Source: Exobasidium rhododendri (Eukaryota > Basidiomycota > Exobasidiomycetes > Exobasidiales > Exobasidiaceae). From it: 64,000 nucleotides of DNA. Position 1 is the stretch's first letter. Every line of letters begins with the position of its first letter. Shown piece by piece: positions 1 to 64,000 of this stretch. Made by a program: the position numbers and the translations under genes. Location of the stretch: positions 4,339,001 through 4,403,000 of the forward strand of contig CP110632.1 in assembly GCA_026210745.1 (NCBI GenBank), in the 5' to 3' direction. A model generated the notes under the pieces. That model saw nothing but the letters and a program-made list of their open reading frames with translations, was not told the origin of the DNA and made no database searches.

Positions 1-330
1 TTTGAAGCGTCGATGGGATGTACAGTCTTTAGCATCTTTGGACTTGCAACTTGGACTTGCAACGTAGAATCCCACTAAGCCCCTCTCTACCTTGTATACA
101 GCAATCTGAAGTGGAGGCGTGGAGGCATGAGAGATCTTGACAGGAAGAAAAATAAAAACCTTAACGTTGCTTTGTTGTCAGTCATTAAGGAAGGCAGCTC
201 TGTCCTTTGACCTCTGACCTGTGCTCGCAATTGGGAAGGCATTGTCGATGCCCAGGACGCCGAGAATGTGGGTGTATTGTAGGACGGTCTCGATGATGGT
301 ATGATACAATTGTATGATGATAGGGGGAGA
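1..330. other. Left-edge non-coding stretch
   Basis: No supportable gene is seen here. It lies downstream of the deaminase gene that ends at 331 on the minus strand, so part is likely its 3' UTR. It contains a perfect 13-bp tandem duplication at 38-63. Confidence 0.6.
38..63. repeat. 13-bp perfect tandem duplication
   Basis: The unit ttggacttgcaac occupies 38-50 and is repeated exactly at 51-63. It lies in non-coding sequence and has no evident function. Confidence 0.85.
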
Positions 331-1251
331 CTAGCTGTCCAGAAAACTCCTCTTCCCCCCTCCCTCTGTGTCCTGTGTCACCTCCTCGTTCGGCCGCTTA
401 CGTGGTACAGTGCTAGTTGCAGTCTGCTCTTCGCTTTCCTCCAGGATTACACTGCCCGAATGAACTCCATTCTTCGCTCTAGATTTTGCTGTTCCACCCT
501 TGATCCCCCATCTAGCATGCACGATCTTCTCGGCGGCTCGAAACCTCTCGAACCAGTCCTCCCACCATCGGCTGACTCTACCTCTGGTCTTGATCGCATC
601 TTCACCTTGACTGGCCCAGAACTCCCTGAGCCTGCCATCGCGGACGTCATCGAGTGCCCTTTCCCTCCTCTTAGCCTCTGCTTCCGCTACTTTGTCACCT
701 GCTTGCTTGTGCTTGTTGCATTCATCGAGGGTGCCGACCATTTCAATTCCATACACTTCTGCTGCGACCAACACTCCATCGCCTTGTCCCTCCCCTATTT
801 GTATCCCTTTCTTGAAGACGCACCGTTTTATCCCGCTTGCGACGAGCAGCTTAAAGCAGTCATTGCAGGGGGGAAAGGAGACGTATACTGTGCAGCCAGC
901 CAGACTCACCCCACGAGCAGCACTGCGACAGATTGCCAGCGCTTCAGCGTGAATCTCTGGCACCGCTTTAGGATTCTTATTGTAAATGGTAGGAGTGTTA
1001 TTGGCATAAGCTGTGATCCTAGTTGACAACTCAGGAAGACACATATCGTCCGCTACGCTTGGGCTGCCGATCTCAGGTGGTCGGACAAAGATGGTGCCCA
1101 TGTGACCCTTCTTGGACATCGAATGGCGTGCTAAAATCGAGACAAAGGTGAGAAGATTCTCATCTTCACTCAGTGCTGGGTCTGGTGTGAAAGGTGGAAG
1201 TGGCAGCGGTTCCTTGATTGTGCTGATGGGCTCGTCCTCCAAGCTAGACAT
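331..1251 (-). CDS. CMP/dCMP-type (cytidine deaminase-like) zinc deaminase
   Basis: Single-exon gene of 306 aa starting at an ATG at 1251. A zinc-deaminase core is visible: the proton-shuttle/zinc motif HAEALA in the middle of the protein, followed about 30 residues later by the second zinc motif PPCNDC. Together these give the His-Glu and Cys-x2-Cys set of the cytidine deaminase superfamily. Because the catalytic Glu is present, it is not an inactive ADAT3-like subunit, whose HAE is usually changed. The N-terminal 40 and C-terminal ~100 residues are hydrophilic and unlike the core; the tail is Lys/Arg-rich. It does not carry the usual dCMP deaminase context, so the substrate (free nucleotide, tRNA or other) is unknown. 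It is divergent from the C3HC zinc-finger gene with about 160 bp between starts. Confidence 0.75.
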   Translation of the reverse strand: MSSLEDEPISTIKEPLPLPPFTPDPALSEDENLLTFVSILARHSMSKKGHMGTIFVRPPEIGSPSVADDMCLPELSTRITAYANNTPTIYNKNPKAVPEIHAEALAICRSAARGVSLAGCTVYVSFPPCNDCFKLLVASGIKRCVFKKGIQIGEGQGDGVLVAAEVYGIEMVGTLDECNKHKQAGDKVAEAEAKRRERALDDVRDGRLREFWASQGEDAIKTRGRVSRWWEDWFERFRAAEKIVHARWGIKGGTAKSRAKNGVHSGSVILEESEEQTATSTVPRKRPNEEVTQDTEGGGKRSFLDS

Positions 1252-1409
1252 GATGGCTTTTGTCGGAGGAAGGAAAGTCGAAAATTGACTGTAAATATAA
1301 CTGCAACCTCGACGATACGCGCGATCTTCTTCAAATTTCCTGAGAGATCGTCTCTCCCATCTTCTTGTCTCCCATTGCTATAATTACATCCAGGCCGATT
1401 GTATTACGA

Positions 1410-2643
1410 ATGGCACCGCCTGACCTCGCTCTAGGCTCGTCTGGAGGGGAGTCATCCACCTCTGCATACTCGCACCTCAGTAGGGCAAGCGCCACTAAAG
1501 CGATACAATACCTGGACAGCTACGCCTTTCCAGACATACTCTCGACTTTCACCGCTCCAGTCAAGCGTAAGAGGGTTGCTGAGGTAGACATTGACACGAA
1601 GGTGATTTCGCAGTCCCGCTTCAGTCATCTGGCTGGATTGAGTCACCTGAATCGCGAACGAGCACGGCAACGTAGGAGCGACAGGCTTGCTACTGCATCT
1701 CGCAAGGGCAAAGGCAAGCAGGAGTCAACGCATGCTAGCACCTACCAGCCCTTTTCCCTAGCCCATCTTCTTGATCGACTGTCTACCTTTTCTGTGTCCA
1801 CATATTCGACGAAGCCTGCCGAGTGCAAAAGACTCAGTCCGGTGGCTTTGGCAATGCAGGGTTGGAAGCATTCACACGGTCGAGAGAGAGATGTGGTAAG
1901 CTGTACGACCTGTCAAGCGGAATGGCATGTTACAGTGGCCAATGGCATGAGTCATAAGGAGCGCGAGATTGCCTGGCAAGAGGTGGATGAGAGTGCATCC
2001 ACTAGACACCTCAAATGGTGCCCTTGGAGACTCCGAGGCTGTCATGGTGAGTTCATTGTAAACCGTCTGCATGAACGTATGGAGACTAACACATACCACT
2101 CCAGACTCCTTATACAGAGTTCCTATTCACTCGAGGTCAAGGTTGACATCTGACTTTATAAAGACTGCAAGTGAATTTACAGGATGTGTCGGTATTGAGA
2201 AGGTGCAGGTGACTTCAAGTATCGACGAGGCAGATGTCAATTTACTCGCCCAGGTTGGCACAGACGGAATGCCGACGAACTGCCTGCTTTTATCCTTACT
2301 TGGCTGGCGTCTAAACGAGGGCGGAAAGACGATCCACGACAGCATTATCCATTGCAAAATGTGCTCACGCAAAGTGGGATTGTGGAGCTACATACAGGAC
2401 GGAGAGTCTAGTCGTACACTCAATGTGATGGCGGAACACAAGACGTTCTGCCCCTTCATCAACAAGGAGACGCAATCCGTTACGGTCAAGCAAGGCGAGG
2501 GCGTTTGTGCTTGGCAGCAGATACTCCGAATCATTACTTCCAGTCGAGACAAAACGCCTCGCAACCTGCCTTTGAGCCAAAAGCAAGTGAGGGAAATGAA
2601 GAGCAGCGAAGTGTTGGCCAAGGTGAAGAGTCTGATGATGTGA
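1410..2643 (+). CDS. C3HC zinc-finger protein, NIPA/Rsm1 (ZC3HC1) family
   Basis: Two exons, 1410-2046 and 2105-2643, give 391 aa. The intron (gtgagt...ccag) joins in phase to restore the family motif after CPWR. The first zf-C3HC module shows the GW..., CTTC and H-x3-CPWR pattern, followed by a SLYRVPIHS stretch typical of the family. A second Rsm1-type module follows with LLSLLGW, CKMC and H-x3-CPF. Family members (human NIPA, fission yeast Rsm1, yeast Pml39) act at the nuclear pore basket or in mRNA export; that role is inferred by family here. The ATG at 1410 is used because the reading frame upstream has no other ATG. The N-terminal ~100 residues are low complexity with a basic patch. 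Confidence 0.85.
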
Positions 2644-2813
2644 TACCGCTCCAAGCTTCTTCACCTCAACTTGAAGTAGTGTTATGACGACGACTTTGTA
2701 ATCTTCTTTTTCAACCAGGATGATTAGTGTACAATTCTTCTTCTATCTTGTTGTGTGACTGGCTGAGATACTGTATGGTACAAGTGGATCGTGCTCTCTT
2801 GGCCTCTCCCTCC

Positions 2814-3523
2814 TCACTCAAGATTCAGATTGTTGGTTTGACCCTCCAGCGATTGGTCCACCTTGTTCTCTGCTGCGGGTGTACTTGACGGAACCACTTC
2901 CTCTGTTGGTTTGCTCAGGCCTGCAATCAGATGTTGGAGCAGGAACTCAACGACCTTTTCTTGGTTGTTCATCTGTGCTTCACTCATGGGACCCTTTCCA
3001 GCTTTGTTGACCACATCCCAGTTGCTCCTCTTTTGTGCTTCCTTTTCTTCCTCTGCGTCCCTCTCCTCCTCGGTCAAATGTGAACAGTCCTTTGGAGCGG
3101 GAACAGGAGTCAGCTCCTCTATTCTCTTTACTAGTGACTTGACGATTTCCAAGTGCCCATTCAGAGCAGCCCAATGAAGCGGGGTATTTCCAGACTCATT
3201 TTGAGCCAGTAGTGTGGCGAGATCGCTCCTAGGAAGGAGAAAGGCGACAATGGCTAGACTGAATGGGTCAGCTGCGGCCCTCTCAGAATAGCGGATCTCT
3301 ATTTACACTCACTAGAATGCCCATTGGCGGCTGCAAAGTGTAGCAGTGTATTGTGAGGTTCGTTGGCCGAAGCTATCGCCCTCATCAACTCATTAAAGAC
3401 AGCAATTTCATTCCCTCCTTTCGCGGACTTTGCCACATGAGCCTCCACTAGTTGCTGCAGGTCGTCCGCTTCGCCTGCACGACTGCAGTAGAGCAGGTCG
3501 TCGACTTCTTCCTCATTCATCAT
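2814..3523 (-). CDS. Ankyrin-repeat protein, Yar1-like
   Basis: Two exons on the minus strand (3313-3523, then 2814-3253), 216 aa. Two ankyrin repeats are clear: NTLLHFAAANGHS...IVAFLL across the splice, and GNTPLHWAALNGHLEIVKSL. An acidic Glu/Lys stretch and a C-terminal helical region follow. Length and layout match Yar1 (about 200 aa), the chaperone of ribosomal protein uS3 in 40S biogenesis. That function is inferred, since small ankyrin proteins are hard to tell apart by repeats alone. The acceptor at tctag/cc is preferred because the earlier acceptor gives an immediate stop. The last exon ends 170 bp from the convergent zinc-finger gene. Confidence 0.8.
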
Positions 3524-4335
3524 AGCGGGATCAGGTGGAGAAGAGCTTCAGCATCAGCACGAATGCCGAACCTCATCAAGGACAAGCAGCAACGAGAGGA
3601 GAGGAAGAACTAAAAAAAAATCCCGACACGTGTAGATCTGCCAGATTCAATACGGTACCGGTACGCTGTACCAGCTGCTCCTATGCAGGCACCATGTAAC
3701 CTGATCGTGTAGGAACCGCTCGAACAAGGTCGATACCGGCATCGTTGAGTAATACAGTCAAGGTCTGCCTGAATTTCGATGCAGAAACAGTGTCTCCTGG
3801 GTGGCTTGATCGACCAATGGCGATGTAGTCTGGGCGCAAAAAGGAGGGAGGAGTACTCCTAAGCGAGGTTGAGCGGCGCCGCAAAAGTATAGATACCAGT
3901 AATTCAGACCGCCATCGGGTCCCTATCGTACTTCCGTCGCAGCAAAAGAACAGTAAAGCGCATTATCGCTGTACAGTGTCCGCAAGGAGGTCTCACTTCC
4001 GACGACAGAGATCGTGTCGCCTTTTTGATCATTTCCTTTGTCGTGTGTCTGGTTGACTACAGCCGTGTGAGTACTGATCCGTGGCCCATCAAGCGGCAGA
4101 GTCAGTCGTCTAGTCTTCGTCTTCCCCACCAATCACACCATTCCTGCTCCCCTGCCTACTTTCTGTTCTACTATCCGTGAAGCATACACTTCCCCCCCCC
4201 CTTCCCAAAATCATCAACGCTCGTTTCAACCCACCTTGACTCGAACTTTTCCTGGCCAGCCTCGTTCTTCCCCCTGCTTTGTCACTCTCCGTCTCTTCGA
4301 GTCCATAAGCATTCCAACCTCGCCCTTCTCTCAAG
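3524..4335. other. Divergent intergenic region
   Basis: About 810 bp between the ankyrin gene and the first tyrosinase gene, which diverge. Several small ORFs cross it, but none has recognisable family features or splice continuation. A C10 homopolymer lies at 4192-4201, in the pyrimidine-rich tract upstream of the tyrosinase start. This is probably the promoter of both genes. Confidence 0.55.
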
Positions 4336-6189
4336 ATGATGATCGCTGTACAATCATGGCCCGCTTTCTCGGTCATCCTTGCAGCGAATGTCTACCTCGC
4401 TCAGTCACATCTGATCAAACGGGAGAGCAAGCTGGACACTTTGAGTGAGCTCAAGATGGTGAAAGGTGCAAAGCCGGTTGGACTTGCCTTGAAAGTCTTC
4501 AAGCAAGGACAGACGTTCACTGATTCATTTTATGGCAACGTCTTCAAGAATGGGGTTGTGACAAAAGAAGCGACGACGAAAGAGAGTCAGGATGGCAAAT
4601 CTGACGGCATGTTCGCCTCCATGAAAATGTCCACCACGCCAAAGACTCCGAAGACGGCAGCTGTGTCCTCTAGTATGTGCTGATATGGAGCACTGATGAC
4701 ATTCTGTGACACTAACTGACACCAGAGTCGTTCCCTCCGTTCACAGGCAAGCTCGCTGCAAGTGCAGAAAAGACGTGCCAGAAGATCGATGAGCGAAAGC
4801 CGTGGAGCAAAGCCTCCCAGAGCGAACGCAAGGGCTTCCTGGAGGCCATCGACTGCACCTTCAAGAGGCCCGGTCACTTCTCCTATCAACAGTATAAGAG
4901 TGACAGCATCCTGGAAGACTATGCACTTGTCCACGACTTCTTGAACCCTTTCAGTGAGACCCTGGTCTGGCACAATAACCTTTTTCCCTTCCGGCGTGTC
5001 CACCTGACAGCTTGCCTTCTTCCTTCAGTACACTCGGGGGCACCATTCCTGCCTTGTCACCGCCAATTCCTCAATGTCTGGCTGCGGTCGCTGAAGAAGG
5101 AGTGTGGCTACAGCGGCCCAATCCTGTATGCCGACTGGAACACATATGCCGATCGAAACGAGTTGTTCACCTCGACTGATCTCTGGTCGCCTGCCAATCT
5201 GAACACGATCAGCTGCTTTGTTGCAAAGGAGGGGTACAATGGTGCTCGTGAGTTGACGTTACATACAATACAGACATGGGATCAGATCTTGACACGGGGC
5301 GACTTGGTGAACCCCCTTCCACCCCTTTCAGACAACTTCAGATACCGCGGGCCACAAATCATGACAGAAACGCAATTAGAAGAAAGGCCGCACCGTGTCT
5401 GTCGCATCATGACGCCTCGCAACGACGATAATCAGCCGGTGAGAAATTAGTCGTCACGCATATGTTGCAGGAAAAATCTGATGCCATTGCAACTTCTTCG
5501 CCTGCCCAGTTCGAGCTGTACCTTCAAAGCGACACCCTGCAAGAGATACAGGCGAAGGTCACCTACGACAGCTTTCGCATGAGACTGGAAAGTGAGTGGG
5601 TCCCGGTACTTGATGCTGTGTCTCTTCTCCCGCTATTCTGATCACGCCTACACTCCTCAAGACTGGGCCCACAATTCGATCCACAGGGCTCTCTCGGGCG
5701 ACATGGGGCGCAACACAAGTCCATATGGCGAGTAGGCGGTGGTCAGCAGTGGAGACGCAATTGATGGGCCAGACTTCTCATCTACCCGTTCTCTCTTGCA
5801 GATGCCATCGCGTTCTTCATGCACCACCTCTTCATTGATTGGTGAGTAGGAGGGAAAGAAAAATCAGTTTCTTGCCTCGGCATTGACACTGCTGCACTGG
5901 ATGTTGTTCCAGCCAATGGTGGAGCTGGCAGGAAAAAAATGGTGGCGAGAACCGGGACAAGTATGGCGGCATACACCACGACACCAACAACACCGCCACC
6001 GTCCACGACGCTTGCCCGATGCTCGGTCTTGGAGGCAACAATATACCTGTCATCGACTTGTTGCACGCAGATCAGGCTCCGAATTGCTTCACAGTGAGTC
6101 GCTCGAAGTTGACCTGGATGTGGAAAGGAATTCTCACCATGTCCCCGTGTTCACGTCACCTGCCGCAGTGCCCAGATATGCGTCAATAG
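4336..6189 (+). CDS. Secreted tyrosinase-like dicopper protein, copy 1
   Basis: Nine exons: 4336-4672, 4726-4953, 5029-5241 (or -5247), 5332-5438, 5510-5591, 5662-5727, 5802-5841, 5913-6093 and 6169-6189, about 424 aa. The N-terminus is a hydrophobic signal-like segment ending near a KR site. A ~110-residue pro-region precedes the tyrosinase core. CuA ligands are H182, H190 and H199; CuB ligands are H326, H330 and H353 in FFMHHLFID. The core lead-in RKPWS/..C-x2 pattern fits fungal secreted tyrosinases. Oddities are PCHR instead of PWHR beside the third CuA histidine, YADW instead of YWDW, and a GC-AG intron at 5728. Exon 3 may end at 5241 (position conserved with copy 2) or at 5247 (better GTGAGT donor). 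Likely role: phenol oxidation or melanin-type chemistry outside the cell; substrate unknown. Confidence 0.85.
5728..5801 (+). other. GC-AG intron in tyrosinase copy 1
   Basis: The exon ends ccatatg and the intron begins gcgagt, a GC donor with an otherwise perfect consensus; it ends ttgcag. Splicing here makes SPYDAIAFF, matching SPYDAAWFF in the intronless equivalent of copy 2. No GT donor nearby keeps the frame and the match. Confidence 0.8.
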
Positions 6190-6781
6190 ACACGCTCTTC
6201 GCTCTTCGTCCGCAGTCACTCCACTGAAGTTTTTTACGGTGGGAGGCAGTCTGTAGACGAATATCTGAAATATGAGGTCTTTTCTCCGACGGCAGAGACT
6301 GTTCCCTTCTACTCAAGGTGTCTGAATGGCTTTCCAAATCAGAGCAAGAGACACAATTCAGCTCACCTCCCGGGCTTTCCTCCGTTCTTGAATGGACGCT
6401 CAGGTCGATTGAGCCCCTAATTACTTATCTTGCACTGTGACTTGAGCTCCTATCGCATACAGCGGAAAGAGTGTCCGTGCTTGACCGGAAGTATTATTCT
6501 TGCACCAACAATCCTTTGACCGATGAATTTCCCTGCCCCAGTGTCGATCCTCCCTGCGATATATCTCGCCTATCACATCACGACATTCCGTCTAAGACCG
6601 CAAAAAACGCCCAGCCGTGAGATTTCTGACAAAATCTTCTAAAAAAGAGATTTGTCGATGCTTGCTTAGCATTTATAGACGGGGATCACTGGCTTTTCTA
6701 GTTCTCTTCCTTTTGGTAAGCTTTGGCCTCTTTTGACCTTCTCCTCCAAATTTGACCTCTCCTCACTTTTCTTACATCACC
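6190..6781. other. Intergenic region between the tandem tyrosinases
   Basis: About 590 bp without a supportable gene. It should hold the 3' UTR of copy 1 and the promoter of copy 2. A TATA-like tttatag occurs near 6671-6677, roughly 105 bp before the copy 2 ATG. Nothing else is recognised. Confidence 0.5.
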
Positions 6782-8225
6782 ATGCACATCTCTTCTGCAC
6801 TCGTGCTACTCTGTCTTGTGGCCTCAGCGATCAACGTAGGAGCGACTTCGATCGACATACCTTGCAAAGAAGAGAAAAGAAACTTTTCGGATCTTGTCAA
6901 CAACGTCCTACTACAACTTCCGCCTGTCGGCAAGGCGAAAGCAGATGGCCAGCATACTAGTAGGCTAGGAAAGGAGATGAGCTACAAAGCGACGATGCAG
7001 ATACCTTCGAGCGCCGGCAATGTGATCGACTCGTCCCAAAAAGGATCATACGACGGCCTGTTCACCGGCTCCAAGTCATCCAACACTAATGGCCAAAGTG
7101 AGGGCAGCGTTGACAGAGTGAAAAAAAGAGAATACACTGACAAGACTGTCCTTGCCACACATTAGAGACCGTGCAATCGTCCGCTACATGCGACTCGATT
7201 GACGTTAGAAAGCCTTGGAGTCAAGCTTCTCGCCGGGATCGGGATGGCTTCCTGGATGGTGTCGCCTGTCTCTTCAAGCAACCGGGAATCTTCAAAAGTG
7301 GAGACATTCAGAGCGCAAACATCGTGGAAGACTTTGCGCTCGTTCATGTCTTTCAGAATGGGTTGCGTTAGTGTGATAGAGGGCGTTCCTGCTGCTGCTA
7401 TGGACTGCATTACTGACTCGCCGCCTCTATTGCTTTCAGTGCACAACGGCTCTTCCTTTCTGCCCTGTCACCGTCTTTTTAGCTTGAGCTGGGTCAATGC
7501 TCTACGGTCGCAATGCAACTACCGAGGTCCAATTTTGTACGGCGATTGGCCGACATATGCAGACAAAGGAGAGTACTTCACTTCTACAGATCTATGGGGG
7601 GAAGAGAATCTGGGCTCCCTTACCTGTCCCGTCAAAGGTGGACGTTTTGAGAACTGTGAGTGGCAATCGCTTCTCTATGAGAACAGTCAACACAATCTGA
7701 CGAGGCTTTTTCATATTCTTACACTGGTGCCCAGGGTGGTTCCGATATGTGGGTAGTAGCATTGCTCGAGCGACTGTTCTGTACTGGTATCCACATCAAC
7801 TTTGTCGCAAGCCTCAGGAAGTGAGTGACCGCGGCATCAATTATCAGCGTTATTTCACAACCGAAACGATCAACGCTATCCTAAGCTTCAACGACTTCCA
7901 AGACATGCGATACAACCTTGAAGTAAGGTCTCACAATGCTATGCATCGTAGTACTGGTGGTGATCTCATGCCATCGACAAGCCCTTATGACGCTGCCTGG
8001 TTCTTCCTGAATCATATCTTCTACGACTGTCTTTGGGCGAAATGGCAAAATCAAAACGACGGAGCAAATAGAGCAAAGTACGACGGATTCCATCCTGGTG
8101 AGGAGCAAGTCCCAGTCACAATCCACGACACTTGTCCAATGATGGGCATTGGGAAGGACACGGCGGTAATAGATCTGCTCAATACGAATGCTCCTCCGAA
8201 TTGCTATGCTTGTGCAGGCATGTAG
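6782..8225 (+). CDS. Secreted tyrosinase-like dicopper protein, copy 2
   Basis: Four exons (6782-7097, 7166-7366, 7440-7655, 7735-8225) give 407 aa. The ATG at 6782 opens a classic signal peptide (MHISSALVLLCLVASA). CuA ligands are H166, H174 and H183; CuB ligands are H311, H315 and H338. It shares with copy 1 the PCHR change, Y-x-DW, the STDLWG-type block, the CPM/ADAPPNC-type C-terminus and a pro-region motif DG-[ML]-F. The His that normally precedes the third CuB ligand is Asn here (FFLNH); the second His is the ligand in known tyrosinases, so copper binding should survive. The first three introns match copy 1, and the last exon is continuous where copy 1 has five more introns. It is a tandem duplicate of copy 1, 592 bp downstream. 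Confidence 0.87.
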
Positions 8226-8699
8226 CTTATAATACAGCGGGCTCTACTTCTCTCCGCACTTTCTCCTTCCACTCCCGCAAATCTTTTGAGATTTGCTTCC
8301 GGCTAGACGTGTACTTTAGAAGCAGTGCTTCCAGTAGTGAATGCGATATCGACATTCGTATTTCATGTGCAATGGTAACAACGACCGCAAGCGATGGCAG
8401 CGAGATCATGCTCTGTCGCACACTTTGCCAACTATACGATCAAATTGGAGGCTAGTGCAGACCGCCTCGTCGGGTATTTTTCAGCGCCCGATTCGCCGGG
8501 GTTTGCTGATGCGGGGAAGGGCGCGTCTCCAGATCCATTCGTGTGATTGTATTCCTTTCTCCACTCTTCTTCTTAGTAGTATATACTTTACAGGCCTTTG
8601 CATCCTTCACTGAATTTATACCACGACACAACTGTCCCTCCATCCGCTACTTCTCTGTTCCATACTCACCACACTCTCTAGCGAAAGAGCACCATCACC
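8226..8699. other. Intergenic region
   Basis: About 470 bp between tyrosinase copy 2 and the transhydrogenase gene. Small ORFs only. The last 150 bp are pyrimidine-rich, as expected for a fungal promoter. No other element is recognised. Confidence 0.5.
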
Positions 8700-10728
8700 A
8701 TGGCTCCACGAATGCCAGCTTCTCGATCGTCCATCAGTGAGCTGCTGAAGTTGGGAGAGGGAGGAGAAGAAGCAAGGCACCTGTATGCTGACCTTTTCCT
8801 TCGTATCCCAACAGTGAATTTGATGAAGATGAGCCACTCTTCTGGATGCCCTTGTCATGGCTGCTCGACGCTTAGAAGCAGTGCTGCATCATCTATCAAG
8901 GCGGGCGTCAATATGATAAATGGACACAACGCACAAGCTGGCTCCACAGCACGAGGCTATGCCACACCAGTCGATACACAGCTTCAGAAGGAGTATGCTT
9001 TCGAGGTGAGCAGCACAGAAGTTCATGATGATGTCCTTACCTATACTTAACGAAGAGAGTACAGCTGGCTGCCAGTAATATCCGCTTCGGTGAAGGGGTG
9101 ACAAAGGAAGTAGGGATGGACTTTGCCAACATGAAAGCTAGAAAGGTCGGAGTCTTTACCGATCCTACAGTAAGAAACCTCACACCGATGAAGCAATCCA
9201 TCGAAGGCCTAGAAGCTCAAGGTGTAAAGTATGAGATCTTTGACAGAGTTCGTGTGGAGCCTAACGACAAGAGGTGAGGAAAAGTGGCGCTTATCGGAGT
9301 ATCGTTGAGGATTCTGAACGCTCCTCCTCTCCTCTAGTTGGGCGGATGCCATGAGCTTTGCGCGACAGAATGACTTTTCACATTGTGAGAATTAGATTGC
9401 CTTCTTTTGTGGTTGTAGAAACCCTCCTCAACTGACACACTTTAATGTGACAGTCCTCGCTGTGGGAGGAGGTTCGGTCATGGATACTGCCAAAGTCGCT
9501 AATCTATTCACCTGCTACCCTGATGCCGAATTGCTCGACTTTGTCAATGCACCCATTGGAAAGGGCATTCCAGTCGACAAGCTGCTTCGACCTCTTATAG
9601 CCATTCCGACAACCGCAGGAACCGGATCAGAAACAACAGGGACAGCCATCTTTGATCACTCTGCTAGCTCTGCTAAGACAGGAATCGCAAGTCGAGCCAT
9701 GCGTCCACTTTTGGGAATAGTCGACCCTTACAACACTGAAACTTGTCCGGTTGCAGTTCACATCAGTGCTGGTCTTGACGTCCTTTTCCACGCTCTAGAG
9801 GTGCGTTCAGATTGTCCCTCTCTGTGGCGTATAATCTCCTTACTAAGTATATACTATCTCCTTACTCCCATTTCTAGAGCTACACTGCTATTCCGTACTA
9901 TGAACGTGTGCCACGACCGCAAAATCCGCTTCAGAGGCCAGCTTACCAAGGCCGAAATCCAATTTCAGACGTCTTCTCATTATGGGCACTCAAGCAGACA
10001 GTCAAATACTTACCGCGAGTAGCCAAAGATCCCATGGGTGACACTGAAGCGAGAGGACAGATGTTGCTAGCAGCTACGTTTGCAGGAATCGGATTTGGGA
10101 ATGCTGGTGTACATCTTTGCCATGGGATCAGCTATCCTATCAGTGGACTGAACAAGACTCTGGTGAACTACAGTCATCCTGGCTACAAGACCGATCATCC
10201 ACTCATTCCCCACGGTTTGAGCGTTTGTTTGACTGGACCTGGAGGTGAGGGAGAGAGAGAGAGAGCAATCGGAAAACTTAGAGAAGAGTAAGGGCTGACT
10301 TTGCCTTCTTGCAGTGTTCGAATTTACTGCTCCTTCCGCTCCTGATCGTCACCGAGAGATTGCCGAGATCTTTGGAGGAAAGGAAGAGGCGGATGCTATC
10401 AAGAGGTTGCCAGACTCCGACATCGGTCCTCTCATTCACGATCGAATTGCCAAATTCCTCGGGGAGACCCTTGGTATGCCTCGTGGCCTGTCTGCCATCG
10501 GATACAAGTCAGAGCACAGTACGTTGTGTGCCAAAGTAGCGCAAGAGCTGTGTCAATGACATGAGAAGCTGACTTTGCGTCTTCTGCCCTACAGTTCCTG
10601 CATTGGTCAAGGGCAGCATGCCACAAAGACGAGTGCTTGATCTTGCGCCTGGCATTGGTGACGTAGCAGGAGGTTCAGATGGTGAAGCCCACCTGACCAG
10701 AGTCATTGAGCGAAGCATGAGCTACTAG
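8700..10728 (+). CDS. Mitochondrial hydroxyacid-oxoacid transhydrogenase (ADHFE1/HOT-type iron alcohol dehydrogenase)
   Basis: Seven exons (8700-9005, 9065-9273, 9338-9384, 9454-9800, 9878-10244, 10315-10518, 10595-10728), 537 aa. Type III iron-dependent ADH features are in order: IRFGEG near the core start, the nucleotide motif VGGGSVMDTAK, the IPTTAGTGSE block, and iron ligands in DVLFHALE, GVHLCHGISYP and HPLIPHGLS. The N-terminus (about 100 aa) is basic and Ser/Thr-rich, consistent with mitochondrial import. The HSSGCPCHGC region and overall length match HOT rather than bacterial butanol dehydrogenases. HOT oxidises 4-hydroxybutyrate coupled to 2-oxoglutarate reduction. It converges with Psf2, with 99 bp between the stops. 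Confidence 0.88.
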
Positions 10729-10827
10729 ACATGCTGATCTGTAGAGTGTCGTGTATGCCGAGTGTCGTACTACATGCTGTGATGCGATGCAGAAAGAGGA
10801 CTGAAGTCGAGCGTCCGGATTCGATGA

Positions 10828-11752
10828 CTAAAAGAGATCCATATTATTGCTGTTCAGCGATTCATCGAGTCCTTGCAAGGAATCTGTCGTCGCGGGACCA
10901 CCGGCATCCGATGCTGCCGTCGTCTCCTCTTGATCTCTGAGAGTATAGGTGAACTGAGCACTGCTGTCTTGTGTTTCTCCTTCTTCCTCTGGTTCGGCAA
11001 CTCTCTCAATCGTCCTTAAGTGGTTGTGAGCGGTAGTGAGAAACTCCCTCAGCTCTGTTACCTCGCCCAGCGATATATTGGTCATCTACAAGAGGTAAGA
11101 TGGATTATCAGACCTTCCCCCCGCTTCTCTTCTACCATTACTCTTATGGAACCCACATTCAAGTGCTGCGAATTGACGTCTTCTAGACCTGCGATGATCT
11201 TACTTTGGCGAGCCTCTCGAAGGCTCTTTAGCAGGGCTCGTACTTCATCACGTTCAGGAACGTCCTCAGGAGCACTGTGATTGCCAGTATTACAACATCG
11301 ATTAGCAATGCTCTCGCTTCCCTGCATTCTTTTCGACTCTCACGTTTCTAGTATCACTTTAGCGATAGCAATGTAATGCAGAGGAACAGGGGCAAAGGCG
11401 TCCATCGTTGTCTCCTCTCGATGGAGCTTCCTCAGCGTATCTGCGGATTAGTATAGTCACGGATGGGTCCAATTCAGTAGGAATGTTTCCTACCTCGGTC
11501 TATTCTAAACTCACCAACCTGCAGCCAGTCGGGGCAGACTATCGTGCATCGTTTCCTCTTCTTAAGATTCAGTGCCAACCAGAGAGGCAGCCGCGATTGA
11601 GTTGGAGGTCGCAATGGTCCGTACACCCCTCCAAGCAGTCGCACCTTGTCTATTTTCATCAGTGGGACCACATTGATCTCCACTGACGAGGTGGCTATGA
11701 ACTCGACCTCCGTTGGTAGCAAGCCCGGAGTCAGGTTGCTAGGCAGGGCCAT
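10828..11752 (-). CDS. PSF2: GINS complex subunit Psf2
   Basis: Four exons on the minus strand (11515-11752, 11344-11440, 11157-11274, 10828-11085), 236 aa. The sequence carries the Psf2 hallmarks in order: EVEFIA near the N-terminus, KIDKVRLLGGVYGP-type strand, PLWLALNLKKRKRC, PDWL, then the helical RALLKSLREARQSKI segment and NISLGEVTELREFL. The GINS tetramer (Sld5-Psf1-Psf2-Psf3) activates the Mcm2-7 helicase at origins and forks. The start at 11752 is the ATG just before the conserved core. The C-terminal ~50 residues are acidic and divergent. Each splice joins in phase and rebuilds family sequence, so the model is firm. Confidence 0.92.
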
Positions 11753-12018
11753 TGCTGGTTGGCGAAAGAAAGAATATCGGTAAAGGAAGAAGTACCGGTC
11801 GTCTTGTGAAGTCGAGCAAACCCACTGCAGCGCAGGACGCGTCGAAGCTTGTCTTGGAAACAAATTTAAGTGCTTGGCTTGGCCCTCCCCCCCCCCTCCA
11901 CCCACGCCTATGAACAACAATAATAAGCGTTGCATCTCTGTTGATTGACAATCAGGTATAATTCGGGTCAGGTCACACCACCCTCCTCCTCCCGCCGTAT
12001 CACGTTGTGATTACAGTC

Positions 12019-13737
12019 ATGTCATCTTCATCGCCGTCGACCTCAAGCGAACCTTCTCATCCTCGAGCACCGCCGATGTACTACTGTCATGAATGCGCAA
12101 TCGAGATTCGTCCGCTGATGGTACCCAATCCGACCTGCCCGCGTTGCAATGGAGAGTTTGTAGAGGAGGTGAGTACCGTCGTCTCCAGTCTCGATGGTCG
12201 ATGGTCGATTCGAATCACTCAAATTCCTTTTTTCCTCTCAAGATCGATCCTTCTAATCCGATACAAGATCAAGAAGATGACGATGATGCAATGCAAGAAG
12301 TCAGGATGGACCCCCTGCAGGCCTTTGCTGGCGCAGCAAGAAGATCAGATGTCGATGGAAGCTCTCCCGTCGGACAAGGGCTAGACATAGGTACCTTGAT
12401 GGGTGGCATACTGCGAGGTCTTGCCACAGCGGGCTCACAGACCAGACCTGCCGGCAACGACAGAGATAGTACGAACGTTGCGAGCGGCCGCCCTACTACT
12501 AATAACGTTAATGATGGGAACGTTCGCACAGGAGTCAATCAGGTAGGTCCCGTTACCTTTTCTTGGGGTATGGGATCGTATCAGGCCACAAACAATGCAA
12601 GCTACGCAACAACCAATGCGCGATCTTCTACTAGCGACAGCCCTTTCGCAGAAAGATCACCAATGGGCTTGAATGAGTGAGTCTTGTTTGTATCAGCTTA
12701 CTCTACTCTGTACTGACCTGCTTGCTTGATTACCCCGACAAACAAGATATGTTCGACGCTCTTTCGAAAATCACCAGCACGACGATGGAATGGGTGGAGC
12801 AGGTGGTGCCGCTGACGGTCGATTCTTCAACATGGACAATCAGAATACTGCGCGGAGAAGCGAGCCAGACGAGGACAATGTAGAAGATCGGGACAACGAG
12901 AACAGGTTCCCACCTGAGCTGGCGTCTATTCGGGACGTCTTTACCAACCTATTTGGGGGAATGGCAGATGGACCGGCGGGTATGCTAGTGGATCTATTTG
13001 GAGGCGGTACGGGGCGAGGCAGGACGGGCGACTACGTTTGGGGTCAGCAAGGATTGGACGATGTGATAACGCAACTCATGGAACAGACGAGAGGATCTAC
13101 AGCACCACCTCCGGCGAGCGAAGAAGCCATAGCAAAGCTGGTGAGATTTAGTCGAAAGGACAAGGAGAAGCTGAAACAGGCAAGAAACAGAGAATGCTCA
13201 ACTTGCATGGACAGCTTCCAGGAGGAAGATGAAGAGGAGAATGGCGTAGTGGTAGAGCCGTCGTTGGATTCAAACAGACTGAGCTCCACCTTGGGCGGTA
13301 ATTCAGCGATACAGCATGTTGACGATGATGACGACCCCCCCGAAGTGGCACCGCAAGATGAGCAACAAGATGAATTGATCATGATGCCATGTAAGCATCT
13401 CTTCCACGAGGATTGCTTGCTCCCTTGGCTCAAGACGAATGGGACGTGCCCAGTGTGTCGAGTCAGCCTCGAGCCGAAAAAGGAGCAGAAGGAATCAAAC
13501 GTTGAATCTGGAGCCGCCGTCGATGCTGGAAATTCAAGTGCAGGACCCTCGCAATCGCGTGCGAATCATGCATCTAACATGGATGACGAGGACGAGTCAC
13601 CCGAAGCAATACGCCAACGAAGCAGAAGGGCGGCCGAAGCTCGATCAGCCGGACAAACCAACACTTATACGCACAACAGTGGCGAGCAGCATCAGACAGT
13701 CCCAGGCAGCTTTCTGCAACCAGATGAGCTGGACTAG
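12019..13737 (+). CDS. RING-H2 E3 ubiquitin ligase, RNF126/RNF115-like
   Basis: Three exons (12019-12168, 12243-12676, 12747-13737), 524 aa. The N-terminus has a zinc-ribbon (YYCHEC...CPRCNGEFVEE) typical of RNF115/RNF126, followed by DPSNP, which joins across the first intron. A Gly-rich middle (FFNMDNQ, DYVWGQQGLDDVITQLMEQ) matches the family. The RING-H2 has C345, C348, C410, H412, H415, C418, C429 and C432. Sixty-one residues, largely acidic, separate the second and third ligands, far above the usual 9-39. Family members ubiquitinate mislocalised hydrophobic proteins and endocytic cargo. It converges with the dioxygenase gene (81 bp between ends). Confidence 0.88.
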
Positions 13738-13818
13738 AAGGAAGAAATGGTGTGGATGGCTTGTTCGTCTTGATAATACATGGCTACTTGTACAATTGCT
13801 GAGACTGCTTGGTGTGTG

Positions 13819-14623
13819 TCAAGTGTCTTTGCCAAAGATGAGGTCGGAGCGGAGCACCCATTTGGTACCTTTGGTCGGTGGTAGTGCCTCGTGGAGCATG
13901 CAGACCTGGGGGAGAGGGCGAATTTGCATCCGTCAGCGAGCGAGACACTACTAACATTCTGCACCAGCCTGGACTGATACTCACCCTGCCATGACGATGG
14001 AACAAGGCCGCCCCTCGCTTCAACGGTGCGACAATCGTGTTTTCTGCCGTCTTCCTTTTGGGTAGGGCGTGGGATGTGTAAAAGACGGTTTGCCCTCCCT
14101 CCACGCCATCCTCTTCTCCTGTCAAGTAGAACAGCAGAGTCCATTCGCTCTTTCCGAATGAAGGGCCAAAGTGAGGATCGATGCTGTGATCGTCGTAATG
14201 GCACCCAAATATAGCGCCGGGTTCATATCGATAGACTCGAATGTTCGACGACAACCCAACCGGCACCAGATCCTTTCCAGAGAACATACTAGGCCAGTTT
14301 CTGCATTCCTTCCGTATTCCAGTCATCTCATAAAGCTGCTTTGCAAATTCCGGCGAAATCGTAGAGAATCGATGATTGGTTCGTTGCGCTTCACCTTTCT
14401 TTGCTGGTGGCGATGGCTCCATCTTGTTGTCAGGATCCCCTGAGTCGAAAAGATGGATGACATCTTGACATTCTTGAGCAGTCAGCGCGTTTGGATACAG
14501 GTAGATCTGGTCGGCCACCAGCTCTTCAGCAGTAGACAGGCTTCGCGGTTTCTTGACGCCTCCTACGTGAGGGAATGCAAAGCTCTTCCCATTGTCCTTG
14601 CTGGGAGGCTTCTGCTTGCCCAT
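13819..14623 (-). CDS. 2-oxoglutarate/Fe(II) dioxygenase, prolyl 4-hydroxylase-like
   Basis: Two exons (13985-14623, 13819-13905), 241 aa. The P4Hc fold is readable: RVYRYEPGAIFGCHYDDHS with the iron-binding H-x-D, WTLLFYLT, GGQTVFY, then GAALFHRHG, and after the intron CMLHEA with the distal iron His and KGTKWVLRSDLIF containing the basic 2OG-binding region. No signal peptide or membrane segment is seen, so a cytosolic or nuclear protein hydroxylase is likely. The substrate is unknown. The ATG at 14623 is the first in frame; the frame extends upstream without another ATG. It is divergent from Tfb1 with about 160 bp between starts. Confidence 0.83.
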
Positions 14624-14784
14624 CTTGGAAGGAGTGGGAGGAAAGTGCGATAAAAGTGACACTTTAGATCTTTTTTACGCGTGGAGGGGGTAGGGTCCTC
14701 CTCCTCCTCCTTCCTTCTCGACACTTACCTGGTGCGTTTGGGGAGCAGCCTGATCCGCTCGCTGCACTTGTCGCACTACACACC

Positions 14785-16677
14785 ATGTCATCATCATCAC
14801 AAGCCTTTCTGCATGCAGCAGTATCGTGTCTGAAGCTGCCTGGTACCCTGTCAATGGAGCGCTCTGGAATACTTCGATGGACTCCTTCCTCTTCCACTGC
14901 AGCTTCCTCAGCCATAGCCATCGAAGAGACCACGATCATGGGAATCCACGTCTCAAAGGAAGGGTCGGCCCAGATCGTCATGATGGTTCAGCTGGCGGAA
15001 GGTACCAAGGTTACAAAGGACGGTAAGATCAAGATATACTTTCACTTCAATGGCGTGGTGGCAGGAGCCGCAGATGATAAAGAAAAGGCGACACAGGAGA
15101 GGAATGCATTCAAAGACTACCTTGCTGATGTTGTACAAAGGAACAAGGCGAGGGTAGGAGGCGCAGGAAATGGTGAGACTTCTACTCCAGCATCTTTAGC
15201 CTCGGCATCTGTCAGAACGCCTTCAGCCATCTCCTCACCGAATCCAGTGAGGCAGAGTACGATAGGTACTGCATCACCTCTAGTCGCGCGAAAGGGAGGA
15301 ATGAGTAGAGATGCGAGCAGTGTTGTAGAATTGGAATTACGTATCCGGATACTGAAGGCGAATCCAAGTCTGGCTACGTTGCATCAGGATGTGGTCATGT
15401 CCAAGCAAATCACTGATGCAGAGTTCTGGTCTCACCCAACTCGAAGAGCGCTCCTGCAAGCTGAGCGAGCTACACTTGATCAACGACAAGGTCGAAATGC
15501 ACGTATTGCAGATCCGAGACCAGCATCTAATGAACAAGGGGAGACGAAAATTAACATGACCCCTGAACTTGTGAGGGATTTGAAAAGCCAGTATCCCGTC
15601 GTTGCTCGAGCTTTCGAAGAGAATGTACCAACAGTGATGGACGAAGCTAGCTTTTGGCAGAGGTACTTTTCCTCAAAACTCTATCACCGATTGCGAACAT
15701 CAGCCAGGTCATCAGCCTCTCAACACATCGTACGAGAAGATGAGGTATTCGACAAGTACTTGGAAGAGGAGGACGACCAGCTAGAGCCAAAGAAGAGGTT
15801 CAATGCTCATGACGCCTTTCTAGACTTGGCGTCGACGGAGGAAGATCACGGCGAGACGGGAAATGAAAAGGACTGGACGATGAGAGCAGGTGCAGAAAGG
15901 AAAACTCTTCCATTGATGCGGAGATTCAACGATCACTCCCAGAGCCTCTTAGATTCAGCGTTGGGAGAGCAAGAAGATGTAGATCGACGGAAACGCAGAA
16001 GAATTGTCGGTGGTGTTGGAGAAGAATATGAAGCGGAAGATTACGATGATCGAATTGTCATTGACGAGCTGGAAGACGATGAAGGTCACGAAAGGATCTT
16101 GCTGAACATGCGTGAGCAGAGGCAGGTCTTTCAAAACCGAACGATGCTCCGAAGTGTAGATGGGAAAGAGCAAGGAAAGGAAGTAAGCGAAGAAGAGGTT
16201 AGGGAAATGATTGATGATACTGCCTTGCACCGTTGGAGAACAAACTTGGACGACTTTGCTATCCAGCAAAAGGGTACTGAGAAAGCCATGACCACGATGA
16301 TGGACAACATACGTGCAAGGAGTGAGAATAAGAATTTGCGCTCCAGAGGTGACTTGCCTGATCAAGTGCAGAAGCAGGTCATTTCCTATCATTCTGCCAC
16401 CACGGAGTTCTTGCGGCAGTTCTGGTCCGCCATCACACCTCAATCATTGGAGGATGGATCGATGCCAAGCACAGTAGCTAGTCAGCCACGAGAGCGCAAA
16501 ATCAAAGCACAACGAATGTTGACAAGTCTGCAGAGGAGCGTACAACGACTGGAAGGTATTGCACACGCGGCAGAAGAGGACTTACCTGGCACAGGGGCAG
16601 ATCGCATCAAGTCGTCACTGGGACCCACGGAGAACGCAATCAACAAAGCGCTCACCGTTGGCATAGGAGAGCGATGA
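14785..16677 (+). CDS. TFB1: TFIIH core subunit Tfb1/p62
   Basis: Intronless, 630 aa. Order of parts: an N-terminal PH-like region, a Ser/Thr/Pro linker, then two BSD domains at roughly residues 195-245 and 265-315 with the signature FW (ITDAEFWSHPTRR and DEASFWQRYFSSKLYHRLR), then an acidic stretch and a C-terminal helical region. This is the architecture of yeast Tfb1 and human GTF2H1, the TFIIH subunit that binds TFIIE, activators and Rad4/XPC in transcription and nucleotide excision repair. Length agrees with the family (548-642 aa). Confidence 0.88.
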   Translation: MSSSSQAFLHAAVSCLKLPGTLSMERSGILRWTPSSSTAASSAIAIEETTIMGIHVSKEGSAQIVMMVQLAEGTKVTKDGKIKIYFHFNGVVAGAADDKEKATQERNAFKDYLADVVQRNKARVGGAGNGETSTPASLASASVRTPSAISSPNPVRQSTIGTASPLVARKGGMSRDASSVVELELRIRILKANPSLATLHQDVVMSKQITDAEFWSHPTRRALLQAERATLDQRQGRNARIADPRPASNEQGETKINMTPELVRDLKSQYPVVARAFEENVPTVMDEASFWQRYFSSKLYHRLRTSARSSASQHIVREDEVFDKYLEEEDDQLEPKKRFNAHDAFLDLASTEEDHGETGNEKDWTMRAGAERKTLPLMRRFNDHSQSLLDSALGEQEDVDRRKRRRIVGGVGEEYEAEDYDDRIVIDELEDDEGHERILLNMREQRQVFQNRTMLRSVDGKEQGKEVSEEEVREMIDDTALHRWRTNLDDFAIQQKGTEKAMTTMMDNIRARSENKNLRSRGDLPDQVQKQVISYHSATTEFLRQFWSAITPQSLEDGSMPSTVASQPRERKIKAQRMLTSLQRSVQRLEGIAHAAEEDLPGTGADRIKSSLGPTENAINKALTVGIGER

Positions 16678-16812
16678 AGAGACTAGAAAATTAAAGTAGA
16701 GATGTCTGTTGTTGTATGGTACATTCCTTTCCTCCCATCAGCTTTATTGACATGTCATTGTAAAGAGAAAGGGGGATAAAAAAAGACGGAAGAGGGCAAT
16801 GATAAAAGCAAT

Positions 16813-19717
16813 CTAGAGAGATAGGGATCCGTCTGGGCCAGTGAACTGTGAGGAGAAAGAGAAGGAAGTTGTAAATGTCAGCGGTATTGTCATCATGCAA
16901 ACCTCTTCCGGTCGAGGCCTTCTCACTGCTGCAACCGCCTTTTCGCAATGCTGTTCCCCACTGGCCTCGTCGATAGAGAAGCAGAGGTAGAGCGTGTCTG
17001 CTGAGTTGCTGAGGATGTCGGCACACAGCCGTAAAGTCCAATAGGGCAGTAGAGCACAAAGGAGTCCTACCAAGGGAGCGTCGGCTGGAACGTGCAGGTT
17101 GTGAGCTGAGAAGAGGAATCCTGCCAGACCGGTCAAGAAGCATATGGCCAGCGTGGTGAGATCAAGGAGGAGGTTTATAATAAGACCTGTTTGGGCGAGG
17201 CGATGAGAGGGTCAGTATACCCTCATCCCCATCACACCTGCACCTTGATATAGCCTGTTCTACTTACCCTCCATGATCGTCTTGACGCTCTGTCGACCGA
17301 CCAAACGTGATGAACGTCGAGCTGCTGCTGCAAAGCTGTCGCCGGTGACGCCTACGTAGACGAGGGCGTAGTCACTGAAGCCTTGCAGGATGGTACTGAT
17401 CCCTGCCAAGATGGCCGCAAGATGAGCCATAGGCTGTAAGATGGCAGGGAACCTAGATTGCGAAGACAGCTTTCGATTAATCCAGCGAGTAGTAGTGGCC
17501 ATGACAGAACCGACTCTCGCTACAGCAAGTACGAGAGCAGACAAACAGATCGTGCCTAGAGCAGGTCCAGTAGCACGAACAAAAGAAGCGCGAACGATAT
17601 CGACTTGCGTTGGTCCTCGCTTGCTGCTTTGTTCTTCGCCGAGCCAAGTGCCAGGGGCTGGACCGGGAAGAGCTTCTTCCTCCTCCTCCTCCTCCTCCTC
17701 TTCATGATCGTTGACGTCATACAACTTGGCTCCCCCTTCCTCCTCGACGCCATCTTCTTGACGATGAAAGTACCAGTGGGAGATGACACCAGCCACAGTG
17801 ACTCGTTGAATGCCTCGCAAGACGGACCAGGTCCACAGCCAGACTCCCAGCGTGACCCAGGCTATGGCTCTAGCTTTTGCATCCGTCTTCCAGATCTTGT
17901 CACTAAACGATTCACTTCCACTTCCAAAGTGACCCAACAAGAACAAGCGCACAAAGATGACAAGGAAGGGTGCCGTGATGACGAGGAACACGAGAAGCAA
18001 AGTGAAGCAAAGGACAAGAAGAGCAGGGTGAGAGGCAACGATGGTCGCTGAAAGCTCCAAGACGGAAAGACTCCGGGCGAGAGAGGCTCGTCGAGTCCAG
18101 ATGCCTCGAGCGAATAAGATTGCAGCCAGAAGAGGCAGCAAGGACAAGACACGGAGACTATACGAATGTATATCGTCAGTGATAAGGAAGAATACAACGA
18201 GCTTCCACTGCTACTCACCCAGTCGTGCTCCATCCCCCACCACTCCATCGTTCATCGTCATAGATGAAACTACCAGCAAAAGCCCACATCCACCCTACGC
18301 CCAGGATTAAAGGGACCCCGATTAAAGCAGATTGAAGAATCTGTCTTCCACCTAGCTTCGTTATGTTGCGAAGGAAGAACAGATTGGCGGCTGCTGCGAT
18401 GATGGAAAGAAAAGTGAGGAGGAAAAGAATAGGGATCGACCGCGTCATGGTGTAATACGGTGAAGGTCGCATCGAAGGAGACGAAGGCGGAGTGATTGTC
18501 TGCGAAAAACGATCAGCTTGCATCAGTCTCTTTTTGCAAACAATCACACGTTGGAGTACGTTGGTACTCACCTTGGCACCTATGACCATCCAGACTGCTA
18601 TTGAAAGAGTCCCTGCCACGACTCCAAACCACAAGAGCAAGGCAGCTTTGTCCTTGTATTCACTCAACGACACCCGATTGCCTGGTGCCCAGGGCGTCCA
18701 GCTGGTTTTGGAAGGAGGGTGTGGATATGCATAAATATCTGCCGAACTGATCCGACTTACGTTGCCTCGATATGCTCCCGGCGGCTTCGTCAACGTCTCT
18801 GCACTGGCTGAAGACAACAGGGGCTCTCGAAGCGAAGATCCAATCGAACCGGCTGCTTTTGATACCTGAGCTTTTCGATCGTTTCTTCGATTCATTCTCC
18901 ATCGCTTGCGTCTATCATCATCGCCAGTATCGCTGTCGTCGGATGGTGTGACGGATGTAGAAGCTGATGAGTCGCCCTCGTCATAAATCGAGTAGCGGTC
19001 CTTTTTCCCTCCACCGGTCATTGCCTTTTTCCCCGCCGCATGACGACGACTCTGTCTTTGATTGTATCGTGTCTCCTCCTTTCCATCTTCGTCTTCGTCA
19101 GGGTCACGATAAATGTCGCTTGGCACTTCTTGTCTCTTCTCTTTCCTGCCTGAATGTGATGCTGTGGATGCTGCGCTAGATGAATCGGCAACCGCCATCC
19201 ACCCCCGCGCCTTTGCTTCACTGCTTGGCCCCCGAAAGTTTCTATGCGTGTTTTGAGGAGGCGAGGTAGTTGAGCGTGCATGCAAATCATCTTCCGCTAG
19301 GAAGGGATCGTGCTCGTCTTTATGTGCCTCCTTGAATATGGATGATCCGGTAGGCAAGGCCGATCGATTGCGTTGATCATGATATATGTTGCCTCTGTCG
19401 TCGTCTTCCCCCTCATCCTCGTCATCAATGTCGTTCAAGTCCACATCCATGGCATATTTGCCTCTACTGCCTTGTCTCTTCCCTTTGCTGCCTTCCTCGG
19501 AGAGATGGGGCAAATGATGCCGGTTCCGGCTCGACTGACGAAACTCAGCACTTCCAAAGGCATCCTCCTCTGCTCCCTCTTCCTCTTCTCCAGCGTGATA
19601 ATGAGAAGAGCCAAAAGGGCGATATAGAGATGACTGAGGCTGGTTATGTTGATATGTAGATGTAGTAGCTACGCCAGATGATAAGAACTTGGAAGCATAA
19701 GTCGAAAAGGAGGTCAT
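16813..19717 (-). CDS. Choline transporter-like protein, Pns1/CTL (SLC44) family, with long N-terminal extension
   Basis: Three exons (18219-19717, 17268-18157, 16813-17186) encode about 920 aa, far longer than yeast Pns1 (539 aa). The first ~340 residues are hydrophilic, Ser/Arg/Asp-rich and without a recognisable domain. The remaining part has about ten membrane segments, including LLWFGVVAGTLSIAVWMVIGA, the CTL-type middle and a C-terminal LCADILSNSADTLYLCFSID. That last block, with its D..SNSADTLYLCF pattern, is the CTL signature. A run of about ten Glu (coding 17674-17700) sits in a cytosolic loop. A 57-nt stretch at 16847-16903 could be a further in-phase intron near the C-terminus. Likely plasma-membrane transporter; substrate inferred only from family. 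Confidence 0.82.
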
Positions 19718-21075
19718 GGGAACCGGACGCAACTGTACCTCAATGGATGAGGTGCGGTGTCCAGAACTATGAGGGCTGTCTTCAGCTCCGGTAGATGGCC
19801 TTATCTTTGTGATCGGGAGGCGTGTGATCGCAAGGTGTGGAGGAGTGAAAGGGTGCAGAGGGACGGTTGTCAGAATTCGTCGTACCGGATCGAGTGGTGG
19901 TGATGATCAGCGGTATCTAGATCCAAGGGCCTTTGCTATCTACGAGAGGGGAAACACAATCTATTATAAAATATACGTCGCGCCTCGATTGGCATTGATA
20001 TGAAATTGGCGCTCCGTGCGTCAGTGCATGCCGTGCGCACGCGATCTTGACGTTGCACTCCCCGAGCAGCAGTTATAGGTCGCCTGTAGGGCTTCCACCC
20101 TATTTTGATCTACACCCAAATCCTTCTTTTATTTGTCGTGTCTGATGGTAGTGGGTGTGGGTTCTCGATCCTGGTGCGCTCACCGTTGCAAAAGAAAGCT
20201 ACAAGCATATTGCGATCACATGCATTACTCACGATAGCAGACTCCCAGAATGTGCTTTTTAAAAACGCCACAAATTCATTGTGCAGATAGATCTCTCTGA
20301 GGTCGTCGAACAGGACAAGGTGTGATACGAGATGTCAAAGCAAGTCTGATGAGCAACTGATGAGGCAGAGGAAGCTATCGAAACGTCGTCTGCTAGATAA
20401 GTAGGACTTCTATACGGAGTAAGGACGGGGTCACGGAGCCTAACGCGAGTGTGACGTCGACAGGCTACCTGCGAGACTCCAGTTCATGGTTTTTGTCAAC
20501 TTACTTACAGTGACAAGGTATTCGGTATTCACATTTCACTCACTGGACTTGACCGTACATGTATCAGACGAGAGTGTAGCAACGAGGGTACACACCATTA
20601 CACCGTCCGCCTCTTCGCCCGCCCTCTTAGAATGTAAGCATAGGTCAGTGCCCGCAATGAGAGCGTAACGCTGATTCCAAAAATTGCAATTCAATTTCAA
20701 TGCTTCCTACTCGTTCGTCTTTACTGCACTTCTTTCTCCTATCTGAAGGGTGCGCAGAGGGGGGACCAGTTGTGTGTCTCTCTCTCTCTGCCCGAACAGC
20801 ATGAAAGCGCGAAATGGAGCAAAAGGTGCAGTTCCACACCCTGAGCACGTGTTTCTCGTAGGTCTCGCGTGGGTCGGGGCGAATCGATTTGCGTTGACTG
20901 ATTTCTCACTGGCCAAAGGTAAAGACATGCCGGGAGAGGGACAGGGAAGGGAAGTGAGTTGGCTCTGGGCAATTTATAATACCTTCTTGATTTCTAAGTC
21001 TCGTCACCTCACCGTTTCACACATCCTCCCTCTTTCTCTCCAGTCTTTACCGATTCGGACAAATCAATATCGACA
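19718..21075. other. Large divergent intergenic region
   Basis: About 1.36 kb between the Pns1-like and Rieske genes, the longest gap in the window. ORFs present are short, lack family features and run into the Rieske 5' leader. I see no tRNA boxes or repeats beyond short CT runs (near 20775-20790). It probably contains two promoters and possibly an unrecognised non-coding transcript. Confidence 0.45.
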
Positions 21076-22173
21076 ATGGCTGCCGTCCCTGTCGCTCGTC
21101 TAGTATCGCGCAAGTTCGCCAACGCAGCGTGAGTATCTTTGTTGGGAATCTGATGTGCATTATCAAAGGTAGCAAGACTGACTTTTTGTACGTCTGACGG
21201 CTGCAGTCCTACCGTTTCGACTCTGTCTAATGGAACACCAGTTGCTAACGGCATAAACTTCGATGCGAGGGCACCTTTCGACCCTCATGCAGCAGACCAT
21301 GGAGCTCAACACGGCGGTGCTGTAAGAGCAGACGCTTATCATGTTCCTTCGTGGTCCAACAAGCTCTCGACAAACCATGGTCTTCTGCAGACAAGAACGA
21401 GTGTCAATGGTGAGGAAAAGAGTAGACGACATTGATGCAGAAGTAGAAGAAGAAGCTAATAAGCACCGACGATGTGTGTTTTTACCGATAGCTAACCCAA
21501 CGGCCGGATCTCCCCGGTACTTCAACACCAGTGTCAAGAAGTCACAGGGTGTCCCCGACTTCACTCCCTACCGAACGAACAATATCGAAAGCAACAAGGT
21601 CTTTTCGTACTTTATGGTCGGTTCGATGGGTTTGATCGCTGCTGCCGGTGCCAAGTCGACTGTATCCGATTTCTTGGCCTCCATGTCTGCTTCTGCTGAT
21701 GTCTTGGCCTTGGCAAAGGTAGAGGTTGAAATGGCAAATATTCCAGAGGGAAAGAATGCCATTATCAAATGGAGAGGAAAGCCCGTGTTTGTTCGACATC
21801 GAACGAAGAGTGAAATCGACGAAGCAAACGCTGTAGATATCAAAAAGCTCAGAGACCCTCAGTCGGATTCGGACCGAACAAAAAGACCTGAATGGCTGGT
21901 CATGTTGGGAGTATGCACACATCTAGGTTGTGTGCCCATCGGAGAAGCAGGTGACTTTGGAGGATGGTACTGTCCTTGTCACGGATCTCACTACGATATC
22001 TCGGGAAGAGCTAGAAAGGGACCAGCGCCACTGAATCGTGAGTAGTGAACAGTGATCGCCGCTCAATGGGGAGGAAAAATGACATTTCTGACATATCAAT
22101 CTTCTTGACTTGTTCAGTCGAGGTGCCGGAATACGACTTCAATGATGAGGAAGGAAAGCTGGTCATTGGATAG
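21076..22173 (+). CDS. RIP1: Cytochrome bc1 complex Rieske iron-sulfur protein, mitochondrial
   Basis: Four exons (21076-21128, 21207-21409, 21492-22037, 22118-22173), 285 aa. The [2Fe-2S] ligands sit in CTHLGC and CPCHGSH of the C-terminal domain. A single membrane helix ([19 protein letters not shown] region) and the hinge precede it, and a basic presequence ([14 protein letters not shown]) leads. The protein is the electron-transfer subunit of complex III, moving electrons from ubiquinol to cytochrome c1. It is longer than yeast Rip1 (215 aa) because of an extended presequence of about 70-90 residues encoded by exon 2. All splices are in phase. Confidence 0.96.
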
Positions 22174-22352
22174 AGGCGTAGTGGCATGAGTGGGATCAGA
22201 CTGTTTTTTACTGCTGCTTTACGAAAGATAGACACACATATACTCTCTTTTGAATAGTACTAAAATTTATTGTTGACCAAAAGAAATGAGGGTAATTTCG
22301 AGTCAATTCTACGTGAATCTATGAGCATCGTGGGATACCTCTTTCCTGTTCC

Positions 22353-24063
<1,711 letters not shown>

Positions 24064-24462
24064 GGCTCAGAAAGTCCTTTCCAAAAGATATAGACAGTCC
24101 TAAGAGCAGATGTGCGTCGAGAAGAAAGTAGAAAAGGGATAATAGGCTGGACGCGCGCAGGAGTCATTTCCACTAATTCCGAGAGCGTCTCACACATGAC
24201 AACAAAGAGACTCCATTTCACCATGCGCGCCAAAGTCAAGGTGTCCAACGCCAAGAAATCTCTCAAGGATCATCTCTATCGCAACCAAGAGCGTCTCATC
24301 GACAGCTCATCGAGATCGGACTACAAGTTAAGTCAGAACAAGACTAGCTTCACTGAGACAACAGAGCCTTTTTTAAAACAATATGTACTTGTAGTGTATG
24401 CTCATAGAATCCTGAGTCGCAGCAAGGAGTATACAAACATGAAAAGCTGGCGTCACCCTTCC

Positions 24463-25174
24463 CTATGCTTGCCAGACCCGTGAGATCAACTCGGTGAATC
24501 CGACATCATTTGTTTGGAATTCTGCAAGAAGAGATAGACGTCAGAACAAGGAGACAGTAGAGGAGTTTTCTTCGCTGTGCGACTCACCGTACAGGCCAGC
24601 CAAGGTTGCCAGAGTGGCAGCCTTGAGTGTCCAAGAAGCGAGGGGACCAGCAATAGGGAACTTTCTCTTGTGTAGATAGTCATCGAGAGAGGCAGTGAAT
24701 CCAATGTGTGAGTGAATGACTAGTGTGAGCGCAATAGAGGCGTCAAGCACTCCACTCGCACCATGCTTGACGGCGCCAGCTGCAAAGAGTGGGATCAAAG
24801 CAACAGAGACAGCTCTTTCGAAAGCCCAGTGATATGAACCGTGTGATGGGCTATATGGTGGAAATGTCGTAGGTTCGTTGACGGTACCCTTGATGTATGC
24901 TGTAGAGTTTAAGGAGATCGAGTAAGATAATGTCAGATGCTATGTCATCATCACTTCAGATGGAAACAAATTCCGATCAAACACCCACACGCTGAAGCTG
25001 ACGGAACTGGAACAGAAGCCTTTCGAGGTGTTGAGCTTTGAACATTGTCAGCGCGACCTGTAGGGAAAGACAATAAGATCGTCAATAATTCTTTCTAGCA
25101 CCCTTGTCTGAGCACCCCTTCTGCGATCGCCGGAACGCACCTGCAGAAAAAGATCGAGCGCCTGTCGCCATCAT
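24463..25174 (-). CDS. SDH4: Succinate dehydrogenase membrane anchor subunit (CybS/Sdh4)
   Basis: Four exons (25141-25174, 24989-25057, 24588-24899, 24463-24521), 157 aa. After a basic, Ser-rich presequence, the mature part has SHGSYHWAFERAVS, the first membrane helix and the haem/quinone-region histidine in LVIHSHIGF, followed by DYLHKR and two more helices. This is the CybS signature of complex II. The second exon uses donor gt at 24988, chosen because it alone brings the presequence into frame with YIKGTV. The presequence is short and the start could be either of two adjacent ATGs. It is divergent from the ChaN-like gene. Confidence 0.9.
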
Positions 25175-25614
25175 TCGCAGATGGGGACTGCCCGCTACAG
25201 CACTGAGCCGGAGAGGCGTTTGACAGATGGCAGACATGCTAGACGTCTTTTACTTCCGATGAGGTCGGGGGTAGGAGATGTATTAGTAACTTATGTCACA
25301 GGTGGCCCGCGACCTCGACCAAATCGGACTCCTCGAATATCGCGGCGGCACAACCAAAAGTCAGTCACGAGCCCAGAGGCCTCGAAAGGAACGCGGGGGG
25401 GTGTACGACCAATAAGACCGGCGAGAGCCTCAATAAGATTTGTCAGCCGGCCTCGTCCGACAGAGATTCATTCAAAGTGGCACTTATTTAGGTAGATGCA
25501 CCTCTGGATGTTAGCGCGCTTCAGAGGATAATCCTTGTTCTGTGTAAGATTATTAAGGTCAAGGCAACTTCGTAGGTGGAGCTCCTATGTAAAGGCGCCG
25601 GCGACGATCACTCG
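25175..25614. other. Divergent promoter region
   Basis: About 440 bp between SDH4 and the ChaN-like gene. No gene is supported. An ORF at 25181-25495 is Arg-rich with no family features and is judged spurious. Confidence 0.5.
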
Positions 25615-26694
25615 ATGGTGCTGAGACTATGTTCGATGGTGTCCAGGCTCACGCCACCCAGGATCATCAACATGGATAGTCTGCCAACGTATGGTCAAAT
25701 CTGTAGAGCAGCGTCTGAGCCACAGCAGCAAGGAGAAGAGCCGGTGTGCTATTCTAGTATGACGAATGAGATGAATTTGACATCCCTCTTCAGCGCGTCC
25801 ACGTCGCCACCATGCTCCAAAGCGAGGGCGATCTTTGTAGGGGAACAGCACCATCAGCCAAAGGTGCTTGCTGCTCAGTTGCAAATCATATATCAGCTCT
25901 TTGAAGCTTGCAAAGAGCCAAACAGGATACACGTTGTATTTGAGCAGTGGTCACTCCTTGATCAACCGTACCTGAACAGAATCAATCGGCAAGAAGCTGA
26001 CCTTCTCGATCTTCGAGCAAATTCAGAAGAAAGGACTAGTGAAGGATTTGATGTAAATCATTATCTCCCTCTTGTGAAACTAGTCCGTGAATTGGGCGGG
26101 ACGGTTTGGGCAGGTTTTCCACCACGATCATGGGCCTCTCTGATTTCGAAGGCGGAAGATGGTAGTGCATTTGAAAAGGTGCAACAATTCGACAAAGAAA
26201 GGTACACTGCTCACAAAGTAGACTCAGTGGATGGCAAAGACATCGTGCCACCTCTTTCAGTATCCGACTACCGCTATGTTGAAAACATCAGTTGGCCTCA
26301 TCGTTCCTATCTCAAGAGTATGTTTCGACCGGATGAACGACCGCAGAGCGTCGCTGAATCGCAGCATACAGACCCACCCAAGGAAGACAGAGGATTTCTA
26401 GCAGCACAAGCAGTCAAGGACACCTTCTTGGCGCATACAATGACCAGCATACTAGCAGAGGATCCCCTGAATATAGTGGTTGCTGTTGCTGGCCTCGGTC
26501 ACTGCGAATGGGGCTTTGGAGCGCCAGAAAGAGTAAAGGAGATGTCTGGTGTGGACTCCTACTTAATAATGACTAAAGCAGACGACGCTGGGTATTGGAC
26601 AGCAGCACCAGCCTCAGCAAGCGAGAAGCCAGCGAATATATCGTCGGATCGTAGACAAGCAGATGCCATTATATTGTACAATTGGGTTGATTAG
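25615..26694 (+). CDS. ChaN-like (haem-binding uptake/Tiki superfamily) protein
   Basis: Intronless; 359 aa from the ATG at 25615. The core matches the ChaN family (PF04187, Cofac_haem_bdg): AIFVGEQHHQP near the N-terminus, HVVFEQW, a central helical region, and the C-terminal VAVAGLGHCEWGFGAPERV with its Gly-His motif. ChaN is an iron-regulated haem-binding lipoprotein in bacteria; eukaryotic members include chloroplast and fungal proteins of unclear function. The first residues (MVLRLCSMVSRLTPPR) lack acids and could be a mitochondrial presequence, but the ATG at 25672 is an alternative start. The family is known mainly from bacteria and plastids, so an old transfer is possible. Confidence 0.75.
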   Translation: MVLRLCSMVSRLTPPRIINMDSLPTYGQICRAASEPQQQGEEPVCYSSMTNEMNLTSLFSASTSPPCSKARAIFVGEQHHQPKVLAAQLQIIYQLFEACKEPNRIHVVFEQWSLLDQPYLNRINRQEADLLDLRANSEERTSEGFDVNHYLPLVKLVRELGGTVWAGFPPRSWASLISKAEDGSAFEKVQQFDKERYTAHKVDSVDGKDIVPPLSVSDYRYVENISWPHRSYLKSMFRPDERPQSVAESQHTDPPKEDRGFLAAQAVKDTFLAHTMTSILAEDPLNIVVAVAGLGHCEWGFGAPERVKEMSGVDSYLIMTKADDAGYWTAAPASASEKPANISSDRRQADAIILYNWVD

Positions 26695-26751
26695 AGAGGG
26701 GGGGTGAGGAGGAAGGGGGGGGGGTTATGCTGTGAGAGGTTCCGAGGGTAA

Positions 26752-26776
26752 TGTACTACTACTACTGCTACTACTA
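26752..26776. repeat. TAC trinucleotide microsatellite
   Basis: An imperfect (TAC)n run, broken by one TGC, follows the ChaN-like gene. A G10 homopolymer is just upstream at 26715-26724. Confidence 0.7.
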
Positions 26777-26807
26777 CATATATCATGATGCACACTATAA
26801 ATTGTGA

Positions 26808-28994
26808 CTATGTGGCTCTTCGACGAATGATGCGCTTGATGGGCTCGATGCACACCCGAGCAAATGGTCCTGCCAGAGCAATGCAGGCTCCGATTCGCAA
26901 CGGGAAGAGGGCTTTAGTGATGGCGTACGCAGCGACTGCATTGGCAAACGTGCCTACCAATTTGCTCGAAGAGATCGTGGATGGCTTGCCTCCTGTTCCA
27001 TCGGCCTCGATGCTCGACGCTTCCTCGAATCCAAAGTACCCTTTTCTTCTACCAAATTTCTCCGCTCTGAGAGCTCCTTCGTTGATCTTGTCACGAAGCC
27101 AGCCTTTCGCACCTCCCTCCTCGCCCCCTGTCTCACTCACTTCCAATAGCCAGTTCATCACCTGGTCTCCCACATCAGTGACCTCTAGCAAGTAGAAAAT
27201 CAAGATTAAGGGAAGTATTGCGGTCAATTCATGCAACACAAAGAAGGATACCACCATGCTGGCAGGATCTGTTCCACTTGACTTCGCCATCTTCCGCACT
27301 CTTTCCACAGCCCGTTGCCTGGTTGACGTTCCTGCTGCATCGCCGATCCACTCCACCTGATCTTTTGCATTCTCCATCCAATGCTTTTTCAGCACAGCAG
27401 GAAGTCGAATTTTCCCACTACTCGAAACGCCGTAGTTCTCCAACAAGGCAACAATCAAGCGAGGAACAGCCACTGCCGTACCATTTAGGGTGTGTGCCCA
27501 CGCAAGACCAGGGGCGAGATTGTCACTTTGTATCGCTTCTTTGGCCGAGACGTCGACATTGTTGGCGGTGTAGCTGATGGAAAGTCGTCTTGCTTGGTAT
27601 TCTGTGCAATTCGAAGCGGACGAGATCTCTCCCCATGATCCTCTTCCTGGCATCCAGGCCTCGATGTCGTACTTGCGATAGGCACTCGATCCCAACTCTT
27701 CCGTCGGCATGTCCAGCACGCGAAACGGTACCCCTAGACCACCTACTATACTCTGCTGGATTCCCCTCAACCTCTCCAACCACTCTTCGCTGTCTTCAGC
27801 TTGGCAAACAACAAACATCTCTACCTTCGTGAATTGGTGTACTCGATACAATCCTCTCGACTCAAGACCTCTCGCGCCAGCTTCAGCTCGAAAGGCGTGC
27901 GAGGTAGCCACATACTGCTTCGGTAAAACTTCATTTTTATACTTATGACCTGCACATAGCCCGGCGAGAGGAATCTCTGCCGTGGCAGTCAGTGCAAGAT
28001 CATCGCTTGACTCTTCTCCTTTCTTCGAGTAAGTTCCATCTTCCTTCAGCCAGAAGATCTGTCCGCCGCCACCGTCTCGAGGTGAGAAGCCAGTCCTGTT
28101 GAGGATGTCTCTCCGTATCGTATCAGGAACAACGACTGGACTGAAATTTGCCTTACATGCTTCTTCCATAGCATAACGTACTAGAGCATGCTCCAGCAAA
28201 GCAAGAGGTCCAAACAAGAGTGGCCAAGACGAACCATTCAGTAGTCGAGTTACTGGCATCGATATCCAACCTTGTTCCGAAGCTATGTTCTGATGGTCTC
28301 TGTCCGTATCTGGACCAGACGCCGCACTGAGAGCCGGAATCTCTTCAAGAGGAATGGGAAGAGACATGTCTTCGAATGCTTTCCTCATCTCCCCATCCAG
28401 CATTGTGCTGTCTCCTCCTTTAGCAATAACAACTGCCTTTTCTTCTCCACCTTGAGGGACTTTTGGGTGTGTGAAGTTTGGCATTCGAAGACGGATATCA
28501 AACACCTCATCATGTAACCTGTCTGATTCGGCATCGATTTCTTTCATCTCTTCCCTCAATTTTCTTGCCCTTTGACGTTCTTGGTCTAGAAATGCTGTAT
28601 CATCCTCACCTGTATCCTCTTTGGATCTGGCCTGCATCCTTGCTCCAAATGATGCGGCTAATTTATTGATCTCCGACTTTACTACTCGGCGTTTCTGTAG
28701 TATGGCGCTGATTCGAGGTCTTAATTCCTCTATTCGAGCAAAGTCGCTTGCTTTGGCTGACCCTTTGCGAATCTTCGAATTAATCTCAGCTATCTCCAAG
28801 TCGTGCTTCCTGAATGACCAGATTGGTCTCGGAAGAGGAAGCAATATCCGCGACGTCATGCTATTCGGTGGCTCGGAAGCTTTGGAGGTAGCAGATCTAG
28901 CAAGCCTGAGTGGAGGATGACAAAGTTGAAGATGGCATTGCCTTCCCGACATACTCAGACCTCTTCCGGTCACGCCCACTCTTGCCATCGTCAT
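26808..28994 (-). CDS. Mitochondrial seryl-tRNA synthetase fused to an Mrx11-like membrane domain
   Basis: Single exon, 728 aa. Residues ~55-539 are a class II SerRS: an N-terminal coiled-coil arm, TATAEIPLAGL, motif 2 FRAEAGARGLESRGLYRVHQF, EISSASNC and motif 3 LNGTAVAVPRLIVALLENYG, ending IRLPAVL. The frame then runs on for 189 residues (from about 27377) without a stop. This part has SMVVSFFVLHELTAILPLILIFYLL, AEKFGRRKGYFGF, and a second membrane segment with AYAITKALFPLRIGACIALAGPFARV. It resembles fungal MIOREX component 11 (Mrx11)-type inner-membrane proteins. A Met begins the added part, so an internal start is conceivable. The N-terminal ~50 residues are Arg-rich, consistent with mitochondrial import. 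The start could also be the ATG at 28988. Confidence 0.85.
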   Translation of the reverse strand: MTMARVGVTGRGLSMSGRQCHLQLCHPPLRLARSATSKASEPPNSMTSRILLPLPRPIWSFRKHDLEIAEINSKIRKGSAKASDFARIEELRPRISAILQKRRVVKSEINKLAASFGARMQARSKEDTGEDDTAFLDQERQRARKLREEMKEIDAESDRLHDEVFDIRLRMPNFTHPKVPQGGEEKAVVIAKGGDSTMLDGEMRKAFEDMSLPIPLEEIPALSAASGPDTDRDHQNIASEQGWISMPVTRLLNGSSWPLLFGPLALLEHALVRYAMEEACKANFSPVVVPDTIRRDILNRTGFSPRDGGGGQIFWLKEDGTYSKKGEESSDDLALTATAEIPLAGLCAGHKYKNEVLPKQYVATSHAFRAEAGARGLESRGLYRVHQFTKVEMFVVCQAEDSEEWLERLRGIQQSIVGGLGVPFRVLDMPTEELGSSAYRKYDIEAWMPGRGSWGEISSASNCTEYQARRLSISYTANNVDVSAKEAIQSDNLAPGLAWAHTLNGTAVAVPRLIVALLENYGVSSSGKIRLPAVLKKHWMENAKDQVEWIGDAAGTSTRQRAVERVRKMAKSSGTDPASMVVSFFVLHELTAILPLILIFYLLEVTDVGDQVMNWLLEVSETGGEEGGAKGWLRDKINEGALRAEKFGRRKGYFGFEEASSIEADGTGGKPSTISSSKLVGTFANAVAAYAITKALFPLRIGACIALAGPFARVCIEPIKRIIRRRAT

Positions 28995-29354
28995 TTTCTT
29001 CTCGAAATGATGTTATTTTTGTGTTTTCCTCTTCGACTTAGAAGGACATCTTGCGAGAAAGTGCGACAGATACACGCCCTGGAATACGAGCAAGAGGCGC
29101 GATGTACCTACCACAAATGACAGACAGGAAGATTGACAGAAAGCAAAGCCAAAATAAAATCCTACACGTGTTCCGCTTCTCTCTAGCCTACCGGTACCGA
29201 TCTCATGGTGCATCACGCGGTGACATTGGTGGTGTCTACGTAGCTCAGACTGCACGCAGGAGGAAGAGGAGTGCGACTTGACTATTCTCACATTGCATAC
29301 GTATTCGGAAAATACGACGAAACTCTTTACAGGCGCTCAACGAAGAGGCATAAT
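28995..29354. other. Intergenic region
   Basis: About 360 bp between the SerRS-fusion start and the PDA1 stop. One stretch near 29238 has a D-arm-like gtagctcag, but no T-arm or acceptor stem pairing. Nothing is supported. Confidence 0.5.
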
Positions 29355-30774
29355 CTATCGATATCGGTGGATCTCCTCCTTTTCACGACCTCGCATGTAA
29401 TCAGGCTCTGTGCCCTCGACGTAGATCTTTGACCAAAGATCTTCAATCGGTGGCTCGGGGCTCTGCTTGGCTTCTTCGACCGCTTGATCAACCTCTTCCT
29501 TTGCCGACTTGTCAATCTTCTTCAAGCTAGCTTCATCCACGACGTTCCATTCGAGCATCTTGGCCTTCAGTCCTTGGATAGGGTCACTGCCAGATCGCAT
29601 GCTTGCAATCTCTTCACGAGTTCTGTACGTCGTACCTGGATCAGAAAGAGAGTGACCTCCGTAACGATATGTAACCAGCTCCATGATGAGAGGTCCATTA
29701 CCAGCAAGTGTGTACTTGGAAGCAAATTCGGTAGCTTGGTGAACAGCGAGGACGTCCATGGCATTGACTTGCAGACCGGGAATGACATCTCCTCGAGTAA
29801 AGTATTTTGTGTTCATGCTACTTCTCTCGGCACTTGTACCCATACCGTACTTGTTGTTCTCGCAGACAAATACACACGGTAGCTTCCACAATTGAGCCAT
29901 ATTATAGGCTTCAAACACTTGCCCTTGATTAGAAGCACCATCTCCGTACATGGCAAAGACGGCGTCTTGGTGGCCCAGATATTGTTGCGCAAATGCAATG
30001 CCTGCTCCGACCGGTACCTGAGCTCCAACAATTCCATTTCCACCAAAGAAGGTAGGAGTAAACATGTGCATAGATCCTCCCTTTCCCTTTGAGATACCAT
30101 CAGCCCGACCAAACAATTCGGCGATGACGCTCTTGATCGTGCCACCACGTTGAACAGTAAAGGGATGACATCGGTATGCTGTGATCAGCTTGTCCGTCTT
30201 CTTCATGCCTGACTCCATACCGACAGCAACCGCTTCCTGCGACACAGGGAATCGTGAATAGATTGATCAGCGTACATTCGACAATGCGTCAATACTCCCA
30301 CTACGACACCCACCTGACCGATGGCGAGATGACAGAAACCTCGGATCAGCTTTTGCTTGTAGAGCTGATCAGCTGCCATCTCCATTCGGCGCATCTTGAC
30401 CATCTCTTCATACAGCTTGACCAGGTGCTCCTTACTAGTCTCTACCTCCAAAGAAGGTGTGTTCTCTTCCGATAATTTGTGTGTCTTAAATGATTCCTCT
30501 GAAAGTGAGACTTTGATTGTTTCGGATGGGTGGATGTCATGGATTGAGGTGGGCGATGCGAGCGAGGAAGAGTCGGCGGTGATGTGGACACTTCGACTGG
30601 CAGATGCAACCAAGCTTCGAGATAGCGAGGGCTGCAGGAATTTTACGAGAGTGCAAAGTAAGCTCTGGCACTTTTCTGCGCAATCTTCAACTACTCGTCA
30701 TTGCAACTTACCAGGCTTGCAGTACGGCCGACGCCAGCTGTCGAACGCAGCATGGATCTTGCAAGGGAGGCCAT
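29355..30774 (-). CDS. PDA1: Pyruvate dehydrogenase E1 alpha subunit, mitochondrial
   Basis: Three exons (30712-30774, 30314-30631, 29355-30236), 420 aa, equal to yeast Pda1. The thiamine-diphosphate motif GDGASNQG...NN is intact in FAMYGDGASNQGQVFE...ENNKYGMG. The regulatory phosphorylation-loop sequence YRYGGHSLSDPG is present. The presequence MASLARSMLRSTAGVGR is a clear mitochondrial signal. The protein is the decarboxylating subunit of the pyruvate dehydrogenase complex. Exon joins at phase 0 are clean; HLAIGQ joins EAVAVG exactly. Confidence 0.96.
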
Positions 30775-31053
30775 CTTGTCAGTCGTATGGGAGTGTGATA
30801 AATAGAAAAGAAGCGAGACTGGTACACAAATTTTGACTGCACACTCATCCCTTTTGCCCTACGCCTAAATCGCCCTACGCTCGACTGCTTGGGAAGAGAC
30901 CGTTAGCAGCCCCATCAAACGGAACGCGAACCCGACTCTCTTGTGCACCACGTGGAGATTAAACGCGCTCTCGAAAAGGCAAAAGATTAAAGCGCGAAGA
31001 GTGTGTGATGCTCCAGGAAAGACGGTAGGAGAGCAACACTACGACGACATAAT

Positions 31054-33612
31054 ATGTTTGAAGGGGGTAGCGAGTCGGAGGGGTCCAGCTCGTCGCCATT
31101 GGATGTTCACCTCCTTCAGATATTACGACTCCTATCAACTCCTCGTTTTGACAAACAGCAAGTGCGCCTTCTGCTTGATCGGGTAGCTGACGTAGGACTT
31201 CGAAGAGGCTTTACCGACCGCGAGGCAACAAGGATCGTTCAGATCGCAGTGAGGTGCGGCTCGAAACAGGTAGGGGTCAAGTTGTTGAAGTGCATCTACC
31301 CAGCCAAGGATGTTCAATTTGGAGAGGGTTTAGTGCTGAGCATCATTGGTAGCCTTGGACCTACGGGAGACACTGTCACCGACGGCAGCAAAGAAGAGAG
31401 AACGGACTCTTCAGATGCTGATGAAGATGAGAGTGTGAGCGGTTCTTCTTCCGACAAAAGGAAGCGCAGGAAAGTGGCCATCAGCATTCAGGTAGCAGCG
31501 CTGAGACTTCTTGTTCTACTATACAAACCACCGCCCATGATCTCAATATCGCTGGACCTCACCCAAAATGACTTGTCGCATGCTAAACTGCCGATCCACT
31601 TTCTCTCAACAAAGGCCAGAAAAGCGCTGCATGATTCGTATTCGATCCTATTTCACTACCTCGACTATCAGTCTCATCGACCGTCGTTGTGTCATCTGCT
31701 CTGTCTTATAACACGTCGTAGACACGTCCGACACTATCGAATCGAGAAGCTTCTATTCCTGCGCAAGATCGACCCAGATGACACCAATGTCGAAGCACTC
31801 ATCTCGACGCACTCTAGATTCCTTCCTAGTTTGCAGTACGTAGGCCTAGCTGACACACAAAGTCAACCGGATGATCATGCGGGAGGTATGCGATACCCAG
31901 ATGCCAAATGGCTCCTTCACGTCAACGAAATATGGGCCCACCCTGAAATCAATCAAGATGGCGGAGACGGATCCTCAAGAGAAGGGAGTGGCGATCAGCA
32001 TCCGCGCAAAAGACAGAAGAGGATGCAGCAGCGTCAATCTCTCGATGAGAATGCTTCCCTCATCTCCCTAGCAAGGACGTTGTTGCCCAGGCCAGTGGCG
32101 CTTTCCCTAAGCGAATCGTCTCTCATGATTACAGAGGTCATATCTTACAAAGGCTTGGGTTACTCTTTCGACCACCTTCAAATGCCTAGCCAATTAGCTT
32201 CTGCTCTAGCTCACAAGAAGACTGCTGTTGCCCTTTACTCCCAAGGTCAGAGCGACAGGATGAAGGGATACATGTCGAGGATCATGTTCTGGGCTATGAG
32301 TGCGTTGAGTGAGGAGATGCGATTGCCCACCTCCAAGATGGTCGCCGCGCATGACACGACAGTTCGCTCCAACTTTTCCCATCAAAAGAGTCAAGCTTTA
32401 CTCACTGCTGTAAGCCACTTTGTTGAACGGATGGGCTCTTGCACGGCGGCGTTGCAGCGATGGATTAGCTCGTTGCTGCAGCCCGCCATCTGGTCCTCTC
32501 TGTTCTCCGATGAACAAGACGCAGTCCTGGCAATCATTTCCAACTTCGCCCCTTCAGCCTTTCATCGAATAGCAGAGCAAGTGCTTGATCCTATCAGGCT
32601 TCTGATCAAGTGCGCTACCCCACAGCAAGCAGCTAAATTCGTCACTGCGCTAAGTCGTCTACTCGGGAGGTGGACCGTAGGACGGGACTGGGCAGAGGTC
32701 ATTACTGCTCTACGAGACGCAAATTCAACAGTCTACTTTGGCTGTCAAGCTCTCGATGATGAGGTAGACTATGTTGACTGTATCTCAGAGACAGTACGTT
32801 CCACAGTAGAAGAGAGCTCTCGATTGCTAGTGCAATTTCCTCAATCTCTACTGGTCATGGATGCTACGCTGTCCCTTTACGAGCTCATCTTTACGCATCA
32901 ATTCGTGGGCCTCAATCCCTTTCGCTTCCCACCTCGCTTCTCACTGAACTTCTTCTCGTTGAGTCAAGTCGGGGCTCTAGTCACCTTTTCTCGACTGCTC
33001 GGCATCGTCAGGCAGATACGAGACCTGCACGTCGAGCCTAAATCGCACACTCTTTCTCCTAGTGGAAGGAATAGTAAGGGCGTGTCCGAGATGCCCGAAA
33101 GAATGAAGTCGTATCGAACAGATTTCTATACAGAAGACAGCCGAGAAGAATTGAACCGCTACACAATCTACTTGACTGAATTGTTCTGGCGGAATTCGGG
33201 GTTGAACAGCGTCAAAAACGGTGACCACGATTTTGGCTTGCCGCATGCCTTCTTCACACAATTGAACGAACGATGTACTGAACGTGGAGACGACCTAGAC
33301 CAGATTGGTAGTATGAGTCATGGTGCTTTAACGGGCACTTCTCTGGAAGTCCACGCCAACGAGATTTCGGAAAGGTTTGGTGTGGCCATGCAAGGTCCCA
33401 TCACGTCTCATAGTCTGGAGAAAGCAAAGAAATCAGGTATTCCTGCCATCAAGTACAAGAGATTCAGAGATGACCATCTCAATTGGCTGGGGGATAGAGG
33501 AGCAAAGGGTGTCAGGGACTTCTGCTTAGTCACCATTCAGCGTCTATCTCGAATGCACGAAGAATCAGACCGCACTCGAGGTCGAAGCAGCTCCTCGTTC
33601 GCCACAGGCTAA
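31054..33612 (+). CDS. Inner kinetochore protein CENP-I/Mis6
   Basis: Intronless, 852 aa, the expected size for Mis6/CENP-I (~650-760 aa) with a modest excess. The N-terminal HEAT-like region contains VGVKLLKCIYPAKDVQFGEG and the family signature CHLLCLITRRRHVRHYRI followed by a helix and FLPSLQY. A Lys/Arg-rich linker occurs near residue 320. CENP-I sits in the CCAN with CENP-H and CENP-K and helps load CENP-A and recruit the outer kinetochore. Identification rests on motif order, not on a search. It converges with uL14m. Confidence 0.8.
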   Translation: MFEGGSESEGSSSSPLDVHLLQILRLLSTPRFDKQQVRLLLDRVADVGLRRGFTDREATRIVQIAVRCGSKQVGVKLLKCIYPAKDVQFGEGLVLSIIGSLGPTGDTVTDGSKEERTDSSDADEDESVSGSSSDKRKRRKVAISIQVAALRLLVLLYKPPPMISISLDLTQNDLSHAKLPIHFLSTKARKALHDSYSILFHYLDYQSHRPSLCHLLCLITRRRHVRHYRIEKLLFLRKIDPDDTNVEALISTHSRFLPSLQYVGLADTQSQPDDHAGGMRYPDAKWLLHVNEIWAHPEINQDGGDGSSREGSGDQHPRKRQKRMQQRQSLDENASLISLARTLLPRPVALSLSESSLMITEVISYKGLGYSFDHLQMPSQLASALAHKKTAVALYSQGQSDRMKGYMSRIMFWAMSALSEEMRLPTSKMVAAHDTTVRSNFSHQKSQALLTAVSHFVERMGSCTAALQRWISSLLQPAIWSSLFSDEQDAVLAIISNFAPSAFHRIAEQVLDPIRLLIKCATPQQAAKFVTALSRLLGRWTVGRDWAEVITALRDANSTVYFGCQALDDEVDYVDCISETVRSTVEESSRLLVQFPQSLLVMDATLSLYELIFTHQFVGLNPFRFPPRFSLNFFSLSQVGALVTFSRLLGIVRQIRDLHVEPKSHTLSPSGRNSKGVSEMPERMKSYRTDFYTEDSREELNRYTIYLTELFWRNSGLNSVKNGDHDFGLPHAFFTQLNERCTERGDDLDQIGSMSHGALTGTSLEVHANEISERFGVAMQGPITSHSLEKAKKSGIPAIKYKRFRDDHLNWLGDRGAKGVRDFCLVTIQRLSRMHEESDRTRGRSSSSFATG

Positions 33613-33793
33613 CGACTGCCGGTATGAGTGTTCCTGCTATGATTGCGACTAATGTGTGTAGTATGTTATATAATGAATGATACCTTGATACTGTTACAAT
33701 GCTAGATATTCTTCGTATTTCGATTAATACATCGTCGGTTTTCCGCCTTCATTCGCCTTGCCTTCCTATGCTCAGAAGGACGATCTGGCTACC

Positions 33794-34348
33794 TTAGATC
33801 ACCTTGCCAGACAGCGCAAGAATCTTACTCCATCCTTTGTTTCTCAATTCAGCACCAACGACGCCATTTATTCTAGTACCCAGTGGTTCCTTTTTATTGT
33901 TGAGCAGCACGCATGCGTTGTCGTCAAATCGTACCGTTCTACCATCGCCAAGATTCCGTGTCGTCTCCTTCGCTGTACGAACCACGACAGCATGTCGAAC
34001 ATCACCCTTTCGGATTCGCTGGGCAGTGGCAGAAGTTGGGGCATCATGTGAGATCGGTCTTGCCTTCTGTATGACCACAACTATTTCGTCGCCTATGTCC
34101 GAACGAAACAGGGTAAATGGTAAGCTCGTGAATACTGATGCATGCCAACACAGCAAGCTGCTACTTACCAATTCGAGCGAGTCCTCTCGAAGTGGGCTTC
34201 TTTAGCACATTGACACACTCTGCCACCAAGGCACCAGAATTGTCAATAACCTGTCGAGATGGAGACAATGCATCAGTCTTCAGGTCATTGAGTATTGGTA
34301 TTTCGGCGTGAGCTTCCTCACCAGCATGGTCGCCTTGAGCCCTAGCAT
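33794..34348 (-). CDS. Mitochondrial large ribosomal subunit protein uL14m
   Basis: Three exons (34322-34348, 34169-34250, 33794-34092), 135 aa. The uL14 core reads MLGLKATML, VIDNSGA, then GDEIVVVI, KGDVRHAVVVRT and the C-terminal LGTRINGVVGAELR. The first exon is only 27 nt and supplies just the family's N-terminal MxGLK segment. No separate presequence is visible, as in some fungal mitochondrial L14 proteins. It forms part of the subunit interface of the mitoribosome. The upstream frame stays open but has no ATG, supporting the start at 34348. Confidence 0.92.
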
Positions 34349-34715
34349 CTTTGCTTGCTTGAGATCAATGAGTGTAGATCCAATCGTGCGATCCAAGAAG
34401 GACCATCTCAGTCGCTTTTGTTCAAGTTCACTTTCTGCTTGTCCTGAGCCAGACACACGTGGTATTGTTGGTTGATGTGAGAAGAACGGAAGCCCGCGGA
34501 CCACAAAGAGCTTCGGCGTATTATTGAATCACAAATTTCAGGTTCAGTAGAAAGTCAAAGCCCCAAGCTCCACACCCAAGACTCAATCTAACCCATCGCG
34601 CGCATAGAGAGACGTTCTTTCCCAAGCCACTGAGGAAAGTGTATCGTAAAGGTGGCCGTTAAAGCACTCGGCTCCCGTCGAGCGAGTCCCTTCTATACAC
34701 ACACTCATCGCTCTC
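34349..34715. other. Divergent promoter region
   Basis: About 370 bp between uL14m and the Zn2Cys6 factor. It holds no supportable gene and no element that I can name. Confidence 0.5.
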
Positions 34716-34781
34716 ATGCCATATCCGTACCCGAACGCAGAATTTTCCGGCACTTCCGATGTCCATCAGCAACAGCTACAG

Positions 34782-34823
<42 letters not shown>

Positions 34824-37766
34824 CAATTTGTAGGACAGCTACCACAGCAAGGTTACCCCTCCATCTCACCTCCTACTGCATATTCTCCCAATTCTTCCTT
34901 GTACCGGACTGAGATACCGCATCATAACGAATCCGACCCTGCCACTACTTCGAGACATCTTCATAGCTCTAATCAGACGAGGAAGAGTTCAAGTATGAAG
35001 AGTCAGGATGTAGAGCGAGCATACAACGAGGAAGACCATTCTCCTCCAAGCGCTTTGAATGCTCCTGCATCCTATTCAGGGATGCTGATCCCGAACAAGC
35101 CCTACGGCAGTACATCTAGCAAGCAAGCGAACAAGGCGGGCGCAGATGACGATAATGAAAAGGACGAAGGCCCTCAGTCGATAGCAAGGAGGAAGAAAAA
35201 GGCAGTCAGTTGTGAAGGCTGTCGACGAAGAAAGCTGAAATGCGATCGTGGTTGGCCGGTGAGTAGTGTGTGAGAGGATTTCAAGGAGAAAGAAATACGG
35301 TAGCTCAGACGCAAGCTTTCAAAATCAGTGCGGAGCATGTCGAGATCGAAATGAACCACATCTGTGCAAGTGGGAGGGTGGCACAAGACCACAGGCAATT
35401 GGCCGCGACCATGACAGCCCTAACCTGCTTGCCCGAATCGATCGAGTCGAAGAGCTGCTAGGTGCAATCGCTTCTCAGGTGGGACTAACAAAGGATGGTC
35501 AAGTGGTGGAACCGAAAGCACATCCCTCAAACTCAACTACCGATGACTACGATGCAAAGCCAAGTGCCGCCGAAAAGCTCCATTCGCAAAAAAGTTTTTT
35601 ACCTACAAGTTGGCGGCCTACGACGGTAGAGGAGGCTCGCTGGGAGCTCTGGCAAGGATTTATGTCTTTGCCTGATACGAATGTAGTGCGGAAAATGTGC
35701 AGATATTACTTTGACGAGGTCGATTACATCAATTATGGTGAGCTTCGCTGGTGTAAGCGATGTGATGGAAGTGTGACTTGCTCACCATCAGCCATGTACC
35801 TGTCCTATTCAGCTATAAATGAAAAGGAGTTCTGGCAAAAGGATCTTAGAGCGCATGAGGAGCTAAGGGTGATGTCGCAGGTCAAAGGACCGCTGTCACA
35901 AATTCGAATGGGACCTGACGAAGAATTACGAGAGCACCTTCAGTTTCTGGCACTCATATTGACTATTTGCGGACTGTGAGTCTAGAAGAGAGCCGGAATA
36001 GAGTCAGTGGATCTTCGTTGACGATTTGGTATCTTGACAGCTCGCTGCTATTCAGTGATCGGGAAGAGTTTGCTGAGGTGTCCGAAAGCGTGGGCAAGAC
36101 TCCGGCGTATGGTTCATTTTTTGATGGTGCTCAAAGAGCTCTGAATGCTTCCAATCCTTTTGAGGAGCCGACTTTGATGTCGATTCGCGTCCTCACCTTG
36201 CAGCTTTGGTCAATTTCAGCCGTTCGTGGTCCTCGGGTAGGCGCTGTTCTCATGGCGCAAGCTACACACCAGATGTATGCACTCGAGCTCGATCTGGAAC
36301 CACCTGCGAGCATGCCAGCAGCGGAGCGAGCTGACCGTATCAACCTTTTTCATAGCATTGTCATCATGGATTGGTTCAGCGCAGGGACCATCAAAAGGTC
36401 GTACACTGTGCGAGAAGAACCTCTCAAGTATCCCTATCTATTCGCAAAGAAACGCTTGCGAGATCGTCTGGAACCCCCAGAACCTCCTCTCTCTCGGCCT
36501 CAGTGGCTGAAGCTTGAGCTGGCTCGACTGAATCGAAGAGGAGCGGATCGAGCGGCAATGTCAGAAGTGGACGCCTACAATACCACCATTGAGATCCAGT
36601 ATGAATTGGACGATATTGCCATGAGACTACCGCCCGAATACGACGTCGAAGCGACACTGGAAAAGGAGAATGTGAACGCTGCTTCCTTCCATAGACTGGG
36701 AATACTGGTAGCCATCTCCACGCAACTGATCAGCTTACACAAGCGCTATTACATCCAAGGATGGCTTGATCCTGCCTATCGGACCTCTAGAGATATCTGC
36801 TTCACATCTGCTCGCAGGACGTGTGCTCTATTTCATAAAGTATTTGGCTACAATATCCCAGTGCACCAGATCATGAATATGGAAATGAGTGAAGTGCAAG
36901 CCACGATGGAAAAACGTCAGAAATTCACCTCCAGACTTTGGTTCATCGCACATGCCAGTGTAGGCGCATCTCTGTTGCTGCAGCATCATTATGCTCTCAT
37001 GGATGTCTACCCTGATGCAGCCGGTCCCGATCCCGACAAGATCCGAGCAAACATCGTCGAAGACTTGCGCGTCACAAAAAGATTGTTGCAGGCCTTGTCA
37101 TCTCGCTCTCAGATTGCCAAGTCGGGTCTAGCAGTCTTGACAAAGCCAGACGTGGCTCCCAAATGCCAAGATGACATGACAAAGAAGGCTTTGCAGCATC
37201 GCGAGTATGAAGACGAGGTAATGCGAAAGAGGAGAGCCAATCTAGCCATGGATCTGCAGAGTATCACAGACATCGATACATTCAGTCCTCGGAAAGTGAA
37301 GAGAAAGAGCAATCAGGATGCAAATGGTGCAGCACTGTTATCTTCTTCATCCCTTCCGAAGTACAAAAGCAATAGTCGACCGCAGTACGATGACTCGCCC
37401 CTGACGATGACTACGAGCAGCAGTATTCAGTCCCTGAACACAAAGCCTCTGGCCACGCCGAAGAGCTCCAGTAACGGAATAGATATAGCAGAAATGGAAG
37501 CCCTTTTACAGTCTACACTATCAACAGATCTGTACACTGGTCTGCCACTTGCACCGGAAATATCGTTTCAAAGACAGGCGGACCGCATCGGTGGTACTCA
37601 ACCGTATCTCCCAAGTGGACTCCTGGGCTCGTTCTCACCTAATACAGACAACTTTTTCGGGAGCTTGGAGAGCTTTGGCGGGTCCAATGGCAATGCCTTC
37701 AACACTTCTTCCTTGACGAATACTCAGCAACAGATCCTTGAGCCGTCTAATGGTAGTTGGTTCTAG
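34716..37766 (+). CDS. Zn2Cys6 fungal transcription factor
   Basis: Four exons (34716-35258, 35329-35737, 35792-35975, 36041-37766), 953 aa. A polyglutamine tract is at about residues 23-38 and a basic region precedes the binuclear zinc cluster, with C166, C169, C176, C182, C185 and C194. The first intron falls exactly inside the cluster, after C176. A short coiled-coil region (LLARIDRVEELLGAIA) follows and probably allows dimerisation. The fungal_trans middle domain begins near residue 265 and includes LQLWSISAVRG. The Ser-rich C-terminus may be an activation domain. The 54-nt intron 2 is in phase and could be retained. Targets are unknown. Confidence 0.85.
34785..34827 (+). repeat. CAG/CAA polyglutamine microsatellite
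   Basis: About eleven uninterrupted CAG codons followed by CAA codons, in frame, near the start of the Zn2Cys6 gene. Length is likely to vary between strains. Confidence 0.85.
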
Positions 37767-38165
37767 AGATTGTCATTCTGTCTGTCCCCAATCCCCCCCC
37801 CCCCCTTCCCTCTCGTTACCGGGCTTCCTTGGATCTCAAACGATCGCAATAATGTACTTTCAGCTATTACTTCTACATCCATGTCAATTCACTAAATATC
37901 TGATGCAAATGCATCACCATTGTTACGATCCATTCAAGGTGTAGAGAATATGGTAGAGGAAGGGGTGCTTTGAGCAAACAGCATAAACTTGAGCCACGTG
38001 AATTAATTATATCGGCCAGACCACGGGAAAAAAGATGGACAGGCTTTCAAGTAGTAAAGCAAATAGTGAATGTGCCGGACTCCTTAGGCTCTGATCATGA
38101 TCACGACTATGTAGTCATGTCGTGGGAGCATCGTCAGGATACTTTACATAGACGCATCTCATAGA
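37767..38165. other. Intergenic region with C13 tract
   Basis: About 400 bp between the Zn2Cys6 factor and the SR-like gene. A run of 13 C occupies 37793-37805, soon after the stop codon. No gene is supported. Confidence 0.55.
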
Positions 38166-39262
38166 ATGGCCCCTTCGCCTCTAGATCGGGCAATAAAGTC
38201 CATCGCCAGCAGAGACTACAGCGATGAAGATTTCGATAAACTCGTGGCTGAACTTATCTTGAAGGAAGCGAGGGAGAAGAACGATCTTTCATCATCATCC
38301 TCGTCGTCTCACAGACAGCAGAAGCAGGAGGGGTGAGTCTGACAGTATTCGTGCGTCGGCTCTTCATTGTCAGAGATCGATTCTGATCTCGAGGACTTCA
38401 TTCCATCAGGGAAAAGAGAATCGTCACAAACACACGCTTTCTAAATCATGTGGTGAGAGGCGTCCAAGGACACAATCGATCAATCTTGGCAAGTGTCGCT
38501 ACCTCGGATGGCGGCTTCAGGAGAAAGAATGAAGAGCGTGGGAAAGGTAGAGAGGAAAGAAGTGGGCGACGCGAGCTTCAAAACGAAAGTCGCCGAAAAG
38601 AAAGCCAGAGCCGGGGCATATTGAGAGGGTGGAGTGATGATGAAGGAGGAGACGATAGAAGTAGAGGTGCTGCAGATCGGAGGTCAGAGCGTAGGCGTAT
38701 AGAAACTCGCGCAAGCAAGAGCCCAGATTGTCCCCGACGTCGCCAATACAGTGATCCTGAAGAAGACGCAGAGGATGTGAGGAAGCGACGAAGAGACCGG
38801 CATTCGAGCAGGAGTAAAAGAGGTGGCGAGCGCGATGAAAGCAGGCACAAGAGCAGCAGCAGCAGCAGCAATATTAGTAGGGATGTGCAGATGCACCGAA
38901 GTACTCGAGAAGAGAGAGATCATCGTTCACCTTCTGCACGCAGCCCTGTTGCAGCAGCGGACACGGATTCAAAGATGGATCGATACTTTGATCGTCACTA
39001 CGACCCCAAGCTCGACGTCAGTGCAAAGGTCGCGCAAGACAAGGACGGATTGATCGAAGACGACGGTTGGGATCGTATGCTGCAGGTGCTCAAAGAGAAA
39101 GACGAGAGAAAGCTTGCCAGGAAGGAGGAAAAGAGACGAGGGAAAAGGAGTCGAGAGAAAGAGAGTGGAGAGGACCAGGCTCGAGAGGGAACAGGCCTTT
39201 TCGACACTCGCTATGCTTCCAGAGGGGGCGAGAGAGAGTGGGACAAGGGAAAGGCAGTGTGA
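38166..39262 (+). CDS. Arg/Ser-rich basic nuclear protein, unrecognised
   Basis: Two exons (38166-38332, 38410-39262), 339 aa. An N-terminal acidic/helical segment (LDRAIKSIASRDYSDEDFDKL) is followed by a Ser run and then ~180 residues very rich in Arg, Ser, Glu and Asp, like splicing-associated proteins. Near the C-terminus is a distinct block, DRYFDRHYDPKLDV, and DDGWDRMLQVLKEKDERK, which looks like a conserved motif of RNA-processing proteins that I cannot name. The stop codon lies inside a 20-bp tandem duplication (39251-39290). Function: nuclear RNA-related by composition only. Confidence 0.7.
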
Positions 39263-39290
39263 CAAATTTCAAGGCAGTGTGACAAATTCC
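39251..39290. repeat. 20-bp tandem duplication over a stop codon
   Basis: Two copies of a 20-bp unit (aaggcagtgtgacaaattyc) occupy 39251-39270 and 39271-39290, differing at a single position. The unit contains the stop codon of the SR-like gene. Confidence 0.85.
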
Positions 39291-39621
39291 CTCATCGACA
39301 CTCCTTGAATCTGTCGTTGACTGTCATCAATCTTTCGTTTCTCCTGTCCACCTCGCCCTACGCACACTCTCAATTGCATCTTTAGAAGTGACTGATCCGA
39401 AAATAGAGTTGCGTCTGTACCGCCGTGGGTGGTCTGTGCATGGGGGTGAGAAAAATTGCCCGCAAAGTGTTTCACTATGTATACATGTACGCCCGATCGC
39501 TGGCATACAAAAGCGGGCAGGTGATGTTCCTCCTTTTCCTCTATGCATGCAGAGTGCGGCTCCTGTCCCCCCACTTCCTCTTCTGCTTCCCATCCACATC
39601 ACACATCACACATCTGGAAAA

Positions 39622-40188
39622 ATGGCTACAGAACAACACCAGGCTACAATTGAGTCAACTGTCCCAAGTCTGCCAGAGCTTGCTTCTTCCAGCATGACTG
39701 GCGAGTCATTAGGAAGCATCGTAGACGATGCTAGCAACCAAGTCCTTGCGGAAATGGCAGAACGAGTCAAGGTCAAGTGAGTAGCTAACAACTCTCGTCG
39801 GTACGTTATGAAAGAGACCTGAACTCAAATTTCTCCACGCACGCCTGTTCCGCAGAGCTACAGCTGTGCAAATTCAAGCGTCGGAATTGCAAGAACTGGA
39901 AGCACGCTTGCAAGCTGCTGAGCTCAAAAGGGCAGAGGTGAGTAAGGGCACTGCTTCTGTGGATCGATCTTCTCAGGACTGGGCTGACATAGATGATTGT
40001 TCTTCGATCAAGCTCGAGGCCAAAGGTGTGCAAGTCTAGTTGCTCAGGCCGACAACGGAACGACTCCTTAGCCCGCACCAGCTTATAATGTCGCTTGCAT
40101 CAATGGCTGACTTCCAGATTTGGAGTTCCCTGCCTTTCTTCTGCGGTTTCCCTCCAACGCCGACATTGTATCACAAGACCTCCTCTAA
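39622..40188 (+). CDS. Small coiled-coil protein, unrecognised, with a 13-nt exon
   Basis: Four exons (39622-39776, 39856-39937, 40013-40025, 40118-40188), 106 aa. The first ~45 residues are Ser/Thr/Glu-rich; residues 48-85 form a strong coiled coil (heptad-like ASELQELEARLQAAELKRAE); the C-terminus is FPAFLLRFPSNAD... and ends shortly after. The third exon is only 13 nt. The join is supported because it links coiled coil to a sensible tail and keeps the phase. Without it, the protein ends in a basic sequence with no resemblance to the coiled coil. Size and layout resemble small kinetochore, BLOC or mitochondrial assembly proteins, but no family is recognised. Confidence 0.6.
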
Positions 40189-40412
40189 TTTTACATCCCA
40201 CCTTCTCACTTAATTCGACCTACTTAAGACGTACACGCGTGTGCGGCCTACTATCTTGGCTAGAAGCAGCCGGCAGGATGTCAGCTTCTCAGAGCAAGAC
40301 GCTGTGATTGCCGTTAATCTTTTGTTTTTTCTTCATTTAATTGATAAGTAGGTGTTACTTAGTCTATGATGATGGTGTGCCGGGGTGGGGGAGGAGGCAT
40401 TTACGTGTGCTG

Positions 40413-41517
40413 CTATGATACAGAAGAATCTTTTCTTCTCGTTTCCGGTGTAGGACTCCCTTCTTCTTCTTTCACTCGCTCGTAGAAGTCGCTCTTGGGA
40501 AGACTCGCTCGAGCACAGAGCACGTACTTTGCGATCTTGACTTTGCGAGCAGACTGATGAGGTGAGAATGCGTCAGGATCTCCATCAGCAATGAATTTCA
40601 CGTTTGCCACCTTCTTTTTCGCTGAAAGATGATCATCGTCGTAGCTTGATTCTCGTTTCGGCAGTTGGGTGTGTGACGTGATGAGTATCATTGCCGGGTC
40701 GTCTTTCCTTGAAGAGTATTTGTTGGCTGATTTGTGCTTCATTGCCGATTGAGGTCGATTTGGTTCCCCATGCTTGACGGAAGGTGGTGTTGCTGCTCGT
40801 ATGGTCGGGTCGGATCGTGTCCGTTTCGGCGATCTTTTGATTATCACTTGTGCGTCGTCTTGTGTCGCCAATTTACCCTTCATCTGCCTACTATGTATCT
40901 CGAGTGTTGGCGAGATGTCTGCCTCGTCAAACGAACGATCTCTCATCGAACCCTCTTTCATCACCTTCCGCTTTCCACCTCGTCGACTCGGCAAGGAGTG
41001 CTCGGTCGTATGAGAACTGCCGGAAGCCCATCCCTTGATGAAGTCGTTCTCATCGTCAAAGATACTAGACGGTGGTCGACTGATGGCAGGCGAAGATGTG
41101 AGTACGTCTACAGTAGGATTCTTTCCCGTATCACTGCCTCCGTCTTCCTGTAGTCTAGTATGCGAATCTCGTGATGTACTGCTCGAGCCGACGGTATGAG
41201 CGTCCTTTGCTAGTGAGCACCTCACTGAGACTTTGCGACATGGCTCGACCCTGTCAAAGAGAACGAACGTCATGTCAGCAAGTCTTTTTCTGTACCTTCA
41301 CGACTCTACAACGCACTTTGGAGCCAGTTCCGTGCCTGCTGTTCTTCGTCTCGTCTGAGCTACCATTAGTGCCGTCTGCTGGGGGAGTGCAGAGATCTGG
41401 AAAAGCAAAGCTGTGATCGATTGTTGATGCGCTCCAGACCCTCGATGAGATGAGGCTAAAAGTGTTGAGGAGTGATGCAGAAATCGTCGGTGTCACTGCC
41501 CTACTCTCAGAGCTCAT
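40413..41517 (-). CDS. Basic low-complexity protein, unrecognised
   Basis: Exon 1 starts at the ATG at 41517. A second exon runs to 40413. The joining intron starts near 41289, but its 3' end is uncertain: the acceptor near 41206 keeps the frame into DAHTVG and gives about 330 aa. The sequence is Ser, Lys, Arg and Asp rich. It has several SP/TP sites and a short conserved-looking C-terminus (VKIAKYVLCARASLPKSDFY). No domain is recognised. The composition suggests a nuclear, cell-cycle-phosphorylated protein; that is inference. The C14 tract at 41556-41569 lies just upstream. Confidence 0.55.
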
Positions 41518-41555
41518 TTGGTCCTTCAGCACAAAGGGTAGAGAGCACTTGCACT

Positions 41556-41569
41556 CCCCCCCCCCCCCC
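41556..41569. repeat. C14 homopolymer
   Basis: Fourteen consecutive C on the plus strand, 39 bp upstream of the start of the unrecognised minus-strand gene. It is the longest homopolymer in the window. Confidence 0.85.
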
Positions 41570-41776
41570 ACTGCTATCGCGGTACTTCCCACGCGTCGCG
41601 CTTTCACCCAAATTGATGCAATGGCCTCTCCAATTGCCTCTCCAATTTCCTCATTCCTAGATGTTTTTAAACATCTTCTAAATTTGTCCTGATCGCCAAA
41701 TTGTTACGTTCGACCAATTTGCTGATTTCAGAGCGATCAGTCAGCGAAGGGCCCAGGCAGGTGGCTGTATGCAAGA

Positions 41777-42878
41777 ATGTCCGCACCCGATCTGGAAGAG
41801 CAGAGGAGGCTCATTGAATTTGCAGCAAAGGCTGCAGAGACCTTTGTCAGCGCTTACTACTCAGCATCAGATTCACCTCATCGTGTACAGGTGAGCGCAG
41901 TGCGGCATAATGGTGCGAGAACATCCTTGGATCGAAGGAATTGACGTTCATCGGATCTTTTTCTGCGAATTCACAGCTGATACCTACACTATACCTGCCG
42001 GAGTCGACGATTGTGTGGAACGGTCATCCTATCAGCGGGTCGGCCAACCTAGGGACTTTTCTGAACAGCATGCCGGGATCGAAGCACGAAGTGCAAACTT
42101 TCGATTGTCACTCTTTAGGGGGTGGAACGGAGAATTGTGAGTAGTTTTGACTTCTGTGTGTATCACCTGAAGTGGACCATTCCGCCCGTAGACGACTCGC
42201 CTATCACTCTGCCATCTGTGAATGCTCTTTTCGGGCATTTACTACATCAATGGGCAGTAGATGAAGCTAGTAGCATCTTTGGTCGATGCGGTAGCAATAC
42301 ACAAGTCGACCACATGCAGAGGCAAGATTCATAAAGCGTGAGAGTGTTCGCAGCCGGGTCGTGCAGTAGTAAGCCTTCTTTTCAATACAGAGCTTGCTGC
42401 TGCGCTACCTTGGGGAACAAATATAAAGAAAATCACTCTCATGTCGCTCCATATAAAGGGTTCTTGGCAAAAAAGATTCAGATTGCCGTTAGAGTAGTAT
42501 CGTGAGCAAACAAACTGATTCACCATTCATCCTCTTCTATCATTATCGTCAGCAATCTTCGCAGTACCGTCGTTGTTGCTTACCGTCACAGGAGTAGTAG
42601 CGCACCATACACCAGATTCTCTTTCTGCCATGCCTACCTCGAATGCTCCCAATTCCTCATCCACCGCCACCGCAAATAAGCGGGGTGGGAATGCAGCAGA
42701 TGGGAGCGATCCTTCTGTGCCCATCGAAAGTCTTCCAAGGTTCTTCAATCAGAATTTCATCTTGATTCATCAGGGTGAAAAGGAAGGGGGAGTCAATTGC
42801 TCGAGTGGCACTGACGATTCGAATCCAATAGTCGGCCGCTTCTTCGTCCAAGCTGATACGCTTCGCTTTGTTGGCTAG
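41777..42878 (+). CDS. NXT1: mRNA export cofactor Nxt1/p15 (NTF2-like)
   Basis: Three exons (41777-41890, 41977-42136, 42553-42878), 199 aa. The NTF2 fold of p15 is readable: FAAKAAETFVSAYYSASDS, IPTLYLPESTIVWNGHPISG, FLNSMPGSKHEVQTFDCHSL, then LTVTGVV and RFFNQNFILIHQ after the second intron, and a last strand. Nxt1 is the partner of Mex67/NXF1 in bulk mRNA export. It is longer than human p15 (140 aa) because of two Ser/Gly/Asn-rich inserts in the last exon. The second intron is 416 nt, far longer than others here. It ends in gtcag and joins phase-perfectly to IFAVPSLLLTVTGVV. Confidence 0.85.
42137..42552 (+). other. 416-nt intron of the Nxt1 gene
   Basis: GT-AG intron about six times the length of the others in this window. 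It contains a perfect 6-bp inverted repeat (ggtcga...tcgacc) near 42282-42312. No C/D or H/ACA box set is convincing. Confidence 0.7.
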
Positions 42879-43295
42879 TCCGCTGCCCTAGAAGCAACAT
42901 TTCATCCATTTGTAACAATACCACCACACAATACATGCACTGCTTCGTCTTTCTTACCACCATTGCTGTTTCGTCCCTCAGCACTTCTGGAACGTCTTCC
43001 TTTTTTTTTTTTTGCTTCGAGAGTGTTGTATATATTCTGGCAATTTGGAATTTGGCAGGTCTCGGTGTGGCCTATGCGGTACACGTGGCTCTGCTCCACT
43101 TCGATGGATATTCATCTCGGAACATTCGTCTCGATGCTATTCGTCTCCCCAACCATACGTCGAGTGGACAGTAGCGATTCAGTGTCGCCCACCCCTCTTA
43201 CAGTCTCCATCTTCTGGCCCCGTATTCTGCAGCCGCTGGACCTTTTCGACGCCAGACTCTAGTCGCTGCTGCGCACAGAAGAATATCCACTAGGT
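42879..43295. other. Intergenic region
   Basis: About 420 bp between Nxt1 and Ede1. A T13 tract lies at 43001-43013. This is probably the Ede1 promoter and 5' UTR. Confidence 0.5.
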
Positions 43296-46200
43296 ATGGC
43301 GACGCCAGCTTCCATACAACTCACGCCGGCTGAGCGCCCCGGGTATGCGCACTTCTTTGCGTTGGCAGACCCTCAAAGCACTGGGATGGTCTCAGGCTCA
43401 GCCGCTGTATCATTCTTCGCTCTTTCAGGCTTACCTACACCCGTGTTGGGTAGCATATGGTCGATTGCCGATTCGGAAAACAACGGATTCTTGGGTCCCA
43501 CCCAATTCAGCGCGGCCTTGCGATTGATCGGACATGCCCAAGGTGGAAAGGCGGTAACGGAAGACCTTATTCGTGACGCTGGACCAATGCCTACCTTTAA
43601 AGGTGTCACTCTACCTGCGCATCTGACTGGTGCAATCTCTACACCAAGTCGTACCTCCTCCACCATGGTACAGCCTCAAGTGACTGGCAGTGGTGGATTT
43701 GGCCCCAACGAGATCAAAGTCGAAGATCGAGCTCGCTATACCCGCATCTTTGCAAGTGCCGGGCCTCAAGGAGGTCTTCTAGATGGTGAGTGAGGTCTGC
43801 ACGCCTGGTATGTAAAACACCCCATATTGATCGCAATTCTTCCTTTTTGATTTGCAGGCGAAAAGGCAAAGGAGATCTTCGTCAAGTCGAAGTTGCCCTT
43901 CGATAAGCTGGGCGCCATCTGGAACCTGGCCGATACCAAAGCTCGAGGCAAGCTGGATCTCACCGATTTCATCGTTGGAATGCACTTCATCCAGTCGACT
44001 ATGAATGGAAGCCTCACTACGATTCCTGCTTCACTGCCTGCTGGTCTGTACGAAAAGGCCGCTGGTGGAAATGGCGCGATACCATCTGGTCCTATGGCGA
44101 GTCCCCTTGGTGTCCAGAACACAGGCGGCTCTACTGGCTTCATATCGAGACAGATGACCGGTTCCAACCAGTTCTCTACGCCGGTCAGTCCTTTGCGCTC
44201 TAATTTGCGATCACCTCCTCCCACCCTCAATAATCCTTCGATCTTGCAAGCTCAACGAACCGGGTCTACCTTTCCCACTCCCTTTCCCGTCTCTGATTGG
44301 GCCGTTTCTTCCGCTGATAAAGCAAAATCGGATCGCTTCTTTGATGGGCTCGATAGCGAACAGCAAGGCGTTCTCGGAGGACAAGAAGCAGTCCCCTTCT
44401 TTATGCAAAGTGGCCTCAACGAAGTGACATTGGCTCACATCTGGGATCTGTCCGACATCACCCAATCTGGTAGCTTGACGAGGGACGAATTTGCTGTTGC
44501 AATGCATCTGATCAATCTCAAAATCACTGGTAGTGACCTGCCTCAAGAGTTGCCTGCTACGTTGATTCCACCAAGCCTGCGAGGCAGTAATTTACCTCAA
44601 GCTGTCAATCCGAAAGAGACGGACACCCAGCGAGATCTCTTTTCGCTCATGGACGATGATGTAGACTTTCCCGGCTCGACAGCGAGTGCTTTTGCCGTTC
44701 CTACCCAAGTCACAGGGAACAACAACCTGTCAAGGACCGCGCCTCCGGCTGCAAAGTCTACCGGACCTTTCGATGACGACTTCTTGGGGACCGCCTCTAA
44801 TGCTAGTGCTGCTCCTCCGTCATCTGCTGGCGTCCCTTCTTCCGCTGCTGTTGGTGGGGGATATGGATATACTGCGTTCGGGTCAGGTATTGCGACGACG
44901 CTGTCACCTAACATGACTGGAGCAAGCACGATGAGTGGTCAAAATCGCTCGACACCCAGACCGTTTGACGAGGCCGCCTCTCGATCCACCTTTGTGCCAC
45001 CGACAGCTTCCGCCCCCTTTGGAGATGCAAGCTCTGAAGCAGCAAATCAGCGTCTCGCACTGGAAAGCACACAGAAGAGCTTGACTGATCTGGAAGGTAG
45101 AAAGACCACCTTGCAAGGCAGTGTAGCGTCCGACGGACTGTCTATCTCTGACTTGACTACCAGATTAGAGACTGTACGTATGCGCCATCAGACCGAGTCT
45201 GAAGCCGTCAAAGCTCTTACGGAAAGACAGGCTTCACAAATGGCAGAGCTCAAGAAATTGCGAGAAGAGTCTGTCCGGGAAGAGTCTGAACTGAGCAAGC
45301 TGAAAGCAGAAAAGGACGAGATCGAGCAAGGCTTGATGAAAGATCGAGAAGACGTTCGAGAGATGAAGAAGCTAGTGGGGGAAAAGACACAGGAGAAAGA
45401 GGCGTTAAAGGTGGAGCTGGAGAAGATGAAGAAGGATGCTAGATTGCAAAAGGGTTTGGTGGCCATCGGCAAGAAGCAATTGAATCAAGCCGATACCGAG
45501 GTAGCTTCCGTCAAGAATGAGCTGGAAAGTACAAGAGCGGAAGCCGAGCACGCAGAGCACGGCGAAGTGTCGATGATGAATTCCAATGCGGAGCCTAATC
45601 ATCGGGAAGCCGCTTTAAGTCCGAATGGCAGTGTCAGAAGTACCAATCCGTTCGATCGTGTTCCTGGAGGCATTACCACGATGGGAGCGATGGCAGGAGC
45701 AGGTGTTGCTACAGCAGCGGGAGCGGGCGCGATACTCGCCCATCACGAGTTGACAAATGATCAGAGCACTCAAGCAAGTACGCAAGTCGAACAGCAAGAG
45801 GATGATCCCTTCGGAGTGGGCAACACCAGCACGACGTCCATGACGAATGCTCCAGCATCGCAAAGCAAGTCGCCGGCCGCATTTGACGATAGCTTTGGGC
45901 AATTTGATCAATCGGACTCCTTTGCTGCTCCTTCCGTTGCGGAAACCACTTCCCATAACACGGAAGCGCCAGGATCGAATGTGAACAAGGCATTTGACGA
46001 CGCCTTTGCCGACTTCGATAATTCCTCCGCCAACGGTATGACGGATGGAGCGGCTGAGACGGAAGATATCACAAAGGGAGTGCCGGGCTCCTTTGCTGCC
46101 GCAGAAGACGCCGAGAACAGTCAGGTAGACTCCTTCAAAGCCAGTGAGCCTACTTCCTCTCTTCCTGTAGCAGAGAGAGCAGAAGGGCAAGTGGACTCGA

Positions 46201-47648
46201 CAAGAGCGTCGAATGTTGACGGAGCTGTTTCTGCTACCGATGCCGGAGCAGTCCCTATGTACTCACAAGCCGAAAAGGGAAAAGCACCAATGCAAGACGA
46301 GTACGACAGCTCGGATGATGAAGAGGAAGCACCGGAAGATTTAGAGGGGCATAGAAAGCAGCAAATGCTCGATAGCCCGGATGAAGCTGGGCTTGGCAAG
46401 GCTACTGTGGATCCTGTTTTGGAAGGAGTTGCCATTCCTGCAGCTCATCAAAGTACTGCTGTTGAAGCTGCTGATCGATTCCCGGAAATCACCGACGAGT
46501 CGACTACTGCAGTAGCGCCCATTGTTGCCGCCAGTACTCTTCCTCAGATGGGGGACGAATTCGGCGCTTCCACCCCAGACACTGCCTTGGAAGGAGCGTA
46601 TACAGCAGGCCTAGATTCAGGAGGAGGAGGAAGAGGAGGAGAAATAATAGGCGGAGGAGAAACCGGGGTCAGAGAACCGATCATGGCAGCTCACACCGGC
46701 ACAAGCGAGAGCGGTATCGACGCCTTCCACGATGCGTACAGTGAATCGCCGACGAACAAGCAACAGAATGTGTTTGAGAGTGCTCCCACGGAAAGTGGAT
46801 TTGCAGCGTCAGGTGGTGGTCATGATAGATTTACGACCGCGATGGATAATGACGACTCGACCGAGCGATCTCTCAGTCCGTCCAAGATTCGCCGTGCACC
46901 GCCTCCTGCTCCGGTGCGTGGTGCCACGAATCACAGTCCGATCACCTCCTCTACGGTGCCATCTTATGCTGCTCCATCAGCCTTCTCCAGTGGAGGAGGG
47001 GGAGGACTGGATGACTTCGATGCGGCCTTTGAGGACTTGGGTCCAAGCGGTGCAGGGCAAGCAGGAGCAGCTGATACAAGCGCGACTGGCTCCGCATCAA
47101 TGACGGGCTTTGATGATGCTTTTGGAGACGCCGATGGATTTGATTTCGTCCCCTCGTTCACCGACAACGCAAGTCACAACGCGGGAAATGGCATCAATGC
47201 AAGCAGATCAGCAGCTCCTCAGAACGGGGGCTTTGATGGCTTTGACTCTGCATTCGACTCCTCGTTCGAGCCGCCTGCGAACACGTCGTCGACGTACGCT
47301 GCACCTGCTATCACTTCTTCTAGAGCAGACAATGCTTCATCCACTACTGGAACAGGCTTCAGCTTTGATGACGCATTTGCGCCTACCGAGACATCGTCCA
47401 CCCCCTCTACAGCTCTCTCTACCGGTCCGCCACCCGCTTCATCGGGACCACCTCCTTCTCTGCCCTCTCGAACGACGACGAAAGAGACTGCTAAGCCATC
47501 CGGTGGAGCAGGTGCCTTACCAGATGATGCTGCACCCGTTCGACAGCTGTGTGCCATGGGCTTCTCTCGTGCCGATGTGATCAAGAGTCTCGAAAAGAGC
47601 AACTACAGAACAGACAAGGCGCTCGAGAAGCTGCTCGCGCAAGCTTGA
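43296..47648 (+). CDS. EDE1: Endocytic scaffold Ede1/Eps15-like EH-domain protein
   Basis: Two exons (43296-43785, 43858-47648), 1426 aa, close to yeast Ede1 (1381). Three EH domains are visible with EF-hand-like loops: IADSENNGFLGPTQFSAALRLI, LADTKARGKLDLTDFIVGMHFI and LSDITQSGSLTRDEFAVAMHLI. A long coiled coil follows (about residues 550-740, heptads with ELKKLREES). An unstructured Ser/Thr/Gly region then carries repeated FDDAF/FDDSF/FGQFD-type motifs. The C-terminal UBA domain is MGFSRADVIKSLEKSNY. It should organise early clathrin-mediated endocytic sites and bind NPF motifs and ubiquitin. Confidence 0.95.
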
Positions 47649-48200
47649 TTGCTCTACCCGCGTCTGTTGCACGCTCCACTGCTGCTCTTTTTACCCCCCC
47701 CCCCTTTTTTTCTTCCCCCCTATTCCTTTACCTCACTTCTCCTTGTGTGTTGTCAAGTAGCAAATAAATTATAGTCTTCATGTGCCTGACATAGACTCCC
47801 AGTGACATCTGCCCCAACGGAACATCTACTTTGGGGGGACGATACTAGAAGTGAAGTGGCATGTCGGCACTAATAGTCCTTTTTCAACTCGATCTACTCC
47901 GCGGTGAACCTAGTGGTGTCATGATCTACGCCAAGCTCCCCTACCTCCACGATGCACACTCTTGTCGTAAACGTATACTATCTGATCTCAAACCTTAAGC
48001 CTCCCGTTGCCGCGTTTATCGCGCTAAAGCACTGCTCGACCCGGTTTCACTACCAATAGTCGGAAGTTCGTCGAGTGATTTATACTTTTCCCTGCAAAGT
48101 CATTCACTGTACATCGATCTGGAGAATGTAAATATTTCTCTTATACTATTGTTATGGCCACATTCTGGCGGTCAAGTGTGATCGGTCTAGTGAGTCATCT
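47649..48200. other. Intergenic region with C11 tract
   Basis: About 550 bp between the convergent Ede1 and aldehyde dehydrogenase genes. A C11 run (47694-47704) followed by T8 lies just after Ede1. No gene is supported. Confidence 0.55.
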
Positions 48201-49879
48201 TCAGCCTCGAATGGGCCACTCCAGCTCTTCACCGTAATTGAAGTGGACAGCTTTTATTTGTGTGTATTCCTTGATGGCGTCCATGCCTAGCTCTCGCCCA
48301 AATCCAGACTGCTTCATACCTCCGAACGGGACGGCTTGAGAGGTAGAGTGAGAAGAGAGCCTGTTCAGCGTACGGCCTTGCAGCTATCAAAAAATGTTCG
48401 ACCAAGACTCACCATTACTAAGAAGAGCGTAATTGTTGACCCAGACTGTGCCGGCATCAATCTCCCCCGCTAGCCGCATGCAACGAGACGCATTCTCTGA
48501 AAAAATTCCTGCTCCGAGGCCATAGACAGTGTCGTTTGCTAATGCGATCGCCTCTTCTTCTGTATGGAAGGAAGCAACCGCTAAGACTGGTCCAAAGATC
48601 TCTTCATCTACAATCTTCATCCCTTTCTTACAGCCCGAAAAGATAGTTGGAGCTACCCAATACCCATCTGCGAATTCACCTATTGCTCCTTCCCATCTAC
48701 CACCCCCTACTTCCACCTTCGCTCCCTCTTTCTTCCCTTGTTCAATGTAAGCAAGGATCTTTTCTTGCTGGAGCTTAGAAACTTGAGGGCCTTGAAAAGT
48801 TTCATCAGAGAAAGGATCACCCACCTTGTGAGCCTTGAAGGCTTCTACTAATTTTTTGATAAAAGTGTCGTAGATTCCCTTTTGAACAAAGAGTCGACTA
48901 CCCGCAGTACAGTCCTGCCCTTGATTGAAGAGAATGGCAAGAGCAACCCAAGGTATCGCCTTATCGACGTCCACATCATCAAACACGAGGACGGGGGACT
49001 TGCCGCCCAGCTCGAGGGTGACTTTCTTCATATTTGTGTTGGCTGCTGCCTGCATAATCTTCCTCCCGGTGACAGTGCTACCAGTGAAGGCAATCTTGTC
49101 AATGTCAGTGTGGTGAGCGATGGCATGACCGACCTCCCTTCCGAGACCGTTGACGACGTTGATTACACCAGGTGGGAAGCCGGCCTCGATAGACAATTCA
49201 GCAAGTCGAAGAGCAGTGAGAGGCGTCTGTTCCGCTGGCTTGAGCACGACCGTATTCCCTGCAGCAAGAGCAGGACCGAGTTTCCACACAATCATCATAA
49301 GAGGATAATTCCAAGGTACGATCTGCTCGGACCAGAATCGGTATGAGCATAACGAGCCCGTGACGAAGGTGTTGCCGGAATACCACTCACGAGACCACAA
49401 ACTCCAATCGGTTGTACCTTAGTGAATGCCATCTTTTGCATCTCATTCAGCTCGATCGTCTTTCCTTCGATCTTATCCGCTAGACCGGCGTAGTATTTGA
49501 GGCAACCAGCCGAATCTGCCACGTCCATGGTAGTTGCCATCCATCGAGGTTTGCCGTTGTCCATCGCTTCCAGCGTGCCTAACTCCGCAGCGTGCCTTTC
49601 CATCAGCATGGCCCACTTGTAGAGACAATCTGCCCTTTGAGTGGGTGTGCTGTGTCTACCCCATGTCGTCTTGAAGGCTTGCCGCGCAGCAGTGACTGCC
49701 AGGTCTACATCTTCTGAACTTCCGCACGAAACTTCGCAGAGTAATTTACCAGTAGCAGGATAGAATGTCTCCAGCTTGCCTCCTTTGACTGCTTCTTTGA
49801 ATTCATTGTTGATGAATATGCCACTGGGCACCGAGAGCTCTGACCCTATTGGAGACACGAGCTTGACATGGGACGACAT
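48201..49879 (-). CDS. Aldehyde dehydrogenase (NAD(P)+)
   Basis: Three exons (49391-49879, 48413-49322, 48201-48334), 510 aa. ALDH landmarks: the [10 protein letters not shown] motif, [21 protein letters not shown], the general base in LELGGKSP, the catalytic Cys in [19 protein letters not shown], and the C-terminal [13 protein letters not shown]. No mitochondrial presequence is seen, so it is probably cytosolic. It is of the ALDH2/betaine-aldehyde/aminoaldehyde-like class. It starts 519 bp from a divergent GABA/choline-type permease. That arrangement suggests, but does not prove, a role in amine or GABA catabolism. Confidence 0.93.
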
Positions 49880-50398
49880 GATCGATACTCTACTCTCCCT
49901 TCGCTGCTGCTAGTCGTTGAATGAGAAGGATCGACAAGGAGCGTGGGCCGCAAAAGATTCGGTCCGCGCCTGGGGAGGACTTTTGAAATTAAGCGCGCAT
50001 TCCCTGAGCCTCTCCCCCAATGCACGGGCCTTGCACAGTGTTTCCCCACGCTTAAATTTGTTTTAATTTTCAATCTTCCTTCTAGACTCCCGAGTGTGAA
50101 GATAGGCTTATCTACCGACAATCAGTGTGAAATGCTTGGCCCTACGCGCTTAAATCTGTCGTTCTGTCGTAAATCGTGTGTAGGGATGATTGCAGATACA
50201 GGTACCTACAGCGAAATAAACTGTCTAAGGGGACCGGCGTCGACTAGTACGAAGCGATGAAGATAGTATGATAAGGTGGGCATACATGCACCCATTACGT
50301 GCAGGGACCAAGCTGTCAAGGGGAAGGTCATCCTCAGAAATCTACTCTTCCCCGCCTTTCTCTTCGCACCGTACGCACGCATCCTCCAATCACTTACC
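49880..50398. promoter_or_regulatory. Shared divergent promoter of aldehyde dehydrogenase and permease
   Basis: 519 bp separate the two start codons. Within it are an inverted GATA pair at 50100-50113 (AGATAGGCTTATCT) and two further GATA sites at 50262-50265 and 50270-50275 (GATAAG). GATA factors mediate nitrogen-source control in fungi, so co-regulation by nitrogen is plausible. Four GATA cores in about 175 bp are more than the roughly 1.4 expected by chance, but this is only suggestive. Confidence 0.5.
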
Positions 50399-52118
50399 AT
50401 GTCGAGCGAGAAAGAGATAGGAAGCATCACGGATCCAGAAAAGCTACGTGTCACTTCACACGAGTACAGTGGGAACCCCAATCTCTCTTATTACGATGAA
50501 ACGCTTCTCAAAGAACAACTTGGCTACGAACCTGAATTGAACCTTCACCGTAACCGATCCCTGTACACCCTCCTCTTCCAGTCGCTAGGTGGGTACCTGC
50601 TGTGCGCTATGATCGAGTGAAGACCGTACTATATGTTTATCTAACAACGCTTTCTCACAGCCATTGCGGCTATCCCATACGGAGAAGGGAGCCCGCTCAT
50701 CTCTGCAGTCTATGGAGGTGGTCAATTGAGTATCTTCCTTGGATGGATAGTCGTCTGTCTACTGGATGAATGCGTTGCTCTCAGTCTAGCAGAGCTGGCT
50801 TCCCGATGGCCCACGTCCGCTGGCCCTCCCTACTGGAGTTATCAGCTATCCAAGAAGAACAAATCTCTAGCTGCGTATGCTACTGGCTGGGTCTGGTTGA
50901 TTGGAAATTGGACCATGTGAGTCGGTCGTCTTGTTCCCCTCCCTCCTGAATCTAAGCTTGACACATACCCACTCTCTACTATCTCCCTTCACCAGCACAC
51001 TATCTGTCAACTTTGGTTTTGCCAGCCTGATCAACGCTTGCATCACGCTGTATCACCCGGACTTTGCGGCTACCTCTTGGCAGCTTCTGCTCATCTTCTA
51101 CGCCATTTGTCTTGGAGCCTTCATAGTTTGCTGTTTCCTTAACCGCTTCCTCCCCTTTGTGGATACGGCATGTGCCGCCTGGACAGTGATCACAATACTG
51201 GTCTGTTTGATCGCTTTATCTGTCAAGGCCGATGTAGGACGACATTCTGCTGCTGATGCGCTGGGAGCATACGACAAGAGTCTCGCTGGCTACGGTGGTT
51301 TCACATGGTTCATCGGTCTTCTACCAGCAGCCTACACCTTTTCCGCCATTGGCATGATCACATCCATGGCTGAAGAATGCAAGGATGCCGCTGTCAAACT
51401 TCCTCAAGCCATGGCACTTGCCGTTCCCATCGGTGGAATCGCTGGTCTCTTCTTCATCATCCCAATCTGCGTAACCTTACCACCTTTGCTGGACATTGTG
51501 ACGAACTCCGGAGGCCAAGCGCTTCCCTACATCTTCGCTCAAGTGATGGGCAGCCCAGGCGGCGGTCTAGGCTTGACTATCTTAGTACTGATAATTACTG
51601 CATTCTGTTCGATCAGCATCACGGTCGCTGCTTCACGATGCACATGGGCTTTTGCTCGAGACGATGCTATACCAGGTGCAAGATGGTTCGCCAAAGTTCA
51701 TCCAACGCTGAAAGTGCCTGTGTGGAGTCTTGCTCTGGTGACAATCGTTCAGATGCTGCTGGGACTTATCAACCTGGGAAGCACCAGCGCCTTCACTGCT
51801 TTCATTTCTGTCGGGGTCGTTGCTCTCGCATTGAGCTATGGTATTCCCATCGCGCAAAGCATGCTCGATGGACGCAGAGAAGTAAATAAAGCCGTCTTCA
51901 AGTGTCCTCCCGTCATTGGCTGGGCGGTCAACACAATCTCGCTCGTCTGGATCCTGTTTGAGCTCGTCTTATTTTGCATGCCGACTGCTTTACCCGTCAC
52001 TGTCATCTCGATGAACTATGCTTCCGTTGTGCTTGTAGGATTCGGTGCTATCTCCCTGCTCTGGTACTTTGTCTACGCCAAAAGGAACTACAAAGGACCC
52101 CCAGAAGAGAAATTGTAG
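50399..52118 (+). CDS. Amino-acid/choline/GABA permease (APC family)
   Basis: Three exons (50399-50588, 50661-50916, 50996-52118), 522 aa. It shows the fungal ACT-type APC transporter: LNLHRNRSLYTLLFQSLAIAAIP before the first helix, GGQLSIFLGWIV, SLAELASRWPTSAGPPYWSYQLS, and TFSAIGMITSMAEECKDAAVKLPQAM, all characteristic of Uga4/Hnm1-like carriers. About 12 membrane segments are seen. The substrate (GABA, choline or polyamine) cannot be set by sequence alone. It ends 70 bp from the convergent LAT-type permease. Confidence 0.9.
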
Positions 52119-52188
52119 CCGACGACCAGTCTCTTCATATCGAGGAATTCAAATGACAAAGATGCGCAATTTTTGATTCATTACTATG

Positions 52189-54423
52189 CTACACATTCTC
52201 TCGAGGCAGCATTTGTACTGCTTCTTCTTCCTCTCCTTCCTCTTCCTCCTCGTCGAGGTTGTCCAGGGTATTCGAATTAGATTTTGAATTCCGCGTCACC
52301 TTCCTTCTCCCGAACAAGTTTCCCCCATCACCTCCTCTTCCAGGCAGGTTTGCGTTGTTAGTCTTGCCGATAAAGGTCCGAAGAAATCCTACAAGCGAAG
52401 ACATGCCGGGTATTTGCGAGATGGTCTCCCTACCTGAAGCCTGTGTAGCATAGTACATCGGTATGCCTGTCAAGATGAAAATAAACGCAGCCAATGCTTC
52501 TAAAGGCGCCGAAAAGATCGGCATGAAGAGCAGAAACAGAGCAACAGCAGAGAAGAGGATAGGTGTCGATATCCAAGTCTGATAGGGCCTCTCCAGGTTG
52601 GGCTCCTTTATGCGAAGATAGAGCAGTCCCAGCACAGTCACAAAGTAGAAGAACCACGCACACACTCCATAGAAGTTGATCAGACTTGCGAATCCACTTC
52701 CAAAGAGCACGAACATGATCACCAGTACACTCTGCAGTAAAGTTGCTGCGAGTGGGGTCTTTGTTCGCGGGTTCAGCCTTCCAAATAGCTGAGGTAGGTA
52801 GCCTTCTCGACCGGCAGCGAAGACAAGGCGAGAGCTGGTGTAAAATTGTCCATTCAGTGCACCGAAGCAAGAAAAGGCGACCAAGATAGCAAACACCACC
52901 CCACCGGTTGTTCCTGCTATCGCTGATCCGAAATCCAAGGCAACAGTGTTCGTATGGGAAACAAGATCCGGCGGCAAGACTAGAAAGTAGGAAACAACAG
53001 TCGCTGTGAGAGAGAGGGGGGGGCCAGGTCAGTTCTTACTTATCTGTGGTGTACGCCTCTCCTATCACTCACTCAGAAACATGACCACGACTATCGACAA
53101 GCTGCTGTGAATGACTCGAGGAAGGTCCCGATTGACGTTTTTCATTTCCCCTGCTACATAGCTAGTCTGATCCCATCCGTCGAAGGCCCAGAGACCACTG
53201 TAAAGAGCAAGAGCGTACGAGCTCGGTCTACTTGCTGAGCCCTTGAAGAGATTGGGAAGGCTACTAAAAGCCACTTTGGAAGCCTCTGGCATTCCTCCCC
53301 GAGCAACCTTCACGATCGCTAAGATCGGAACGGCAATCAAGGCAATCAACTTGACGATAGTAGTTGCGATCTGCGTTCGTGTGCCCAATTTCGCACTGAG
53401 AACATTGAGGAGTGTAATGGCAACAACGACGAGGACTGCCAACAGCTTGATGCTCCAGTCAGGAATACCGTTGAGCCCTTGTTCGTGAGGATCAGATGTG
53501 GTGGATGAGATGGAGTGGTAGACTACCCGTGCAAGGTATTCACCAAAGATCGTCGCAATAATGGCACCGGAACCTGGCTTCAGACAGACTATGGCGGACC
53601 AGGAGAAGAGGTACGCCATGAGAGGTCCAAACGAGTAGTTGAGATACGCTTGAGCACCTCCATTCAGCGGAATTGCGGCACCCAATTCAGCGAATGAGCT
53701 AGCACCCGTCCACGCAAGTACTCCGCTCATCAGCCAGACAATCATGCTGGCACCAATCGAGCCTGTATTGATCGTTACCACCCCCGGTGATGAGAATATC
53801 CCACTGCCAATCTGTAGGCCGACTGTCAAAGCGATCCCGTCGATTAGACCTGTACTCCTCTCGTCCCTCCTGATCTTACCACCACTACTACCACCACCAC
53901 CACCACCACCTCCTCCTCCTCTCCCTCCAGAAAGACCTCTCGAGCCTTCAACCTCGCCATATCCGTCGAGTCTGCTCCCTTCTTCCCATCCATCATCACC
54001 ACTAAGAGTCAGAGGAAGCAGATGGTCTCGATACCCAAATGTAAATGACTCTAGTGACGCCCTCCCTAGTGACATTGCCGCACTGCCTGGACTATTGGTA
54101 TTGGAAGATTTTCTCCGATGATGCCTTTCAGTAGAGCCTTTCTTCTCCTTTCGTGGTGTCGCTGGACCCATCAGTACATCCCTGGCATCAAAGACTACCG
54201 GACCATCCTCATCGTCATCGTCATCGTCATCTCCTTGATCGTCTTTACTGGTAGTCTGATTGTGTGCTGGCCTTGCCTTGCGTGCCGAAGACGAGCTCCC
54301 TTCCCCCAAGCTCGTGTCGTAGTCGTCTAGAACAGTAGCATGTTTGATAGGAACAGAATGCACAGAAGAGGGCTCCGAGCTGACGCCAGCACTTGCAATG
54401 GCAGAAGCTACTGGATCCACCAT
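52189..54423 (-). CDS. LAT/Mup1-type amino acid permease with long N-terminal tail
   Basis: Two exons (53073-54423, 52189-53003), 721 aa. The first ~190 residues are soluble, with an Asp run, basic RHHRRKSS and a Gly10 stretch. The membrane part begins GLIDGIALTVGLQIGSGIFSSPG, the L-type (SLC7/YAT-LAT) signature, then SFAELGAAIP, NGGAQAYL and WDQTSYVAGEMKNVNRDLPR. There are about 12 helices and an acidic C-terminus. Yeast Mup1 (high-affinity methionine permease) is the nearest architecture; the substrate is inferred. The Ser/Asp/Gly N-tail may be regulatory. The intron holds a G8 tract. Confidence 0.88.
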
Positions 54424-54659
54424 GAAGATCAGCTACACTGGACCTGCACTACGTCTCCTCTGACAAGGAGCCCGTTCTTTATCGTGGGGCTGTCTGACCA
54501 CGAACGAGAGGGCTGAACCTTCGCGCTCCCGGCATGGAGCTTGGAGGGTGCAACCTTTGCTTATGTCATACGCGCCCGATTGCTCCAAGGTAAGTTGAGA
54601 TTATGACTATACTTTGCCTCTCTCACTTTCATTCACTTGAGTGGCCATCCACTCCGATC

Positions 54660-56719
54660 ATGGTCTCGACACTGACATCGCTGTCTTCAGAGGTGCTGCT
54701 GAGGGTACTGAGCATGCTGGAGGATGCTAGAGACCTCGCTCGAATATGTCAAGTCAACAGACGGTTGTACGGGATAGGAGGAGATGCACTGGTGAGTGGA
54801 AGGATGCATACATTGACATCTCCCTTTACCCCCTCTTCTGACATTAGTGGACTTTCATTGTGTAGCTATGGAGAGACCTGTTCGTCTATACGTATCTGGC
54901 AGCCCCAGCTACTAATATACTGTATACAAATCTGTACCGGCGAAGCGGGAGGAGAATCTCAAGGACTTTTGACAACATCTCGCACGCATCGTCATCGTCG
55001 TCATCATCATTGCCTTCATCATCGCCCACAACATCAGCAAGAGTGATTAAAGGGCTGCCAACGAGGGCAAGAATAGACGCCACTGCTTCCAAAATCAAAA
55101 CTTTCTCTGCTTTGGACGACGCGATAGAGGATAATGATAATATAGATTGGTATGCGTTGTACAAGGTCTCTCGGAACTGGCAGACTGGCAACTTCACATC
55201 TACTCAACTTCAGACATTGCAGAGACAGGCTCGACGACCCATGACGGCACTGACTAAGCCAGTACGATCTCCCAAAATCAGTAATAGATGTTTAGAGAGG
55301 TCTTCCTCGACCAGCTCTTCGTCGACACTGGTTGACTCAAATAGATCGCACATCTTTACGTCCTCCCACTCGAGCGATCCTGAAGATGGCACACCTACCA
55401 TTCTCGTTTTCCCATCTTCCTGCCGAAGCAACTCAATCGAGAATGGTGAGAGCAGTCAAGAAAGCGTGTGTAAGTACCAATCAAGCAAATTACTGGGTGA
55501 AACGCATGTAGGTCTTCATATAACATCACTTGCAGTGGAGAGGGGTGAATGTGCAGGGGGCAGCGTGCGGATCTTTGTCGGCTACTCGAACGCCGACGCC
55601 TCATTACTGTGCTTTGATACAGTAAAGAGATCCTTTCATCAAGAACGATTCATCGCCGACCGTTCCTCTGAACCAATAGTGTCAGCAGTACTACACTCTT
55701 CGCTGCTCGTGACATGCACGGCCAACTTCCGCATACGCATCTACCGGGTCAAAGGAACTTCAGCACAGCTCCTGGAGGAAAGGCGGACGTACTCATGCCA
55801 CTGGCCAGCCACTCTCCGACTTGAGCCTTTGAGTGGGCTTGATGGCGACTCGTATTTTCGACTAAGTATTGCTTATTCGAGCCCTGTCTACCCGATTGGT
55901 TGGACTGTTGGCTTGCAGGAGATCATCATCGGTCTGCACTCATCACTTTCGAGTCGTTCAGCTAGTGCAAGACAAGCACACGTCGTCACTCGAATCGATT
56001 CACCTTCGAAGGATGATCGAAAGTGGAAAGCGTTGAGTCGTCACAACACAAAGGAGGACAGGAGGAAGCAAGTAGGACGACTGACTAGCCTCAGCTATGA
56101 GGATCCATTCATTGTCGTCGGAACAGAAGACAATGAAGTGATCTGCTTCAAGGTGGCTGGCACTACTCAAACAGTCGACGCGGCCTCTGCGCTTTCGCCT
56201 TCGCCTCTTTCCCTCTCCCTTGTCTGCACGTTCCAGGGCCATACAGGAAGCGTTCACAGTGTCAGCTTAAATGAAGGGCGTTGCGTCACAGGTGGAGGTG
56301 ATGGCAGTGTGCGTGTGTGGAAGCTGGGAGACGAAGAGGAGTCGGTAGCGAATGCGGCAGGTCTTCTTACCACGATGGATGCAAGCCTCCGAAAGGGACT
56401 GGGAAAGGTAGTGACCATTGGTTCCTCTCTTTCACTAGGAAAGCGAAAGAGACGACTTGACGAGAGAGAAGAAACGAATAGCAGTGCACCTCTCACTCTG
56501 GCGGAGATATTGCGAGAAGCACAGACTGCCAGTAATGAACTGGGAAGAGGTGTCTCCTCCTCTGCAGTTGTGCGCTGGGTAGCGAGCGCATTCGATCAGA
56601 TCATCAGTATCAGTGCGATCAAGAGGCACTCTCCCATTCCAGGCAGTTGTCGAAGCGAAATCGGTGCTTGCTTTGAGAAGGAGGAAGAGCAAGTGCAGAT
56701 TTGGAACTTTTCTCACTGA
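54660..56719 (+). CDS. F-box/WD40-repeat protein
   Basis: Two exons (54660-54791, 54866-56719), 661 aa. The N-terminus is an F-box (LSSEVLLRVLSMLEDARDLARICQVNRRLYGIGGDALLWRDL), interrupted by the intron. A Ser-rich linker, a helical region and WD40-like blades follow, best seen in FQGHTGSVHSVSLNEGRCVTGGGDGSVRVWKLG. The blades are irregular, so the propeller may be incomplete or divergent. It is probably a substrate adaptor of an SCF ubiquitin ligase. The ATG at 54660 is preferred to 54603 because it directly precedes the F-box; the upstream ATG would add 19 residues. Confidence 0.8.
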
Positions 56720-56807
56720 GGCGACGGGACTATCATGTTCATCAAGACAATGTATTTCTATGGTGTACTATAATTACATATGAATAGACTAGAACGTCTT
56801 CTTATCA

Positions 56808-57986
56808 TCACAGTTTTGCCTGTTCGGCACGCTTCGAAGAAGCGACATGGGGTGACCTTAGTAGAAGCCTCCTACGCTTGGCTTCTCCCTTGGTCAATTG
56901 ACCATTTGACTCTTGATGTACGATGGAAAGCCAGTCTGCCAAGAAGTTAGGATAATCTTCCCAGAAAGGTATCGAGTGACCGCCATTGTGATTCTCCAAC
57001 CTCTCTGATCCGACCATTTTGGCAAACGCAGAGCAGCTCCCTGTAGCGAACGAAACAGAAGTAGTGGAGTCAGATAGGAAGCAGAAAGGAAGGCCGCTCA
57101 GTGCTTGTCACTCACCTCTTACTAAAATCCGATCTTTCACGCCCACAAAGCATAGGGAAGGAGGCGCAGCAGAAGCGGATCGGGAATACTTGGCGGCAAG
57201 ATCCTCCATGTATTCAGCAAATTTGCCATGCATAGCGAGCCAAGGAGCGAAGTAAAGGGCAAATTTAAAAGGTTTCTGATTGGCAGGTGGTTGAAAGGTA
57301 GGTTCTTCTCTCCTCGATAGATCTGGATCGCATAGGAGAGCTTGACAGTAGCCTGCCATCATGGCGCCTGTTGAGAATCCAATGACACCGTCAAAAGGCC
57401 CCTGTTCTTTCATGGCATCGGAAATGACTTGAAATGAGGTCTCATGCCCAATGAAGGTACGACCGTCTCCGTTCACTTCGTTGGGCAATGTCCACCATCG
57501 TTTCCCGTCACCCTCTGCGTTGAAAATCCTATCTTCAACAGTCTTGGTGAGTGTCTTTTGGACAGTCAGATGCTTGTCTTCCTCCAGCATTCTTGGATAC
57601 TTTTCCTTCAGTTGAGAAATACCAGGAACGTCCCTAGGCTGACCTCGACGTTCATCTGCATACTCTATATCTTGCAGAGCTCGTTTGTAGCTGATTGCAA
57701 AGCTTGCCTTCTTTATCGTGTCCATCTTCTCTTTTTCTTCCTTTCCCTTCACGTCTTTTTCAGCATTTCTACCGAGCCCTATCGCTGTTTTTGAACTAAC
57801 GACAAGACTGTCAATTTGTGGCAGGATGAAAGGAGCAGAAATGTAGACAAACTCAAACGACCTCGGGGAAAGACGCTCCATGGTGTGCTGCAATTTGCTC
57901 TTCATCACCTGGGCATTTTCAGTCAAGCCATGAAGACAGAGGACTCGGAGTGGTCGTTGCTGTTCATTTAAGGTTTTGGGTGGCAT
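56808..57986 (-). CDS. FSH1-type serine hydrolase
   Basis: Two exons (57116-57986, 56808-57040), 367 aa. The alpha/beta-hydrolase of the FSH family shows LRVLCLHGLTENAQVMKSKL near the N-terminus, nucleophile Ser in GFSTGAMMA, Asp in VGVKDRIL and His in NGGHSIP. The His is encoded by exon 2 and is joined in phase. It is longer than yeast Fsh1 (243 aa) because of an insert of about 100 residues between the first strand and the nucleophile, partly Lys/Glu-rich. The C-terminal tail is basic. Substrate unknown, as for most family members. Confidence 0.85.
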
Positions 57987-59011
57987 TTTCGAGGTCTCTC
58001 GCCAGAAAAAGGGAACAGAAGAGGACTTGGCTGGAGCTGAAGGTGGGGACCGAAATTTGAGGGAAGGATGGGCGATGCAAGCTAAGGGAGAGCACAGTAC
58101 GTCCTCTTATATGTTGTCGTCAATTCACACGCCCGCTATACGTCATCTTGATACACGAGTCATCCAAATTAGCAGCTGTCACCATCGACGGGCAAACTCG
58201 CAACTTGAAAACTTTCAATGAGTAAGTGAGATAAGATAAATTTCTGTTTAAGGTGAAGGTTTGTCCATAGGCAGACTGAAGCCAATTCCAGACGTGCGAA
58301 TTTTGATCACTGCCGCTGATCCTGCTGTAATCGGGCATTTCCTTGGATTAGCGCGTTTCTCACATGTCTATCTCGCTAATTACGAAATACGGCATTGACA
58401 CTCATCGGAGGAAGAAATCTCGCAATTCACTTCGCCGATTCCTATACCCTCATCCAAATTTGGAATAATATCATCGCGTGGCTGCGTCGTATTTCAGTAT
58501 CACCTAAGATACTCGCAAGCAGGGGAACAAGTCTCTTTCCTCTGAGAGCAGGTTTGCAAAGACCAAGTCATCGTAACAGCATATCATAAGGATCCTAATA
58601 CTACTCTTCACATAGCACCATTTCTCCTCTCGCAGAAGATGAGCTTCCTTTGCACAAGTGAGATCGTTAGACGGAGGCCAGAGCGCGGTGGTGCTGAATC
58701 CTCAAATCTTATCTTTGACCAAAACTTGTGTGTGTTTCTTTTCATGCCTGCACCCTGAGATGTCTAGAAGAGATTATTAGCGCGACGCGCCGAATCTTAT
58801 TTCTTATTTTATTTTAGCTTTTTTTGCTGCCTCTCCCGTATCTATCTTACCTGTCTATCTCTTAGGTGTGGGAGCGTCCGTATCTTTGCGGTCGGCCCTC
58901 CCCATTCCCCAATTCACGATCGAGGACTGCAGACACCGTCTCTGTTGACTGCTATCCTGTTCCGACGAAGACGTTGGTAGCTTCTCTTCTCTTGATCGAG
59001 TCTCTTGCAGC
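57987..59011. other. Divergent intergenic region
   Basis: About 1.0 kb between the FSH hydrolase and amidase genes. Only short ORFs without family features occur. A T/A-rich and pyrimidine-rich stretch (58795-58860) precedes the amidase and resembles a fungal promoter. Confidence 0.5.
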
Positions 59012-60949
59012 ATGCTCTCCCCGAACGTTCGGTCAAGAGGATTTACTCTCGTTGCCAAAAAGACCGACACATACAGCGCTGCTCAACACAAGCCACATCC
59101 CTCAAGTGGAGTAAGAACATATTTGATACTAGTACTACTACTCTGTGGCTCTCTCTCCTTCTGGTATCATCAGAATCAACGGTGGGGTCGAAAGCCTTCC
59201 GCACAACTCTCAGCATTGTATTTTGAGAGGCATCATCAGCAACCACCAGGCGTACTGCCGAACCTTTTCAATGCTACCATCGCAGAGCTACAAGCTGGTC
59301 TCGAGCTGCATCAGTACACAAGCGTGGATCTGGTAGAAGCCTACCTTGCCAGAATAAGCGAGGTCAACTCTGTCCTTCATGCGGTCATTGAGACTGCGCC
59401 GTTCGATCTGCTCCTAGAGGAGGCAAGATTTCTCGATCGAGAGAGATCACTTCACGGAAGGAGGGGTCACCTTCATGGGATACCGATCTTGGTCAAGGAC
59501 AATGTTGCGACTGATGTTGCACTAGGGATGAATACTACCGCTGGCTCCTTTGCACTCTTAAACTCGGTGCCGCCTGGCGACGCTCCCATTGTCGTCCAAT
59601 TGAGAAAGGCTGGAGCTATCATCCTGGGTAAATCGAACATGAGCGTGTGGGCTCAAGCTCGCGGGAAGCTCACGCAGGGCTGGTCTCCTCGAGGTGGATA
59701 TACTTCAAGTGCGTATCTGCCCGATGGAAATCCGTGTTCCTCTTCTAGTGGTGCGGGTGTAGTTACCTCGGTTGGCTTAGCCGCTGCTTCTATCGGTACC
59801 GAGACGGATGGGAGTATCATTTGTCCATCCACCAGAAACAGCATAGTCGGATTGAAGCCAAGTGTAGGACTGGTCAGCAGGTTTGGAGTGGTTCCCATCT
59901 CCTTCTCGCAGGACACGGCTGGACCAATGACGCAATCGGTCAACGACGCTGCTATCATCTTGACCAGCATGATGACCCCGAACACAAAGTACCAGGGAAG
60001 CCTTGATACTGCGGTAAAGACACAGCCAAGGAGTGTGGCCAAGCGGATTGACTATGCAAAAGGCCTCTTCGATCTTCACCTGGAAGACAGACTGCAACCG
60101 CTGAAAGGTGTTCGGATAGGCGTCTTAGGTGGGAACATCCTCAACGCAAGCATGAACGGCATCGACAGTCAAGTCGTCGACATATACCACGAAGGACTGG
60201 CGCAGCTAAAGGCGGCCGGAGCAACATTGATCGACGTATCGATCTCCATCACCCGAGACAAGGAGAGTTTGTATCAGTACAAGAGGGACCGGAACGATGT
60301 CATCATTGCCGAGCTACAGTATACGATCGACTCGTACCTTTCCTACCTCAAGCACATCCCGTCCGGCATCTTCAACATGGGCGGCTTGATTGATTTTGCC
60401 AACACGCATCCTGAACTAGAGCTACCGGAAGGAGAAGCGGACCAGTCCGTCTTCCTTGAATCCCTGTACTCACCCGTCTTTGGACCAATCAACATCGACA
60501 AGATGGGAAATCAAGTCCGTCCTTTCAATATCACGTATCAATCTAGTCAAGAGGCAATCAAAGAAGTCGGCGCTGAGATTCGTGACACGTTTCATCAGAA
60601 TTCATTGTCCACTATAGTAGGACCGAGTGATTCTTACATCTATTCACTCGCTGCGAAACTCGGCATTCCGAGCATTACTGTGCCAAACAGTTACCTACGA
60701 TTGCAAGGCGTAGTACCTGACCCGGTGAATAGACCTATTTGGCCATTCAATGGAGCTCCTGCTGGCCTATGCTTTGTCGCACTCAAGTGGCAAGAAGAGA
60801 CGCTACTCGAAGTCGCGAGAGGGTTCGAAGTCATGCAGATTCGAGCGGGCAGAGGCCGTCACGACAGTCAAGTGAGGACTTTCAAAGACGCTACGCCCAC
60901 GACTCAACTACAGGATGTACTGGACAGAAAGAGAAGTCCATTGATGTAG
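59012..60949 (+). CDS. Amidase signature protein with N-terminal membrane anchor
   Basis: Intronless, 645 aa. Amidase signature motifs: HGIPILVKDNV with the catalytic Lys, and the Gly/Ser-rich block NPCSSSSGAGVVTSVGLAAASIGTETDGSI with the cis-Ser and nucleophile Ser. The lead-in ATIAELQAGLELHQYTSVDLVEAYLARI is typical. A hydrophobic helix (YLILVLLLCGSLSFW, about residues 37-51) follows a basic N-terminus, suggesting a type II membrane anchor or uncleaved signal. Several N-x-T/S sites fit a lumenal or extracellular domain. The substrate is unknown. It is close in pattern to fungal amidases of the Glu-tRNA amidotransferase-A fold that are secreted. Confidence 0.9.
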   Translation: MLSPNVRSRGFTLVAKKTDTYSAAQHKPHPSSGVRTYLILVLLLCGSLSFWYHQNQRWGRKPSAQLSALYFERHHQQPPGVLPNLFNATIAELQAGLELHQYTSVDLVEAYLARISEVNSVLHAVIETAPFDLLLEEARFLDRERSLHGRRGHLHGIPILVKDNVATDVALGMNTTAGSFALLNSVPPGDAPIVVQLRKAGAIILGKSNMSVWAQARGKLTQGWSPRGGYTSSAYLPDGNPCSSSSGAGVVTSVGLAAASIGTETDGSIICPSTRNSIVGLKPSVGLVSRFGVVPISFSQDTAGPMTQSVNDAAIILTSMMTPNTKYQGSLDTAVKTQPRSVAKRIDYAKGLFDLHLEDRLQPLKGVRIGVLGGNILNASMNGIDSQVVDIYHEGLAQLKAAGATLIDVSISITRDKESLYQYKRDRNDVIIAELQYTIDSYLSYLKHIPSGIFNMGGLIDFANTHPELELPEGEADQSVFLESLYSPVFGPINIDKMGNQVRPFNITYQSSQEAIKEVGAEIRDTFHQNSLSTIVGPSDSYIYSLAAKLGIPSITVPNSYLRLQGVVPDPVNRPIWPFNGAPAGLCFVALKWQEETLLEVARGFEVMQIRAGRGRHDSQVRTFKDATPTTQLQDVLDRKRSPLM

Positions 60950-61022
60950 AAGTACTTGCACCGCTACACACTCTTATACCCATCTCCGCTCCTTTATCTT
61001 ATTATAATGATGAACGATCCTG

Positions 61023-63671
61023 TCATTCGTCCTCCTCTTCGAACGTGACCAGTGCCGTACCCTCTGCACACATGGAGCCTGCCTCAGCGGCAATCTTGGC
61101 GATGATGCCTGATTTTGGCGCTCGCAAAGTGTGCTCGGTCTGGTGGAGGGAGAAGATTGAGGCAAGGCATGAGCACGAAACCTAAAGAGGTCAACCTTCT
61201 GTCTACTCACCTTCATGGCCTCCAGTACGACCACAATGTCACCCTCATTCACTTTCTGTCCCACTTTGACTCGAATCTCGACGACCTAGTTCTCGCAGCC
61301 ACGTCAGCGAGTTTACAAGTTTCTGTCCCTCTCTCTCTCTCTCTTGCCTTTCCCCCTCTCGATGGCGTTTCACTCACCTTACTAGGCATGGGCGCAATGA
61401 CACTCCCCTTTGCCGCTACACTTGATCCCTTGAATTCTTCGAGCCAAGCCGGTCCCACTTGATCAAATTCGAATCTTTCCCCCTTCATGAAAGCATCGAG
61501 ACGGGATAGAACAATGGCCGAACCACTTGCTGCTGGCTCGCGCTTCACTATCTTAAATCTGTGGCTCGGCGTGGGAAAGGTGCCATCTTGAACAAGTGTG
61601 GTGGAAGCCACAGTAACGCCATCGCGGTGCAGCGTTGCCTTGAAGAGCTGATTAGGGTGGCCAGGTATAGAGACGGTAAAGTGATTGTTTCTACCTTCTG
61701 CGTTCGGCGTGACTGATACTGCGACGGGATCCCCTTCTTCTCGTTGTCGCTGCCGCAGCATGAAGAAGTGCTTGTAAGGCTGCGCAGGTGAAAGACGAAA
61801 GGACGAAAAGGAAGGAGAATCCCACGCAGATGCTGCCGCCGTGTCTTTCTGCCTTTGTAGAGCTAGAAAGAGGGCAGCATGGGCAAATACAATCGCCGGC
61901 GCCTCTTTCCTGTCTGGTATCAGATCGTCTTTGTACTTTGCAATGAAGCCAGTCTCCAGCCCGCTTCCATCTATGAATGCTTCATGACGACAGAGTTGGG
62001 TCAAGAATTCGACGTTTGTTTTCGGTCCGACGATGTTCGTGTCGTCTAGAGCCTTTCTCATCAGTCGGAGGGCCTCCTTTCGATCTCTGCCATGCACGAT
62101 CACCTTTGCAATCATCGGATCGTAGTGAACGCTGATCTCATCTCCACTACTGAAGCCTGTGTCTACTCGCACGCTCGTCGGTGTGTCAATGTTGGCAGAT
62201 GAAAGAAGTGTTGTGGTGGGTGTAGGAAAGGAGGCGTACGATAGTGTCCCGACGTCTGGAAGAAAGTTCGCATTGGTGTCCTCGGCATATATTCGAGCTT
62301 CAAAAGAATGGCCCTGTGACGGTATCTGATCTTGTCGAAGTGGAAGAGGGTTGCCTGCTGCTACTTCCAGCTGCCATTCGACCAGATCGATCCCACTGAC
62401 CATCTCTGATACGGGATGCTCTACTTGCAACCGCACATTCATCTCCATGAAGAAAAAGTCACCAGAATCGGCGTCCATGATGAATTCGATCGTGCCCGCC
62501 CCTTGATAGCCCACGGCACGAGCAGCAGCAGTAGCCTTGTCGCACAAGTCTTTCTCCAATTCAGGAGAGAGATGAGGGGCTGGCGCTTCTTCGATGATCT
62601 TTTGGTGCCTGCGCTGTACTGAACAATCTCTCGTACTGATGGCCACATGCTCGTTGTATGGTGGACCTGATGAAACGACTTGCACTTCCACATGACGAGG
62701 TCTCTGCAGGTATCGTTCAATCAGCACTTCTGTATCACCAAACGACTTTTGAGCTTCTCTTCTGGCACTCTGAAGCTGTTCAAGGAACTCCTTTTCATTC
62801 TCTGCAATCTTCATCCCTTTTCCACCACCTCCCTTGACAGCTTTGATGAGAACTGGATATCCCACTTTCTCAGCTTCCTTGTACAGTCTCTCTTCCGATT
62901 GATCTGGTCCATGATAGCCAGGCACACATGGCACTCCTGCCCTTGTCATGATATCCTTTGATGCGCTTTTGGAGCCCATGACAATGATGGCACTAGTCGG
63001 TGGTCCTATGAAGATCAAGCCAGCGGAAGCGAGTGCTTCGGCAAAGTCAGAATTCTCGGAAAGAAAGCCATAACCCGGATGAACCATCTACACATAGACA
63101 AAAGGTATGAGCAGATTGCTGAGCGCTGTGAATGGAGATCCTCTTCCCTTACATACCTCTGCACCAGTTTCCTTCATGACTTGTATGATCCGATCCATGC
63201 ATAGATATGAATCACTTGATTGCGCAGGCCCTACACAATATGCTTCATCAGCCTGCAACAATTCTTAGTGAGCAAGTGCACTGAGGAAGTATCCCTATTT
63301 CCGCCACTCACCAGAGCTACATGGGCCGCATTCGCATCTGCTTCACTATACACTGCTACAGTCTGTATGCCTAATCTCCTGCATGTGCGAATTACTCGGC
63401 ACGCTATTTCACCTCTATTTGCTATTAGAATCTTGCTCGGAAGAGGCCGACGCTGTGAAGGAGCAGCATGTGCGAGAAATCGACGCTGTGTCGCACTTAG
63501 TAGACCTTCACTCCTGCTTCTGCCATTCTGCAAAGTGAACACTGAAGCTGGTGCCGATCTCAAACCAGTGATTCTTCTGGTCGGGCTGAGTTGTTGTGAT
63601 CTAAGTTGCGCGACAGGAGTCAGCGCAGAAGAACACTTGGTGCTTGCACGACTCTGAGCTCGAGAGAGCAT
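61023..63671 (-). CDS. 3-methylcrotonyl-CoA carboxylase alpha (biotin) subunit, mitochondrial
   Basis: Five exons (63312-63671, 63157-63252, 61378-63087, 61211-61285, 61023-61139), 785 aa. The biotin carboxylase domain begins [23 protein letters not shown] and includes [41 protein letters not shown] and [12 protein letters not shown]. The biotinyl domain has LEAMK with Lys747, whose codon is the last of exon 4. The sequence follows MCC alpha in the [10 protein letters not shown] and [10 protein letters not shown] regions rather than pyruvate carboxylase. It works in leucine catabolism with a beta subunit not seen in this window. The start at 63671 opens an Arg/Ser-rich presequence ([12 protein letters not shown]). 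Confidence 0.93.
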
Positions 63672-63719
63672 GTCTGTGGTAGGGTGAAGAGGACACTTGC
63701 AATAGGGATTACCCCGCCT

Positions 63720-63728
63720 TTCTATATA
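63720..63728 (-). promoter_or_regulatory. Possible TATA element of the MCC alpha gene
   Basis: A tatata core lies about 50 bp upstream of the ATG at 63671 on the minus strand. An in-frame ATG at 63752 would lie upstream of it, which favours the start at 63671. Confidence 0.3.
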
Positions 63729-63891
63729 CATCGACTCCCAAATTAAGCTCATGGGATAGAGTGGATAAACCAGGTCGATTGAACACGTGGGACGTACATA
63801 TTTCCCTGATCTCGCAATTCTAAGTACAGTATCTTATTGCGAGGGCAGACGAAACTCTTCCTTTGGTGGAAGTTGAGCAAGGCATTTGATC

Positions 63892-64000
63892 ATGGCGAGC
63901 AATGAGGAGAAGATCTCAGTCTTGTTCTGCTGCTTGGGGAACATATGTAGGTGTTGCGGCAGTCAGCTGGATCGTTGGTAATTTAGTGTGTCTGAGCTAA
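63892..64000 (+). CDS. Low-molecular-weight protein tyrosine phosphatase, first exon (cut by window edge)
   Basis: Exon 1 is 63892-63946 and an intron starts gtaggt. The peptide MASNEEKISVLFCCLGNI matches the N-terminus of LMW-PTP, where the P-loop C-x5-R begins with the second Cys; the next residues CRS should follow in exon 2, beyond the window. Here the residue before the nucleophile is Cys instead of the usual Val. Divergent from MCC alpha with about 220 bp between starts. Only 18 residues are seen, but the motif is distinctive. Confidence 0.8.

Follow-up and report, generated by a model that had tools for sequence, protein, structure and literature searches.

A mitochondrial-type seryl-tRNA synthetase joined to a FLILHELTA domain in Exobasidium rhododendri and other Ustilaginomycotina

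One open reading frame of Exobasidium rhododendri, located in a window of 64,000 nucleotides, encodes a protein of 728 amino acids in which a mitochondrial-type seryl-tRNA synthetase (SerRS) is followed by a FLILHELTA domain. The fusion is real, conserved and informative, and its location and function are proposed here from comparisons of sequences. From the observed anatomy of the protein and the kinship of its domains we infer, as a fairly probable reading, an authentic mitochondrial SerRS-FLILHELTA fusion that would be imported and tethered to the inner membrane, where it would function beside EF-Tu and the mitoribosomes.

Anatomy of the fused gene

The open reading frame (26808..28994, on the minus strand, as are all of its features given below) runs from 28994 through 728 codons without a stop and ends with TAG at 26808-26810. 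Searches of the fungus's own genome returned the same open frame with no internal stops (734 aa if counted from the preceding stop). The joint between SerRS and FLILHELTA lies within this single frame, and neither splicing nor an intron is required. The original prediction of a SerRS that continues without a stop into a mitochondrial membrane-type C-terminal part was borne out by the 728 open codons in the DNA, and the two halves were confirmed as a mitochondrial-type SerRS and a FLILHELTA domain by their matches to TIGR00414 and PF10306, respectively. The two membrane-like segments and the FGRRKGYFGF block that it quoted are all present. The predicted model of the whole protein has a mean pLDDT of 86.1 and a pTM of 0.73.

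Residues 1-46 (28857..28994) form a probable mitochondrial presequence, as judged from composition, with six K/R and no D/E among the first 40 residues; the database form of the window protein (P0002) begins at Met46. The SerRS part occupies residues 72-538 (27381..28781). Its match to TIGR00414, the NCBI equivalog model for serS, scores 311.1 bits (cut-off 301.65) and covers model positions 15-417 of 418. This match spans the N-terminal arm, which is predicted to fold into two helices (82-125 and 131-169), while the Pfam model for the helical arm, PF02403, scored 22.9 bits against a cut-off of 28.2. PF00587 recognized a class II core (82.5 bits, cut-off 29.3), in which motif 2 and motif 3 are present with their arginines. 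The core stretch (tRNA-synt_2b), delimited by this model and by alignment to structures, covers residues 327-479 (27558..28016), and R512 falls outside it. In alignment A1, which contains 21 fused rows including two forms of the window protein, the TAE loop (T338-A339-E340), R369, R384 and R512 are invariant in all rows; we take these positions to be catalytic.

The nearest PDB chains by sequence are the mitochondrial SerRS structures 7tzb, 7u2a and 1wle, and the core was aligned to 7tzb and 1wle. When the predicted model was compared using Foldseek, mammalian mitochondrial SerRS ranked first. Known mitochondrial enzymes (human 7tzb/7u2a, mammalian 1wle and fungal Dia4) share with the fusion a complete core and the helical arm predicted for it, and the human and mammalian chains are its best PDB matches by sequence and fold, but these enzymes end at the SerRS C-terminus. 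Judging from its sequence, the fused enzyme probably loads serine onto mitochondrial tRNA.

The FLILHELTA domain (residues 561-656, 27027..27314) matches PF10306 over positions 5-79 of 80 with an E-value of 2.5e-15 (57 bits, cut-off 25), and all 21 rows of A1, the two forms of the window protein included, match this model at E<=0.1. Beyond the PF10306 region a conserved helix pair extends to residue 727. The domain is predicted to be all-helical (mean pLDDT 84.1, pTM 0.68), and it contains the HELTA helix, the GRRxGxFGF-type block and the AYAITKALxPxR helix pair that are also found in the family. Pfam labels the FLILHELTA family as hypothetical, and we assume that it includes yeast YPL041C/Mrx11. 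In the open-licence PubMed Central literature we found neither FLILHELTA nor Mrx11 together with MIOREX, and among the database rows listed for the C-terminal part and for the domain profile none carries the label of the yeast protein.

The first membrane segment is a long hydrophobic helix with FFVLHELTAILPLILIFYLL (residues 577-606, 27177..27266), identified from the predicted model and hydropathy. The second, weaker hydrophobic segment belongs to the FAM210A/B-like C-terminal half, formed by helices 676-695 and 697-727 (FANAVAAYAITKALFPLRIGACIALAGPFAR...; residues 676-727, 26814..26969). In the window protein the best 19-residue hydropathy was 2.25 for the first segment and 1.46 for the second, compared with at most 1.31 in the SerRS part. 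Across the 21 rows of A1 the first helix ranges from 2.04 to 2.57, and the second segment (1.18-1.89) overlaps the best SerRS segments (1.21-1.82). Of the two segments originally thought to be membrane-like, the first is thus well supported, whereas the second does not stand out. By hydropathy only the first helix is clearly membrane-like, and one membrane pass is clear.

Copy number, distribution and origin of the fusion

In the E. rhododendri genome (17.6 Mb in 4 contigs), FLILHELTA was found in one place, the fusion ORF. Besides the fusion ORF, a whole-protein search of the genome returned just two pieces, both on contig C1 with 32-38% identity and presumably exons of the cytosolic SerRS. 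Altogether, PF00587 was detected in 8 places, including the fusion and both C1 pieces. From these searches the fusion appears to be the sole mitochondrial SerRS and the sole FLILHELTA protein of the assembly.

The same fusion occurs in another 20 database proteins, 654-837 aa in length, and in three fragments that span the junction (P0022, P0029, P0031). This recurrence, together with the E-value of the PF10306 match, shows that the fusion is more than a chance association. The search with residues 540-728 covered proteins of about 400-1274 aa, a length window that favours fusions, and both domains were present in 20 of its 20 rows, one of which (P0002) is the window's own protein. Among the best 120 of 7989 matches to the SerRS core, there were 18 known fusions and 102 new rows; of the latter, P0085 is fused and 101 have no HELTA motif (median length 504 aa). 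The database searches need shared five-residue words and have length windows. Some fused rows, such as P0011 and P0021, begin only well into the arm, perhaps because their models are truncated. In one SerRS model filed under Actinidia (P0084), the stretch after motif 2 is repeated, which probably inflates its score in the SerRS-core search.

All named fungal hosts of the fusion belong to the Ustilaginomycotina and represent at least two classes, the Exobasidiomycetes (Meira miltonrushii, Acaromyces ingoldii) and the Ustilaginomycetes (Thecaphora frezii, Violaceomyces palustris). One fusion protein (P0009) is filed under the fern Adiantum nelumboides; it adjoins Meira in the domain tree and is probably a contaminant that stems from a fern-dwelling fungus. 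No organism is named for the other fused rows. The original prediction had raised the prospect of two separate genes in relatives and named separate orthologues in all close relatives as a point against the fusion. Instead, the nearest relatives found share the fusion, whereas Tilletia, from the same subphylum, has a separate FLILHELTA. Ustilago, Sporisorium and Malassezia are not among the named matches listed, and such an absence is no evidence about these species.

The search with a domain profile yielded 62 shorter rows, all of them with PF10306, and, unlike the fusion, 59 of the 62 have no SerRS motif 3; the other three are the junction-spanning fragments. Named hosts of the stand-alone FLILHELTA proteins include Tilletia, Kwoniella, Laccaria, Trametes, Mycena and ascomycetes. 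Four stand-alone proteins from Tilletia and ascomycetes (P0025, P0027, P0050, P0081) are annotated as serine--tRNA ligase or mitochondrial seryl-tRNA synthetase despite having no motif 3, and these names have probably been transferred from the fusion. FLILHELTA proteins are spread across basidiomycetes and ascomycetes, and for this family conserved fusion with a mitochondrial translation enzyme provides good guilt by association.

Other domains occur in several mitochondrial SerRS models with a length of about 1000 aa, namely PF07716/PF00170 (P0111, P0133 and P0183 from Rhodotorula and Sporobolomyces) and PF03127/PF00790 (P0115, P0122, P0151, P0165 and P0176 from Trametes, Cubamyces and their kin); the former pair is bZIP and the latter GAT/VHS. 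These models either combine adjacent genes that annotation has merged or are additional fusions. If such unrelated domains were joined by annotation, then the fusion described here might also be an artefact of assembly, gene modelling or sequencing that joined two genes. However, its joint is one open DNA frame without splicing, and 20 other proteins from two classes show the same junction, which makes an artefact extremely improbable. A hidden stop, a frameshift and splicing were each ruled out as its source, since the DNA itself shows an open frame and other proteins have the same fusion.

When 76 FLILHELTA domains were placed in a tree, one side of a branch (99/95) consisted of the 21 fused rows (the window protein and 20 others) and the short row P0023. 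Six Tilletia rows (100/98) adjoin this fused clade, both groups together forming a clade with support of 99/91, and next out are 13 rows with Kwoniella and agaricomycetes (93/79). P0023 is a FLILHELTA row of 156 aa from a contig of 1079 bases, and could represent either a fragment or a genuine secondary split of the fusion. A quick tree of SerRS cores, which includes no Tilletia SerRS, separates 21 fused from 40 unfused proteins by a branch with an SH-aLRT of 90 (not starred). Both trees agree with a single end-to-end fusion. It may date from after the separation from Tilletia, or it may be older and have been undone in Tilletia; most simply, the fusion would have been made once within the Ustilaginomycotina and kept in the lineages seen.

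A single origin, which fits both trees, would also agree with a neutral event, whereby SerRS took over the import of FLILHELTA and the two halves act independently. The sister lineage Tilletia keeps FLILHELTA apart, and P0023 is possibly a split member of the fused clade, both in line with such neutrality. On the other hand, the fusion persists in 20 other proteins, which come from two classes or more, and the remote relatives of FLILHELTA work in mitochondrial translation, so the choice of partner looks non-random. We regard neutrality as quite unlikely, and the tethered, functional fusion as the preferred reading.

The junction, or linker, comprises residues 551-560 (27315..27344) and begins just past the end point of unfused basidiomycete SerRS (by eye). 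Eight of 14 unfused basidiomycete proteins end one residue past the tryptophan matched to W549, and the remaining six end 7-13 residues past it (by eye). Given these end points, the fusion looks end to end, with a whole SerRS, a linker and a whole domain. The linker is about 10 residues long in the window protein and longer in other fusions. An internal start that would yield a separate FLILHELTA protein was rejected, since the methionines at the junction (540 and 569) are not common to most of the 21 rows (by eye).

Some yeast mitochondrial tandem precursors, for example Arg5,6, are cleaved after import. A matrix protease might similarly cut the linker of the fusion and release a soluble SerRS and a free FLILHELTA, in which case the fusion would provide co-expression only. 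In favour of such cleavage, linker length and sequence vary strongly among the fused proteins, model confidence is lower in the linker (mean pLDDT 69 for residues 551-560) with a basic sequence coming after it, and the stand-alone FLILHELTA of Tilletia has its own N-terminal extension that is absent from the fusion. Yet the basic helix that follows the linker is also present within the domain of the stand-alone Tilletia relatives (by eye) and need not be a cleavage signal, while the shortest linkers, including that of the window protein, offer just some 10 residues. We consider cleavage of a shared precursor unlikely.

Relationship of FLILHELTA to the FAM210A/B domain

The C-terminal helix pair of the fusion aligns with that of the FAM210A/B domain (PF06916, formerly DUF1279), which was detected as a weak match at residues 672-707. 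Against a family cut-off of 26 bits, the scores were 15.2 bits for the full protein, 18.3 for the domain alone and 18.4 in the genome search. At E<=0.1, PF06916 was matched by 15 of the 21 rows of A1 and by 39 of the 56 rows of alignment A3. Scanning the genome with this model gave just two matches, with the fusion ORF in second place (E 0.029, below the cut-off). The top match, at 59.8 bits and over the cut-off, is a separate FAM210A/B-domain protein on contig C2 (C2:3380702-3381145, plus strand, 329 aa ORF), possibly a counterpart of Mrx15.

Comparison of the 56-row A3 profile with this C2 protein by hhalign gave a probability of 91, a P-value of 9.7e-7 and a score of 50.7. Controls were run on A3 only: the highest score was 22.9 among 200 shuffles, and 19.3 among the 36 other ORFs of the window that have at least 150 aa (trimmed to the first 600 residues). 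The 9-row alignment A2 gave a weak hhalign result (probability 15). From these profile comparisons FLILHELTA is read as a remote homologue of the FAM210A/B domain and not as a member of the family.

Yeast Mrx15/YNR040W is, we assume, a DUF1279 (PF06916) member. Mrx15 is a mitoribosome receptor in yeast (PMC6211022). Mammalian FAM210A is a mitochondrial transmembrane protein, elsewhere termed an inner-membrane protein (PMC10564795); it uses its DUF1279 domain to bind EF-Tu and increases the levels of mitochondrially encoded proteins (PMC7863409). The remote homology of FLILHELTA to FAM210A/B and the binding of EF-Tu by FAM210A would make tethering near the mitoribosomes more likely. The same link ties FLILHELTA to a family that is studied in mammals.

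Proposed location and comparison with other membrane-associated synthetases

We propose that a nuclear gene for the mitochondrial SerRS was joined end to end with the gene for a FLILHELTA protein. The N-terminus of the product would direct its import into mitochondria. SerRS is a dimeric enzyme, and the dimer would sit in the matrix with each subunit anchored in the inner membrane by its C-terminal hydrophobic helices; a matrix SerRS held in this way by the C-terminal domain would be the simplest topology. The FAM210-like part may bring the enzyme near EF-Tu and the membrane-bound mitoribosomes, and Ser-tRNA would then be produced at the site of hydrophobic protein synthesis. If FLILHELTA acts like FAM210A or Mrx15, SerRS would be placed beside the very factor that receives Ser-tRNA. 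A stronger version, which we put forward as tentative and rather doubtful, is that in Ustilaginomycotina a dimeric class II synthetase has become an integral inner-membrane protein by way of a FAM210-like translation receptor and hands Ser-tRNA directly to EF-Tu and the mitoribosome, and that the fusion betrays a physical partnership of SerRS and FLILHELTA in other fungi. Splitting the fusion would make a possible channelling of a synthetase to membrane-bound mitoribosomes testable.

None of the four Pfam matches (E<=0.1) of the fusion protein is to the CAAD family, for which Pfam presumably holds a model. As described in the accessible portion of PMC4893482, the CAAD membrane domain of cyanobacteria is joined to several class I synthetases; as in the fusion, it is a membrane domain that is known also as a stand-alone protein and is appended to a synthetase with no paralogue. 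The two systems differ in the domain itself, in the membranes (thylakoids) and in the enzymes, which at that date were monomeric class I synthetases only, whereas SerRS belongs to class II and is dimeric. Oligomeric synthetases are perhaps structurally disfavoured for CAAD anchoring, as the authors of that paper suggest, and the present fusion runs against the idea that such enzymes are unlikely to gain membrane anchors (PMC4893482).

Human mitochondrial synthetases provide a second comparison, since mt-ArgRS was located in the membrane fraction and mt-AspRS in both fractions (PMC6120215), a membrane association like that proposed for the fusion. Anchoring was sensitive to urea for mt-ArgRS and to salt for mt-AspRS and, unlike for the fusion, the available text makes no mention of an appended membrane domain (PMC6120215). 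The idea of a new arrangement for translation, as originally put forward, would apply to the variant itself, but not to membrane anchoring of synthetases as such, which is already reported for cyanobacteria (PMC4893482) and human mitochondria (PMC6120215). Among the open-licence PubMed Central titles and abstract starts listed, we found neither this fusion nor any class II mitochondrial synthetase with an appended membrane domain. The fusion architecture is already on record as pairs of Pfam domains in database rows and has apparently gone undiscussed.

Two neighbours of the fused gene were recognized in the window. Adjoining it on the plus strand (25576-26694) is a gene for a haem-binding-like protein of the ChaN/Tiki superfamily (PF04187, E 1.3e-25). 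On the minus strand, 29355-30613 encodes a dehydrogenase E1 component, by its sequence probably pyruvate dehydrogenase E1 alpha, with PF00676 in 29355-30245. Judged by eye, the E1 gene seems to run on into a second ORF (30203-30613), which overlaps the first in another frame, and there may be an intron or a frameshift near 30203-30245.
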